A stretch of DNA of 64,000 nt from positions 3,534,001-3,598,000 of the forward strand of contig CM074698.1 in assembly GCA_037367355.1 (NCBI GenBank), written 5' to 3'. Below the pieces are notes generated by a model. The model was not told the origin of the DNA, searched no databases, and worked only from the letters and a program-made list of their open reading frames with translations. Source of the DNA: Neoscytalidium dimidiatum (Eukaryota; Ascomycota; Dothideomycetes; Botryosphaeriales; Botryosphaeriaceae). Position 1 is the first letter of the stretch; each line of letters starts with the position of its first letter. The position numbers and the translations under genes are program-made. Below, in pieces: positions 1 to 64,000 of the stretch.

Positions 1-1839
1 AGTATAATGACAATACCAGACTTTCATCTTGATTCGCTCAGTTGAGAAGAGAGTATTGAGCTTCCTCCATAGACCCGTGCCTTGCGGAAAAGCACCGCTT
101 CTATTTAACGATAGCAAACATCCTCACAGGGCGCTAGTGAGTGCACAATCTCAATAGTCCCAGATTGTCAGCCCAGGTCTACACCGCCTCAGGTCATGAC
201 ATACTTCTTCCAAGCTTGCCACGCAAGAGAATTGAGCGTTGGCACTGACATCTGCCGAGTACAGCAGACATTCTTGACTCGCAGTTAATCAGCGGTCATC
301 GTTCCAATAAAAAAATCTTGTTTCCTCCTGACCATCAAAATTGTTCTTTCCGATCTCGGTTTACCCTTTGTCAGACCTTGGTCAGGCTGTAAGAGCGGGG
401 TTCAGTGAGTTCTCGAGATGCCCCGCAGGCATATCGGGGCAGTTGTAGCTTCGCAGAAGCCAATGAAACCAACGCACGCACCAAAGAAACAAAGGTACAA
501 ATACACAGAGCCTCTCGGTGGATTCCAATGCCAATAAGCAGACAGATTACCTCAGAGTTGTTGAGGGGACCCCAGAGCACTGCCATACTCCGCACTGCAC
601 ATTAACTCGAACAATAAGCTTCGCCGTACCAGCTCCACAGCCGAGAGGAACGAACACCCTCTTGGCAGTATACGCACCCTCTCAGCATCGCCATCCTTGG
701 ACTTGCCCCACAGGCATGCCGAGAGTCGAGATCGCCATGCAATAGGCTGCCTTGGCGGAAGGAGGCGGAGTTGGACGAGAGAGGAGGGAAAGAGATTCCA
801 CGAAGCCAAGCCATGAACCCAAACTCAGGACGACCCACCTCGATCGGTCATCCAATCAACGTTGTAATTACTCATTCAGGCAACTGGAGTGTCTCGGCAC
901 TTGTGGCCTCGGACAGGGATCTGAGATCGGGCGACTTCTACCCCATTCCTTCTATAGCTAAAGCGAAGACGAGAGTAAAAACAAAAGCACATAGCTGTAT
1001 TAAACATGCTGGCACAACGCATCCGACATGCTTCATAGTAAGAGATCAGTTCTTTAAGCTTTTTGACTTGCATAAATTCTTTTTTTTTCCGCGCTCAATA
1101 TCGTCCAGGGCGAAGAATATCACTCTGGACAGCCGAGACGTTCCGGCAATGTCCACCATGAGGGCAATCCCGCTGACTCGTAGCGAAAGTTTAGCAGTTG
1201 ACGCAACCCGGCACCTTAAAAGAAAAAGGCTAATAAACACAGCCCAAACAGCGACGAAGCCTGGCAGTTGTCGCGTGGCCACATGCATATCAAGGCGCCG
1301 ATCGGGCTTGATGCTTGCGTAAGTAAGATACGGCGCCCTGACTCAATCTCCCTTTGTGGATGGAAACGGAAGACCATGGCTCCGAAGGGTCGAGAAGCAG
1401 GAAAAGGCTCCGACAATCCATTAAGGCAGAAAATGACACCTATCGGGATTGGGACGGCAGTTGCAAGGCGGCCGACAGAGTTCGGAAGCGAAAATCTTTC
1501 GGATTGATCGCGGACTGATGGAGCTTGATTGTGAGCTGCACTGTAAAATGTCAGCTCACCTTAGACCGTCACCAGACTTATGGACAGCTTTAAATTTTCA
1601 AGCGCCATGTGCGCCTCTGTAGCTCCTTCCCAGGGGTAGAGTAATATATACAATTGCTAATTCTACAATCAGAGATCCACCAAAACGAGATCCAAAGCCA
1701 CCGGTAAAGCCAACATATGCAGAATGACGCAGATGAAGAACCTCCCTTACCCAAACAACGAGTATCCCTTCAATTGATCACGCCACAGTTCCCGTCTTTC
1801 ATCATTCCTCCCCCCCTCTCCCCCTTCGTTTTTTTTTTT
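1..1839. other. No gene recognised at the left edge
   Basis: Several short open frames exist on both strands, but none has a recognisable domain, convincing splice partners or the GC-rich third positions of the real genes nearby. The right end is the downstream region of the VTC gene. A T-run at about 1829-1841 touches its stop codon. Confidence 0.5.
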
Positions 1840-4545
1840 TTACAGTTCTCCCCCTCCCAGCATCCCCACCACGGCACCAACCACGGTACTAGCAGCAGTG
1901 CCATTTACCCCACCGGGCGCCGCGTCCTCCGTACCCCTTTGCCTCTCCTGCATAATCGCGTGATACTATGCCGAATCCGTTAGCAAGACCATTCGCCGAG
2001 GCATTCGCACAAGAGACTTAGGGGGAAAAAAACAAAAAGAGAGAGGAGAGGAGAAAGGGCAAAAAAAAAAAGAAAACGGAGAGAGAAGAAGAGAACGAGA
2101 AGCAAGGAACCGCAACTCACCCTAAACCCGAAGTTGCACAGGAGCGCGACCACCAGCCCCAAGCACACCGCGACGGGGCCGACCACGTTGTCGAAGTCCT
2201 TCCCGCTGCGCTCCCGGATCAGCCTGCTCCGGTACATGTACATCGCGTAGCCCCACAGGCCCGCGAACGCCGCCACGCACGTGTAGACGACGGCCAGCAC
2301 CCGGCCGACGCGGTTGTCCTCGCCGGCGGCGTTGAACAGGCCGAGCGACAGCGACGCCAGCAGCACCGCGACGTGCTGCCACTTGATGAAGGTGCGCTGG
2401 TTCGCGAGCCAGACCTTCGCCTCGACGCGGACGGGGCCTTGGTCCTTGATCCAGCGCGGGCCCGGGTCGCGGACGCCCGGCGGGAGGGAGGCCGCCTGCT
2501 GGCGGCGGGCGCGGTGCCGCTGAGCGTACTTGGAGTAGGAGAAGGACGGGAAGAGGCTGCGCACGCCGGCCGTCGTCGTCATGTTGCGCTCGCCGTTGCC
2601 GGCGTCGGTGGTGCGGAGGCCGTCGTCGTCCGAGTCCTCCTCGCCCGCGGTGTCGTTCGTGCCCGCCTGCTTCGCGGACGCGGTCTGCACGGCCAGCGAC
2701 GCGCGGCGGGCGTCCTCGACGGTGGCCCTGCCCGGTGACGCGTGGGCAGCCTTTGATGCCGTGGCGGCGTTGGACGGCGAGCCGACGGGCGAGGCGAGCG
2801 AGGGCCTGAAGGCCACCGGGCTTTGGCGCGTGCCGAACAGGCTGCCGACGGCGAACTCGTCCTCGGCGGCCTTGGCCTTGCGCTCCTGCTCCTCCTCGAA
2901 CGCCTTGTGCGGGTCACGGCGGATGTCCGTCTCCAGCTCGCTGAGCCAGAAGGGGAACGTGTTGACGTGGTCCTCGAACAGCTGCGCCACGCCGTGCACG
3001 AACTTGGAGAAGCGCGGCGCCTCCTTGACCAGGTGCGAGTTCATCAAGTCCTCGACCCACTCGTAGTGCTTGCGACCCTTGATCTTGATCTCCAGCAGCG
3101 CGAAGGGGAAACGTGAGATCTCGCCCTTGCGGATCTCGTTGAAGGGGTACTCCATCTGGGCGCTGTCGATGTCGCTCCTGTGCCAGTCATCGGGATCACG
3201 GCAGGGACGGTCGACGTCGATAGCGTCCTCGCGAATGAGGGCGAGGTCAGTGTCGAGCGAGATGCGGACCCTGTCATCGCCGGGGATCTGGAAGGCGGTG
3301 CGGGTGTAGTTAGCCCGCAGAACGGGCTGAAGGTCTTGCTCGCGGACGAAGGACTGGATAGCATCCACGCTCTTTTGGAGCTCCTGCACCTTCGGCGAGT
3401 TCTCGCCCACGGTCCTCTTGAGCTTATCGATGCTCTTCTCCATCTTGTACTCTCCACGTATGAAAGGCTGGATGTACTTCTCCTTGATGGGGAAACGCAG
3501 CTCCTCACTGGAATCTCCATCCTTGATAGTCTTCTTCTCCAGCATGATTTCCGGCTTCTCCGCCAGTTGACCATACCAGCGCAGCCGTAACGACGAGGCG
3601 TTTGGCTCGTGTCCAACCTTGCTCGTATAGAGGGGAAACTTGTAGTTATCAAAGTATATAGACGTGATGGTAGGATCGCGCTGGGTGCCCTCGGCGACCT
3701 TGGAGGTCTGGGGGTTGTAGACAAGCACGGGCAGGCGACGCAGAATGACGGTCTTGACCTCGAGCAAGTTCTCAGGGTGGACCCAGACTGCAGGTCCGTC
3801 AGCAGAAGATCGAATGCCCGGGAACTGACAAATACGTACACTTGTGCGAAGTGAAATGCTCGCCGCCGGTGGTGCCCTCGGAGAAGGACATGTCCTTCTT
3901 CTCCTTGCCCTCGAGGTTCTGGCGCACGAACGAGTACATGGCGGAGAGGCGGATGAGCAGGGGCGAGTAGTCCTCCTTGTTGAAGGGCAGGGCGGCCAGC
4001 CGCACCTGGAGCAGCGGGCGCACACGGTAGCTGTGGCCGCGCTTGCGGTCATGCTTCTTGGCGGCCTTCAGGAACCCGGTGTAGTTGATGCGGCTGTAGC
4101 GCTCCAGCTCGCTGACCTCCTTGGTGATGGTGTCCAGCTCCTTCAGCACCTCTTTCAGCACGCGTTTGCGCTCCTCTTCGCTCGGCTGCTGCTGTTGCTT
4201 CCCGTCGCTGGCACCTTCACCGTCTCCCGAAGCCTCGTTCCCGGGAGCAGCAGCGGCGGCGGGGGCGGCGGTCAACGGCTCCAGCTTGCGCTCGCATTCC
4301 GAGGTGCGATCGCGCAGGTCCTGGTACTTCTCGTTCTGGAAGGCGTGCACCTTCTCGAGCTGCACGTTGACCAGCTCCTCGACGAAGCGGCCCTCGTCCT
4401 CGTCGGTCCACTCGTCGTCGACGTCCTCCTCGCTGCCCTGGTCGCTGCCGCCCTCGCGCAGCAGCTGCTTGAGCTTATCGTAGTCGATATACTTGTCGCG
4501 CCATGGCTGGTACACGGACCGTTGCAGCGTGCGGCCAAAGCGCAT
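1840..4545 (-). CDS. Vacuolar transporter chaperone subunit, Vtc2/Vtc3-like (SPX-VTC-DUF202)
   Basis: Subunit of the VTC complex, which makes inorganic polyphosphate from ATP and moves it into the vacuole. Exons 4545-3840, 3787-2121 and 1965-1840 (introns 52 and 155 bp) join in frame to 832 residues. An N-terminal SPX domain (about 1-180, start MRFGRTLQ) carries the lysine-rich KAAKKHDRKRGH segment that in this family senses inositol pyrophosphates. A central VTC tunnel domain (about 236-560) contains FWVHPEN, LRLRWYG, YTRTAFQIPGDDRVRISLD and LEIKIKG. A low-complexity linker leads to a C-terminal DUF202 domain with three membrane segments. The start and the FWVHPEN region resemble Vtc2/Vtc3 more than catalytic Vtc4; this assignment is by eye. 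The short last exon is inferred from a clean TAG acceptor and an in-frame stop. A CACGTG site lies 236 bp upstream. Confidence 0.9.
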
Positions 4546-5960
4546 TCTGGGCTAAAAGGGAAAAGAAAGGACGGAGCGAGCCAATTGATGACCGGGGGCA
4601 CAAAGGGGATTGTTGCTGCTGCTGTTGCTCGGGCTCGGCGAGAGGGAATGGCAAGAGCTCCAAGCCTGGTAGTCGGGACGCAGGGGAGCGCAGAGAGAAG
4701 TTTGTTGTGAGAGGTTCGAGAGATGCGGCGTTCCGCGGCGGGCGAGGCGAGAGCAGCGAGTGAGCTGTCGGAGAAGCTCCCACGTGCGATCAGAGCTCAG
4801 AGCTCAGAGCTCCCGCCATTTTTTCTGCCCAGAAGCCCCGCCTGGCAACCACCTGCCGCTAGCCAATTGACCAATTGCTGTCACCCTTCCCGGCAGTAGG
4901 CAGCACTCGTCTCATTTCCGACAGCCGGGACGTCCTGACAGCCGAGTTCTCCGATCTTGCGAGCATTTTTTCTTGTCTGTATCTTTGAATCGATGCTGCG
5001 CCGCAATTGACGAGAGGAACAAGAGCTTGCTTCGAGCTCGCGTCGCGGCATTCGGGCGCTGCATCCGCCTGGGTCCACCCACGGCAACCAACTGATGTGG
5101 GGAAGAAAGCCGGCCGCCGTGCACGTCACAAGTCGATCGCCAAGAGCGGCAATGAGTGAGGAAAGGGAAACGGCTGCGCCTTGTTGAACCGGTGGACGAC
5201 TCGAAAGGTCCTAAGAGCTGAGGTCTTCGCATAATATTCTTGATCATCCTCCAGCTGGTTATTAGGTCTTAGATGACTGACGCAATGCACTGCACTGCCT
5301 CGCTGGCTGTGTCACCTTCCTCGACATTGAAAGGGAATGCGTGTGTGTGTATTCGTGCCTTGACACGTCACGAAAGTTCAATCTATCCCATGCCTTGGCC
5401 TTGCTAAAATGCATGCGCCTCAAAGTTGCTGTCCCTCGGTGGTCTGCTCCTCCATGCCAATTGGCCTCATTAAACACCCAGATGATTCCCTGAACCGCTG
5501 AAAACGCTGCAAACCTGGCTGCCCAGAAGCAAGAGCCATACCAAAATCAACCCACCTTCAAACCACGCGTACACTCCGCCCTCCACATAATCTAACAGAA
5601 ATAATACACCTTCCGAACAATCTTCAATGTCTTCTCCGGTGCAGCTGCTAGCGCTTGAAGTCAATCTGTGCCGAGTATGAAAGATGCTGAATCCCCTTCG
5701 AAAGTCCCACACATTTCAGGGAAATGTAAAAAAAAAAAAAAAAAAAAAACGAAAAAAAAGAGGATGAAACGCCTTTAAACGGAATCTTTCTCCTCCACGC
5801 CGAATGCTCCAATCTCGCCGATCCATATCCGGTGCCAGTCGGAAAAAGTCGTAGCTGCGTCGTAAGCTGTAGGCTACAGCGTGGTGAATGCATGGCAGTT
5901 GAATCCCACCCCTTCTCGCATGCGCAAGCATATGCTACCGTCGGCTCGGTGCTCTCCACC
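4546..5960. other. Intergenic: VTC promoter and kinase downstream region
   Basis: Holds the VTC 5' region, including the E-box listed separately, and the downstream region of the histidine kinase. An A-run of about 20 lies near 5729. No gene was recognised. Confidence 0.5.
4781..4786. promoter_or_regulatory. CACGTG E-box upstream of the VTC gene (candidate Pho4/NUC-1 site)
   Basis: A palindromic CACGTG lies 236 bp upstream of the VTC start codon. In yeast, VTC genes are induced under phosphate limitation by Pho4 through CACGTG; Neurospora NUC-1 is its bHLH counterpart. CACGTG also occurs elsewhere in this window, so one copy is suggestive only. An AGAGCTC triplication follows at about 4793-4812. 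Confidence 0.35.
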
Positions 5961-8900
5961 TCATTCCCCCTCCCCCTCCTCCCCCTCTTCATCATAATCT
6001 TCGTCCTCCCTCACCTCCACCGCCTGCACCCTCACCTCTCCCTTCGAATCGACCAACCGCTCGATACTCGCAATCAGCTCCGCAACCCTAAACGGCTTGC
6101 TCACCACATCGTCCATGCCGGCCTCGATCGCCGTGTTGACCTGCTCCACCCGCGCGTTCGCCGTGATCGCGATGACGTTCACCCTGTCCGCGATCCTGCC
6201 CTCCCTCTCCAGCCGCCTGATCTCGCGCACGCACGTCAGCCCGTCCATGACGGGCATCTCGATATCCATGAGGACGACCGTGAGGTTCTGCGCGTTGGCC
6301 GAGTTGCCGCGCCAGTGCCGTGTCGTGCGGAGGAAGTCGAGCGCCTCGGCCCCGTGGTTGGCGACGTAGACGGCGTGCCCCAGCTTCACGAGTCCCTTGC
6401 TCATGACGGACTGGTTGACCTTGTTGTCCTCTACGATCAGGCAGTCGAAGGCGCGCGGGGAGCACGGGAACGACGTGTGCGGTGACTGTGTTGTCGACAA
6501 CGTGGTGTTGATCGTCGTCGTCGGCGTCATCGTCGGCGACGATGGCCGTGTCTGCTGTCGGCTGTACAGGCTTGGTGCGTGCTGATCGGCGCGAGGCATG
6601 GGCGGTTGCTCGAACGTTTGCTCAATATTCTGAAGCTGTTGGAGGGCCGTCAATTCGGGTGTGTGCTGTGACTGGCGACTTGGTAGCTCGAGTGTTCGCG
6701 GTACGACTCGGCGCGTCTTGATGTAGAAGGCGAATGTTGAGCCCTTGTCGGACTCAGATTCAACACCTATCGAGCCTCCTTGGAGTTCCGTAAGCTCACG
6801 GCAGATGAAGAGTCCCAAGCCAGAGCCACCGTAATGCACCATCGTCCGCGGAGCCTGCGAAAAACGCATGAAAAGGAGCTTTTTCTCGTCGACGGTGAGT
6901 CCACAACCGGTGTCTGCTACGGAGAAATGCAGGTACAGCTCTTCGCCATCGCCCCATTCCTTGCGCTGGGTCAAGTCTTCGCGGTTCATGCGGAAATCGA
7001 GGTACTGAATGCCTTCTGCACTCGCTGTTGGCTTTTCAAGTGATGCTCCAAGACGGATTTTGATTTCACGTGTGGTTTGATACTGTGTGAATTTGATGCT
7101 GTTGGTGATTAGGTTGATCAGGATCTGAGTAAGACGACTCGAGTCCAACATAACCCAAGCATCCATTCCAAGAATAGATTTGAAAGAGTCTTCAATGATG
7201 GTCGTCTGTGTGATACCGGCAGCATTGTATTCTCCAGTAAACATTTTGGACAGGTCATTGATAAGCGCCACTGGTTGCACCTCAACCGGATTGATAGAGA
7301 AAAGGCCAGAGTCAAGTTTGCTAATGGTCAAGATATCATCCACTAGAAAATGTTAGCTTTACCCTCTTATTCGTGGCGCTGATCGAAGGGTATATAATAC
7401 CTATCCTCTTCTGGTGCTGGGCGCAATGAAGCACCGTATTGGCAGCATCAATACTATTTTCGATCACCATCTCAAAGTCTTCTGAGTTTCGGTCGATCTC
7501 CTTCAAAGAAGAAATGATGTCGTCGGCTAAAATAATTAGTCAAAGAGCATCAAGGAGGGCTGTCCAAGGACAACCACCGGTACACTCACCCGAGATCATG
7601 ATAGCACTGAGGGGATTCCGCATTTCATGCGACGTGACATCAATAAAATTCTCTTGTTGTCTCTTGGCCTCGATGGCGTCCTCCATCTTGCGTTTCTGGA
7701 TACCTTCTGCCCATTTAATAGTTGTGATATCAGTGACGGACCCAACGATCGACCGGAGCCAGCCGTCATCTGTCACAACGGAGAAGGCATGCTGTGAAAC
7801 CATGGTCAGCCCTTGATAACCTCTCCCTCAACCTCTCACATCGCACCGATTATTAGAGACTTGCAACACTTACACATAGAATCCACGTAAACTTAAAATC
7901 TTCCTCCACAGGCGACTGCCCATCGCTCTTTCTTGGAATCCTGAACTCAAAACTCTGCTCCGTCCTCTCCTCCATTAGCTTCTTCCAGCATCTTTGCACG
8001 TTTTCGATGTCGTCTTTGTGCATTTTCTGCCAGAGAGGGCTCTTCCAGCTAGGAATATTCTCTCGCGAATCTCCCAGGAGCTCGAACCACCTCTCATTCC
8101 GATACCGATAACTGCCATCCATATTATCTGGCGTAAATTCGAGAATAAATATGCCAATCGGCACAGCATCCGCAAAGTGTTGGAGCTGGAGTTCGCTCTG
8201 TTCGAGCTCGCGCGTTCGAATCTGTAATTGCTCTTCGATCTTTTGCTGGTCAAGCGCCGCTTGTTCGGCAATGGTGCGCCCGCGCTTGATCTCTTCTTCG
8301 AGCAGGACAACGGACGCAAGGGAGGTGGTAATTTGGCGATGGAGCAATCGGATGAAAGTTTTGTATTCTTCATCGTAAGGGCGGTGGGAATTCAGGCCAA
8401 TGACTAAGAAGCCCAAGGCAGTATCACGCGTGTAAGCATGGCCGGTTGTGGGGCGTAAAGCGCAGATAACGACAGAGTCGCAAGGCTCATTCCAAGCTCT
8501 TGATTCTATTCCATGCACAAGAACTTCCGGAAGAGAGCCGTCCTTGACGCTCAGGAAAAGAGGCTCATCTGACTCTGCTGCACCGCGGAAATAACGCATG
8601 TAGCAATCCCTGCCGAGAGCCACGTCAAGTCTCGTCGATATGGCAGGATGCCCTTCCGGCACGCCAATGCTCCCCTCGAGTTCGTAACGTCGCGAGGATG
8701 AGTCCGGACTTCCAGGATGGCACTCACTTGCCAGGTCACATACCGAATATAGCACTGCAAACCCGATATCTTGTGAGTTGGTTCGTAGGCCGTCCAGTAT
8801 TTGTTCCCAGAACAGCTTAAGATTCATCGCCGACGAAAGCCTCTCACTGATACCGAGAATGGTCGATACTCTCCGTTCGGTGATCATCTGCTTTGTTGTT

Positions 8901-10480
8901 TCGAAAACAACCTCATGCCAGCCAACGATCTTGTCCTCCTCGAGGATGGGCGTGAAGCTAAAAGAGCAGTAGAACTCCTCTCTCTCTCCAGCTCCTCGAT
9001 CCAGAAACAGGAGCATATTTTCCACCATGGCACCGCAGCCAGACTCCTCACAGCTCTGCAAGAAAGGCTCGAAGTCGCTCCAAGCCTCCTTGAAACAGAC
9101 CCATGGCGGTTGTCCCAACATGCTCGGGTGTTTCGCTCCCGCGATAGGAATGTACGCCTCGTTGTATATCATATTCAATTCAGGGCCCCAGAAGATGATT
9201 GCTGGGTTAGGACACGCCATCACCAGATTGCACATTTGCTTAAGTGTTGGGGACCACGACTCTATTGGGCCAAGTGAGGTTTTCGACCAGTCTTTATCGC
9301 GAATGAGTTGGATGTGGGGTGCGAGATTAGGTGGTGGAGGGTTGCATGTCCAATCGTATCGAACATCAGCCGGTAATGAGCTCTGCCGATAGTACGTACT
9401 GGTCCCAGGAGTAAGAGGTACAGCGCTCACAGGCGGGGGCAAGCTGTGTCTCCTTTCGGACTTGAGTGAATCTTTTCTTAACCTCCCTGCCTCGGTTTGA
9501 GCCTGGCCTTGTGTGGGTGTCTCTCCGATACTCGGAGGCTCTTTTGTCAGAATTTCCGCTGTCTTTTTATCCGAAGTCTCGGCATCTTCCTGCCTAGATT
9601 TTGCTTGATATTTTGAATCCTTGGGCTCCTCTTTCCTAACATCCGTCTCTTCTTTAATCCCATCCAACTCCAAGTCTTCAAGGCCCTCCTCAACTAACTC
9701 ATCCTTTGGAGCCCCCACGGCCTTAGTCGAATAATAAACGTTCGAATACGACGCGGTCAGATGATCAGGATGTCGATACGCCTCCCCGTACAGCACTTTC
9801 CAGCGCCTGCGCACCGTCGTAGCGGCCCACGTCATGCCGCCATACACAATTGTGTATTTCCTCTTTACATACGTCCTCCGCGAGAGGTCGAGGATCCACG
9901 CCCTGAAAACGGGATAGGTGACCCACGACGGCTGGCCGTACGGGCTGCTAGGCGCGTAGCCTTCGACCACCTCGAGCAGGTTGCCTGCCTCCTGCAGCGC
10001 CTGGTTGTAGTATATGATTGGCAGCGACTGCGGAGGATGGCGATGATGGTCCGAGGGGAACGACGACGAAGGCTTGGGCGCGGCGAAGGTAGCCTTCGCG
10101 AGCAGGTCGACGACGAAGGCAGGCCGGGCGTCCAGGTCGAGGAAGTCGATCAGCGGCACGCCGGCGAACAGGTCGTCCTCGCGCGACATCTCGGGCTCTG
10201 ACTCGGGCCCTTGCTGCAGCAGGCCGCCGCTTGCTTGGCCATGATGGTGATGGTGACGGTGATGATGGGCATGCTGCGTCGACGTGGTCCGCACGCCGAA
10301 AATGGACCACGCGGGCTCGCTCGGCAGCTTCTCGCTGGCCGTCGTCGGGCGCGAGGCTTCGCTGCTGCCGCTGCCGTTGCTGTTGCTGCTGGGATGCCGA
10401 GGAAGAGCACCGATGGCGGCGGCGGCGGTGCTGCTGCCGGCTGCCCCCACGCCGCCCTTGCTCGCGAAGGACGCTAGCAT
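5961..10480 (-). CDS. Hybrid histidine kinase (PAS/GAF-like sensor, HisKA, HATPase, receiver)
   Basis: Sensor kinase of a multistep phosphorelay; in fungi such kinases usually feed an Ypd1-type phosphotransfer protein. Exons 10480-7874, 7791-7590, 7526-7401 and 7342-5961 (introns 82, 63 and 58 bp) give 1438 residues. The N-terminal half is low complexity, then PAS-like (WSPTLKQMCNLVMACPNP, IIFWGPELNMIYNEAY) and GAF-like regions, a short coiled coil and a second PAS. Phospho-acceptor histidine is in FIDVTSHEMRNPLSAI. ATP-binding boxes are LINLITNSIKFTQ, VADTGCGLT and YGGSGLGLFICREL. A Ser/Thr-rich linker leads to a receiver domain (CLIVEDNKVNQ; phospho-acceptor Asp in VLMDIEMPVMDG; Lys in VSKPF). 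All catalytic motifs look intact. No transmembrane segment was seen, so a soluble sensor is inferred. The ligand is unknown. Confidence 0.93.
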
Positions 10481-11807
10481 TGCGCGTGGCCTCGCGCGAC
10501 GCGGGATCTCTCGCAGCTGGTGAAAACGGCTTCTTGTTGCTGGTACAGGTGCTGCGGCGCCGCTCGACGACGGGTCTGTGCTGCGGGGGATAAAAGCGGC
10601 GGGTCAAGCAGCGGTGTGAGGGATGTTCAGCCGGCAGGGCGTAGGCTCAGATAGAGTTCGAGGGTGGCGCAGAGAAGAGCCAGGTGGAGGCAGGGCGCGG
10701 TGCAGGAGACAGTGCCCGAAAAGGCAACAGGCGGTTGCAGGTGGGATGCCGCATGCGCATAGGCGGAGGTGCAGTGGAGAGGGTCGGGGTCCGGACTGAA
10801 ATTTTGGCGGATTCCAGGGACCGGGCTCTCTCCTGGGGTCCTACGGCCGCGATGCTGGGGCGGCAGGCAGCTGCTTGGGCTGGAGGGGGGCACCAGCTGG
10901 GTGGGCGAGAGGTGCGATTCTGCGCATGGCAATTCTAGACAATGCGGTTTCTGAGTAAGTGTACGCTAATCGGCCCAGATCGCCGATGCGCATGGAGCTC
11001 CATCGAAGCGTGCAGGAAGCGGCATTGGGTCGCGGCCGTGCGGGCTCCGCCGTCGTGTGGATCGCGTTTCGTGGCACATGGGCAGCAGCAGGCACAGGCC
11101 GCGACGTGTGCAGGTCAAGGTTGTCGCGATGACGGGCGTCGCGCAACATTGATGACCGCCCGTGTTGTGGCAGCTCCAGCTGAGATCGCCGCCTCTGTTT
11201 CGCCCGGAATCTGCGCTCCCCGTAGCCCCCGCCATTAGGGCCCGCCGCCGATCGCTCCACGCTCAAACGCCCCGACTGGACGCCGCGCTGGGGTGGCTGC
11301 TGATGTTACTGCAGGCCCGGGTCGAAGGTCGCAGGCCGAATCCATGCCAAGCTTCTTCACACCATCGCCTGGCGGTTGAGCGTTGCTGAAGATTCCGGTT
11401 GACGCCGCCGGGACGACACGTCAGTACAGCGTAGCGCCACGCCTCGCTTGAGTCCGGCCGGGAGCACCAGCGCTGGCTTGCAATTTCCTGTGTCCGGCCC
11501 GACGACGCTTTGTCCAGGCCGCCCACCACCGGCCCCAGAGTGGCACGGCTAGCCGGTCATAGATCAACAGAAAACATGAGATGAACAACATCAAGCGAGC
11601 CTGCAGAGTTATTCGGAGCGACATCCGACAGGTCAAATTCTGCAAGCAGACTCTGGAGGCAAGGAAGCAGTCCAGGGTATGTATTACTGCAAAGGCCGGG
11701 GTCAATGACTCAAAAGCAAAACAAAGTGGTATCCAAAAGCAGCAGAGATCTCGCTCCCCGATCCAACGCCAAGGAAATGGAAGGACAAAAACTTGTCCCA
11801 TCAGAAC
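10481..11807. other. Intergenic: kinase promoter region
   Basis: GC-rich upstream region of the histidine kinase and 3' flank of the Abp2 gene. Open frames here have no recognisable domain. Confidence 0.5.
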
Positions 11808-14308
11808 TCACAGAACAGCCTCCAACACCCGCTGTCTCCACAGCTGCACCTCCCTATCTTTACCCTTCAACTGCGCCTCCAGCTCTTTCAGTCTGTCCTC
11901 TACACTCTTTCCCTTGTCCTTGCGGTCTCCGCCATCCACTCCCTCCTTCTCTTCTGTCTCTTCTTCCTTTGTCTCTATCATCAAGCCCTTGACTGCAAAC
12001 CTGCCCGTGCAGCCGCCGAATGTCAGGCTCCAGCTGACGTCGAACGTCTCCTTGATCTTCGCACCTCCGCTGAGAGCCGGCGCACCCTCCTCCCGCTCAT
12101 CGTCATCCTCGTCAATAGGGCTCTCATACCCGTCCTCGCTGACCCTATACTTCTGCACGACGATCCTCTTGATCCCGCTCGGAATGGGGGCCGATCCCAA
12201 TCCAACGTGCGTTGCATAGCCGAGCCAATTGGCAAGCCCCTGATTCATCGTATTGTTTTCTTCGCTACTCCCCTCGCTTTGCGCGTTCAATTGCGTCAGG
12301 ATCGCATCCGCGAGCGCCTTCGCCTCGTGCCCGCGCAAGCGCTTCCGCCCGGTCAGGTCGGCGCGCAGAAGATCGGCCGCCAGCAAGCGCTTCAATGCCT
12401 CGCGCGTCACCCTCGGCGCCTCAGGAGCCGCTCCCGCCGAGTTCCCTTGCTTGTCCGGGCTGTTGGACTCGCCGTTCACCAGCACCGTCGGCGTGACCAG
12501 ATGCACCGGCCCGCCGGTATGCTGCGGCACCTGCAGAGACAGTCGCTGGCCCGCACGACTGTGCACAGGCGATGGCCCCGCCTGCATCGCCGTCGTCGTC
12601 GCCGTCGTCGTCGTCGCCGACGCCGGGGTTGGCGGGAACCGGAACGCCTGGCCCTGGGGCGGTCCCTGAGCAGGCGTGGTCTGGCCTTGGTTCTGCGCGG
12701 CTTCGAGCAGCTGGACACCCGTGCTGCTCGGGTCCGGGCTGTGTCGAGTGAGATCGACCGTCGGCTGCTCCTTGGTGTTCGGGTTCGCGGGAAACGTGAC
12801 GTACGGTCCGTCGCGGACGGACCGGTTCTGCGGCGGCCGTCCTCGCAGCTTGCCGCTCTGGCCGGATCCGCTGCTCGGCCAGGCAGAGGACACCGCCGGA
12901 CCGTGTCTGCGTCTAGGTTTTCGTGAGCCAGGTGTCACTGCGGACATCGGTTCGTCGAAGGCGGAATCCGGAGGCCGTTCGGTCATCGGGCTGACCGCAG
13001 AGAGAGGATGAGGTGTGCTAGGATTTTCATGGTTGTTGACTTGCCATCGCAAGTGGGGGGCATTTCCGCCATTCAGGGCGGAATTTGGTGTCAGGCCCCT
13101 CTGGTTAGGGTTGGGCGTTCCCATCGAGGCCGCAGTCCATGGATCATGGCTGACGAAATTGTCAGGATGAGCGCTCATTGGCATTGCGCTGTTGGGATAG
13201 GCCGGCTGTGCCTGATTTCCATTATGAAAAGTGAAGGAAGTATCCAGTTGAGGTCTCTTAGGTGGCGGGGTTCCGTGCTCATCGTCTTCTAGGTCCTCGG
13301 CTTTCTTGCGTCCACGCTTGGGCTTGAATGCTGGATCCAGACCACGGATCGCCAGATCTTCCTCCAATGGAACGCCATCTCGACCACCCTGGGGAAAAGG
13401 CTCGTTCGGTGGCGGTATATTCGTGTAGTACGAATGTGGTTTGCCTTGTAAGAAATCGAAGAAGGCATCGATGTGCATTGCACGCATCCAACGCTAAGCC
13501 GAGCACGGTCAGTCATGTCATATACCAGAGCAGGGGGGGACCATGGAAACTCGATAAGAGCAAAGGAAGAAGGATTTCATGAGGCTCACGGGGAAGTGAT
13601 GCGGAAAGCTGAACATGACGAATAACAGGGAATGGAAGGAAATGGGCCGAATCTGGTCGAATGCATTTCTGATCCCATCATACGACAACGTAACAAGAGG
13701 AACAGCGCACGATAAGCGCAGCATTGTTCAATGGAAATTGAACGCACCTTTAGTCTCACGGCATATTGCTGCACTTTTTGAGTGCTCTGACCTTTCTCAA
13801 CATCTGGCGGCTCTACACCCAACTCCAGAGCCAGTTGTATCCAAGTCTTGATTTCACCCTTTTCAAGTTTCTTCAGAAGCTCAAACAGATTGTATGGATC
13901 AAAGGTCTTGTTGTCGCTCATCGGCGGCTTCTTAAACACCTTTTTCAATTCGCTGGTGTCTGAATTAGGAGCAAAATACGGATTGCAATACAGGATAAAA
14001 GCGGCATATATCTCGTCAATATTTTCGGCCGAGATGTTCTCTATTGATGGCAGCGAACGATCGGACGGCACGAAATGCGAAGGTTGCTGGTGACCTGGAG
14101 AGGCACTATAGCGCGGCGAGGCACTGAACCCAGGGGAAGAGCCGGTCATGTTACCGTGGTGGAAATGGCGTTGACTCGCTGGGGTGGACGCTAGATTTGG
14201 ATCTATGGCGGACGAGTACTGTGAGTAGGCAGGACCAGGGGAGCCCTGCTGCTGAGGATATTGGTGATTATGCGGAGAAAGATGCGATCCGTTAGTGTTG
14301 AATTCCAT
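11808..14308 (-). CDS. abp2: ARS-binding protein 2 (Abp2)-like DNA-binding protein
   Basis: Homologue of fission-yeast Abp2, which binds replication-origin (ARS) DNA; its role in filamentous fungi is inferred. Exons 14308-13748 and 13493-11808 with a 254-bp intron give 748 residues. The conserved block (about residues 85-215) spans IDEIYAAFILYCNPYF, FELLKKLEKGEIKTWIQLAL and, across the splice, RWMRAMHIDAFFDFLQGKPH. The rest is low complexity, with a basic PKRGRKKAE stretch, Pro/Thr/Gln-rich runs and a C-terminal charged coiled coil. The final frame ends at a TGA that overlaps a possible GTGAGT donor, so a further 3' exon cannot be excluded. Confidence 0.8.
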
Positions 14309-15023
14309 GGTTCCTGCACGGTAGTAGTCCAGCTGCTACTTTCGCAGGCGCGGAGTATGTGCCGCCAATGGCCGTTAATGCTTTTTTGCCTTTTGCGGAG
14401 CCAAGAGCCGGGCTCGAGACGGCCCAGGAGAAAGTCGGTCTCCTGCGCGTCGCGGGCCAACTGCTGAGGCCGCCGCGCGGGCGCGTGTGCGCGTGGTATG
14501 GCCTTGCCGACGGCCCGATCTTTTCTCGCCGCGCTTTCAGACAGGCGGTGACGCGTGCAGTCTGGTTGCGGGCGGGATGGATGCAAAGTAGCGGTTATGT
14601 TGGAAGGAGGTGCCCAAATTTGCGGTCGTTTTTGGCGGACTTTTGAAGTTTAGGGGAGTTTGTCGCTATTTTCAGGTATATTTTTGGCGCCCCTTGGCCT
14701 GAAACGCTCTCATCTAGCACGCTAATCCGCATGCAGAGTCTCACCCACACGTGATTTGTCCCATGTGTCTCCGCTTGTGCCGAGGTTTGGTGCAGGGACG
14801 CAAAGCCGACTGGATGCATGATGATGCTTGAAAGGTTCAAGACTACCATATCAACCCGCTCCTTTTTCGTCACCCATCCGCTAAACACCTATTCTCTCAG
14901 TCCATCACGAACTCTATCCTGGCTACAGCTTCTCAAATTCTTCGCTCCATTGAATACTTCAATACCTTCTTTGAAAGCTTCGTCCTAAGCTCTCCCGCAT
15001 CCTCCGAGCACTGTCCCCGCAAA
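14309..15023. promoter_or_regulatory. Divergent promoter region between abp2 and ant1
   Basis: 715 bp separate the two head-to-head start codons, so both promoters must lie here. A CACGTG sits near 14748. Pyrimidine-rich leader sequence precedes the ant1 start. Confidence 0.5.
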
Positions 15024-16183
15024 ATGTCCGCCCAGGCACAGGATCTCAGGAAGACCTCGGACAGCGAGGCGACCGCCCCGGCTGCCACGTCCGCCGCCCA
15101 ACAGAGCGACAATGTAGCTCACGCCCTGGCTGGTGCTGGTGGAGGTCTACTCTCCATGACCCTGACGTAGGCTCCCTTGACAGCAGCCCCGCTGCCAAAG
15201 TCCTGCTGATTCAAACCAGCTATCCGCTCATTACTCTGTCCACCCGTGCACAGGTTGAATCCAAGCGGGCGCAGTCGTCAACCCTCGATGCCACCAAGCG
15301 CATCATCCAGCGCGAGGGCATCAGCGGTCTCTATGCCGGCCTCGAGTCCGCGCTGTTCGGCATCAGCGTCACTAACTTCGTATACTACTACTGTTCGTAG
15401 CATGTGACAGAGCAAAGAGGGATAGGTCAAGGCTGACAGGATATACCTCAGGGTACGAATGGACCCGTGCTGGCTTCGAGAAGGCGGCTATCAAGGCCGG
15501 TCGCGCCTCCAAGAAGCTCACGACGGTCGAGTCCATGATCGCGGGCGCCATTGCCGGCAGCGCCACCGTCCTCATCACCAATCCCATCTGGGTCGTCAAC
15601 ACGCGCATGACAGCCCGCAAGTCCGAGTCCAGCGATCAGCAGTTACCCGGCGGCAGCAGCAAGCCGGCCAAGGCGCCGTCGACCATCGGCACCCTCCTCT
15701 CCATCATCAAGGATGAGGGATTTACGCGCCTCTTCGCCGGCGTTGTGCCCGCCCTCGTCCTCGTCATCAACCCCATCCTCCAATATACCTTTTTCGAGCA
15801 GCTGAAGAACGTGCTGGAGAAGAGGCGGCGTGTCACCCCGACGGACTCGTTCTACCTCGGCGCGCTGGGCAAGCTGTTGGCGACGTCGATCACATATCCC
15901 TACATCACGGTAAAGAGCCGTATGCACGTCGCTGGCAAGGACGGCCCTAAGGAGGACATGATGACGAGCTTCCGCCGCATTGTCAAGGAGGAGGGATGGG
16001 CTGGCCTCTACGGAGGTAAGTTGGCTTTGTTCACTACTAGGCGAGGCTTTGTTACTCACATAACGGACAGGTATTGGACCCAAGGTCACTCAGAGTGTCA
16101 TCACGGCTGCGTTCCTGTTTGCATTCAAGGACGCTCTCTACGATATGACTGTCAAGGCCAGGAGGGCGGCGATCAAGAAATAA
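15024..16183 (+). CDS. ant1: Peroxisomal adenine nucleotide carrier (Ant1/PMP47 type)
   Basis: Mitochondrial-carrier-family protein of the peroxisomal membrane that exchanges ATP for AMP to support fatty-acid activation. Exons 15024-15166, 15220-15392, 15452-16015 and 16071-16183 (introns 53, 59 and 55 bp) give 330 residues, the usual carrier length. Three repeats are visible. The first signature is the atypical YPLITLSTRAQVE seen in this subfamily; the others are NPIWVVNTRM and YPYITVKSRMHV. Each repeat ends in a GLYAG/LFAG/GLYGG-like motif. The Ant1/PMP47 identity rests on these signatures. Intron 2 has a GTTCGT donor. Confidence 0.87.
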
Positions 16184-16938
16184 ATGGCGCCACCTGCGGC
16201 ATATGAAATCTATGCAGCCCTTGTAGAAGCAGTGGGTTGCAAGCGTCATATCACACCACCGGGTGAATATCCTGCGGGTGTTCGGTTGCGAAATCCACTA
16301 TACCGGATCTCTTTACGCATACCAGGCATGATGTTTATGTTCGTAAGAGCCACGGCAGGGCAAGGGAAGAGGTAGAGGACTTGCGAGCCTGCGTCTTGCA
16401 TACCTCTTATTCGTGTTTGAAAGATTTATGGGAAAAGGAAATATTTCACGTACATAGTCCACGTGCACGTCGCGAACTGTTTTATGTCGAACCCTCCTAA
16501 TTCTTTTCGAAAGTCTCCATCTTCGCGTCCACGCGTGTTTGGTCAATGTACGAAGTATATGATTCCTTATTCGGGTCTGCAAATGTGGGCCTTGGGACAT
16601 TCCGCTGCAGGTCTCGAGACGAACTTGAGGACATCGAAAAATAAGGTCATGCGCACCTTGGCTGCCTTTCACATGCAAGCAATATGAATCCTTCAAGTGC
16701 CCTACCCACTCGGCCCGGTCCCATAAGGCTTAGCGAGTAGCGAACGGGCAGCCTCATATATTCGGCACATGAGAAAGCCGAGCACACCCGAGGTCGGAGA
16801 ACCGGAGAGTTGCAGAGGGTCTCAAAGAAGCCTTCAAGGGAATAATGGGTCACGAGCCACGACGTACATCAACGCAGAAATTATCTTTGTACAAGAGTTT
16901 TCCTGGCCTGAATAATGTCCCATCAAGCCCATCAAGAA
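16184..16938. other. Intergenic: ant1 downstream region
   Basis: Holds the ant1 3' flank and the upstream region of the initiator tRNA gene. No protein gene recognised. Confidence 0.5.
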
Positions 16939-17066
16939 AGCTGCGTGGCGCAGCGGAAGCGGTAAGCATATCTCATATCATGAATGCAATCAACAAATCC
17001 ACTAATAATCTCAATAGCGCCGGGCTCATAACCCGGAGGACAATGGATCGAAACCATTCGCAGCTA
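16939..17066 (+). tRNA. Initiator tRNA-Met (CAU) interrupted by a GT-AG intron in the D-stem
   Basis: Exons 16939-16961 (23 nt) and 17018-17066 (49 nt) join to a 72-nt tRNA in which every stem pairs: acceptor AGCTGCG/CGCAGCT, D-stem GCGC/GCGC, anticodon stem CCGGG/CCCGG around CTCATAA, T-stem AATGG/CCATT. Eukaryotic initiator hallmarks are present: A1-U72, three G-C pairs below the anticodon, and T-loop ATCGAAA in place of TTC. The A box (TGGCGCAGCGG, 16946-16956) and B box (GGATCGAAACC, 17045-17055) are intact, and a T7 run follows at 17081. The anticodon loop is not interrupted. Without removal of 16962-17017 the D-stem cannot form. It could be a working gene with a non-standard intron or an inactivated copy; perfect pairing of the remainder favours a working gene. 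Confidence 0.92.
16962..17017 (+). other. 56-nt intron with spliceosomal-type signals inside the initiator tRNA
   Basis: The segment starts GTAAGC and ends AATAG, with CTAAT (17002-17006) 11 nt before its 3' end. These are the donor, branch and acceptor signals of short fungal mRNA introns, at a typical mRNA-intron length. It falls between mature nucleotides 23 and 24 (linear count) in the 3' strand of the D-stem. Normal nuclear tRNA introns lie one base 3' of the anticodon. Owing to a shared G, the boundary could slide by one base without changing the product; only the chosen register gives GT-AG ends. Confidence 0.8.
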
Positions 17067-18193
17067 GAAATTGGCTTTACTTTTTTTCCTTTTTTGCATT
17101 CTCGAGTTTTGAATGGTGCGGGCCGGCTCTGTGTGTGCCTCCACACGTTTCGTTTTGCTTCCCCCAAAGGCCCACTTCGGGAAAGAAATGACTCACTTAT
17201 TTCCACCGCACCCACTTCGTGTATATGACGGACCATTCTGACTGGCCGCCCTGCGCCGGCAGCCCACAATGTTGCGGTAAGACACGCCAGTGGTCATGTT
17301 ACAAAGCAGAAGAAATTGGAGTTCGAAACTTGTTCGTCGCGGAATTGAAGTAATAAGCAATAGAAATCTCTTCATAGCGAAGTGATTGCGCCGGGAACAT
17401 ATTATATACCATTAAGCAATACCCAATGTTATGCCAGTATCCACGTATTCAATAATTCCACGAACGCGATAGAATAAAGAAAGAAAAAAGAAATAGAGAT
17501 GTACTATAACAGCCGCAAGTGTGGAAATTTGAAAGAAGTGAAAACCACGTCACCGTGAACTAAGCAAGTCAACCCGAGCCAAGATGTTCGTTCATTCAAC
17601 AAATCCAACCAGTTACTCTGACACAGAAAAGTAGGAGAAAAGGGGTTAAGAACAAGGCGAAGGAGAGCTCGTATCGAAGAGCAATAATAGTATAAACCCG
17701 TAAGAGATGCACCATAGCCTCCCAATCCTCGATTTCCCAGAAAACCGTGTAAGAGGGAATACCACCGCGCAAGCTATGCAAATCGACTCGACTACGAAAG
17801 CAAAAAGGTTGAGAAAATCGGCATATAAAAAAGGAACCGCCTCGAGCATCGCAGAAACCGCAGCTGCTACCACTTGCTCGCCATCGCCATAATTTTGATA
17901 TACTACACGTAGAAAAAGTATGCAAACCTTAGGGTGAAAGCGAAGAAGATATGAAAAAGCACAAAGCAAGAATTCCACCCTCTCCAATCCGAATGTCAGT
18001 AAAGCACTGTTTTTGGTAATGAAACCTGGACGCCATATCGCTGTGGAGAAGTAGCAGGCAGAGCCACCAGTTCGTCGATGGTCACCATAGTAAGATAGAA
18101 AAGAACCCCCGCAAAGCTAAGGTTGAAGGCCTTGTGCATCTCCAATCTAGCGACTGAGCATGCATCGGTGGAGCCGCAAATGCAGTTAGCCGC
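17067..18193. other. Intergenic: tRNA downstream and nrd1 3' flank
   Basis: AT-richer than the genes; probably holds the nrd1 3' untranslated region. A GTATGT at the nrd1 stop codon could be a donor, so an alternative nrd1 C-terminus might reach in here. Confidence 0.4.
17081..17087 (+). terminator. Pol III terminator of the initiator tRNA gene
   Basis: A T7 run begins 15 nt after the discriminator base, the usual kind of RNA polymerase III stop. Confidence 0.7.
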
Positions 18194-20760
18194 TCACATA
18201 CCAGGGAGCTGGAAGCCGAAGCCCGGAACAGCCGGAGGAACGCCAATGGTGTGAGGCTCTGGCCGAGGTTCCCCTCCTTGGGGTCCACCAGGACGAGGAT
18301 CGGGCTTGCGGAAGCGCGGAGCGTTCGGGTCAAAGCCGCCGCCATGGTTACCACCACCGCCGCCGCCGCCGCCGCCACCTCCACTACCGCCGCCGCCATG
18401 ATGGCGCCGGCCATGGAAGTGACCGTGCTTGCCTCCAGGCTCAGGGCCGACACGGCGACTCATGGCTTTGAATCCTTTGTCAGCTATCTAGTTCTCGCCA
18501 AAAAGAGTATAATGGCCACCTACCCTTAGACGAAACTCCAGTTCCGATCTCAATATCGGGTTCCTCGATCACGAGGCCAGTCTCGAGAGGGCGCCCGCCT
18601 GTACCGCCGAACTCGGAGTTGACAACCCACTTACGATCGGCCTCAGTCAGGCGCTCGATAGGAATAACACTAATACCAGTGCTGTAATCACTGCATTCGC
18701 GGGGTCCAAAGCCTACGCCCCAGCGAGTCTTAGAGATAACGTTAGTGATGAATACAAGAAGCTTTTTTTTTTTTTTTTGCTCTGTACTCACCTGACGAGC
18801 CTTGTTGAGCACCTGCGGATTCTTCTCTTTCTCCATACCAAGCTTAGCTTGAACAGAATCAGTACGAGTAGCCATCTTCACAAATGCGTGATGCTTCTCT
18901 GGGTTAACGATGCAAGTCTGAACTTCGCCGAAACGGCTGAAGATTTGCCGAAGGTCTTGCTCCGTGGCTCTACATATACAGTTAGGTTGAAGTGGACACG
19001 CGGTTAAAATGACCTGGAGAACTTACGAGACTCCTCCTACGAACAGGGTGCGACTGAGGACCTTGATGTGGCCTCTAGGCAAGCTGTTGTCAAATTGAAT
19101 GTACTTGGGTCTCTGATTAGAACCCTTTTGCTGCTGCGACTGCGGCTGCTGCTGCTGCTGCTGCTGTTGCTGTTGCTGTTGAACAGCTGGCGAGTTGCGA
19201 TGCTTGTCACGGTTTCTCCTATTCTTCCTACCACCACGGCGACTACCGCCATGTTCGCTGGACTGCTGTCCATTTCCGCCGCTAGGTCCGCCAACGGGCC
19301 CATCGGGGGCGCCGGGAGCGCTGTACGTGTCGTAGGCTCCATAGATTGGGCTCTCACGACGATTGACTGGAGAAGAACGCCGACGCTTCGAGTCGGGTGA
19401 GCGACTACGGTCACGGTTCCGATCGAAGTCGCGAGGATCATCTCTACTCCTATAATCTTGCGCAGTCTGTGGCTGACCATTGGGAGCAACCTGAGCGTGT
19501 CCATTCTGGGCTTGCGGGACTTGAGAAGCAGCCGACGCGCCTGGCATGCCCATCGGAGCCGGGGCACCACCACTCATGGCGGCAATCACCTGAGCAATCT
19601 GCTCCGGGTTCCAGCCTTGCTGAACCAGAGAACCTATGAATTGCATGAAGGCTTCATTGCCACCAGGCATGTTCTGAAAAGCCTGGGGCATGAGGGGGTT
19701 CGCCGGCGCAGGAGGCGCGGGTGCAACAGGCGCAATAGGCGCAGCAGTTGGCATAGTTGTAGCATTACCTTGTCCGTTGGGCTGAAGAGCATACGGAGGT
19801 ATAGAAGGAGTAGTCATAGTAGGGCCTACGTTCTGTTGCTGCGGCTGAGTAGTGGTGGCATACTGTGCGCTGTTCAGATGCTGGATATTCTGCGCAGGAG
19901 CGGCAGACTGAGCTTGCTTTCCTACGTTGGCAAGACTTGCGAGCAATGAGACTGTGCCAGAAGATGATGTTGCGGGCACTGGGGCTGCTTGCGGCTGAGC
20001 CGGCGTGTCAGATGTGGCACCCGTTGGAGTTCCGGTCACCGGAGCGGCGGCTGCAGATACGAAGACATCAGACCCTTGTGTTGTCTCACGATTGTGTTCT
20101 TGCAAGCCGGGGAGTGTCTTACGGGCTCCTAAGCGCTGCTTGAAGTCGGCAAGCATCTGCTGAGGAAACGTGTTGCCACGCTCCCAGATCTCAATCATCT
20201 TGCCAATTCTCTCCTAGAATTACATGTTTTGTGAGTAAACCAGACCCGAATGCGAGGGACCGCGACGCTTGGTCTTTCGATAATGGGAAACGAAGTGCTG
20301 CGCGCAAATACTCAACGGTGCGTACCTTCTGATCCTCTGGAGCATTCTGGATAAGGTCATGCATCATCGGAGGGAGCACCTGCGTCGCAATGGCGACTCC
20401 GATGGAGTTGGGCGCCTTGGACACATCAGAACCTGCAGATGCTGCGTCTTCCTTGTTCATCCGGGCCTTGTCCGCCCACTGCCGCACGACGGCATCAAGC
20501 ACATAAAGAACGCCAAGCTTATGGGTGTTGGGTGAAGTGTTGAAACGGTCGCGGATCGTCTGGAGAATTTGGGGGCATTGCTAGAGTGGCCCGAGGTCAG
20601 TTTGAATCGCGTCTCATCTCTACAGGAAGCGGTCTCGGCCTACATTTGCGTTCGCGATGCAGAGGTTGGTGATGGCGGTGATCTTCGACTTGTTGGCTCC
20701 TGGGGGCTTCAGCGCAGACAGCGATAGCAGCAACGTGTTCAGCTCCTCGATGGCCGACAT
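18194..20760 (-). CDS. nrd1: Nrd1/Seb1-type CID-RRM RNA-binding protein (transcription termination)
   Basis: Couples nascent RNA to the RNA polymerase II C-terminal domain in termination and non-coding RNA control. Exons 20760-20644, 20580-20326, 20213-19027, 18969-18792, 18728-18524 and 18474-18194 give 740 residues with all phases matching. The N-terminal CTD-interaction domain (about 1-150) includes SALKPPGANKSKITAIT and VLYVLDAVVRQWADKAR. A long Ala/Pro/Gln-rich linker holds arginine/serine stretches and a glutamine run from a CAG repeat (about 19146-19180). The RRM has RTLFVGGVS and HHAFVKMATR. The C-terminus is a glycine/histidine run and a proline-rich tail. The last two acceptors are AAG, less common than CAG or TAG. 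The exact C-terminus is uncertain because GTATGT spans the stop. Confidence 0.87.
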
Positions 20761-20856
20761 GACTACTTCTAGTGGGGCGACGGCGCCCGGGTCGAGCTAG
20801 AGCAAACGAGGCGCGTGTGTTGCGCGTGGTGTATGGCAAGGGCGAGCGGAATACTT

Positions 20857-20887
<31 letters not shown>
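20857..20887. repeat. (GTA)10 microsatellite
   Basis: Perfect trinucleotide run about 100 bp upstream of the nrd1 start codon, probably in its promoter or 5' leader. Confidence 0.9.
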
Positions 20888-21590
20888 GATGGAGCGGAGC
20901 CGGCGACGCTACGTCACTGAATCAACCTCGACACCTGCGACGCAGACGAGAAGTAGAAGCAGCCAGGTGACGGAAAGTGAGATGGGGCTTTGCTCGGGCG
21001 CAAGCTGAAGAATTGGTGGTACTGTACTGTGCTGTACGCAGGGTGGAAGGCGAGTGGGCTGGGCACTAGGAAATGGACTGCCGCAGCTGGATGGCTCGCC
21101 GCTTCCTTGACACGATCAAGAGCTTACTGGATGGCGACGCGGGGAATATGGAGAAGTAGTGTTGAGGTGCGTGGTGACTGCGTCCTCAGGAGACGATCTG
21201 GCACTCGCGCCTAGAAGCCGTGAAACGCAGCGCCCGGCAAGCTAGAGGCGGAGGGCGGTCACTGGGGGGGTTTGCGGCGCTGGGGGAGCAGCACGTCCAG
21301 CTGGGTGCCACGGGCTGAGCGTCGCGCCGGGAGCAGGGCTTATTTCTCGAGGCGGCGAGAGCGCGAGTGACGGGCGTATGTAATGGCGATGACGAGGGAT
21401 GTGCACGCACTGCCAGATACGTGCGTCGCAGCGGCGGCGGCGGCTGTCTTTCGGGCCAAGACGTTGCCGTGGGTGCGTCGGCCGTCGGGAAAGGCCGTCC
21501 GTGCGCGGCACGACGCAATAGCGGAAGAGCTGCGCCAGGCAAAGTTCTCAGCAGCTGTCCCGACAACTCGAGCCAACAGGTTTCGGTCAT

Positions 21591-21599
21591 TTATATATC
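21591..21599 (+). promoter_or_regulatory. TATA-like element of citrate synthase
   Basis: TTATATATC lies about 60 bp before the start codon, followed by a C/T-rich leader. The spacing implies a short 5' UTR if it is used. Confidence 0.35.
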
Positions 21600-21656
21600 C
21601 CACCCACTGCCCCCAATTCTTCTCCTCTTCCCCCCGCCCCATCTCCGTCGCCCACA

Positions 21657-23353
21657 ATGGCTTCTGCTCTGCGCCTCGGTTCCGCCGCCTTGCGCTCCTC
21701 CACCAGGGCGCCTGCGCGCTCTGTTGCCTTCAACGGTCTGCGCTGCTACTCCAGCAAGACTGCTGTAAGCTCCCACTGTTGCCATCCGCGCCGTGCCGCG
21801 GCCGCGCTGCCCCGTGCTGACCCATCGTGCTGCAGTCCTTGAAGGAGACCTTCGCCGCCAAGGTCCCCGAGGAGGTTGAGAAGATCAAGAAGCTCAAGAA
21901 GTGCGCGCGCCCTGTCCTGCCGCCGAAGTCGGCCACGAATCGCTAACAATGATATCAGGGAGTATGGCAGCAAGGTCCTCGGAGAGGTCACTCTCGACCA
22001 GGTCTATGGTGGTGCCCGTGGCATCAAGGCCCTCGTGTGGGAGGTTGGTACTCTACAGCATCGTCTCAACGGAAATCAACGCTAACAGTCGCGTCAAGGG
22101 CTCCGTTCTCGACTCCGAGGAGGGCATCCGCTTCCGCGGCAAGACCGTAAGTCTCCGTTTCTCCGTTGTGGTCGGTCAATTGCTTACAACGCATAGATTC
22201 CCGAGTGCCAGCAGCTCCTTCCCAAGGCTCCTGGCGGCGAGGAGCCCCTCCCTGAAGGTATGTTATGCGCTCGGCACTGCTGGCACGGGTAGAACTGACA
22301 GACGCAGGTCTCTTCTGGCTTCTGTTGACCGGCGAGGTTCCCTCCGAGCAACAGGTCCGCGACCTCTCTGCCGAGTGGGCTGCCCGCTCCGATGTCCCCA
22401 AGTTCGTCGAGGAGCTCATTGACCGCTGCCCCAACGACCTCCACCCCATGGCCCAGTTCTCTCTCGCCGTCACTGCTCTTGAGCACCAGTCTGCCTTCGC
22501 CAAGGCTTACGCTCGCGGCATTCCCAAGACCCAGTACTGGGAGCACACCTTCGAGGACTCCATGGACCTCATTGCCAAGCTTCCCACCATTGCTGCCCGC
22601 ATTTACCGCAACGTCTTCAAGGACGGCAAGGTTGCCCCCGTCCAGAAGGACAAGGACTACGCCTTCAACCTGGCCAACCAGCTCGGCTTTGCCAGCAACA
22701 GCGACTTCGTTGAGCTCATGAGGCTGTACCTGACTATCCACTCCGACCATGAGGGTGGTAACGTCAGCGCCCACACCACCCACCTGGTCGGCTCTGCTCT
22801 CAGCTCGCCTTACCTGTCCCTGGCTGCCGGTCTTAACGGTCTTGCTGGTCCCCTCCACGGTCTTGCCAACCAGGAGGTGCTCAACTGGCTCACTGAGATG
22901 AAGAAGGCCGTCGGCAACGACCTCAGCGACCAGTCGATCAAGGACTACCTGTGGTCCACCCTCAAGGCTGGCCGTGTCGTCCCCGGCTACGGCCACGCCG
23001 TCCTCCGCAAGACTGACCCCCGCTACGTTTCCCAGCGCGAGTTCGCCCAGAAGCACCTGCCTGACGACCCCATGTTCAAGCTCGTCTCTCAGGTCTACAA
23101 GATCGCCCCCGGTGTCCTTACCGAGCACGGCAAGACCAAGAACCCCTACCCCAACGTCGACGCTCACTCCGGTGTTCTCCTCCAGTACTACGGCCTCACC
23201 GAGCAGAACTTCTACACTGTCCTCTTCGGTGTCTCCCGCGCTCTCGGTGTCCTTCCTCAGCTCATCATCGACCGTGCCGTCGGCATGCCCATCGAGCGCC
23301 CCAAGTCTTTCAGCACCGAGGCCTACGCCAAGCTCGTTGGCGCTTCTCTGTAA
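21657..23353 (+). CDS. cit1: Mitochondrial citrate synthase
   Basis: Condenses oxaloacetate and acetyl-CoA to citrate in the TCA cycle. Exons 21657-21764, 21836-21900, 21959-22043, 22099-22146, 22197-22257 and 22308-23353 give 470 residues, the family norm. The first ~35 residues are Arg/Ser/Ala-rich without acids, a mitochondrial presequence. Catalytic residues are visible: His in [14 protein letters not shown], His in [14 protein letters not shown] and Asp in [14 protein letters not shown]. The KIKKLKKEYG and [13 protein letters not shown] junctions confirm the small exons. Intron 3 uses an AAG acceptor soon after a CTAAC branch motif. Codons are strongly C-ending, as in highly expressed fungal genes. 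There is no clear peroxisomal C-terminal signal. Confidence 0.97.
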
Positions 23354-24612
23354 ACGCATCTGGGGGCATTTAGAGCATAGATGGACGGGAAAATTGTACG
23401 TATCTTGGATAAAGGAATGGTTTACGGGATTGGAGAGGGCGCAGGGCATTGTCTACCCAATGCCTAGTATTTGAAATGTATGCATATGTAACAACAGTAC
23501 TTCCGCCGGACCATCTCGCGTTGCACGTGAATGAAACGCTTTGGGGCCAATGCCCTCATACAAGCATTGGCTATATCCCGCGACTCGATTGCGGTTCGAT
23601 CCGCTGCGAGGGGCCCTGAAATGAGCATGAAGCGCGTTCAGCGATAATTTTCAACTGGGAAGCTCATGGCGGATGACGCGGTGTGCCCCATGCGCTAGCA
23701 GCGCGCGGGAGCTCCCTTGTCCCTGCAGACCCTGCAATTTTTGACTTGTCAACAAAAATAAACCCTCAGGTCAGCCTCATACTTAACATCGGACTCTCGC
23801 GCAACGGAACAGGCAGTGTGCAGGCACAGCCGCCGGCGGCGGGAGGGGGCGAAGGCGCCGGGAAAGCTAGAGGCAGGCTAGCGGTGAGGGCCGGGCGGCG
23901 GCACGTTGGGGCTGATGGGGCTGCACGGGGCGCGTTCGTTGAACCGTAGCGAGTTTGCTGAGGATCGCTGGGGAGCCGAGTGTGGGTGCGCAAGGTCGGC
24001 ATCGGACATTGCGCTGCTCAACAACCAGTGCCGCGCGGGCTCCGATGACGCTCGCTCCGGACTTTTTCTGGGATGAGCGGCGGCACGGAGCTGGTACTCA
24101 GGCTCGACTGAGGCTGGAGTATTGGCTTTCGGACGCCGAGTGATACGGCCAACGGGCGCAACGCTGTCTCAGCTCACTCAGCAGCATGTGCCAGAATGAG
24201 TGGGCTGCCACGCTCAGGGCGACAGCAGCTGCAGCCGCGGCTATTGAAGGCCCTGTCCCGTGGACGCCCGGCTTCCAAGACAGCAACCTGTCAACAGCAG
24301 CGAGCGAGATCGAGAGTGTGTTGCACGGTCCCGGTTTTTTCTTCCCAACTGTTCTCCCTGAACGGCAAGGCAGCAAAGGAGCGCTCCGACGCCGCGGGTG
24401 CATCCAGCTCTTTCGGCGACTTCTTAGTTACCTCAGCACGGACGGACATCCCGCTGCGCGCGCAGCTGTGCTCCGCCCCATATACATTCCACGCCGCCCA
24501 CTTCCAGCCTTCTCCTCCTTTCTTCCCTTTCCTCTGCATACCTCGTTATCTTTGCGACGAAGCACCCTACTGCCTTGGTCAGGCCCCCTCCCCACCGCGA
24601 AGCACCTAGATC
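23354..24612. other. Intergenic between citrate synthase and yhm2
   Basis: Holds the citrate synthase 3' flank and the yhm2 promoter, with a CATATACATT TATA-like element near 24479 and a C/T-rich leader. A GGTTCGATCC near 23592 resembles a Pol III B box, but no tRNA fold surrounds it. Confidence 0.45.
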
Positions 24613-25775
24613 ATGTCCACTCCCGCAGCCACCATGGCCGGCGTTGAGGCGCCCCCGAAGCTCGAGAAGAAGCCGATCAAGTTCAGCAATTTGCTGCTTG
24701 GCTCGGGTCTGAACATGTTCGAAGTGTCGACGCTGGGCCAGGTAAGTCGCCCGCGAAGCGCGCCCTTATTCGAGCCGACGTAGGCTGACGAACCCACCCT
24801 CGCCGCAGCCGCTGGAGGTCATCAAGACGACCATGGCCGCCAACCGCAACGACGGCTTCGGCGGTGCCATCCGCAAGATCTGGGCTCGTGGCGGAGTCCT
24901 TGGCTGTAAGTGGTTGCGAGCATTGCGCCCCGAAAAGCTCAGCTGTCCTGACCCGCTGTTTCCCCGCAGTTTACCAAGGCCTGATCCCCTGGGCTTGGAT
25001 CGAAGCCTCCACTAAGGGAGCTGTGCTCCTTTTCGTGGCCTCCGAGGCCGAGTACCAAGCGCGCTCTCTCGGCGCTTCCCCCTTCGTCGGCGGCATCACG
25101 GGCGGCATGGTCGGCGGTCTCGCCCAAGCCTACGCCACCATGGGTTTCTGTACCTGCATGAAGACGGTCGAGATCACGAAGCACAAGGTCGCTGCCTCGG
25201 GCCAGAAGCCCCCGGGCACCATGGAGACCTTCATGGAGATTTGGCGCAAGGAGGGCATTCGCGGCATCAACAAGGGCGTCAACGCCGTCGCTGTCCGCCA
25301 GGTCACCAACTGGGGCTCTCGTTTCGGGCTGTCCCGTGTTGCGGAAACCGGAATCCGCAAGGTCACTGGAAAGGAGCACGGCGAGAAGCTTAGCGTCGTC
25401 GAGAAGATCATTGCCTCTACTCTAGGCGGTGGTCTCTCGGCCTGGAACCAGCCCATCGAGGTTATTCGCGTGGAGCTGCAAAGCAAGGTCGAGGACCCCA
25501 ACCGCCCGAAGAAGATGAACGTTGCCAATGCAGCCAAGTACATCTATCAGAAGAACGGCATCAAGGGTTTGTACAGGGGAGTTACTCCTAGGATTGGTTT
25601 GGGCGTTTGGCAGACGGTTTGCATGGTTGCTTTGGGTGACGTGTAAGTGGCCCTACTCCCCCCAATTTTTTCTCCAGTTTTCTCCACAGCGGCAACACCT
25701 GCTAACACCTTCCTAAATAGTGCCAAGGAGGCTGTCGAGAAACTCACTGGCGACAAGGTCACGGCGAAGCACTAG
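24613..25775 (+). CDS. yhm2: Mitochondrial citrate/2-oxoglutarate carrier (Yhm2 type)
   Basis: Mitochondrial-carrier-family protein; yeast Yhm2 exchanges citrate for oxoglutarate across the inner membrane and was earlier linked to mitochondrial DNA maintenance. Exons 24613-24741, 24809-24905, 24970-25642 and 25721-25775 give 317 residues. Subfamily features are an unusually divergent first signature (QPLEVIKTTMAANRNDGFGG), a central repeat in which the usual motif is degenerate (FCTCMKTVEITKHK), and the third repeat QPIEVIRVELQSK followed by GLYRGVTPRIGLGVWQT. The gene lies directly downstream of citrate synthase on the same strand, 1.26 kb away, with its own leader, so it is separately transcribed. 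Confidence 0.9.
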
Positions 25776-26766
25776 ACGGATACAGGCGTTTTTGGGCTCT
25801 TCGCAGTCATTGTCAGTCAGTCTGTGGGTATTTGTGTGATACCAAGAGAATCGTATGGGCAATGGGAAGAAAAGGGCACATATCACGTTGTTTTGGCCGG
25901 AATACCGCGGCAGGCGGGCAGTTATGATGGATTCTGAACGAGCACGAAAACCACGCCTCTGTCTGTGTCGGACTTTGGACTCTATCTACAACGTTCAGTA
26001 GCTGGCGGCATTTGGCTGCGCATTTTCTTTTTACTTTTCTTGCTTCCTGCAGTAGAAGACATAGACCGGACACAAATGAGAGTCGCATACTACCTCTCAA
26101 AATGCTCTAACACTTGCTGGTTTCCGATTTCGGGATGTGTGCAGATATATCTCCGGGGGTGAGGGTCCGCGTGCGCTTTTCCGCGTTTTTCATTCGTCCC
26201 TTTGCGCACTACATTCCGCCCTGCCACCCCATCCCTTAAGCGCAATCGAGTTGCTCCTTTTCACCTTCGTTTGGGCTGCAGTGCTAGCTGCTGCATTGAT
26301 ACATCGATAGCCGTGATGCGCTGCGGAGCGTCCAGACGGTGGCCGGTGCATTGTGGATGCGCGCAGCCGCATCATCTTCTGCATGATAGGCTGCCCGAGA
26401 GTCGGCGGCCCTGATACCCCTTCCGCTTTCTTTGGAAAAAGCGTCCTCTCCTCAGCCCGCCTGCACCCTTCTCTGATCATCTGTTCAACAGGACGGGGCG
26501 TTGCATGCATTCAAATGAGATCCAACCCTTACTCTTTCTTTGTCTCAGCTGCCAATGAAGCCAGCTGGACACAATGTGCCACGCGAGATATGTCGTGGCT
26601 GATGTGAGAGAGGGGCACGCCCCCTGCTGACGGGCACACCAAACTCTGCTTCTGAGTTTGGCAGAGAATGCTTGGGCAGTGCGGTAAGCCGCAGAAAAAG
26701 TAAACTTGCTCATCGTCCGAGACGTAGCACATTAAACTGAGCCTCCGATGGGAAGGCAAAAAGAAA
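25776..26766. other. Intergenic: yhm2 downstream region
   Basis: Holds the yhm2 3' flank and, at its right end, an A5 run (about 26758-26762) that reads as the T-run terminator of the minus-strand tRNA-Asn. No gene recognised. Confidence 0.5.
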
Positions 26767-26865
26767 CTCCCCCGGACAGGCTTGAACTGTCAACCTCCTG
26801 ATTGCATTGGAACCTTTGAAATTTCCGTAACAGTCAGACGCGCTAGCCAATTGCGCCACGGAGGA
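26767..26865 (-). tRNA. tRNA-Asn (GUU) with a canonical 25-nt intron
   Basis: Read on the minus strand, acceptor TCCTCCG/CGGGGGA (one G-T wobble), D-stem GCGC/GCGC, anticodon stem TCTGA/TCAGG and T-stem GACAG/CTGTC all pair. The loop reads CTGTTA, with anticodon GTT. A 25-nt intron (26827-26803) follows position 37, the standard site cut by the tRNA splicing endonuclease. The mature tRNA is 74 nt with discriminator G. It serves as an ordinary comparison for the odd initiator tRNA intron in this window. Confidence 0.93.
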
Positions 26866-28360
26866 GAAGAAGCAGATAGACTCCATGATCCGACTCGATG
26901 TCGGAGGAGGTTGATGAAAAACGGGAGGCTTGTTCACAATATGTAAACTATTAGTTGACTTGCCAGTCACTGTAGTGCACCCTCTGTCCACATAAGCTCT
27001 GCGATCGGTTGCTGCATGAGTCGTACGCATGTTTCTCGAACCTTGATTTTGTTTGCGGTGACGGAGGCCGTGGAGGCCGTTTCCATCATGTGAAAAGGAC
27101 GAGGATCGACGGGCCCGGGGGACTCTACACCGAGCGCAATCTGAGTGGCTAGCTAATTCTGGCAATGGCGGCGCCTGACGCAGGCACTGGCATCTGGCTG
27201 CGGCGGCGCAATCATCTCAAAACACACGGCGGGCCCAACGCCGGCTGGGCGCATGAGGGATGGGCGGCGCGATCAGTCGCAGCGACGCTGCTCGGCGTGA
27301 CGGAGGCGATTGGCGGCGCATGATAAAGCTGCGATCCTTCGCGACGTCTGGATGGAGCAGCGCGTCCGGATGATGGGCGCGGCGATGATGATGATGGACA
27401 CGCACACGAACACGCGGTGGTGAGCGTCCATCGCTTTTCCTGGTTTCGAGGCAAGCCAAAAGGCGGTATGGAGCAAAGACCGAAGTGGGCCAAAGGGCAA
27501 GCGCGGCTCGTGGGCTCCGCTCCGCTCTCCACCACAGTTGCCACATCGTGACCTCGCGGGCCTCCCGATCACAGCGGGCTTGGGGCTGCCATGGGTGCTT
27601 CGCCGTGCCGGTCGGCAACTGCGCGGCCTTGACTAATCAGGCGCCCAGCGCTGGTGTTCTTGCTCCCCCACAGTCCGCTAGCGATGACCTGGGGAAATGC
27701 TCACGAGCGCGCCTTCTCCAGGTCCACATGACCCGCGTGCTACGAGGATCCGGTGCCTGGTGACGCTCGATCTGAGGACCCTTGACGGGGGCAGGCGGCG
27801 CCGCTGCACGCCGCAGGGCCAACGGTGCTTGGTGCTGCGCGGTGTCTGCGGGCGGGCGGCGGGCAGCCAGCGGCCAGGCGGCGAGGGCGCGCAGGTTTCC
27901 ACTAGGCGGTGCTGCGTTCAGCTCAGCGGTGGCTCTCTGCAATCGCGCGCGCGCCCCATTCTTGCCCCATCGCGGACGCTGCGGGCAGAGGCCAGAGATA
28001 CGGCGCAAGAAAGGGAAGAAAAAAAAAATTTCCTACGTAGCGCAGGCGGTCCACCCGCGCAGGGCAAATCAGGCGTGTCCACGCTGTGGCGGTCTGTCGC
28101 TGTGCGATGATGCTGCTCTAACCGTTGATAGAGATCGCCGCAGGCCCCCAGCCCGGCCGGCGTGCGCCGCCATTCGTGGCCGGAGGCATGCCCTGGTTTC
28201 TGCCTCTCCAGCGCGCAGCTGCTCCGGCTCATTCCAGTGATCCAACCTGCCTTGCCAGCCTAGCACTACTCGTACGTACAGCACCCGCCCACGCACTCGC
28301 TCGTTTCTTCAATGCCCGTGATCCACTGGCCCTGCTTGGCTCCACCGAACAGTCTAACAG
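26866..28360. other. Intergenic: sugar transporter upstream region
   Basis: GC-rich, with many chance open frames and no recognised domain. The first exon and promoter of the sugar transporter must lie near the right end. Candidate starts are ATG 28188, followed by a GTACGT donor at 28271, or ATG 28312. Confidence 0.4.
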
Positions 28361-30882
28361 CCGCCTGCGGACCCTGTGCCCGAGACGTCAGCGGGCCTTC
28401 TCGCTCCTAGACCTGCTACACCCGATATCGTGGAGAGGGCTGCTCCAACCCAGCCCAACCTCGTCAAGATTCCCTCCTCAAGTCGCAAGCCCGCCAACAT
28501 CCCCCTCCACACGCTCTCGTCGTCCCGCACCTCGTCCGACGAAAAGCGTGGCAGACGCCATTCCAGCAGTGACTCCGACCACTCGGATCTCGATTCTCTC
28601 TGGAGCGACACGGGCGATCTCGTCGACCAGCTCGGCGACGAGGAGGATCCCTTGCAGGCACGGCTTCGCCAATCGCAGGAATTTGGAGCCTCATCCGGTC
28701 CACACAGGCGGCACCCACGCCACGTCCACTACGCCGACGATAGCGAGAAGCCTGGTCGCATTCGAAAGGAGGACATAGAGATCCCCAACGTCCCCCGACG
28801 GCTAGCCTCCCGCGGAGAGCGGTGCGTACAGCCCTGCCCGCACGCCCGCCCGCCCGCCTCGCGGTGCCCAGCAAACTCTAAGCCGACCGCAACAAAGCTG
28901 ACTTCCGTGAAGGATACTCGCCGCCATCATGGCCCCTAACGATGGCCCCTCCCGTATGCACGGGTTGCACGGGAAGAAGCTGATGTACGCCCCCTCAACC
29001 TCCGCCCATGATCACGTCCCCCCGGGCCGCCTGTACCGGTCGACACGCCGCTAACGATGTGTAAACAGCTACTTCACCAGTGTATTTGTTTCATTAGGAG
29101 TGTTTCTGTTTGGTTATGACCAGGGCGTTATGTCGGGTATCATCACGTAGGTTCCGCAGTCTCCGTTCACCTCTCCCGCGCACCGCTGACAGCATTCCTC
29201 TTCCGCAGGGGTTCATACTTCAAAGATCAATTCAATCAGCCCTCTCGTGCCGAAATTGGCACGATGGTTGCCATTCTCGAAATCGGCGCGCTCATATCAT
29301 CCTTGGCGGTCGGACGGATAGGAGACACGATCGGTCGCCGGCGTACGATTCTGTACGGGTCTCTGATCTTCGTGTTGGGAGGCGCGTTCCAAACGTTTGC
29401 CAACGATTTGAAGATGATGATGGTTGGTAGAATCATTGCTGGTCTGGGTGTGGGTGCTCTGTCCACCATCGTCCCCGTTTATCAGTCTGAGATCTCGCCG
29501 CCCCACAACCGCGGCAAGTTGGCCTGTGTCGAGTTCACCGGCAACATCACCGGATATGCCGCCAGTGTCTGGGTCGATTACTTCTGCAGCTTCATCAAGA
29601 GCAATTGGGCCTGGCGTGTTCCCTTGCTCATGCAGTGCGTCATGGGCAGCTTGCTCGCACTGGGCAGCTTGGTGATCTGCGAATCTCCCAGGTAATAGCC
29701 TTGATGATCCCGCCTCTGTTTAAGCTGACACCACCACAGATGGCTTCTTGACAATGATCACGATGAGGAGGGCATTGTCGTTATCGCCAACCTGTACGGT
29801 AAGGGCGACATCCATAACCCCAAGGCCCGTGACGAGTACCGCGAAATCAAGATGAACGTCCTTCTGCAGCGCCAGGAGGGTGAGCGTTCCTACGCCGATA
29901 TGTTCAAAAGATACTACAAGCGCGTCTTCATTGCCATGTCCGCCCAGGCGCTCGCCCAGCTCAACGGTATCAACGTCATTTCATACTACGCGCCGCTTGT
30001 GTTCGAACAAGCGGGTTGGGTTGGCCGCGATGCCATCCTGATGACCGGTATCAATGCCCTGAGCTACCTTGCCTGCACCATTCCGCCGTGGTACATTGTC
30101 GACAGCTGGGGCCGCCGCCCGATCCTCCTCTCCGGTGCGCTGCTCATGATCGTTTCCCTATCTTTGATTTCGTACTTCATCTACATTGATATCCCGATCT
30201 GGACCCCGCGCCTGGTCGTCATTTTCGTCATGATCTACAACGGAGCCTTTGGAGCGTCTTGGGGCCCCATCCCCTGGTTGTACCCGCCCGAAATTCTCCC
30301 GCTCAGCATTCGCGCCAAGGGAGCTTCTCTGAGTACCGCTGCCAATTGGGCGTTCAATTGGCTTGTGGGCGAATTGACCCCGATCCTCCAGGAGGCCATC
30401 CAATGGCGCCTCTATCTCGTGCACGCTTTCTTCTGCGCTGTCAGTTTCGTCGTCGGTAAGTTGGCCTCATCCCATCCTAGAAAATTTCCGTCTAACAGCT
30501 TGTAGTTTGGTTCATCTATCCCGAGACTGCCAATGTCCGTCTGGAAGACATGAACAGTCTCTTCGGCGATGCCACCTCTCAAATGCCGACCCCCGCTACG
30601 CTGGCAGAAGCGGAGTCGCTCTTCAGTGGTCACGGCTCGCCAGTTCCTTCTCTTGATATCCGCCGCGGTGTTGGTGCAGACAATGCCATTCCTGGTCTCG
30701 ACATCAACCCGCCTTCCGTGCAGGTCGAGGGCGGCAAGCCCAAATTCTCCAAGCAGGACTCGGACGAGCGGTCCGAGGGTCTTGGAGGCTGGATTTCAAA
30801 CTTGGTTAAGCGCAACAAGGGTAATGGAGAGGGAGACAGCCAGAGCGGCAGCTACAGGCGTGTCAACCAGGACGACGAGTAG
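28361..30882 (+). CDS. MFS sugar transporter with long cytosolic N-terminus (5' end unresolved)
   Basis: Sugar-porter family hexose transporter of the plasma membrane. Exons (<28361)-28821, 28913-28984, 29069-29146, 29209-29691, 29740-30455 and 30506-30882 give at least 728 residues with matching phases. After about 170 residues of Ser/Arg/Asp-rich cytosolic sequence (RHVHYADDSEKPGR, then ILAAIMAPNDGPSRMHG) come twelve membrane segments. Family motifs are FGYDQGVMSGI, GRIGDTIGRRRT, CESPRWLLDND, AQLNGINVISYYAP, DSWGRRP, PWLYPPEILPLSIRAKG and YPETANVRLEDM. The C-terminal tail of about 120 residues is hydrophilic. The first exon has no ATG after an upstream stop, so an upstream coding exon is required unless translation starts at 28929. 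Long tails can mark glucose sensors, but transport versus sensing cannot be decided here. Confidence 0.88.
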
Positions 30883-31678
30883 AGGACTTGGGTTGGGTGT
30901 AATGATTGGGCGGGAAAGCTTCGTTCGGAATGCGGATTGCACACGGAGAACTGATAGATTTTCATGCGGGCGCACTGGGATCCTTATACAGCCTTGCATG
31001 GGAAAGGCATACGACGGGCAAAGACGCAGCAGTGGATGGGTATCATTTTCTTGTTCTTTTCGCTTCACATGGTTGGATGTTTCTAGCACAGTTTGGAGGG
31101 TAGATGCGGCTCTGCAGTGAGTGGCTCGAGCCACGTTCCCAGACGCCGGTGCCTCCAGTTGGTTTTTATGTACTGTACATCAGCGGATCAGGACAGGACA
31201 TAGGGATACAGAATCTAGCAATTGACAACGTTGGAAGGCATGCACCTTGCGTAGGCCGGGGCCAATCAGGACGTCACATGGGCCTCGGAAGGGCGCTGAT
31301 ATTCTCGTTTTTTTGGGGGGCGCAGGCAGGTGGGAAAAGACACGTTGACCTGTGTGCCTAAGCTCCGCGCCGACGCGCATCCGCCCCCTTGCCGCGCCGA
31401 GGATCGCCGGCCGCGTATGAAAAGTCCACGGCCTGCCCGTGCTATTTCGAGCGACGCTTCCCCTGCTCCGCTCAACTTGGCTTGCGAATCACGGCGAGCA
31501 TCGCCTGGAGCTTCGCATCCTCCACCCGTACTCCACTTCCTCTTCTTTCCCTCCTTTGCCTCTTCCTTTTGTCTTTATACTTTCCGCACCGCTGCCTCGA
31601 AAAGGTTGCTCCCGCCCGCACCGCTCCCAGCCCAACTCAGCTCCGCCGCGAGCTTCCTGAGGGGTTGACGTTGACACG
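30883..31678. other. Intergenic between sugar transporter and pmt2
   Basis: 3' flank of the transporter and the pmt2 promoter, with a long C/T-rich leader at about 31520-31650. No gene recognised. Confidence 0.5.
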
Positions 31679-34116
31679 ATGGCGTCGCAAGGCTATGCCA
31701 CCGGCGCCGACCAGCAGCCCGACACCCTGCGCAGGAGAAATGTCCCCAATGGCCAAGACCAGCCCGCCTTCGTCAGTCCGCAGACCGAAGAGAAGGCCAA
31801 GCAGAAGGTGAGCGCCCCGTTGAGAGAGAGCTCCACCTGGAGCTGTGGCCCGCGGGACAGAGGAGCTGATCAGCCCACGCTGGGCGCGTCTGCAGACCAA
31901 GTCTATCATCGAGACGCTCGACGAGTACGAATACATCTGGGCGCCCGTCATCTTCACCGCCGCCGCCTTCTTCACTCGCATGTATAAGATCGGCCTCTCG
32001 AACATTGTGACCTGGGATGAAGCTCAGTAAGCGCCCTCATGCGGCTCCCCGCTCAATGGCAAGATGGACGCACGACTCTGACAGCAGCTACACAGCTTCG
32101 GCAAGTTCGGCTCCCACTACCTCAAGCGCGAGTTCTATTTCGATGTCCACCCGCCGCTCGGAAAGATGCTGGTCGGCCTGTCCGGCTACCTGGCGGGCTA
32201 CAATGGTTCCTTCGAGTTCAAGTCCGGCGAGACGTACCCGCCGGAGCTGAACTACACGTTCATGCGTGCGTTCAACTCGACTTTTGGTGCTCTTTGCGTC
32301 CCGCTGGCGTATTTCACGGCCAAGGAACTGAACTTCCGCAAGCCGGCCTGCTGGTTGGCCGCCCTCATGGTCTTGTGCGACAACTCGCTCGCAACTATCA
32401 GCCGTTTCATCCTCCTCGACTCGATGCTACTGTTCTTCACCTTCACCACCGTCTTCTGCTGGGCCAAGTTCCACCGCCTTCAGCACGACCCGTTCTCGCC
32501 CGAGTGGGGTCTCTGGCTTATGCTCTGCGGTGTCTCGATCGGCTGCGTGTGCAGCGTCAAGTGGGTTGGCTTCTTCGCCACGGCTTTGGTTGGACTGTAC
32601 ACCATTGAGGATCTGTGGAACAAATTCGGCGATCTGAAGATGCCCAAGGTCGAGCTGGCAGCCCACCTGGGTTTCCGCGTCTTTGCGCTCATCATCATTC
32701 CTCTGATGGTCTACCTTTTCTCCTTCTGGCTCCATTTCCTGATCCTAGAGAACAGCGGCCCCGGTGATGCTCAGATGAGCTCCCTCTTCCAAGCGAATCT
32801 GCGTGGTACGGACGTCGGAAAGGACAGCCCGCTCGAGGTTGCCATTGGCTCTCGCGTTACTGTTAAGAACATGGGTTATGGCGGTGGTCTCTTGCACTCT
32901 CACGTCCAGACTTACCCCGAAGGATCCCAGCAACAGCAGGTCACATGCTACCACCACAAGGACGCCAACAACGACTGGTTCATTTACCCGAACCGCTTCG
33001 ATCCCGAGTACGTTGTCGGCGAAGAGCCGATACGTTTCCCCAAGAACGGTGACATCATCCGCTTGATCCACGCTCAGACTGGCCGCAACTTGCACTCTCA
33101 CCAAATTGCTGCTCCTGTGACAAAGGCCGACTGGGAAGTCTCGTCCTACGGAAACGTCACCATTGGCGATACGAAGGATCACTGGCAGATCGAAGTTGTC
33201 AATGATGCTGCTACTAGCGATTACTCCAAGATCCGGACGTTGACTACAGCCTTCCGCTTGAAGCATCCCGACCTTGGTTGCTATCTCCGCGCCGGTAATG
33301 TGAACCTGCCTCAGTGGGGTTTCAAGCAGATCGAGGTTACCTGCACCAAGACCAACAACCCTAGAGATGTCTACACGCACTGGAACGTTGAGAGCCACTG
33401 GAACGAGAGGCTCCCTGCTAGTGACCCCGGCTCTTACAAGTCGCCCTTCTTCCGTGACTTCATTCATCTCAACGTCGCTATGATGACTTCGAACAATGCT
33501 CTCGTTCCGGACCCGGACAAGCAGGACGATCTCGCCTCAGCACCCTGGCAGTGGCCCATTCTCCACGTCGGTCTCCGTATGTGCGGTTGGGGTGATGAGA
33601 GTAAGTATATCATGGAATTGAGTGAGCTATGTCGAATGAGTATGCTAACGTATATCTGCAGCTGTCAAATACTTCTTGCTCGGCAACCCCTTCGTTTACT
33701 GGGCTTCCACCGCGTCCCTTGCAGGTGTCGGCCTCCTCGTCGCCTGGTACTTAATTCGCTGGCAGCGTGGATACAACGACCTCAAGCCCGCCGAAATCGA
33801 CCAGATTCACTACTCCGGCGTCTACCCCATCATCGGCTGGTTCCTCCACTACTTCCCGTTCGTCGCCATGGCTCGTGTCACCTACGTGCACCACTACTTC
33901 CCCGCTCTCTACTTCGCCATCCTTTCCTTCTCCTTCCTCATCGATTGGTTCACCCGAAACGCCCGCACTCAAATCCGCTGGGCCGTTTACAGTGTCCTGT
34001 ACGCCATTACGCTTGGTCTCTTCATCTACTTCAGGGACATCACTTTCGGTATGCAGGGACCGAGCGCGCAATGGAGGCACCTGAAGTGGTTCAACACGTG
34101 GCGCGTTACTGATTGA
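31679..34116 (+). CDS. pmt2: Dolichyl-phosphate-mannose:protein O-mannosyltransferase, Pmt2 family
   Basis: ER membrane enzyme that transfers mannose from dolichol phosphate to Ser/Thr of secretory proteins, in yeast as a Pmt1-Pmt2 heterodimer. Exons 31679-31807, 31896-32026, 32096-33600 and 33662-34116 give 739 residues, as expected. The catalytic Asp-Glu pair is in NIVTWDEA (residues 84-85), followed by [47 protein letters not shown] and [15 protein letters not shown] match the PMT2 subfamily. A lumenal MIR domain (about 310-510) with repeated LHSH motifs precedes the C-terminal membrane segments. Confidence 0.94.
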
Positions 34117-34987
34117 ATGGGCTGAAGATGTGGAGGATGGTTTCTTGCTTCTTTGATCTTTTCTTCGACGTGCTTTGTAGGGTGCGGTTGGGTGTGTGTT
34201 AGGCGAAGAGAGAAATTCAGGAGTCTGGGAGGGGGATATGCTACGTTGAGAGAGGAAATTGGGATGTCGACGAGATAACACCTTTTTCCCATCGACTTCG
34301 ATTAAAACAAAAAGCTAGGAGCATTCCATGCTCTTGTCTCTGTCGAGATCTGATATGATGGTGCATTAAGCATTGCTACGGCCGGGAGTATATTGTTGTC
34401 TGTACTAGTCCGAAGGATCTTTCTTTGCTATGTTAAACACATTGAAATATCATTAAACAATTTGCTCTCCCGGAAGCTCGAATACTTCACGGTATGAGAC
34501 GTGTGATTTACTCGGCACTCTTCGTTTCTTCAGTTCGAGTTTGCTTTTTCGATTCTAACATGACCAACAAAAGTACGATGTCAGACATAAATCAATTTGG
34601 ATCACATCTAACGGTGCGAAATGTCACAATGAAAAGCCAAATTTCGAAAAGCTATACTGGCAGATGGGAACAGGACACAGTTGCGGGTACAGCCAAAACC
34701 ATCCAACAGAGGACTCGCGCTATCCGTACCTCGCCTTTCCCAACCGGACCAACATATTGTTGGTGGGGCCAACGGCTAACATTCACCAAAGATGGGGGGA
34801 TAATGAGACGAGAGCAACCCTGATCCAACCACACCCAGCATCTGGCCTCAACCGGTTCCCAGCTCCTCAATGGGTGTGAAAAAGATAGATATAATTCCTC
34901 CAACAAAACCACAGCTAGCCCCGAACAAAAGTAATAGCGAAAAAAAAAAAGAGTGAAAGGTCCTTCCCCGACAACGGCTGCTCCGAC
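34117..34987. other. Intergenic between convergent pmt2 and the secreted-protein gene
   Basis: Only 3' flanking sequence of two convergent genes is expected. No gene recognised. Confidence 0.5.
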
Positions 34988-35754
34988 CTACAAACACACC
35001 TCTTCGTACTGCCCCGGCCGAAACGCCGTCAAGCTCGCCGTCTGCACGGGCACGTCGACGACATCCCACACGCGGCTCCCGTCCTCCTCGCCCGCCCGGC
35101 TGGCCGGCGGCAGCGTCAGCGAGCCCGACTCGGACACAACGCCGCCGGGTGGTCCGCTAAACGTCTCGTTGCGTCAGCACGTTCACTTTCTCCTTCTCTC
35201 TTTCTCTCTCTCTCTCTCTCTCCGCGTCTTTCTTTCCTTTTTTCTTTTTTCTTTTTTCTAACTTCCTCTGTCCCCCCCTCTCTCCCCGCTTCGCAACATG
35301 GGGCCGGGCAATCTTCTTTTCTTTTTATTTCCACCAAGGAAAAGGAATTGAAAACTCACCTGCAGTCCAGATACGCGAACCAAACGTCCAGCTCGACGAC
35401 CCCGGCCGCTTGGTCGGCGTCCTTCGCCCGCCAGTAGTACAGGAAGTCCGGCCACGCGTCGCTGCACGCGTAGGGCCCGCCGGCGGCGGCGGCGGCGGCG
35501 GCGGCGCTGGGCGCGGCGGGGACGGCGAGGGTGCACGCGCAGGCGTGCGTGGTGTAGAAGGTCGCGGCGGAGTCGCCGACGGTGAGGATGAAGCCGATGC
35601 TGCCGTTGTGGATGTGCGGGGCGGTGGTGGACGGCGGGGTGTGGGTCAGGTTGAGGAGCGTCCAGCTGGTGGCGGGTGCGAGGTGCGTGTAGGCGGCGGT
35701 TGTGGGGTGGGTGAGCGAGAGGTGGAGGGAGGTGAGGATGAGGAGGGCGAGCAT
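34988..35754 (-). CDS. Small secreted cysteine-containing protein of unknown function
   Basis: Exons 35754-35360 and 35156-34988, split by a 203-bp intron with a CT microsatellite, give 187 residues; the phases match and the second exon ends in TAG. A signal peptide is clear (MLALLILTSLHLSLTHPTTA). The mature part has an Ala run from a GCC repeat, aromatic-rich segments (DAWPDFLYYWRAKD, ELDVWFAYLDC) and five cysteines: two in HACAC, one in YACSD, one in LDC across the splice, and one three residues before the stop (EVCL). No transmembrane segment remains after cleavage. I do not recognise the family. Size, signal peptide and cysteines fit the general class of small secreted fungal proteins, but no role can be stated. 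Confidence 0.65.
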
Positions 35755-37106
35755 GCTTGTGGTTGGTGGGTTGAGTGGAATGATGAGTTGTAAGTCGAGT
35801 CTTTGCGGTGTTTACGGATTGGGGCCTTGTTTGCGGGCATATATGGTCTTCGTGACTTCGTGGGCATGTCTTCGGCTTCGACGCCTTCACGAAGTTGGAG
35901 TGATGGGATTTGTGCCCCTAAAAAGGTGTGTCGTGTACAGGCTATGCTGAGGGTGCCACTGTTCGTAGAGAATGCGATATGTAGTGCTATGCCTCCATTA
36001 TTGTTGCAAGGTCACATCGACTTGAGTATCGTAGCCTGGGAAAGTGGCCAAAATGCACTTCTTTGGAGATGTCCTCCATAAAATTGTCCTAGTCGTGTGC
36101 CCAGTTTCACGCGAGGAAAAAAATTCAAGGCTCAAAGCACAGAAACTTCGATAGAAGTTCGGACATAGTAGCACAGAGCTGCTAGACGCACTCTGACTCT
36201 GCACCAAGGAGCTCCACTCATCCTTCTCCATGCCTCCGCGTTGTCCAAGAAACTGTCAGCACCGGCACGCTCGTCCCCCCACCATGACGATCACTCTGTG
36301 GCATGGAAATTCTAAAGTCGAACGTCGCAAATTGACGTGTGGGTTCCACACCCGCCGTCGCACCCTATCCCGTCCGACTAGAGCTCGCACCCTGTCTGGA
36401 CGCATTGGGTGGCGGTACGGCAGAGGGTGCTGGATATTAGATGAATAGTTGGCAGCGGGGTGGGACAAGCGTCACCCAGCAACGTCACTGTATCACTCTA
36501 CAGCGGAACCCTGGCTGCTGTTGAGTGGAGCAAATGCAGCAGGATTTTCTGAGTGGGGTTCACGGACATGCAATACGAATGGAACATCTTGGCGTTGTAT
36601 ATCACGAACGACAAGGTGATTTCTGCTTGATCCAACTGCGAAGAAAAAGTGAAGTTAACAGAAGAGGAATTCCCTGATTACTACGATCCGGCCTAGCCGC
36701 CTCTCGGCCTCCTCTTTCCGCTTCTACATGTATCAGGGGTGAATTGAGAAGATGGATACTTGAAGCGAAGTTTAACTCTTTTGGTAATCTGAAAGACAAG
36801 GACAGAAGGAAACGAGCAAAGGAATACCCCCCTGTACAATTCTACTGTACACATGGAGAAATCACCTGCGGTTTTCGGGCCAGTTACCTCAAAATACCAG
36901 GGCTCGTCGAGTGAGCCAACGTAGTACATCCAAAACGTGTGAGGAATTGGGAAAGGTAAACAAGAACATTTACAATCCGTTCGACCACACTTTCTCATGA
37001 ATCGTGACGGCCGTGATTCGATATTGTTTGGTATCAAGTCCAACATCTCTGGGGGAAGGTTTACACAAGTTAAGCAAGGCAGGAAGAAAAAGCATTGTCC
37101 AATCAC
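35755..37106. other. Intergenic, about 1.35 kb
   Basis: Promoter region of the secreted-protein gene and 3' flank of atg37. Short open frames only, none recognisable. Confidence 0.5.
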
Positions 37107-38335
37107 TCAGCTCTTCCTGATCGTCTGTAGCTTCGCGGGCAGCTTCGGGAGCTGGATCTTGCCGATGCTGGCGACCTGCTGGCTCCCAACCCTCTGCATC
37201 TGTACCACAGCATCGCCCAGGAGGACGCGTATGGCGCCCTCAAGACGACGATCCTTTTTCCGGCGCATCCAGAGCAATATTATGCCGAGGATGACCATGT
37301 CGGCGGCGATCAGCTTCACGATGAACCACACGAACCAGCCCACCCAGGCGAGGAAGCTGCGCCGCCGCGCGTGCTGGAACAGCCGGCGCGACTCGAGCTG
37401 CTCGCGCAACGCCGCCACCTCGGCCGTCATCTTGACGAGGGCCTGCTCCACGCGCCGCCGCCACTGCTTGTCGCTGGCGGAGCGCCCGCGCGACGCCGCC
37501 CGATCTCGGACGTGCTCGCGCGCGTCGTGGTCGTCGTGATCGTCGTGGTGGTCGTGCTGATCCCCCGAGTCCTGCGCGTCCACGAACTCCTCGTTGTCGT
37601 CGACCACTTCCTCATCGCCCGGGTTCAGTATGCGCATCTGCGAGGCCTGTATCTGCGGCGGCGGGTACTCGTGCGACTCGCCGGACGAGCCGAGGGTGGG
37701 GTAGGAGGGCATCCCGAGCGTCTGGAGGGGCGATGACGACGAGGATGACGGCACGTTCGACTTGACCTGGTCCCAGACGAACTCCAGCTCGGCGACCAGC
37801 TCGCGGGCGTCCGGGCTCGGCGAGGCGTACTTGTGCATCGTGTCGATCAGGGTCTCGATGTAGCGGCGCTTGGCCTCGGTGCGCGACAGGCCGTTCTGCT
37901 GTTTCCATGCGTCCCTATGCAGGAAAAAGACGTTTCAATTACGGGGTCTGCGCGAGGGTGGCGGCTGCGGGTGAGAGGTGCGGGTTTTACCATTTCTCCT
38001 GCGCCCGTTTCGTTTGATCGTCGTCGCCTTCCGGCCGCTCCATAATACCGTCGACATCGCCCTCTGCGGGGAGCTGTTAGAAGTGCGGGACACGCGGGAG
38101 CGGGCGGGCAGACGAACCCATGCTTTGCTTGTACAAGCCATAGAGCTTTAGGCGGATGGAAGAGGGCGGCTTCTCGGAGCCAATCCGGATCTTGTTGACG
38201 GTGTTGAGGGCATGGCTGAAGACTCTATCTGCAAGGCGGGGAGCTCAGTTAGCTCGGGGGGTCGGGTGGTCGCGTGCGGGCGGAGCGGAGATGGAAATGG
38301 CGATGCGGATGCGTCATACCCACAGAGTCGGACAT
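37107..38335 (-). CDS. atg37: Acyl-CoA-binding membrane protein, Atg37/ACBD5-like
   Basis: Tail-anchored acyl-CoA-binding protein; Pichia Atg37 sits on peroxisomes and acts in pexophagy. Exons 38335-38320 (only 16 nt), 38228-38118, 38063-37991 and 37914-37107 give 335 residues, with every phase matching. The acyl-CoA-binding domain (about 1-105) reads DRVFSHALNTVNKIR, LKLYGLYKQSMEGDV, KRAQEKWDAWKQQNGLS and AKRRYIETLIDTMHKY. A disordered acidic/His-rich middle leads to a coiled coil (EQALVKMTAEVAALREQLE), a membrane segment (WVGWFVWFIVKLIAADMVIL) and a basic tail. Peroxisomal location is inferred from the family. Confidence 0.87.
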
Positions 38336-39436
38336 ATCAGCGCCAATGCTTGAGTCTGGTGTTGCGCGAGGTCATGAAGCGCGGGAGGGAGGTCGCGAGT
38401 GGGGCAGGGCTGCGGACATGCGAAGGCGTGAGAGTTCAGAGCGAGGACGTGTCGCCTGGGCTGGGGAAGACGTGGATCATCACCTCCGCAGAGTCGCCTT
38501 CGCTGGAGCCACCGCGCAAGACACATGCCGCCGTGGACCGAGGCTGCGCGCTGGGAAGGTGGAGCCGAACTATCCCCGGTATCAGGGTCCCGTCCTTGCC
38601 CGATGTCAGCGAGAAGGCCGACCTGCCCGTTCTTCTGCTAAACTTCGCTTTCTTAGGGAGCATGTTTGGCTGTTTCTACCTGCTGATAAGCCTGTCGTGT
38701 TGGGTCTGTTGGCAAGTGTGTCTAGTGGATTCGTGCCAGACGCCAGCACGCGGCGTACCTTGAAAGACGGGAGACACCCGAAGCCGAAACACCGATGCTC
38801 TATAGTAGGCAACGTTAAGTGAGCCTTGCATCGGAGCTTGTGCAGACTAGATGAGAGAAGGTTTAAGCCTTGGTATCTGTGCGCTTTTGTCAGCCTTGGA
38901 GCAGAGATGCACCGATTCGGAAAGTGACACAAGCTGTGCGAAGCTTGGATGATTGCAGAAGTAAAGTATTCGAATTCAGCTGGCGCACTACATATGCTGG
39001 AGCTTAACTTACCGATACACTTTCATATCTATTAAAAGCTCTCGGAGGCACGGCTCCTGGTAGGAAGCAAGTCCCCAAATAGATCATACTCAGTACCTCC
39101 TAGCGGACAGCATTGCCGTATCAAGTTGACCAGGAAATGAGCAGACGTAGTGTACGTTGCTAGTGAATCGTACGAGCGGGCAAAGTCAGAAGATGATTTC
39201 GACGAAAACGACTCATATGGGCGGAGCCGACGTGCAAGACAGAAGGTGTTTTGTCTCGGTGTTTTGTAGGGCTGGAAGGCTGGAGGGCTAGAGGGCTGAC
39301 CGCACCGCCACCAGCGCCACATTGACGCGCACCCCAGGCGACGCGCTCCCCGCGATTACTGCCCGGCCAGCTCTGCGTGTACAAACATTGCGCCCTTCTC
39401 CCTCTCTACACCACATGGACTCTCCCGACCGCCGTC
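38336..39436. promoter_or_regulatory. Divergent promoter region of atg37 and the GCP2 gene
   Basis: 1.1 kb between head-to-head starts. No gene recognised. An in-frame ATG at 39377 could lengthen the GCP2 protein by 20 residues. Confidence 0.45.
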
Positions 39437-42308
39437 ATGTCATCGTCGCGCCCGAACTCCAAGTACTACTCCAGCCATGAGCGCGTTCCTAGCTCCTCGC
39501 GTCCTCGCGTCGCCTCCACCTCCACCCGCGACCAAGAGTCGCATTCCAACTCCCACTCGCATTCGAGGTCTCAATCTACGAGCAAAGCCACCGAACGTCG
39601 CACCGATCGCAACAATGTCCTCACTCGCGAAACTATCACCGTGAAGCGCTCCCCGCTCAAGCAACCCGAGTCCCGTTCCAATTCCAGGAGGAGTAAAGAC
39701 GAGAGCCGCCAGAAGCAGAGCGCTGCATCCACCCCAACATCTGCCGAACCTAAGAAGGAGGAGTCGCGAGGTACGCTGCACCATACTGACCCCCTTCAAT
39801 CGTTGACAACTGTCAGAACCATGGAAACCTCAGGCGTCGCTTGTCCCGCATACCACCGCTCCTCTTGCCTCCCGCATCTCCATCCCCCAACGAGCCTCGC
39901 TAGCTCCCGTCGACCTGCAACCGCAATCATTAGCCGAACTATCCGTTGAGGCCCAAGAAGCTGCTATCATTGAGGACCTGCTCTATGTTTTTATGGGATT
40001 TGAGGGCCAATACATCAGATTTGCACCAACCTACAATCCTTCGGAAGAAAAGAGTCGGTTGACGGGTCCTACCTTCAGCGTAGCTCCCGGTCTGGACCCC
40101 AGTTTGCGGGACCTCACAACATCCATGCTCAAGATGGCGACCCACTACTCCGCCCTCGAGGCTTTCATTGAGGTCCAAAGTAGGGATGAGTACGGCGCGG
40201 TAAACCATGCTTTGTGCGCCGTGGTCCGGAAGTTGCTCAAAGACTATCTCGTGCTCATGGCTCAGTTGGAACACCAAATGCTCACCAACCCTACATTCAC
40301 CCTGCACCTTCTGAACCTGCATACAAAACCAACAAGCCACATGCTTTACCAACTGTATACCATGGGTATCGAGGTTCTGAAGGCGAACGCTCTTCTGGAC
40401 GATGACAATGAGGATGACCTTGACGAAACGGAGAACTTAGAGGATATCCTCGAGTCTCTACGAGAGGGCGGGAACATAGCGCAGGGTTCAATAGGAAGCA
40501 AAAAGGTGTGCAAGGGTGGAAGCGTGCTGGGATTAATATCAAAACGTTTAGCTTCCATGTCCGGAGACCCAGCTGCCAGAACGCTACTCACGACATTGCT
40601 GCGCGAAGCCAGTCGCCCATACATGACGATGCTGAATGAATGGCTCCATCACGGCGCAATCAAGGATCCTCATGCCGAATTCCTGATCAAGGAACAAAAG
40701 AGCATCAAGCGAGAACGACTAGATCAGGATTACACGGATGAGTACTGGGAAAAGCGCTACACAATCAGGGACAATTTGGTTCCACCCCAGCTGGAAGGTG
40801 TAAAGGACAAAGTCTTGCTTGCCGGAAAGTATCTCAACGTCGTTCGCGAATGCGGTGGCGTCGATGTAAGTAAACGCGTACAGGATGTCCCAACCACCTT
40901 CGACGACCCCCGCTTCCTGGAGAATGTTAACAGCGCCTACGCCTACGCGAACTCGTCCCTCCTACATCTTCTCCTCACCACCCATGCCCTCCCCGCTCGC
41001 CTCCGATCTCTTAAGCATTACTTCTTCCTCGATCGATCCGATTTCTTTTCTTATTTCCTTGAACTTGGCACTTCCGAGCTCAAGAAACCCGCAAAAATGG
41101 TCAACATTGGAAAACTGCAGTCGTTATTGGATATTGTCCTTCGGCAGCCTGGCAGCGTAGCGGCAGAGGATCCATACAAAGAGGACGTCAAGGTGCAAAT
41201 GAACGAGATCGGTCTAACCAATTGGCTGATGAAGATTGTTACCGTGACGGGACTGGACCAAGATGCTGCGACGGGCAGCTTCTCAAATTACACCCCGGCT
41301 GCTCAAAGCGCAACCATCACCGACGACAAGGACATAATTGGTTTTGATGCCCTGGTGCTCGATTACGCGATGCCGTTCCCCCTATCCCTGGTGGTCAGTC
41401 GTGTCACTCTGACCCGCTATCAACTTCTCTTCCGCTACCTTCTTTCATTACGCCACCTCGAAACGCTACTTGTCGGCAGTTGGATGGACCACTCAAAGGT
41501 ACGCAGCTGGAAACATCACTCGTCAAACCCGAAGATCGAGATGTGGAAACGCAAGGCATGGACTCTGCGTGCACGAATGCTGGTCTTCGTACAGCAGCTA
41601 CTCTACTACAGCACGGCCGAAGTCATCGAACCCAATTGGCAAAGCATGATGTCTCGACTTAATGCAGTGAGCAAAGAAGATGCGGCGGAAAATGCAGACA
41701 TTGTCCAATCAATAGAATCGCTGGACCCGACTGCGACAGTAGCAGTTGAAGGAAGTGGTGAACTTCCGGGCGGAAGTGGACCGCAGGTCAAACGTACGGT
41801 GGATGAGCTGATGCAGGATCATGTGGATTTCTTGGCAACATGCTTAAAGGAGTGCATGCTCACTAACGCGAAGCTTCTCAAGGTTGGCATCCCACATAGA
41901 GCATGATCCCAACCGTAGTATCTGACATCCGCGCTTCTCCAGATCAACTCCAAAATCCTCAACACCTGCACTATGTTCGCCAACTACACCGCCTCGCTCT
42001 CCCGCTACCTCGTCTCCGCTGACGCTGACCTCGCCACTTCCGCGGGTCCTTCCGCCTCCACCGGCACCGATAAGGGCTCCTCCACCAGCCGCTCACTCGC
42101 CTTCGACCCGACCAAGCTAGGCAAGATGATTGACTTGCTCCAGAAGTATGAGGATAACTTCACGAAACATCTGCGTATTCTGCTGGATACCCTAAATTAC
42201 TACGCTGCGACGGAAACCGTGGTTTTCTTAAGCTTGTGCGCAAGGTTGAGCGCTGCGAGCGAAGGGCTGGGGTTTTCGGTTAATGTCAAAGGGGAAACGG
42301 TTTATTAG
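39437..42308 (+). CDS. spc97: Gamma-tubulin complex component 2 (GCP2/Spc97)
   Basis: Core subunit of the gamma-tubulin small complex that nucleates microtubules at the spindle pole body. Exons 39437-39770, 39817-41882 and 41943-42308 (introns 46 and 60 bp) give 921 residues. A disordered Ser/Arg-rich head (1-110) precedes the GRIP1 region, with EDLLYVFMGFEGQYIRF, LMAQLEHQML, LLTTLLREASRPYM and LNEWLHHGAIKDP. GRIP2 follows with RSLKHYFFLDRSDFF and, near the C-terminus, LAFDPTKLGKMIDLLQKYE. The FEGQYIRF region places it with GCP2 rather than GCP3 by eye. Confidence 0.92.
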
Positions 42309-42882
42309 AGAAGGACACCTATGCTTCACGGCCGTGGTTAATATTTTACTGTTTTTCTTGGAATCCTCTTGGTACGGAACTTTTGCATATGACGAATGAA
42401 TTGTTGGGGCTTGAGACGGCTACGAGGAAAGAAAAAAAAAAGAGAGAAGCGTGGCGTTTTGTTCTCGTGCATTGTTGGACCGGTCTGCTGGCTGGCCGGT
42501 TGGTATATCCATGTTCTGGCTTTTACTATGTACTTTTTCGGCTTAAACGCGCCGCACATCGCATCGCCTGCGCTGTCTTCTCGCGCTCATCCGCTGCCGC
42601 CGCCTTGGCTCAATTCCATTTGTGAACCCTTTCCACAAACCTCCTACCTCGCCTTGGCGTCACTAACCTGCTAGCACACTCCATGTCATTTGCCACTGGG
42701 CTGAAGACGGTTCCTGCCGGTTAGTCTACCCTGAATGGTTGTCGCGCAAATTCTTAGGAGTCCTCCAGAACGTCCCGCCGCGCTATATACAGCTCTGTCA
42801 CTAGAATCTGCCGTGTTTCGGGCCGCCTCACCCTTCCCCGAGCCTCGGGGACTTCGGAGAAGACTGTTGAACTGTAGATTGG
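42309..42882. other. Intergenic between convergent GCP2 and phosphoesterase genes
   Basis: 3' flanks of two convergent genes; no gene recognised. Confidence 0.5.
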
Positions 42883-43743
42883 TCAAATCCGGAACGTCCT
42901 CTTGACATCGAAACAGCTCTTGCGTTTCCCAGACCCTCCGCTCTCCACGCTGCCTGGAAGAACATAACCACGCTGATTGCTGATCACTCTCGTGCCGCGC
43001 TTCTTGAAGTCGGTCGAAAAATGCGTGTGGCCAAATACCCATACTTTCACCGCATCCCATTCGCCTTCGTCGAGCAGGTCCGTGGCGAATGCAGAGCTCC
43101 ATGGATTTCCGGCATTCGCCGGGCTCGAGGTGTGCTGAACGCACGGGGCGTGGTGCGTTACTACCAGTAGAGGACCATTCTGGTCTGAAGGAGATAGACA
43201 AGCTTCATCATTGAACGTAGGCTGGACTTGCGCTCTCAGCCACGCGACGTCCGAGGCGTGCGCCCCGTTGTGCGCGTCGACGGTCCAGTCTTTGATCTTG
43301 GCGAAGTCTTTCACCTTGCCGGCTACGGCTTCTCGCGCGCTTTCGGGGACAGCTGACCAGAGGGTACAGCCCAGGATTGTGACGGATGATCCAGGGATTC
43401 GGTAGGCTCTTTGATGGAGCAGTACGAGCTTGTGTTGGAGAGAGGGTTCCCCTTCGAGGCGGCGGGCAAGCTCGAGGCCTTCGGCATGCGTTATTCCGTA
43501 GAATTCGTGGTTACCGAGGACGAGGAAGATGGTCTCGAATTTTTCGATGTGTCGTTCTATGAATGCCAAGTACGAATCGTAGTCCACAAGGCGACCGGTG
43601 TCACCGGCAAGGATTAAATATGGTGCCGATGTGGGGATGTCGAAGGAAGAATACTGTTGCCCAACTTCGAGGTGTAGATCGGAGAGAACTTGAAAGGACG
43701 TCGCTCTAAGAAAATAACGGAAAATGGAATTGTTCAAACGCAT
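42883..43743 (-). CDS. Calcineurin-like metallophosphoesterase
   Basis: Single-exon gene of 286 residues. The dinuclear-metal motifs of the family are present in order: VLSDLHLE (D-x-H), ILAGDTG (GD), VLGNHEFY (GNHE), VTHHAP (the His after the insert) and VFGHTHFS (GHTH). No signal peptide or membrane segment was seen, so a cytosolic hydrolase is likely. The substrate cannot be told; this branch is annotated only as a Ser/Thr-phosphatase-superfamily protein in fungi. Confidence 0.9.
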   Translation of the reverse strand: MRLNNSIFRYFLRATSFQVLSDLHLEVGQQYSSFDIPTSAPYLILAGDTGRLVDYDSYLAFIERHIEKFETIFLVLGNHEFYGITHAEGLELARRLEGEPSLQHKLVLLHQRAYRIPGSSVTILGCTLWSAVPESAREAVAGKVKDFAKIKDWTVDAHNGAHASDVAWLRAQVQPTFNDEACLSPSDQNGPLLVVTHHAPCVQHTSSPANAGNPWSSAFATDLLDEGEWDAVKVWVFGHTHFSTDFKKRGTRVISNQRGYVLPGSVESGGSGKRKSCFDVKRTFRI

Positions 43744-44167
43744 TATGACGAGGAGTCGTTGGTTGGGGGCGGGTTAATGCTCCAATCTTTGCGCTCCTGC
43801 AGCGGTGAAAAGAACCCCGCCGCCTCAATCTTTGCGGCCTAATGCTGACCTAAGAACAACAACAAAGCCATTTGTTTGCAGACTTCGCGTCTAGTAAAAC
43901 CATTCTCTCTACACACGCCGCGATCGCCAATAGAACACTAGGAGTTGGTTTTGTGACATAGCGCGTTGTCGCCTGCTACGACGTGTGACCAAAATTCCGT
44001 TCTGGATTAATCTCATCCTCGTCATCGCCTGATGTCCGGCACGGAAAATACGGATCTTGAATAGAGTCTACAACCAATTTTTCACGTTATTTCACATCCC
44101 ACTGGCAGTAAAGAGGTACGCATGCACTATTTACGATGTGAAAGGCTGCTGACAGCAAAGTAAAACT
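43744..44167. promoter_or_regulatory. Divergent promoter region of the phosphoesterase and HET genes
   Basis: 424 bp between head-to-head start codons; no motif stands out. Confidence 0.4.
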
Positions 44168-46489
44168 ATGGACGGCTGCCAAATCTGCACCCAGGTCGAG
44201 GATGTCCTCAGATGGAGGTCAGGCGAGGATGTCCAACTAGGACCAGTACTCCAACTGATAAGGAAAGGAGAATGCGAACCACATTCCCAATTTTTTAATT
44301 GGTTCTTTGACGACAGTAACGGATATTCCGTATCAGCGAATGAGAAGGATGGCGCAGAGGGCAAACTCTCCCAGAATGAGCTCGTCATTTCCGCCTCTCC
44401 CGATGGTCTTATCACATTGTCGGAGCCCAGACAAAGCAATGGGAGCTGCCGTTTGTATGGAGAGCTGTTCCTCAGCAGACCATCCGGTCATGACTCGCGC
44501 CGCTTGACCGGTAGGTCCATGGACCGCAACTGGATTGATGTTGAGCTCATCAAAGACTGGATATCTACTTGCGGACAAGAACACGGTCCATCCTGCGCTT
44601 CAGTCGATCACTATCATCTTCCCCGCCCACAAATCCCTTGGTTTCTCGACACTTTCAACTACTGTCTCGTCCAAGCCGAGCATCAAGAGGAATACGTCGC
44701 ATTGAGCTACGTGTGGGGAGGCTCGAATGTTTTACAGACAACGACTAAAACTCTGGGAAGTTTTTGTCAACCCAGAGCTTTTCTACCTTCAAACAATGCT
44801 CTACCTTGGCCCATTAGCAACGCGATCGATCTTGTTCGCCTTATCGGGAAAAGATATCTATGGGTTGATGCCCTCTGCATTGTGCAGGACGATAGAGATA
44901 TACGAGATTCCTTGATCAACCAAATGGCTGCAGTGTACGCCAACGCAGCGCTTACAATTGTAGCGGCAGATGGAAATAATGCCGAGTCCGGCCTCAAAGG
45001 CATCAAAGGCATATCTGCGCCACGTGACAACCCCTCCGTATTCGACTGGCCAGGGAAAGACATACAACTCGTGTCGCCTCATGGAGGAAGCCTATCAGAT
45101 AGCACATGGAATACGCGGGGTTGGACTTTCCAGGAATACATCTTTTCTCGGAGAAGGCTCATATTCGTGGCCGAGACCGTTCGCTGGGAATGCCGGCAGG
45201 TATGCCTCTGGGAGGAACACCGAGAGTCCGGCCAGCTGCCAACAGCGGAGACTCGCGCAGCCTACGATGGCGACTACGCCCCGATACGGGTGAATTCACT
45301 GTTTCGCGTCCGTAACTTTCCGAGTCTGGAGGCGTTCAGGCCACTCACAACCGCGTACTGCGAGCGAGAATTCACGAGGGATGAGGACTCCATGGACGCT
45401 TTCCTGGGAATCGCGGCTGCTCTTTCACCAAGTTTCAAAGGAGGGTTCCTGTGGGGAATTCCAGTCATGTTCTTGGATATTTGCTTGATATGGCGGAAGT
45501 CTCGGATCTTGAACGAGCTGCCGTTCCGTCGACGCTGGGATCCCCGATACACATCTTCGCCCGGGAAGATTGCGCCGACATGGTCGTGGGTCAGCTGGCA
45601 GGGACGTTTGGAACATGCGTCTTTGTGGACCGACGAAGATTTCGTACTCTGGAGCCGTGAAACGTGGTTCTACCAGGTGGACTCCATCAAACGTATCGTC
45701 CCTCTCGTGCGCTGGTCTGCTCGAGTGACAAAGACATCACTACCTATGGAAATTCTGCATCAGAATGAATGGTATATGTATAAGAAGCAGTACAGCGGTC
45801 CTTGCTCGCTGCAATGTCCTCTTCCACCTGGCTGGACGCGGCGGCCGATCAATTACACCCTCGACAAGGCTTTCCTTGATTCTACCGATACCAGCTTCAA
45901 CAAATCAGCTACGCTCGATATGGCGAGAGACAAGTTTCCGCCCCTGTGCTATTACACGCATGACTCGACAGGACCTATCAAGTTCAGTTATCCAGTACCT
46001 CTGAGCGGTGACGGCATTGGCGAAGCAGAGACTGATGACACCGAGCATCGTCCTTTCTCAACGGCCGGTGGACGGTATCTCTCTTGCTTGACTAAGCGCG
46101 CGTACCTCACTCTGGATTTGCCTGGAGAGAAGGACGTGGAAGACGTCTCATACTTCGATCTCATAGATCCTGACTATCATGACGCTTTGGGCCGTGAAGG
46201 ATCTCCTGGCCGATTGTATTCCCTCGATCCGTCTTGGATAGAAGAACTATATACTGGGCGTGAGCAGGGTCTGCAACCAATGGTCGAGCTTGTTGCTATT
46301 TCTTTGATGTACAGGCAGTCCTCCAGGAAGCGGTGGGAAGAGCCGTTGGGAATGGAAAGGCCGCAATGGTGCAATGTACTTTGGGTGGAATGGATAGATG
46401 GGGTTGCATATAGGAAGGGCGTCGGGGAAGTGAAGAGGGAGATATGGGAGGGGCGGGAAAGGGAAGAAGTGGAGTTGATATTGGGATGA
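44168..46489 (+). CDS. HET-domain (heterokaryon incompatibility) protein
   Basis: Intronless gene of 773 residues. The HET domain (about 175-345) shows the family blocks YVALSYVWGG, KRYLWVDALCIVQDD, INQMAAVYANAALTIVAADG and NTRGWTFQEYIFSRRRLIF. A Cys-containing start (MDGCQICTQ) and a long C-terminal region without recognised repeats (no WD40, ankyrin or TPR) flank it. HET proteins act in non-self recognition and cell death when fungal cells fuse, and many paralogues exist per genome. The trigger of this one is unknown, and no NLR or other partner gene lies next to it. Confidence 0.92.
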   Translation: MDGCQICTQVEDVLRWRSGEDVQLGPVLQLIRKGECEPHSQFFNWFFDDSNGYSVSANEKDGAEGKLSQNELVISASPDGLITLSEPRQSNGSCRLYGELFLSRPSGHDSRRLTGRSMDRNWIDVELIKDWISTCGQEHGPSCASVDHYHLPRPQIPWFLDTFNYCLVQAEHQEEYVALSYVWGGSNVLQTTTKTLGSFCQPRAFLPSNNALPWPISNAIDLVRLIGKRYLWVDALCIVQDDRDIRDSLINQMAAVYANAALTIVAADGNNAESGLKGIKGISAPRDNPSVFDWPGKDIQLVSPHGGSLSDSTWNTRGWTFQEYIFSRRRLIFVAETVRWECRQVCLWEEHRESGQLPTAETRAAYDGDYAPIRVNSLFRVRNFPSLEAFRPLTTAYCEREFTRDEDSMDAFLGIAAALSPSFKGGFLWGIPVMFLDICLIWRKSRILNELPFRRRWDPRYTSSPGKIAPTWSWVSWQGRLEHASLWTDEDFVLWSRETWFYQVDSIKRIVPLVRWSARVTKTSLPMEILHQNEWYMYKKQYSGPCSLQCPLPPGWTRRPINYTLDKAFLDSTDTSFNKSATLDMARDKFPPLCYYTHDSTGPIKFSYPVPLSGDGIGEAETDDTEHRPFSTAGGRYLSCLTKRAYLTLDLPGEKDVEDVSYFDLIDPDYHDALGREGSPGRLYSLDPSWIEELYTGREQGLQPMVELVAISLMYRQSSRKRWEEPLGMERPQWCNVLWVEWIDGVAYRKGVGEVKREIWEGREREEVELILG

Positions 46490-46776
46490 GCTGCTGATCA
46501 TTGATGATGATATATCAGACTTATCCTACAACACTTCCAGATTGGCGACTGCGACTTTTGCAAACTTTGAGGGACAATTGATCCAATTTCTCCATGCTCA
46601 TTGCTCGCGCTCTGCATGGATTACTATGTATGACACCGCCCCAACTCCCGCTTTACCCTATAAAAAAAAATCGTAGCCTTCCTTGGGCTTCAAATATTTC
46701 GTCTCGTCCACCAAATTCCAACATCACCGTTCTCTCAATTTCAAAAACTTTCGCTTCCGCTTCAGCTCATCCGAAA

Positions 46777-48225
<1,449 letters not shown>

Positions 48226-48924
48226 GATGTGCTGTGTTTAGGAGATAAGGGAATAGCGGAAGGACGGGGAAAGGATCTAGAGACCTCTTGGAAGGGACAG
48301 TGGTGAAGATGCTGTGGGAAAAATGAGGCTTCTCTGAGATTTACTATATACCTCAGCCAGCAGCGCAGCTTTGAAGGAACAAAAGGGAAAAATGGCACCC
48401 GTGCTTGACCTGCACGTTCAAATACCAAAAGTCAACGCCTGTGCCGTTTGCTAATCCCCTCACTGCCGTTCGCTGACGTACCGGTCAGCATGGCGAAGAA
48501 CCGTCGTTGACCGACGGCTGCCGCTGCAAGGCCCCTCCCAAATCGAGGAGATCTGGGAGCTTGGATATCACGGGAAGGGGCGGATAATGGGGGAGGGATG
48601 GCGTCGAAGCACGGATATCTCAGGAGAAAGGCGCCAAGCCCGCTGTGGCGCTCGGCTTGCGGCGGGCCAAAGAGGAGCACCTGGACAAAGACCTTCGAAT
48701 AGGCTTGCCACGGATCGCTAATCAAAGGAGCTGGTTTGAGGTACGGCCCCAGTAAGCCGCAAGGGGCGGGGAACCGCGGATGTAGAAACAAGATCGGCGT
48801 GTCGGTGCGAGTTGCGTGGCTGCATATTAAATCTGCGGATGCGGTTGAGCTGCCTCCAACATTGAGCCGCGCCTACCTTCACCACCTTTTCAAGTACTCA
48901 CTCTCACCAAAAATTGTGCCAAAG
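48226..48924. promoter_or_regulatory. Shared divergent promoter region of hpd and ttc36
   Basis: 699 bp between the two head-to-head start codons with no gene between. Both promoters must lie here, so common control is possible. I see no motif I can name. Confidence 0.6.
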
Positions 48925-49665
48925 ATGGTCGCAGCGACAGCAGGTCTCTCGTCGAACGACGCGAAGGTCCTATCCGCACTTTTTGACCCAGAATCTTCTC
49001 CTTCGGCCGCGATCAAAATAATACCGCAAGCACCACAGAGTTTGCCGCACATACCCGATTCGCTTCTCCCATCGCTGCAAGCTGCGGAACGCAAGGCTAT
49101 TCTCCCTCTCAACACCTCAAACCCGTCGCTCGAGGATGCAAATGCCGCAATAGAAGCACTCAGTAGCCTGATCGAGGAGCACCCGTCATATGCCTCAGCC
49201 TACACAAACAGGGCGCAGGCAATGAGGTTGAGAATCGAAGAGGAGAAAATGTTCGATGCTTCAAACACCGACACTGCTGAGGCTATATTTGGAGATCTTT
49301 CAAGGGCAATTGAGCTCGCTTCCCCTGCGTCACCACAGGATCCACTATCATCGCTCCAGGCGCGTTTATTGGCGACGGCGCACACCCATCGCGGGTATTT
49401 GTTGCTCAAGGCAGCCAAGGCAGCCGGCGAGGCGAATTTGAAGAGTGGGCCAAGAGAAGTCAGAGGGCATGACAAGGACAGCCTCGAGGAAATGGCGAGT
49501 CGGGAGTTTTTCCTTGGAGGGCGGTACGGAGATAAGATGGCCAAGGAGATGGCAGTGCGGACAAACCCGTACGCGAAGATGTGCGGCGCGATTGTGAAGC
49601 AGGCGATGAGGGAGGAAATGGGAGAGAAGCCAAGGATAGATGTGGGAGGCGGTGTGGGCATATGA
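48925..49665 (+). CDS. ttc36: TTC36-like tetratricopeptide repeat protein
   Basis: Single-exon gene of 246 residues, start MVAATAGL. After an N-terminal segment come TPR-like helices: NAAIEALSSLIEEHPSYASA with YTNRAQAMRLRIEE, then FGDLSRAIELASPAS and ATAHTHRGYLLLKAA. The C-terminal block EEMASREFFLGGRYGDKMAK and NPYAKMCGAIVKQAM is the TTC36 family hallmark. In mammals TTC36 binds 4-hydroxyphenylpyruvate dioxygenase and protects it from degradation. The divergent hpd neighbour makes the same role likely here, but that is inference. Its stop lies 48 bp from the stop of the convergent next gene. Confidence 0.87.
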   Translation: MVAATAGLSSNDAKVLSALFDPESSPSAAIKIIPQAPQSLPHIPDSLLPSLQAAERKAILPLNTSNPSLEDANAAIEALSSLIEEHPSYASAYTNRAQAMRLRIEEEKMFDASNTDTAEAIFGDLSRAIELASPASPQDPLSSLQARLLATAHTHRGYLLLKAAKAAGEANLKSGPREVRGHDKDSLEEMASREFFLGGRYGDKMAKEMAVRTNPYAKMCGAIVKQAMREEMGEKPRIDVGGGVGI

Positions 49666-49713
49666 GAAGGCAATTCCTGTGAAAGAAATTGACATACTCT
49701 GTAGCCCATTGCT

Positions 49714-50379
49714 TCAGTCGAAGTGCGAATTGACATGATGTGCAACAGCAGCCTCGTCGCCTTCGAACTGGTTGCACACGGGGCACACTGCTGTCCCAAG
49801 AGATCTGGCCTCGTCAGCGGCATGGCTGTCGTCATGTTGTTCCTGCAGAGGATGGCCCGGTGGCAGAAAGTCTCCTAAGCTGTATCCAGCGGGAGGCCGG
49901 TCCATTTCCTCTTCCTCCCTCACGTCGCGGTACCTGATGTTGAACCTGGAATTTGAAGGCTGGGTAGTCGTCCTTGCTCCCTGATAAGCGCCGCCATCCG
50001 GCTCTCCGTTCCTCCCCAAGTTGCTCAACCCTTCAGACCCAGCTCTTGCCTCGTCCTCGGTAGCCATGCGCTGCACGCGACCCACGCGGCCGTCAACCAG
50101 GCGGACCTTGATGCCTCTTGGGTGGTTGCCGCTGGTTAGTACGTCAGCCACGGTGCCTTGCACCTGACTGCCGGTCGGCTGGTCGACTTTCAAGACGATG
50201 GAAACATGGGCGCCGGAAACAACTTGGTGGACACTCGGCACGCTGGAAGGCGCGTGGCTGTTGTTCCGGTCGCCGCGCGCAGTACCACCTCCTCGTCCCC
50301 TACCGCCACGGCCTCTCCCTCTGTCAGCAGACTGGTGCTGGGGCGGACGACCCTGGCGGTTGCGAGGCCTCTGCATCAT
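49714..50379 (-). CDS. YwbE (DUF2196) domain protein with RGG head and C-terminal zinc finger
   Basis: Single exon, 221 residues from MMQRPRNRQ. An Arg/Gly-rich RGG-like stretch (20-35) suggests RNA binding. A YwbE domain (about 50-105: VVSGAHVSIVLKVDQPTG, TVADVLTSGNHPRGIKVRL) follows; its function is unknown. The end is a C2H2-like finger, CPVCNQ with HHVNSH, like UBZ ubiquitin-binding fingers. I chose the ATG after the GT microsatellite. An in-frame ATG at 50550 would add a His-Thr run encoded by that repeat, which is unlikely to be translated but cannot be excluded. Confidence 0.8.
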   Translation of the reverse strand: MMQRPRNRQGRPPQHQSADRGRGRGGRGRGGGTARGDRNNSHAPSSVPSVHQVVSGAHVSIVLKVDQPTGSQVQGTVADVLTSGNHPRGIKVRLVDGRVGRVQRMATEDEARAGSEGLSNLGRNGEPDGGAYQGARTTTQPSNSRFNIRYRDVREEEEMDRPPAGYSLGDFLPPGHPLQEQHDDSHAADEARSLGTAVCPVCNQFEGDEAAVAHHVNSHFD

Positions 50380-50459
50380 ATTGCAGGCAGGCCGTCGGGA
50401 TTCGGCCCGGAGCTCAGGGGAAGACAAGACTCGGGCGGACGGGTCTGGAGAAGAGGGGC

Positions 50460-50512
<53 letters not shown>

Positions 50513-50908
50513 ACGGAAAAAGTTGGTGATTCCTGTCGGTCGAGGGGCATGTCGAGCCGAGCTTCCTGCGCGCTTCCCCGCAAAAAAAAAGCAGGACGAG
50601 CAGCTCTCTCGGATTTCAAACGCCGACGTCAGACACCGGGCCACCAGCACTGCTGCCGGAAGCAATATCCCACTCCTGTACCCGTTAGCCGATCTGCGCC
50701 GCCATTCTCCAATCACAGCCATGCCGTTGTCGTTCCCCCGAGTCATCTTTCCCCGGCCCACCGCCGCGCTCCCCCAGACATACCGTCATTCCACCTTAAC
50801 TTTACCCCAGTGCTTGCCTGATCTCTCGTCTCCTTCTCCTCCGCCTCCAATTCCCTTCTCATCAACCGTATAGAGACAGTAGAGCAGAGAGAGAGAGAGA
50901 TTGTAAAG
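50380..50908. promoter_or_regulatory. Divergent promoter region of the YwbE and flavocytochrome genes
   Basis: 529 bp between head-to-head start codons, holding the (GT)25 run and, just before the plus-strand start, a GA-rich leader (about 50881-50900). Confidence 0.5.
50461..50510. repeat. (GT)25 microsatellite
   Basis: A perfect 50-bp dinucleotide run, 82 bp upstream of the YwbE-protein start codon, in the divergent promoter shared with the flavocytochrome gene. Confidence 0.97.
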
Positions 50909-52713
50909 ATGGCAAAGGTGTTCAGCTACGACGAGGGTAAGTATGCATAGGCTCTCATCCCACCACCAACGAGCTCGCTCCGCCGCAGCTCTCCCCGAAA
51001 GATTTTCCCCCCAAACGTTGACACCGCCACCACCGCGCACAGTGTCGAAGCACAACACCAGCGAGAGCTGCTGGGTGATCCTCTACGGCCACGTCTACGA
51101 CGTGACCTCCTTCCTGAGCGAGCACCCGGGCGGCTCGAAAATCATCCTCCAGCTCGCCGGCACCGACGCCACGGAAGAGTACGACCCGATCCACCCGCCG
51201 GGCATCCTCGAGGAGACGCTGCCCGCCTCGGCCAAGCTCGGCAAACTCGACGAATCCACGATCCCCAAGGCCGAAGCCGCGCCGGCGGCGGCCCAGCAAC
51301 AAGAGCCCAAGAACGCGGCGGGCGGCGGCGGCGGCGGCGGCGGCGGCGACGCGGGCAGCACGGAGCCGGAGGGCCCGCCGGACCTGGACGGGCTGCTGAA
51401 CCTGGACGACGTCGAGGCGGCGGCGACGAGGCGGATCAGCGCGAAGGCCTGGGCGTACTACTACTCGGCCAGCGACGACCTCTTCTCCAAGGCCCTCAAC
51501 ACGGCCGTCTACCGCCAGATCCTGCTGCGGCCGCGCGTCTTCGTCGACTGCACCCGCTGCGACACGTCGACGGCGCTGCTGGGCGGCCGGCTCCGGCTCG
51601 GCCTGCCGCTGTACGTCTCGCCCGCCGCGATGGCGCGCCTGGCGCACCCGGACGGCGAGTGGGCCATCGCGCGCGCGTGCGCCGCCTTCGGCGCCCTGCA
51701 GGTCGTCAGCAACAACGCGTCCATGACGCCCGAGCAGATCGTCAGGGACGCCCGCCCCGACCAGGCGTTCGGCTGGCAGCTGTACGTGCAGACGGAGCGC
51801 CGCAAGAGCGAGGCCATGCTGCGGCGCGTCGCCCGGCTGCCGCAGTACAAGTTCGTCTGCCTGACGCTCGACGCGCCCGTGCCCGGCAAGCGCGAGCACG
51901 ACGAGCGCAGCAAGAACGTCGGCAGCAACCTGCCCGTGCGATCATCCGTCCAGGAAGGTTCCGCCAGCAAGACGGAGGCGAAGGCGGGCGGCGAGAGCGG
52001 CGGCGGCGGCGGCATCGGCAAGAGCCTCTTCCAGGGCACCGCGCCCGATCTGACCTGGAAGAACACCCTGCCCTGGCTCGCCGAGCACACGCAGCTGCCG
52101 CTCGTCCTCAAGGGCATCCAGACGCACGAGGATGCGTATCTGGCGTCCCTGCACGCCCCGCAGGTCAAGGCGATCATCCTGTCGAACCACGGCGGCCGCG
52201 CCATGGACACCGCGCCGCCCGCCGTCCACACGCTGCTGGAGATCAGGAAGTACTGCCCGGAGGTGTTCGACAGGGTCGAGGTGTGGGTGGATGGCGGGAT
52301 CAAGAGGGGCACGGATGTCGTGAAGGCGCTGTGCCTGGGCGCCAAGGCCGTGGGCATCGGCAGGGCGGCGCTGTTCGGCTTGGGCGCTGGCGGGAAGGAG
52401 GGCGTCGCGAGGGTTCTTGAGAGTAAGCGCGTTCCCCGCAACTCTGCTGTTTCAGAGAACGGCTTTGGCTGACCGCTGTGGGATAGTCCTGAAGGCGGAG
52501 ACCGAGACGGCGATGAGGTTGTTGGGCGTGGAGAAGGTGGAGGATTTGGGGATGCAGCATGTAAGTGGTCTCGTTGGGGCTGGCCGTGGCCCTCGTTCGG
52601 ATTTGCTAACGCAACCGCAGATCAATGTCAGAGCGGTGGAGCGCGATATCTACGACGGTCCGGCGAACTTGGCGCGGCCGGCGTTGTGGGAGAAGGTCAA
52701 GGCGAGGCTGTAG
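50909..52713 (+). CDS. Flavocytochrome b2-like FMN-dependent alpha-hydroxyacid dehydrogenase
   Basis: Cytochrome b5 plus FMN-dehydrogenase fusion, as in L-lactate dehydrogenase (cytochrome c). Exons 50909-50936 (28 nt), 51043-52422, 52487-52560 and 52621-52713 give 524 residues. The haem domain has [10 protein letters not shown] and the second His in [12 protein letters not shown] and substrate residues are all visible: [36 protein letters not shown], and the catalytic His with following Arg in [11 protein letters not shown] glycine run links the two domains and a second glycine-rich insert lies in the mobile active-site loop. The start MAKVFSYDE leaves no room for a mitochondrial presequence, unlike yeast Cyb2. 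The substrate (lactate or another hydroxyacid) is not decided by sequence. Codons are extremely GC-rich. Confidence 0.9.
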
Positions 52714-55700
52714 AGGGTGGCGGCATTTTAGAGGAGACGGAGACGGTTGTGGAGCCGGGCGTGTTTATCAGAGAAAGATTCGTTGTACCGCATACCCATA
52801 GAGGACCGATTTTTCTACATCATTTCACTTCACTACCTAAACGCTTCCAATATTTTGGCATGCTGCCGCTGAAGAGACTATGCAGTAGTAGTCGGTCAAG
52901 TTGTTAGCATATATTCCATCTTATAAAAATGGCAATGGGATAACTACTATTGCTCATGACTGGATATGGGACGGCGGACATTTGGTCGTTGTTCGAGGCG
53001 TATGGCCCTGTTTTTCCATTATGGAAGCCTAGTTCTTGAGTGCTTACCTTCGATCAGAGTGAAGAGCATGAGAATTGCGGTGGCAACACGAAAGAGGGTA
53101 GGTGGACAGTGATGACCATGCGGTAAGCTTCCGTTTTCCATCATAGCGGGGTTATCAAGGAGACTCACGTTTAATCATACTTGTTCGAAGAGGGAAGGGT
53201 AAGCAAGCTGTGGTTGGCCCAACTGTCAGCTTCCAGCTTCCATGACAGCGACAAAGTCAAGAAGGTACTGAAGTTAGATCATGGCTGGTCTGAGGTAGAA
53301 CAGCGGACATTAAGTGGATGATTAAGTTGTAAGCTTCCATTTTCCAGGATAGCAAGAAAGTCGAGAGGTTCTCACCTCTGATTATGGTTGGCGTGAGATG
53401 GAGGGCGAACAGTGGTAGCCATGTTGTCAGCTTCCGTTTTCCGTCATAAAGGCATGTTCAAGAAGGTACTTTCCTTTGAACATAAGAAGAATAGAGGGAA
53501 GTGCGAACGGTGGGTGGCCGTGTTGTTAGCCTCCATTTTCCATCACAGCGGGGCCAGATTAAAGAGATGCTCACCTCTGCGTGGTTACGCGAAGACTAAG
53601 GGGAACAGTAGGGATAACCGCGTTGTTAGCACCTATCCTCTAGTGCATTAGGCGAAAGGAGGCCAGGTACCTTGTGTCTGTGCGAGAGCGGGAGGGAAAG
53701 GGCGTTGGTGGGTAAAGCCGCGTAGTGGGCGCTGATGGGGAGAGGTTGGAGGAGAGGTGGCCGAGAGGATGGGGATAGTTGTTTACACATGCACGGTGCC
53801 GTGCTGCCGCGTCAAGCTATGCGAGCGTGTCGGGCCCGCGTATGAGGCGCGTCCTTGGTCCCCAACGTCGCCCCGTGACGTCATTATTGCTTGGTCGGGC
53901 TGGCTGTTGCCTTTTCTAGCGCTTCGGTTATTTGACCCGAGGTTCTTCCAGCTGGTGGCTGGCCAGAAGGCCGTGATGGAGTGGGGAAATGATGCGGCAG
54001 GCTACATATTATGTTAATATTGGCATAAGGCGTCGTGGCACCGACCTGACCGTCTTTGGTATTCTACAGCTTGTGTGTGGTTCTGGAATCGGATTTGAAA
54101 AGCGAAAGTGATACAAGGATCTGATCCTCCGAAATCCAGACCGGAACTGTACCTGACGGAATACTATACTGCTGTCCCCTGGAGACACCGGATGTTCTCT
54201 AAGAATGCTGGAATAAGTAGTAAATGCTTTGAGGTTCTTGAATGGCTTAAGTGAATTTAATAGCAAACGAATTTTGATGGCGGCTTGATGTCTGAAGCGA
54301 AATGAAGATGGCGCTGCTTTGCTGCCTGAGATGATGCGGTCTCTGTTGGCTGTATTTTCGAATTTTCATGATCAAAATATAATCCCACAGCGCAGCATCC
54401 TGCTGCTGTATCACGTAGGTAATTATAGTACAATCAAGAGCAAACTTCTATTTTTATATGAGGATGTGCGTTTGGTCCGTCCTATTATGATATAATCACT
54501 TAAGAGATAGGATGATTTTGCAAGCAGTTGAATGCGGAGCCATACTTCGGACGATGCAACAAAATTCAGGGTACGCGTGAGGTGAGCCATATGACAGTGA
54601 ATCATCGTCGTCGGAGTTAGCAGGCAGCTCAGTAGGGATAGAGTGGATGCGACGTCACATCTCGTGGAAGCAATGATAAGTTCATGTCCGAGAATACTGA
54701 AGCCAGAATCCCGCAGTATTAGTCATTATGGCGGCATGCGCCCCTCTTATTCACATGAAAACCTATGCATGAGACCTGTTCTGACTCCATATCTCGTTTG
54801 CTTCTGGTGTTGTCCAAGTCGCAGTTATTTGTGTTCGCTGCGGGGTCTTGAAGTTCATGTGTTGAGTATATTGTTGCGGGGCTCTTTAATGTAATGTATT
54901 CTGCCCGGTTGTCTCTTGGCGTGACGATTGTCGAAGGTTGCTGGTTACTTAGTACGGTTACCCCTCTGAAGATCTCGTTTGGAGTTGACAAGGACTGTTG
55001 CAGCACTGAACTGAGGAACGCAAGGAGTGTCGAAAGGATTTGACTTCGCGTACATATCAACCTGGAATGGAAAGCGGTAGCAAAGTATTGGGAATTTCTA
55101 CGTCCTTGAGTCCGTGGAAATTCCCCGGTTCTGTGCGGTCGGCCTGTTCGAGAGCCGTGGCAAATCTCGAGATGTCTGAGACATGTTTTCGCCCACGATT
55201 AATTATTCATTCTGGAAGAGAGATCTTGCATTCCGACATCCGGCACCTGAACTGAGATCAAACTGAAAGCAGCGACAAGCATTTGGAGGAATCAGCGGAT
55301 TCGGAGTCAGCGTTACAGGCACTTCCGCCCGATCCGTATTCGATCGCGGAACTGACTCGGACAGGGGAAGGCGTCGCACACGACCTGGTTGCTGGGAACG
55401 CGGTTGCTAGGGAAGAACGTCAAAATAAATGAGCAGAACACTTGACAGCAGTACCAAACAGGCCCGTGACCACGATCCAATCTGGAGCTGGCGATTGCTC
55501 CTCTTTCATGACATCAGCGGCTCACCGTGCGCTTGGAGGATCGAGGGCATGCCCACGTGCTACCACAGGGCCGGGCGGGTTTGTCGGAGATTTTGATCTT
55601 AGGACGACCATCATATGTCGGTCTCCCGAAGGCGCAATCTAGCACGAGCCTCGAGCTCGGGGACAAAAGGGACTGGGAACGAGGTGCGAAGGTGTCGGTG

Positions 55701-57451
55701 GCACGGCTAGACATGGAAGTAAATTCGAGAAGAGATGAGGACGGAAAAGCTTAACCGCTCAGGGACAGGTGAGCGCGGTCGCTTTCGGCAAGTGGCAGGC
55801 ACGGGCTGACGGGACGAGCGGCGAGACAAAGCGCCCGGAGGCAGAGGCGCGCGCCTAGGTGCGCTATTTCCGCTCGTCAAGGCCGGGAAAGACGCCCGTC
55901 TGGCAGGCAGAGATCGGCGGAGTCTGGCCACAGTGTGCAGGTCGGGGAGGCGGTAGACTGTGGAGGAGGAGGGCGTCGGGTGACAGGAGCATCGGCAAGT
56001 GCTCCAGCTGGACCGTAGTGCCTCTTTGGCATGGGAGCTGGGACCAGGCGCGGCGGCAACGTCAGGCTCCTGCTTTGGGCGAAGCTGAGACGCACGACAC
56101 TGGGCAGGAGGAAAGTGGAGGAGAGAAGCGCTGAGCTCTGGCGCTGAGCTCTGGCGCATGGTGGACCGGCGCACGCGCAGTATCGGGCCTTCGCAGCCGG
56201 CATGGCAAGATCGCCAGGTTCTCCGGCGGGTGCGGGCGCGTGCGGGCGAACCAGATCTGGGAAGCGGCGAGGCTCGAGCTCGTTTGGCGGGCTCGCGCGC
56301 GGAATTGCGTACGAAATGAGACGGGCGCGTCGTTCGCACAAGGCTGGAGGGCGCGGGCCACAGTTGCCAGCAAGACATGGCTCGTGCAGAATGGAGACGG
56401 GACCTTCCCGGCGGATCCAAAACAGTCGCACCGGTGGGGGGCGCTGGAGGTGTCGGTGAGGATGCAGGCGGGCGATCCGGGACGAGGGCGATGCCGGGGG
56501 GCGACCATCAGCCGCATGGAGCAGCGGCGCACCCTGCTGGCTGCAAGCAGACGTCGATGGGGAGGATCGAGGTGAGGTTAAGGGCAGAGGGGGCCCGTTT
56601 TGATCGCTGCCGGCGATCTGCGCCAAGGCTTGCAGGCCTCGGCCTAAGCGAGACGCAGCTTGCCGTTGTTGACTGACCGGACCGGGTCCGCGTCCGCGTC
56701 CGCGTCCGGCTCGTCCCCATCCTAGTCCCATCCTGGCTCCGTCATTGCCAGAAATTCGAGGCCGCATCCACGACACCACCGCCGCGCCCGGGCCATGTCC
56801 TGTGTGTGTTTTTTTTTTTTTTTCTCCTCACCAGCGTGCCCCCATGTGGCCGTGCTTCGGCTACGCCCGGGTTCCCCCTTCGTGCCCCAGCGAACTCTAC
56901 GCGCCAGACTCGCAGACGCAGCGCCTTCAGCGCCAATCCTGCTGCGTCCACTCGGCCAAATGAGCAGGACTGCCGCGCCCTGCAGCCAGCCCAGCCAGCC
57001 CAGCCGCCGTTGGGCTAGCATTCCCGTACCTGCAGCGCGACGCCGTTCCCGCCGTTGCGCCCGCACGCCCACACGCCCACACGTCTACACGCCCCATCGC
57101 TGGCGGCATCTCGCCAAGCCCCCGACTCGTCGCGCCCGAACAGCGTGTACTGGTGGAGAGCGGACGCGCGCTCGTGCCGTTAATCATGCCTTTGCGCCAT
57201 CTTCCCTGCCTGCGCATCGCTACTTACTTGCATATAGTGTCGAGCGCTGCTGCTGGCGCCGCCTCTGCTTTCTTTCCCCTGCTTTGCCTCCTCCGCCCGC
57301 CCACCCGCCCACCCGCTCCAGCCTAATGTTTTTTGTTTCGTCTTGATACCCTCCCCCTTCGTCCACCGCCCGGCCTCTCTAGCTCGATGCGCGCCCCTCA
57401 AAGGCCCTTGACATCACCGTACCGCCCATCCTCCAGTCCCCCCGCCTCCGA
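52714..57451. other. Gene-poor region of about 4.7 kb
   Basis: Apart from the tandem repeat I recognise no gene, tRNA or transposon. 54.0-55.0 kb is AT-richer with many stops. 55.7-57.2 kb is very GC-rich, with long chance open frames. A 58-codon open frame at 55256-55432 (+) looks mildly protein-like but has no start or splice partner. The right end holds the promoter and C/T-rich leader of the next gene. Confidence 0.5.
52955..53650. repeat. Degenerate ~100-bp tandem repeat (about seven units)
   Basis: The element AGCTTCCRTTTTCC (or a close variant) begins at 53126, 53228, 53332, 53429, 53528 and 53628, spacings 102, 104, 97, 99 and 100. Each is followed by a CATCATAGCGGGG-like stretch, a CTCACCTCTGA-like box and a GAACAGTGG-like box. 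A poorer unit is visible from about 52955 to 53110. The copies differ by many substitutions and small indels, so the array is old. No open frame runs through it. Confidence 0.75.
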
Positions 57452-60254
57452 ATGTCGCCCACCCGCAACAAGCTGCAAAAGGCCCGGACCCACACTGCAA
57501 AGGGCTCGAGCGAGAATGACTCGCCGACTCGGCACCACCGCGCCCAGTCTGACGTCCCGCACACCCCGCACGCTCAGGAGAACCGCTGGAAGAGGAAATC
57601 CAGGGACTCCCGAGGCCGTTCTAATTCCGTCCTGACTCCCAAGAGGTCGCCGTTAAGAGAGCTGTCGCCTTCCGAGCGCAATGGCGCCTCGCCGTCTCCT
57701 GACCCTGGCGAGCAGCCCGTCCCCCCTTTGCTCAGGATGGAAATGGAGAGGGAGGCCCAGCGCGCTGCTCTGCGCCAGCAAGAAACGGTTGTGGAGAGAC
57801 AAGAGCGTGGAACGCCATCTGCGACCTATTTGAAATCGCCCTTTCCTGCTCATCCCTCACAAGTCCTGCTGCCCAGCCCCACCAATTCGACCTTCGTCCT
57901 CCCGCACGCAGGGCAGAACCCCGCAGAAACGCGACAGGCTCGGGAGCTGTCTGTTGGTACGTCAGATGCACCCGACTTCTTCAGCACCCTCGTCCCGGAG
58001 CCCTTGTCGACCGACAGCAAGCGGAAATCCACGACCAACACGATCCGATCTGCCACCGAGGATGAGGACTCGTTTGCGATGCCGAACCCGAGGCCGTCCA
58101 GCGACCTCTACGGATCCGTCAATTCGCGCAGCTCCATGATGCGCTCCACCATTCGTTCCATCCAGCCGTCTGAGGAGTACCCGTCAGCCACCTCGGCCCG
58201 CTCTTCGGCCTCTTCGGAGACCTTTTCCACCCGCTGCCATGAGGACCGGAAGTCGACGGGCAGTAACTGGACCCTTCACCCTCCTGTGTCTGCGTCAACC
58301 CGCCCCACCTCAACCAACCCACGGACCCCTTCTCCTTTTGGCATATCCACTCCGCGCACGCCTCTATTTGGCCCTCGCAGTCCCGGCGTTTCCAAAGACA
58401 AACGGCCTGTTTCAACATTCGGCAACCCTCTGTCACCGTTCCTAGAAACCGATAATGTGTCTCGCCCTGTATCCGCAAGCGATGCGTATTCTGGGAAGAT
58501 TTCAAATTTCGGTTCAAGCGACCAGCTCTTGGACGACCTCCCGACTACTTCCCCTGGTCCGTTTCGGTTATCAGCAGCACAAAAGGCATTCCGGGCGACC
58601 CGCAACCCTGGATACCAACATCGGGAAGTCCGTAGTGTATCTGGAATGACTTCCACCACAGGTGACGAAAGCGATCCCGCACCCCTCAGTATTCCGAAGA
58701 GAGCTGCCAGGCCAAATGAGCGCGAGAACTGGACTGCTTCGCTTCCGTCGAACTCGGCCCAGCCGGAGCCGATACACCGCCTTCCCACCATTCCTTCGGG
58801 TGCATACAGCATAGAGCAGACCGAATCTAGCGTTCGGAATCCTGCGAATGAATCCCTTGTCTCTCTCCCTACTATGCATTTTGAAGGCAGCTTGCCGCCT
58901 TCTCGTCCGCTTACTCAGGATAGAGGCGAGGAATCGTCCACTGCGGCAGCCGCGAGATCCGAGATACCACCGATCAGGAATCCATGGCAGTCAGTGGACT
59001 CGACGAGCTTCTTCAATCTCATGATGGGAAGGGATGCGGAAGGGGGCAGGCGTTCGGGATCGGCTTCAAGGCCAACAACAAGAGGCAGTAGGTCCAGCAA
59101 CGCTACAGTGCTATATGTGGCCAAGGGCCTGCCTGCTTGGGCCAGGTATGCTTGATAACGACTTCTCGCGCAGGCGCAGACACTCACAAGAGATCAGGTC
59201 CTTTTACTCAACAGGCGACACTAGCGTCATTGGCTCTTCCCGCCAGTCAACGAGCTCCAAGCCATCAAATAATTCCCTTCGCCACGCTGCGACCCATGGC
59301 AGTGGCAGCAACAGCAGCGGCAGGCGCAACGACCGCTATGGCAGCCGCACGGCCAGCAGCTCGCGCCCCACCAACACCGCTCCCACCGACAGTCCCGCCT
59401 CCTCCCAATTCAGCGTCGCCAGCATCCGCCGTCCACGCAATCGACCCCACAGCACGATCTACAGCGAGAACTGGTCGCCATCCCCGGCCCTCCCGGCCCA
59501 AGAAGACGATGACGACGAGGCTGATGACGACGAAGAAGACTCTGATCACTACTCCGCCGGCATCGAGCCGCACAACCCCAGCACCGGCAACAGCACCTCC
59601 CACAACCATCAGCAGCGCACCCGAGGGGACCGCCTCTCCATCTCGGAAATCCCGAACTCGGCCGACGGGCGCTCGCACAACACGGCACGCCGCCATCACC
59701 ACCAAGGACCGCTCCGCCCGTTCGGCGCCTCGGGCCCGGACAGCAACGAGACGCCGCGCCTGCGCAGGGAGCAGAGCAGCACGTTCCGCTGCCTGCGCCC
59801 CAGCAGCTGGATCATCGGCGGCAGCGGCAGCGACGCGGACGCGGAGAACCCGAACCGTCCCGCCGCGGACCGCCAGATGTGGTTGTTTTGCCTCGGATTC
59901 GTCGTGCCGCTGGCGTGGATGTTGGCCGCGTTCCTGCCGGTGCCCGAGAAGCAGGAGCTGCCCGTTAGTTCATACAGTCGGCACGACGAGGACGACGAGG
60001 AAAAAGCCGCGTACGGACGGGAGAGGGAGAGGAGGAGAGGGGAAGGCGGCAGGGAGGGCTTGGAGATGGAGGATGGGAGCGGCGGCGTGGTGGATGTCGA
60101 GGCGCAGATGATGGATGCGCAGAGGGTGGCGGTTGCGGAAAAGGAAAGGGTGAGGGCCGTTTGGTGGCGGACACTGAATAGGCGGATGAGTGTGGTTGGG
60201 GTCGCGGTCGTCATCGTCGTTGTGGCGGTCGTGGTGGCGGTGTCGGTGATGTGA
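57452..60254 (+). CDS. Serine-rich protein with two C-terminal membrane segments
   Basis: Exons 57452-59145 and 59198-60254 (52-bp intron, GTATGC donor, CAG acceptor) give 916 residues. The first ~750 residues are disordered, rich in Ser, Pro, Arg and Thr, with many SP/TP dipeptides suggesting phosphorylation. An acidic run (EDDDDEADDDEEDSD) follows. The C-terminus has a membrane segment MWLFCLGFVVPLAWMLAAFL, a charged loop, then WWRTLNRRMSVVG leading into a Val-rich second segment that ends the protein. Similar serine-rich proteins with this tail are widespread in Pezizomycotina, without known function as far as I can tell. The conserved part is the C-terminus, probably a membrane anchor. 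Confidence 0.8.
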
Positions 60255-62137
60255 GCGTCCGTTTGGCCTTTTTCGCGTCGGTGATGCGCGGCGTTTGTTT
60301 ACCTCTCTCATTTCAGCGTGTCCTGCGTCCGATCTGGTAATGTTTGTTGCCGCTCTTGTTGGCGGCTTCACGGATCTCCTTGGATTTTTCTCTTTTTCCC
60401 ATCTCTTTTGCCATTCTTCATCATTTGTTTCTGCTTTTCCTATATCCCCTACTTGCGATCTGGTCGAGGGAAAAAGAATCTTCTGTTTTTTTTCAAAAAG
60501 GGAAAAAAAGGGTAAAAGAGATGGAGATACTCAAGGGAAAGGGTACTTCTGCTGCGCTTTTTTAAGTCCTTTTTAGGCCTTGTTTTGTTTCTTGGCTTTG
60601 CCATTTACAGTCACGACAGCGATATTTTACGATCTGAATGAGCTTAAAGAGTAAGGGAGAAATAGCGGCGAAAGGGTTGTTGTAGTCTGTTGTTTTGATA
60701 TCTGTCTGGAAAGGTTAAATTGTGTTAGTAGTGTCTTGTTATATAGACCAGTTTCTTTTTCCCTTACTCTCCTTTGTCATTCATCCCAGGAACCGCGGGA
60801 AACTGCTGGGATAAGCTGGATGGGTAGGGCTGGGTTGGGTTGGCATGGATGGGCGGAAAGGGCGAAAGGGACTACAAAAGAAGTCGGCGAAGAACAGTTT
60901 GTACAGTGTAAGCAGATATTACTATTCGAGATTGCATTCAGCGAGGTAGTCAAGGGGATAAGTGGGGAGACAAATTGTATATTTGTACATGTTGACGTCC
61001 GTCTTTGGAGAGTTGTTCTATGGCACCTTCTCCAGCGGCACCGGCCCTCCGCTCTCGAAAGTACGGTGCAGTACGGTTGCGGAACTGCTTTTAATTACAT
61101 AGCATGGGGCGCTCTGCGGCCACATCTAGGTGCGCGCATTGAATCTCGGGTTCTCCTTGGCCTAGCCTCGGAGAGCATTGGGAAGGCTACAGACAGCGTG
61201 GACAACAGCAGCCTAGTTAAGAAGGGATCTACTCTGCTGAATGTCGTTCTCGTACATAGGACCCACCGTTGAGCTTTACGAAGAATTTCCCAAGGGATCG
61301 CCACTAAATATCTTCTAATGACGTACGGGTATTTTGCAGCTGTCAGGGTCTCCTTCGAGAGCAGGTGGAGATGATCGTCGGCTTCGGTCGTGGATCATTG
61401 CATCCTTCGAAAATCGCAAATGCAGAGCACGCAGCACGTAAAAAAAAAAAAAAAATTCTTGCTGGAAAATGCATGCCAACGCGTACGATCGCACCAACAA
61501 GAATGGTGAATTGCGACGCTCTAATGCTTACTTAGAGAGTTGCAGCACTGAATATGCGTTTTGATGCAAATCGCAGTTTGTTGATAATCAGTAGTATGCC
61601 ATCGGTTGTTCCGCCCCAGCTTGGTCCCATCGCACCCCCTGTCGAGGGTTCTCAATGGCAAACAAATTGGATATAGGCTAGGGCCTCCCCAAAACTCTGC
61701 TGCGTGCGTACTTTCGGAGCCACGGGCTTCTAAAAAATGTCCTCACCCCGGTCGGACCCCGTAAATGTGTGACGGCAGAATTCGTGTCTCCCACTTTAGA
61801 CGGGCGTACAGGAGAACACAAGGCAGGCAGCCACACATGATTGGCTTACATGCACCAGTCGACCGACTTCACAGTCTGAATGATTCGGCACAGCCCGCTC
61901 CTTGAATTTCCCTTCCAACAAGCTTATTTAACTCACGTATGGTACGCTATAGCGGCGCAGAGCGTTTTTTTTTTATTCCCAACGGGTGATCTCGTTCTTC
62001 AACCGCCGCCAAGGATAACGGGTTAGCCCGCCCTTGTAGGCACATCGAGATTCCAAGCCCACCTGCGTGTCTCCTCAGTCTTGTTTGTGAATACTCCTTC
62101 ATAACTACTCCCAACATAACAGTGCAATCTTATAGAC
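60255..62137. other. Intergenic, about 1.9 kb
   Basis: 3' flank of the serine-rich gene followed by sequence with only short open frames. Poly-A/T runs occur near 61440 and 61968. No gene recognised. Confidence 0.5.
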
Positions 62138-63493
62138 ATGATGCAAGACAAGCGAGAAGATTTCCACGATCCGGACGCGCTTTCAGATTCCGAAATTAGG
62201 ATGGAATCTGACCGATTTCTACCAACACCGGCAACACAGACGCAGAGCAAAGCCTCACTGATTCCCGTACCTCTTTTTGGAGCGCCAGTATCACCCACTG
62301 AGGTCGCATTCGTTCGATGAGCTGACAACTCCATCAGGGGATGGATCGCTGCAAGCGCAGCCGTCATCATCTTCAACAAATGGATTCTGCACACCGTTGG
62401 TTTCTCTTTCCTTAAGCCACCTTGCTCATCCCCTTGTCCACCTCCCATGCCCACATCCCACATCACAAAATAGCCATCTTCCTTACAACATGGCACATGG
62501 TTTTCACTACTATCGTGACCCAAACCCTAACTCGCTTCACCAAAGTCCTTGACTCCTGCCACAAAAGTGCCCACGACTACGCGCCAGACCTACGTCCGCG
62601 CCATCCTCCCTATCGCGGTCTTCATGACCCTCTCCCTCATCTGCGGCAATATCGCCTACCTCTACCTCAGCGTCTCCTTTATCCAAATGCTCAAGGTGCA
62701 CACGTCCCCCTTTCTCCCCTACCTCCCTTTCCCCCCATCCAACCCCTCCCACTCACGACCGGGGAAACCTCCCCCTCCCCCTCTCCCAAAAACAGGCAAC
62801 CAACCCCCTCGCCACCCTCACGACAAGCTGGCTCCCCGGCCTCGCAACGCCCAACCTCTCCACCTTCAGCAAAAGCCGCCCTCATCGTCCTCGGCGTCAT
62901 CATCGTCTCGACCGGCAAGATCCAGTTCCTCCCTGCCGGACTTCCTGATCCAGATCGCCGGCATCGTCTCCGAGGCGACGCGCCTCAGCCTCGTGCAGCG
63001 CATCCTCAGCGGCGAGAAGTACGAGACGGATCGCGCCCGTGTCGCTCTGCTGCTTCGCGCCCGCCACCGTCGCGACGAACCCGGTCCCGATGCTCGCTTT
63101 CGAGCGCCTGGAGATGACGGTGGGGGAAATGTGCGGGGGCTTCAAGGGGCTGGGTGCGCTGGTCGCGAACGCGGCGATGGCGTTCTTGCTGGAATGTTGT
63201 GGTGGTCGCGTTTACTGGCAGGACGTCTGCCGCCGCGTCGACGCTGTGGGGCGTGCTGAAGGATATTTTTGCTCGTCGTTGCGTCGGTGGTGTGTTTTTC
63301 TGGATCCCGTGATGTGGACGCGGGCGTTTGGGTATTCGATCTCGTTTGGCGGTTGGTGTATTATAAGCTTGGAGCGGAGGAGTTTAGGAGCCTGTTGAGC
63401 AGCGGGGTCGGTGTGCTGGCGGGGAGTTGGTTCGTTCTGAAATGTTTCAATTACGGCAAGTTTAGAGAAAAAAAAAAAACGGATGTATTGTAA
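62138..63493 (+). pseudogene. Broken triose-phosphate/nucleotide-sugar transporter (TPT family) gene
   Basis: Fragments in different frames together follow the fungal TPT-family order: WIAASAAVIIFNKWILHTVG, IFLTTWHMVFTTIVTQ, ILPIAVFMTLSLICGNIAYL, IQMLK, a 100-bp intron, ATNPLAT, then VLGVIIVSTGKIQF, FLIQIAGIVSEATRLS, VSLCCFAPA and finally FGYSISFGG with LVYYKLGAEEF. Breaks: an in-frame TGA at 62318 unless it lies in a lost intron; the first internal intron (62412-62473) has TTAAGC where GTAAGC is expected; one-base frame changes near 62564, 62872, 62940, 63035, 63192, 63268 and 63298 (each reads as an extra base), and near 63352 (reads as a missing base). Protein identity between breaks is well kept, so decay is recent or the region carries sequence errors. 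No other gene in the window shows such breaks. Confidence 0.75.
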
Positions 63494-63812
63494 TAGGAGA
63501 AAAGGGGCTATACACGTGGTACTTGGTGCTCTTTCTAGTTTCTCAGTTTCCTTTCTAAACTGCTATATATCTTTTAGCCCTCGGAAAGCTGTTCACCAGA
63601 GCCGGAATCTCACTGTAGAAGCCCGTCAAATGAGAGTAAATTTGTCACATAGTTTCCTTTAGAGAATATCAAGTGCGAGTGACGAAAGTTCTGACACACA
63701 TGCCCCTAATGACAGATGCAACTCTTGGATTACCCGGGTACTCTCCGCAAATTCATCAAACACATATCCATGACACAGAATGCCTCGACCCTACGTAGCA
63801 CTTAATGAAACG
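63494..63812. other. Intergenic between the pseudogene and the right-edge gene
   Basis: Two convergent 3' ends; nothing recognised. Confidence 0.45.
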
Positions 63813-64000
63813 CTAACCCTTGCCATCATCCAAGTACGACCGCGATCTCAGATCGAAAGGGACCTTGAGTGCCCTCGTCCATGAAGGGCCTTCCGGTTCA
63901 GAATACTCTCCTCCAGCACCAAATTGGTCCTCATCTTCGTATATCATTGAGTCAGGGTGGATAGTCCTTCCAAAGGCACTCGCCTGGCCATTCAGTGTGT
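63813..64000 (-). CDS. C-terminal end of an unrecognised protein, cut by the window edge
   Basis: An open minus-strand frame enters from the right edge and runs 61 codons to a TAG at 63813-63815. The peptide is protein-like in composition, e.g. TIHPDSMIYEDEDQFG and WTRALKVPFDLRSRSYLDD, with an acidic middle and a basic tail. No domain is recognised in this part. It could be a last exon; its upstream sequence lies outside the window. Confidence 0.5.
   Translation of the reverse strand, partial: TLNGQASAFGRTIHPDSMIYEDEDQFGAGGEYSEPEGPSWTRALKVPFDLRSRSYLDDGKG

Follow-up and report, generated by a model that had tools for sequence, protein, structure and literature searches.

Introns of tRNA genes are usually of two kinds, those that splice themselves and those cut by a protein endonuclease. 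The canonical introns, at position 37/38, are handled by the Sen endonuclease and the Trl1 ligase. Nuclear tRNA introns at sites other than 37/38 are on record for Cyanidioschyzon merolae, a red alga, with similar ones in nucleomorphs (PMC4090602, PMC9602550), and an excerpt of a review presents those of the alga as bulge-helix-bulge structures and credits their removal to the tRNA splicing endonuclease. In other eukaryotes insertions in the arms of tRNA genes are, in the excerpts consulted, mostly taken as signs of pseudogenes (PMC4090602, PMC9602550, PMC3978253). Group I introns are reported from bacterial initiator tRNA genes; these are self-splicing, mostly longer than 200 nt and placed in the anticodon loop (PMC8450103).

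A spliceosomal intron in a tRNA gene is described in none of the open-access full-text matches listed in our literature search, as judged from titles and the starts of abstracts, with subscription papers and preprints outside its scope. The nuclear rRNA genes of ascomycetes contain spliceosomal introns, and Tani and Ohshima reportedly described the mRNA-type intron of fission-yeast U6 snRNA in 1989 and 1991. U6 genes of other fungi also carry mRNA-type introns. The fission-yeast U6 RNA, a Pol III transcript, is described as containing an mRNA-type intron that is spliced, and the intron is thought to stem from reverse splicing near the catalytic bases (PMC10484740, in part).

We analysed a window of 64,000 nt (C4:3534001-3598000 of a 43,759,583-base assembly whose 40 contigs are named C1-C40) in which an initiator tRNA-Met (iMet) gene is interrupted, and then its genome. 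Twelve tRNA genes on eight contigs (four iMet, three Trp, three Arg(CCT) and two Phe) carry inserts of 51-61 nt at positions 24/25, 28/29, 30/31 or 57/58, and none of these is at 37/38. From their sequences we consider it very probable that the inserts are U2-type spliceosomal introns in nuclear tRNA genes transcribed by Pol III, and that the spliceosome removes them.

A close parallel is the U6 intron of fission yeast, also a short mRNA-type intron in an essential structural RNA made by Pol III in a fungus. There, however, the host is itself a spliceosomal RNA, whereas here the inserts are spread over four tRNA families and four intron positions. The ascomycete rRNA introns are alike in being spliceosomal, in interrupting a structural RNA not made by Pol II and in occurring in related fungi, but they lie in Pol I transcripts and in no tRNA. 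Canonical 37/38 introns share the nuclear tRNA gene as host, and occur together with the inserts in the same Trp, Arg(CCT) and Phe genes, but differ in position, splice motifs and expected chemistry. The Cyanidioschyzon and nucleomorph introns likewise interrupt tRNA genes, nuclear or of the nucleomorph, in the D, anticodon and T arms; in contrast to our inserts, those of the alga are tied to a bulge-helix-bulge and the endonuclease, and the excerpts describing them mention no GT-branch-AG pattern. Bacterial group I introns share the initiator tRNA host but are self-splicing and mostly larger.

An interrupted initiator tRNA gene

A sequence-only reading of the window had proposed that removing 56 nt would leave a fully paired 72-nt initiator tRNA, and its coordinates, bases and fold are all borne out (Table 1). 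After splicing, the 72-mer has all four stems paired, A1:U72, a CTCATAA anticodon loop closed by three G:C pairs, and an ATCGAAA T loop. The GTAAGC start of the insert, its CTAAT and its terminal TAG are also there in the sequence as claimed. The intron was said to lie in the D-arm, away from the anticodon; the accompanying premise that the known nuclear tRNA introns are those at 37/38 is not quite right, as C. merolae has others.

Table 1. Positions of the features discussed; those without a contig name refer to the window.
Feature	Position	Strand	Basis or remark
Carrier gene, peroxisomal adenine-nucleotide carrier-like	15024..16180	+	ends ~760 nt upstream of iMet
iMet gene, whole	16939..17066	+	sequence
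iMet exon 1, tRNA positions 1-24	16939..16961	+	sequence, spliced fold
Box A (TGGCGCAGCGG), 5' of intron, unbroken	16946..16956	+	sequence; we take this to be box A from its consensus letters
mRNA-type intron (putative), 56 nt, GTAAGC...AATAG, tRNA position 24/25	16962..17017	+	sequence
GTAAGC hexamer, 5' splice-site-like	16962..16967	+	sequence
CTAAT, branch-site-like	17002..17006	+	candidate branch A = 17005, 12 nt before insert end
TAG, 3' splice-site-like	17015..17017	+	sequence
iMet exon 2, tRNA positions 25-73, anticodon CAT	17018..17066	+	sequence, spliced fold
Box B (GGATCGAAACC), 3' of intron, unbroken	17045..17055	+	sequence
T7 run, Pol III terminator-like	17081..17087	+	begins 15 nt past iMet gene
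T6, second T-run after iMet	17090-17095	+	sequence
Phe C5 insert, 30/31	C5:3427063-3427116		strict splice-then-find-tRNA scan
Phe C2 gene	start C2:2693349	-	looser scan

Neither ARAGORN nor Rfam (at gathering score), in the runs made on the window, reported a tRNA, and Rfam reported no family at all. A pattern for the anticodon and T arms matched once in the window and never in 100 shuffles. Box A is placed at tRNA positions 8-19 (PMC3978253, in part). As the window copy has both boxes unbroken and the T7 run 15 nt after the gene, which are features of a Pol III gene, transcription by Pol III is the simplest reading. The two proteins searched, the carrier and a protein mannosyltransferase, both have their best named match in Diplodia seriata, at 95% identity each, which points to a fungus of the family Botryosphaeriaceae.

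Initiator and tryptophan tRNA loci

The sequence-only reading had named several intron-free initiator genes elsewhere in the genome, together with a lack of spliced reads from this locus, as what would refute it. A genome-wide BLAST with the spliced 72-mer (E up to 10) found no uninterrupted iMet gene. It found four loci, on C4 (the window), C7, C3 and C12, all interrupted after nucleotide 23; each alignment spans nucleotides 23-72, and three loci add a separate piece ending at 23. The inserts (56, 57, 54 and 54 nt, respectively) sit at the identical place, 24/25, a site common to the three Trp genes as well. Pattern searches of the genome gave no further iMet gene: the anticodon-arm and T-loop pattern had nine matches, four of them the known loci, and the exact sites of GGCTCATAACC were 12, the same four loci and eight places that are not tRNA genes (that search gave 365 matches, 353 with one mismatch, and reading was restricted to the exact sites). 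The T-arm pattern gave 90 sites against 29 in the control, and a minority of the 90 were read.

A1:U72, three G:C pairs at 29-31:39-41 and A60 are hallmarks of initiator tRNAs. A54-U55-C56 is described as a further initiator feature (PMC3978253, in part). The copies on C4, C7 and C3 all have A1:U72, the G:C pairs at 29-31:39-41, A54 and A60. The C3 copy has the acceptor stem AGCTGAA/TTCAGCT in place of the AGCTGCG/CGCAGCT of C4 and C7, and its T stem is altered yet paired; these acceptor and T-stem differences are changed on both sides, so that pairing is kept. The copy on contig C12 has a mismatch between C at position 4 and A at position 69 (C4:A69), an altered T loop (G60) and an insert that begins with GC and is without the branch motif; it looks decayed or dead, tRNA and intron apparently together. 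A tRNA-Thr(AGT) gene lies at C7:2395586, about 0.8 kb from the C7 iMet gene on the opposite strand.

The Trp genes were first exposed by a degenerate exon-1 search, which met an iMet-like insert at the same site. BLAST found three Trp loci (two on C1, one on C10) and, at E up to 10, no uninterrupted Trp gene in the genome; all three have the 24/25 insert and a 37/38 intron. Each also has an A31:C39 mismatch in the anticodon stem, the other stems being paired. Mature tRNA identity is 99-100% within Trp and 79-100% within iMet. The two Trp genes on C1 (C1:3403538-3404400) are separated by about 700 bp; their mature sequences are identical and their intron interiors unrelated, and from this they seem to be an old tandem pair whose exons have been kept alike.

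Protein synthesis requires initiator and tryptophan tRNAs. No iMet or Trp gene free of an insert came up in the searches; if these are complete, the cell has interrupted genes alone for both, and its survival probably depends on removal of the inserts. A copy of either gene could have been overlooked, although it would then have escaped BLAST at E up to 10. A lone pseudogene was rejected as an explanation, every iMet and Trp locus found being interrupted. The wider suggestion that all the interrupted copies are dead, with working iMet and Trp tRNAs coming from loci that the assembly lacks or the searches overlooked, can draw on the decayed C12 copy, on the fact that the genome search counts are lower bounds, and on the usual pattern of arm insertions, which are mostly found in one of many copies and supposed to mark pseudogenes (PMC4090602, in part). 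We regard it as extremely improbable. In an assembly of 43.8 Mb and 40 contigs, every iMet and Trp locus that was found is hit; in six of the seven genes (all but the C12 copy) the stems are paired, with the A31:C39 common to the Trp genes as the one exception; one iMet gene has changes on both sides of its stem pairs; and the splice motifs have been kept while the insert interiors diverged. The dead copy that the sequence-only reading had left as an option is thus hard to keep, with four of four iMet loci split at one site and three of them intact-looking.

Removal of the inserts by the tRNA splicing endonuclease, as ectopic introns of the Cyanidioschyzon or archaeal type, can also be set against the Trp genes. 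Their 37/38 introns are not GT-AG in any of the three, and RNAfold gave, for those of the first C1 gene (C1a) and the C10 gene, anticodon-intron pairing beside a 3-nt bulge at the 3' splice site; this arrangement was not seen when the D-arm inserts were folded. The enzyme should be present in this fungus, which has many 37/38 introns, and arm introns of ectopic type are known from the red alga and nucleomorphs in the excerpts cited above. However, the GT/branch/YAG pattern of the inserts would be left unexplained, as it is foreign to the Trp 37/38 introns and its motif was found in none of 12 other tRNA genes, and a split at 24/25 puts just one base of the D stem 3' of the intron, too little, judging from the sequence, for the usual outer helix to form. 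The eukaryotic enzyme is, moreover, described as being placed at 37/38 via the mature tRNA body (PMC3978253, in part). A strict bulge-helix-bulge was absent from six of the seven iMet and Trp D-arm junctions, C12 being a weak candidate, but this carries little weight since the same test missed the true Trp 37/38 introns. Overall we find the endonuclease a very unlikely agent.

Arginine and phenylalanine tRNA genes

Three Arg(CCT) genes carry inserts, two at 28/29 (GTAAGT...AACAG and GTATGT...CTCAG) and one in the T loop at 57/58 (GTAGGC...TACTGAC...TTACAG), and all three also have a 37/38 intron. With both introns taken out, all three give perfect cloverleaves as minimum-energy structures. They came from one D-arm pattern, and the family count is that of the pattern and not genome-wide. 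An Arg(TCT) and an Arg(TCG) gene share this D-arm type and are uninterrupted, so the D-arm sequence alone does not bring an insert. In the Arg(CCT) gene on C1 (C1:1496175-1496350) the T-loop intron splits box B after GGTTCG, which makes its expression by Pol III doubtful.

Phe genes were met in the flanks fetched around other loci and not genome-wide; two of the three (C5 and C2) have an insert at 30/31. The third, on C9, has none there, and its mature sequence is identical to that of the interrupted Phe genes; judged by this identity, it is a natural empty site and a control. CCTTACC stands shortly 3' of the gene in all three (C2, C5 and C9), and the nearest run of four or more Ts is over 40 nt downstream in C2 and C5.

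The inserts resemble mRNA introns

GT, a G at +5 and a terminal YAG are found in 11 of the 12 inserts, the exception being that of iMet C12. A loose branch motif, [CT]T[AG]A[CTG], lies 8-13 nt before the end in 11 of 12, and the strict CTRAY in nine; two Arg inserts on C7 (C7a and C7b) have CTAAG and TTAAC, neither of which is CTRAY. The combination of GT, G at +5, loose branch motif and YAG occurred in shuffled inserts at a mean of 1.7e-5 (5,000 shuffles per insert), for a branch distance of 8-13 nt that was fixed only after the inserts had been seen. A rule that predates the discovery of the Arg and Phe inserts (GT[AG]NG[CT], CTRAY 8-20 nt from the end, YAG) holds for six of the seven iMet and Trp inserts, and among 20,000 shuffles of each insert no sequence fits it. 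For ten of the 12, exon sequence was the only guide to their discovery, so the motifs, present in nine of these ten, were not selected for; the two Phe inserts came from a scan that required splice motifs. The exon base before the insert is G in all 12.

The insert lengths resemble those of host mRNA introns, 51-61 nt against 53-61 nt in the five that were modelled in the window from homologous proteins, a yardstick that includes the introns of the carrier gene and whose first model is uncertain. CTRAY lies within 20 nt of the end in only three of these five. The interiors of the seven iMet and Trp inserts are about as alike as shuffled sequence (likeness 0.41-0.58 against shuffled means of 0.44-0.54, a few pairs being slightly more alike), which led us to reject a single amplified element as their source. 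As the interiors have diverged while the mature tRNAs stay alike, the splice motifs look selected, and the inserts would be old or fast-evolving with the splice motifs persisting. Folded alone, the seven share no common structure visible by eye, with RNA z-scores of -1.88 to +0.94. A group I or II self-splicing intron was set aside, the window having no Rfam family at gathering score and the inserts being 51-61 nt long. An assembly artefact is unlikely with 12 different insert sequences on eight contigs. An insert of this mRNA-intron kind was found in none of 30 nuclear tRNA genes from a family search that scored 63 of 1,020 candidates and that favours uninterrupted genes.

Boxes A and B are both unbroken by the insert in 11 of the 12 genes, and eight have a run of at least five Ts within 25 nt downstream. 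These figures bear on which polymerase is at work. The introns could be spliceosomal yet be removed from long Pol II read-through transcripts (for the window iMet gene, those of the carrier gene), with RNase P and tRNase Z freeing the tRNA. Pol II transcripts are the usual substrates of the spliceosome, and the carrier gene lies on the same strand about 760 nt upstream, although this flanking-gene evidence covers the window iMet gene alone among the 12. The broken box B of the C1 Arg(CCT) gene, and the three genes whose first run of at least four Ts is more than 40 nt downstream, also point this way. Against it stand the boxes and T-runs of most of the genes and their spread over eight contigs, so that no single host gene explains all; and the fission-yeast U6 RNA is described as a Pol III transcript that is spliced (PMC10484740, in part). 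Read-through by Pol II therefore seems to us unlikely.

Proposed splicing of the pre-tRNAs

If the inserts are spliceosomal introns in Pol III transcripts, Pol III would transcribe the iMet gene from boxes A and B to the T-run, and the nuclear spliceosome would recognise GTAAGC, the CTAAT branch site and TAG in the pre-iMet RNA. The 56 nt would leave as a lariat, G24 would be joined to C25 and the D stem would be rebuilt; only after splicing would the tRNA fold, have its ends processed, and be modified and exported. The Trp, Arg(CCT) and Phe pre-tRNAs would undergo this spliceosomal step and ordinary endonuclease and ligase splicing of the 37/38 intron. Since the eukaryotic endonuclease is said to recognise the body of the mature tRNA (PMC3978253), the spliceosomal removal probably comes first. 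It is thus from the genes and their motifs that we infer that the inserts are removed in vivo, that the spliceosome does this, that Pol III makes the transcripts and that the steps follow this order. The original picture, in which the initiator gene works and the spliceosome removes its mRNA-like intron, has been strengthened by the loci found genome-wide and in other families, with splicing itself read from sequence. U6 offers no precedent within this genome, where its single match above the cut-off is full-length and contains no mRNA-type intron.

It is likely, in our judgement, that the spliceosome is an obligatory enzyme of tRNA maturation here. The iMet and Trp tRNAs, and perhaps Arg(CCT), would come only from spliceosome-dependent genes, translation initiation would depend on splicing, tRNA genes would be able both to gain spliceosomal introns and to retain them, at several positions, and two unrelated splicing systems would act in turn on some pre-tRNAs. 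If true, this adds a third, spliceosomal kind of tRNA intron, in an essential tRNA, ties translation initiation to the spliceosome, and means that Pol III transcripts besides U6 undergo splicing. Questions that it opens to testing include the route by which Pol III transcripts come to the spliceosome, the sequence in which the two splicing systems work, and the way introns get into genes for structured RNAs. It would also mean that essential tRNAs can escape the standard gene finders, as the window iMet gene did with ARAGORN and Rfam in the runs made here. With tRNAscan-SE 2.0, six of 173 eukaryotes were reported without a CAT-anticodon subtype, there through mislabelling (PMC8450103, in part).

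Genome scans

The survey having covered some of the tRNA families, further interrupted tRNA genes may exist in this genome. The exon-1 pattern, with up to three mismatches, gave 1489 matches against 1562 in the control, and about 30 were extracted among the first 100 matches listed. Box A followed by a donor site gave 45 matches against 63 in the reversed control; five were known genes, two others compatible with a D stem were not tRNAs, and the remainder were judged by eye from 22 letters. With one extra D-loop base there were 27 against 50. The pattern TGGCNCANNGGNAGCG gave 23 matches against 10 in the control; 19 of the 23 were read or scanned and 12 of these are tRNA genes, ten interrupted and the others Arg(TCT) and Arg(TCG).

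We also excised each GT-branch-YAG segment from the loci in hand and the window and then looked for a tRNA. This strict scan gave 25 hits among 343 candidates, against none among 419 in reversed sequence. Owing to overlapping loci and alternative acceptors the 25 amount to ten genes, nine already known and one new, Phe C5. A looser version, which led to Phe C2, gave 37 hits among 11,444 against one among 10,547, some of them spurious, lying in mitochondrial sequence or where a gene ends. In fifteen 2-kb stretches round other tRNA genes there were three hits among 1,422 candidates against none among 1,104, and these three were dismissed as lying at the end of a Thr gene. A search for fungal relatives with two patterns in two public contig collections that are not fungal, viral_contigs and genome_contigs, gave no match in the four scans.

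Elsewhere in the window, minus-strand open frames at 46777-48237 may encode a 4-hydroxyphenylpyruvate dioxygenase-like protein in several exons. On the 308-kb contig C40, mitochondrial-looking tRNAs form pairs whose members are spaced by about 176,850 bp, which would fit a mitochondrial genome of about 177 kb assembled nearly twice.
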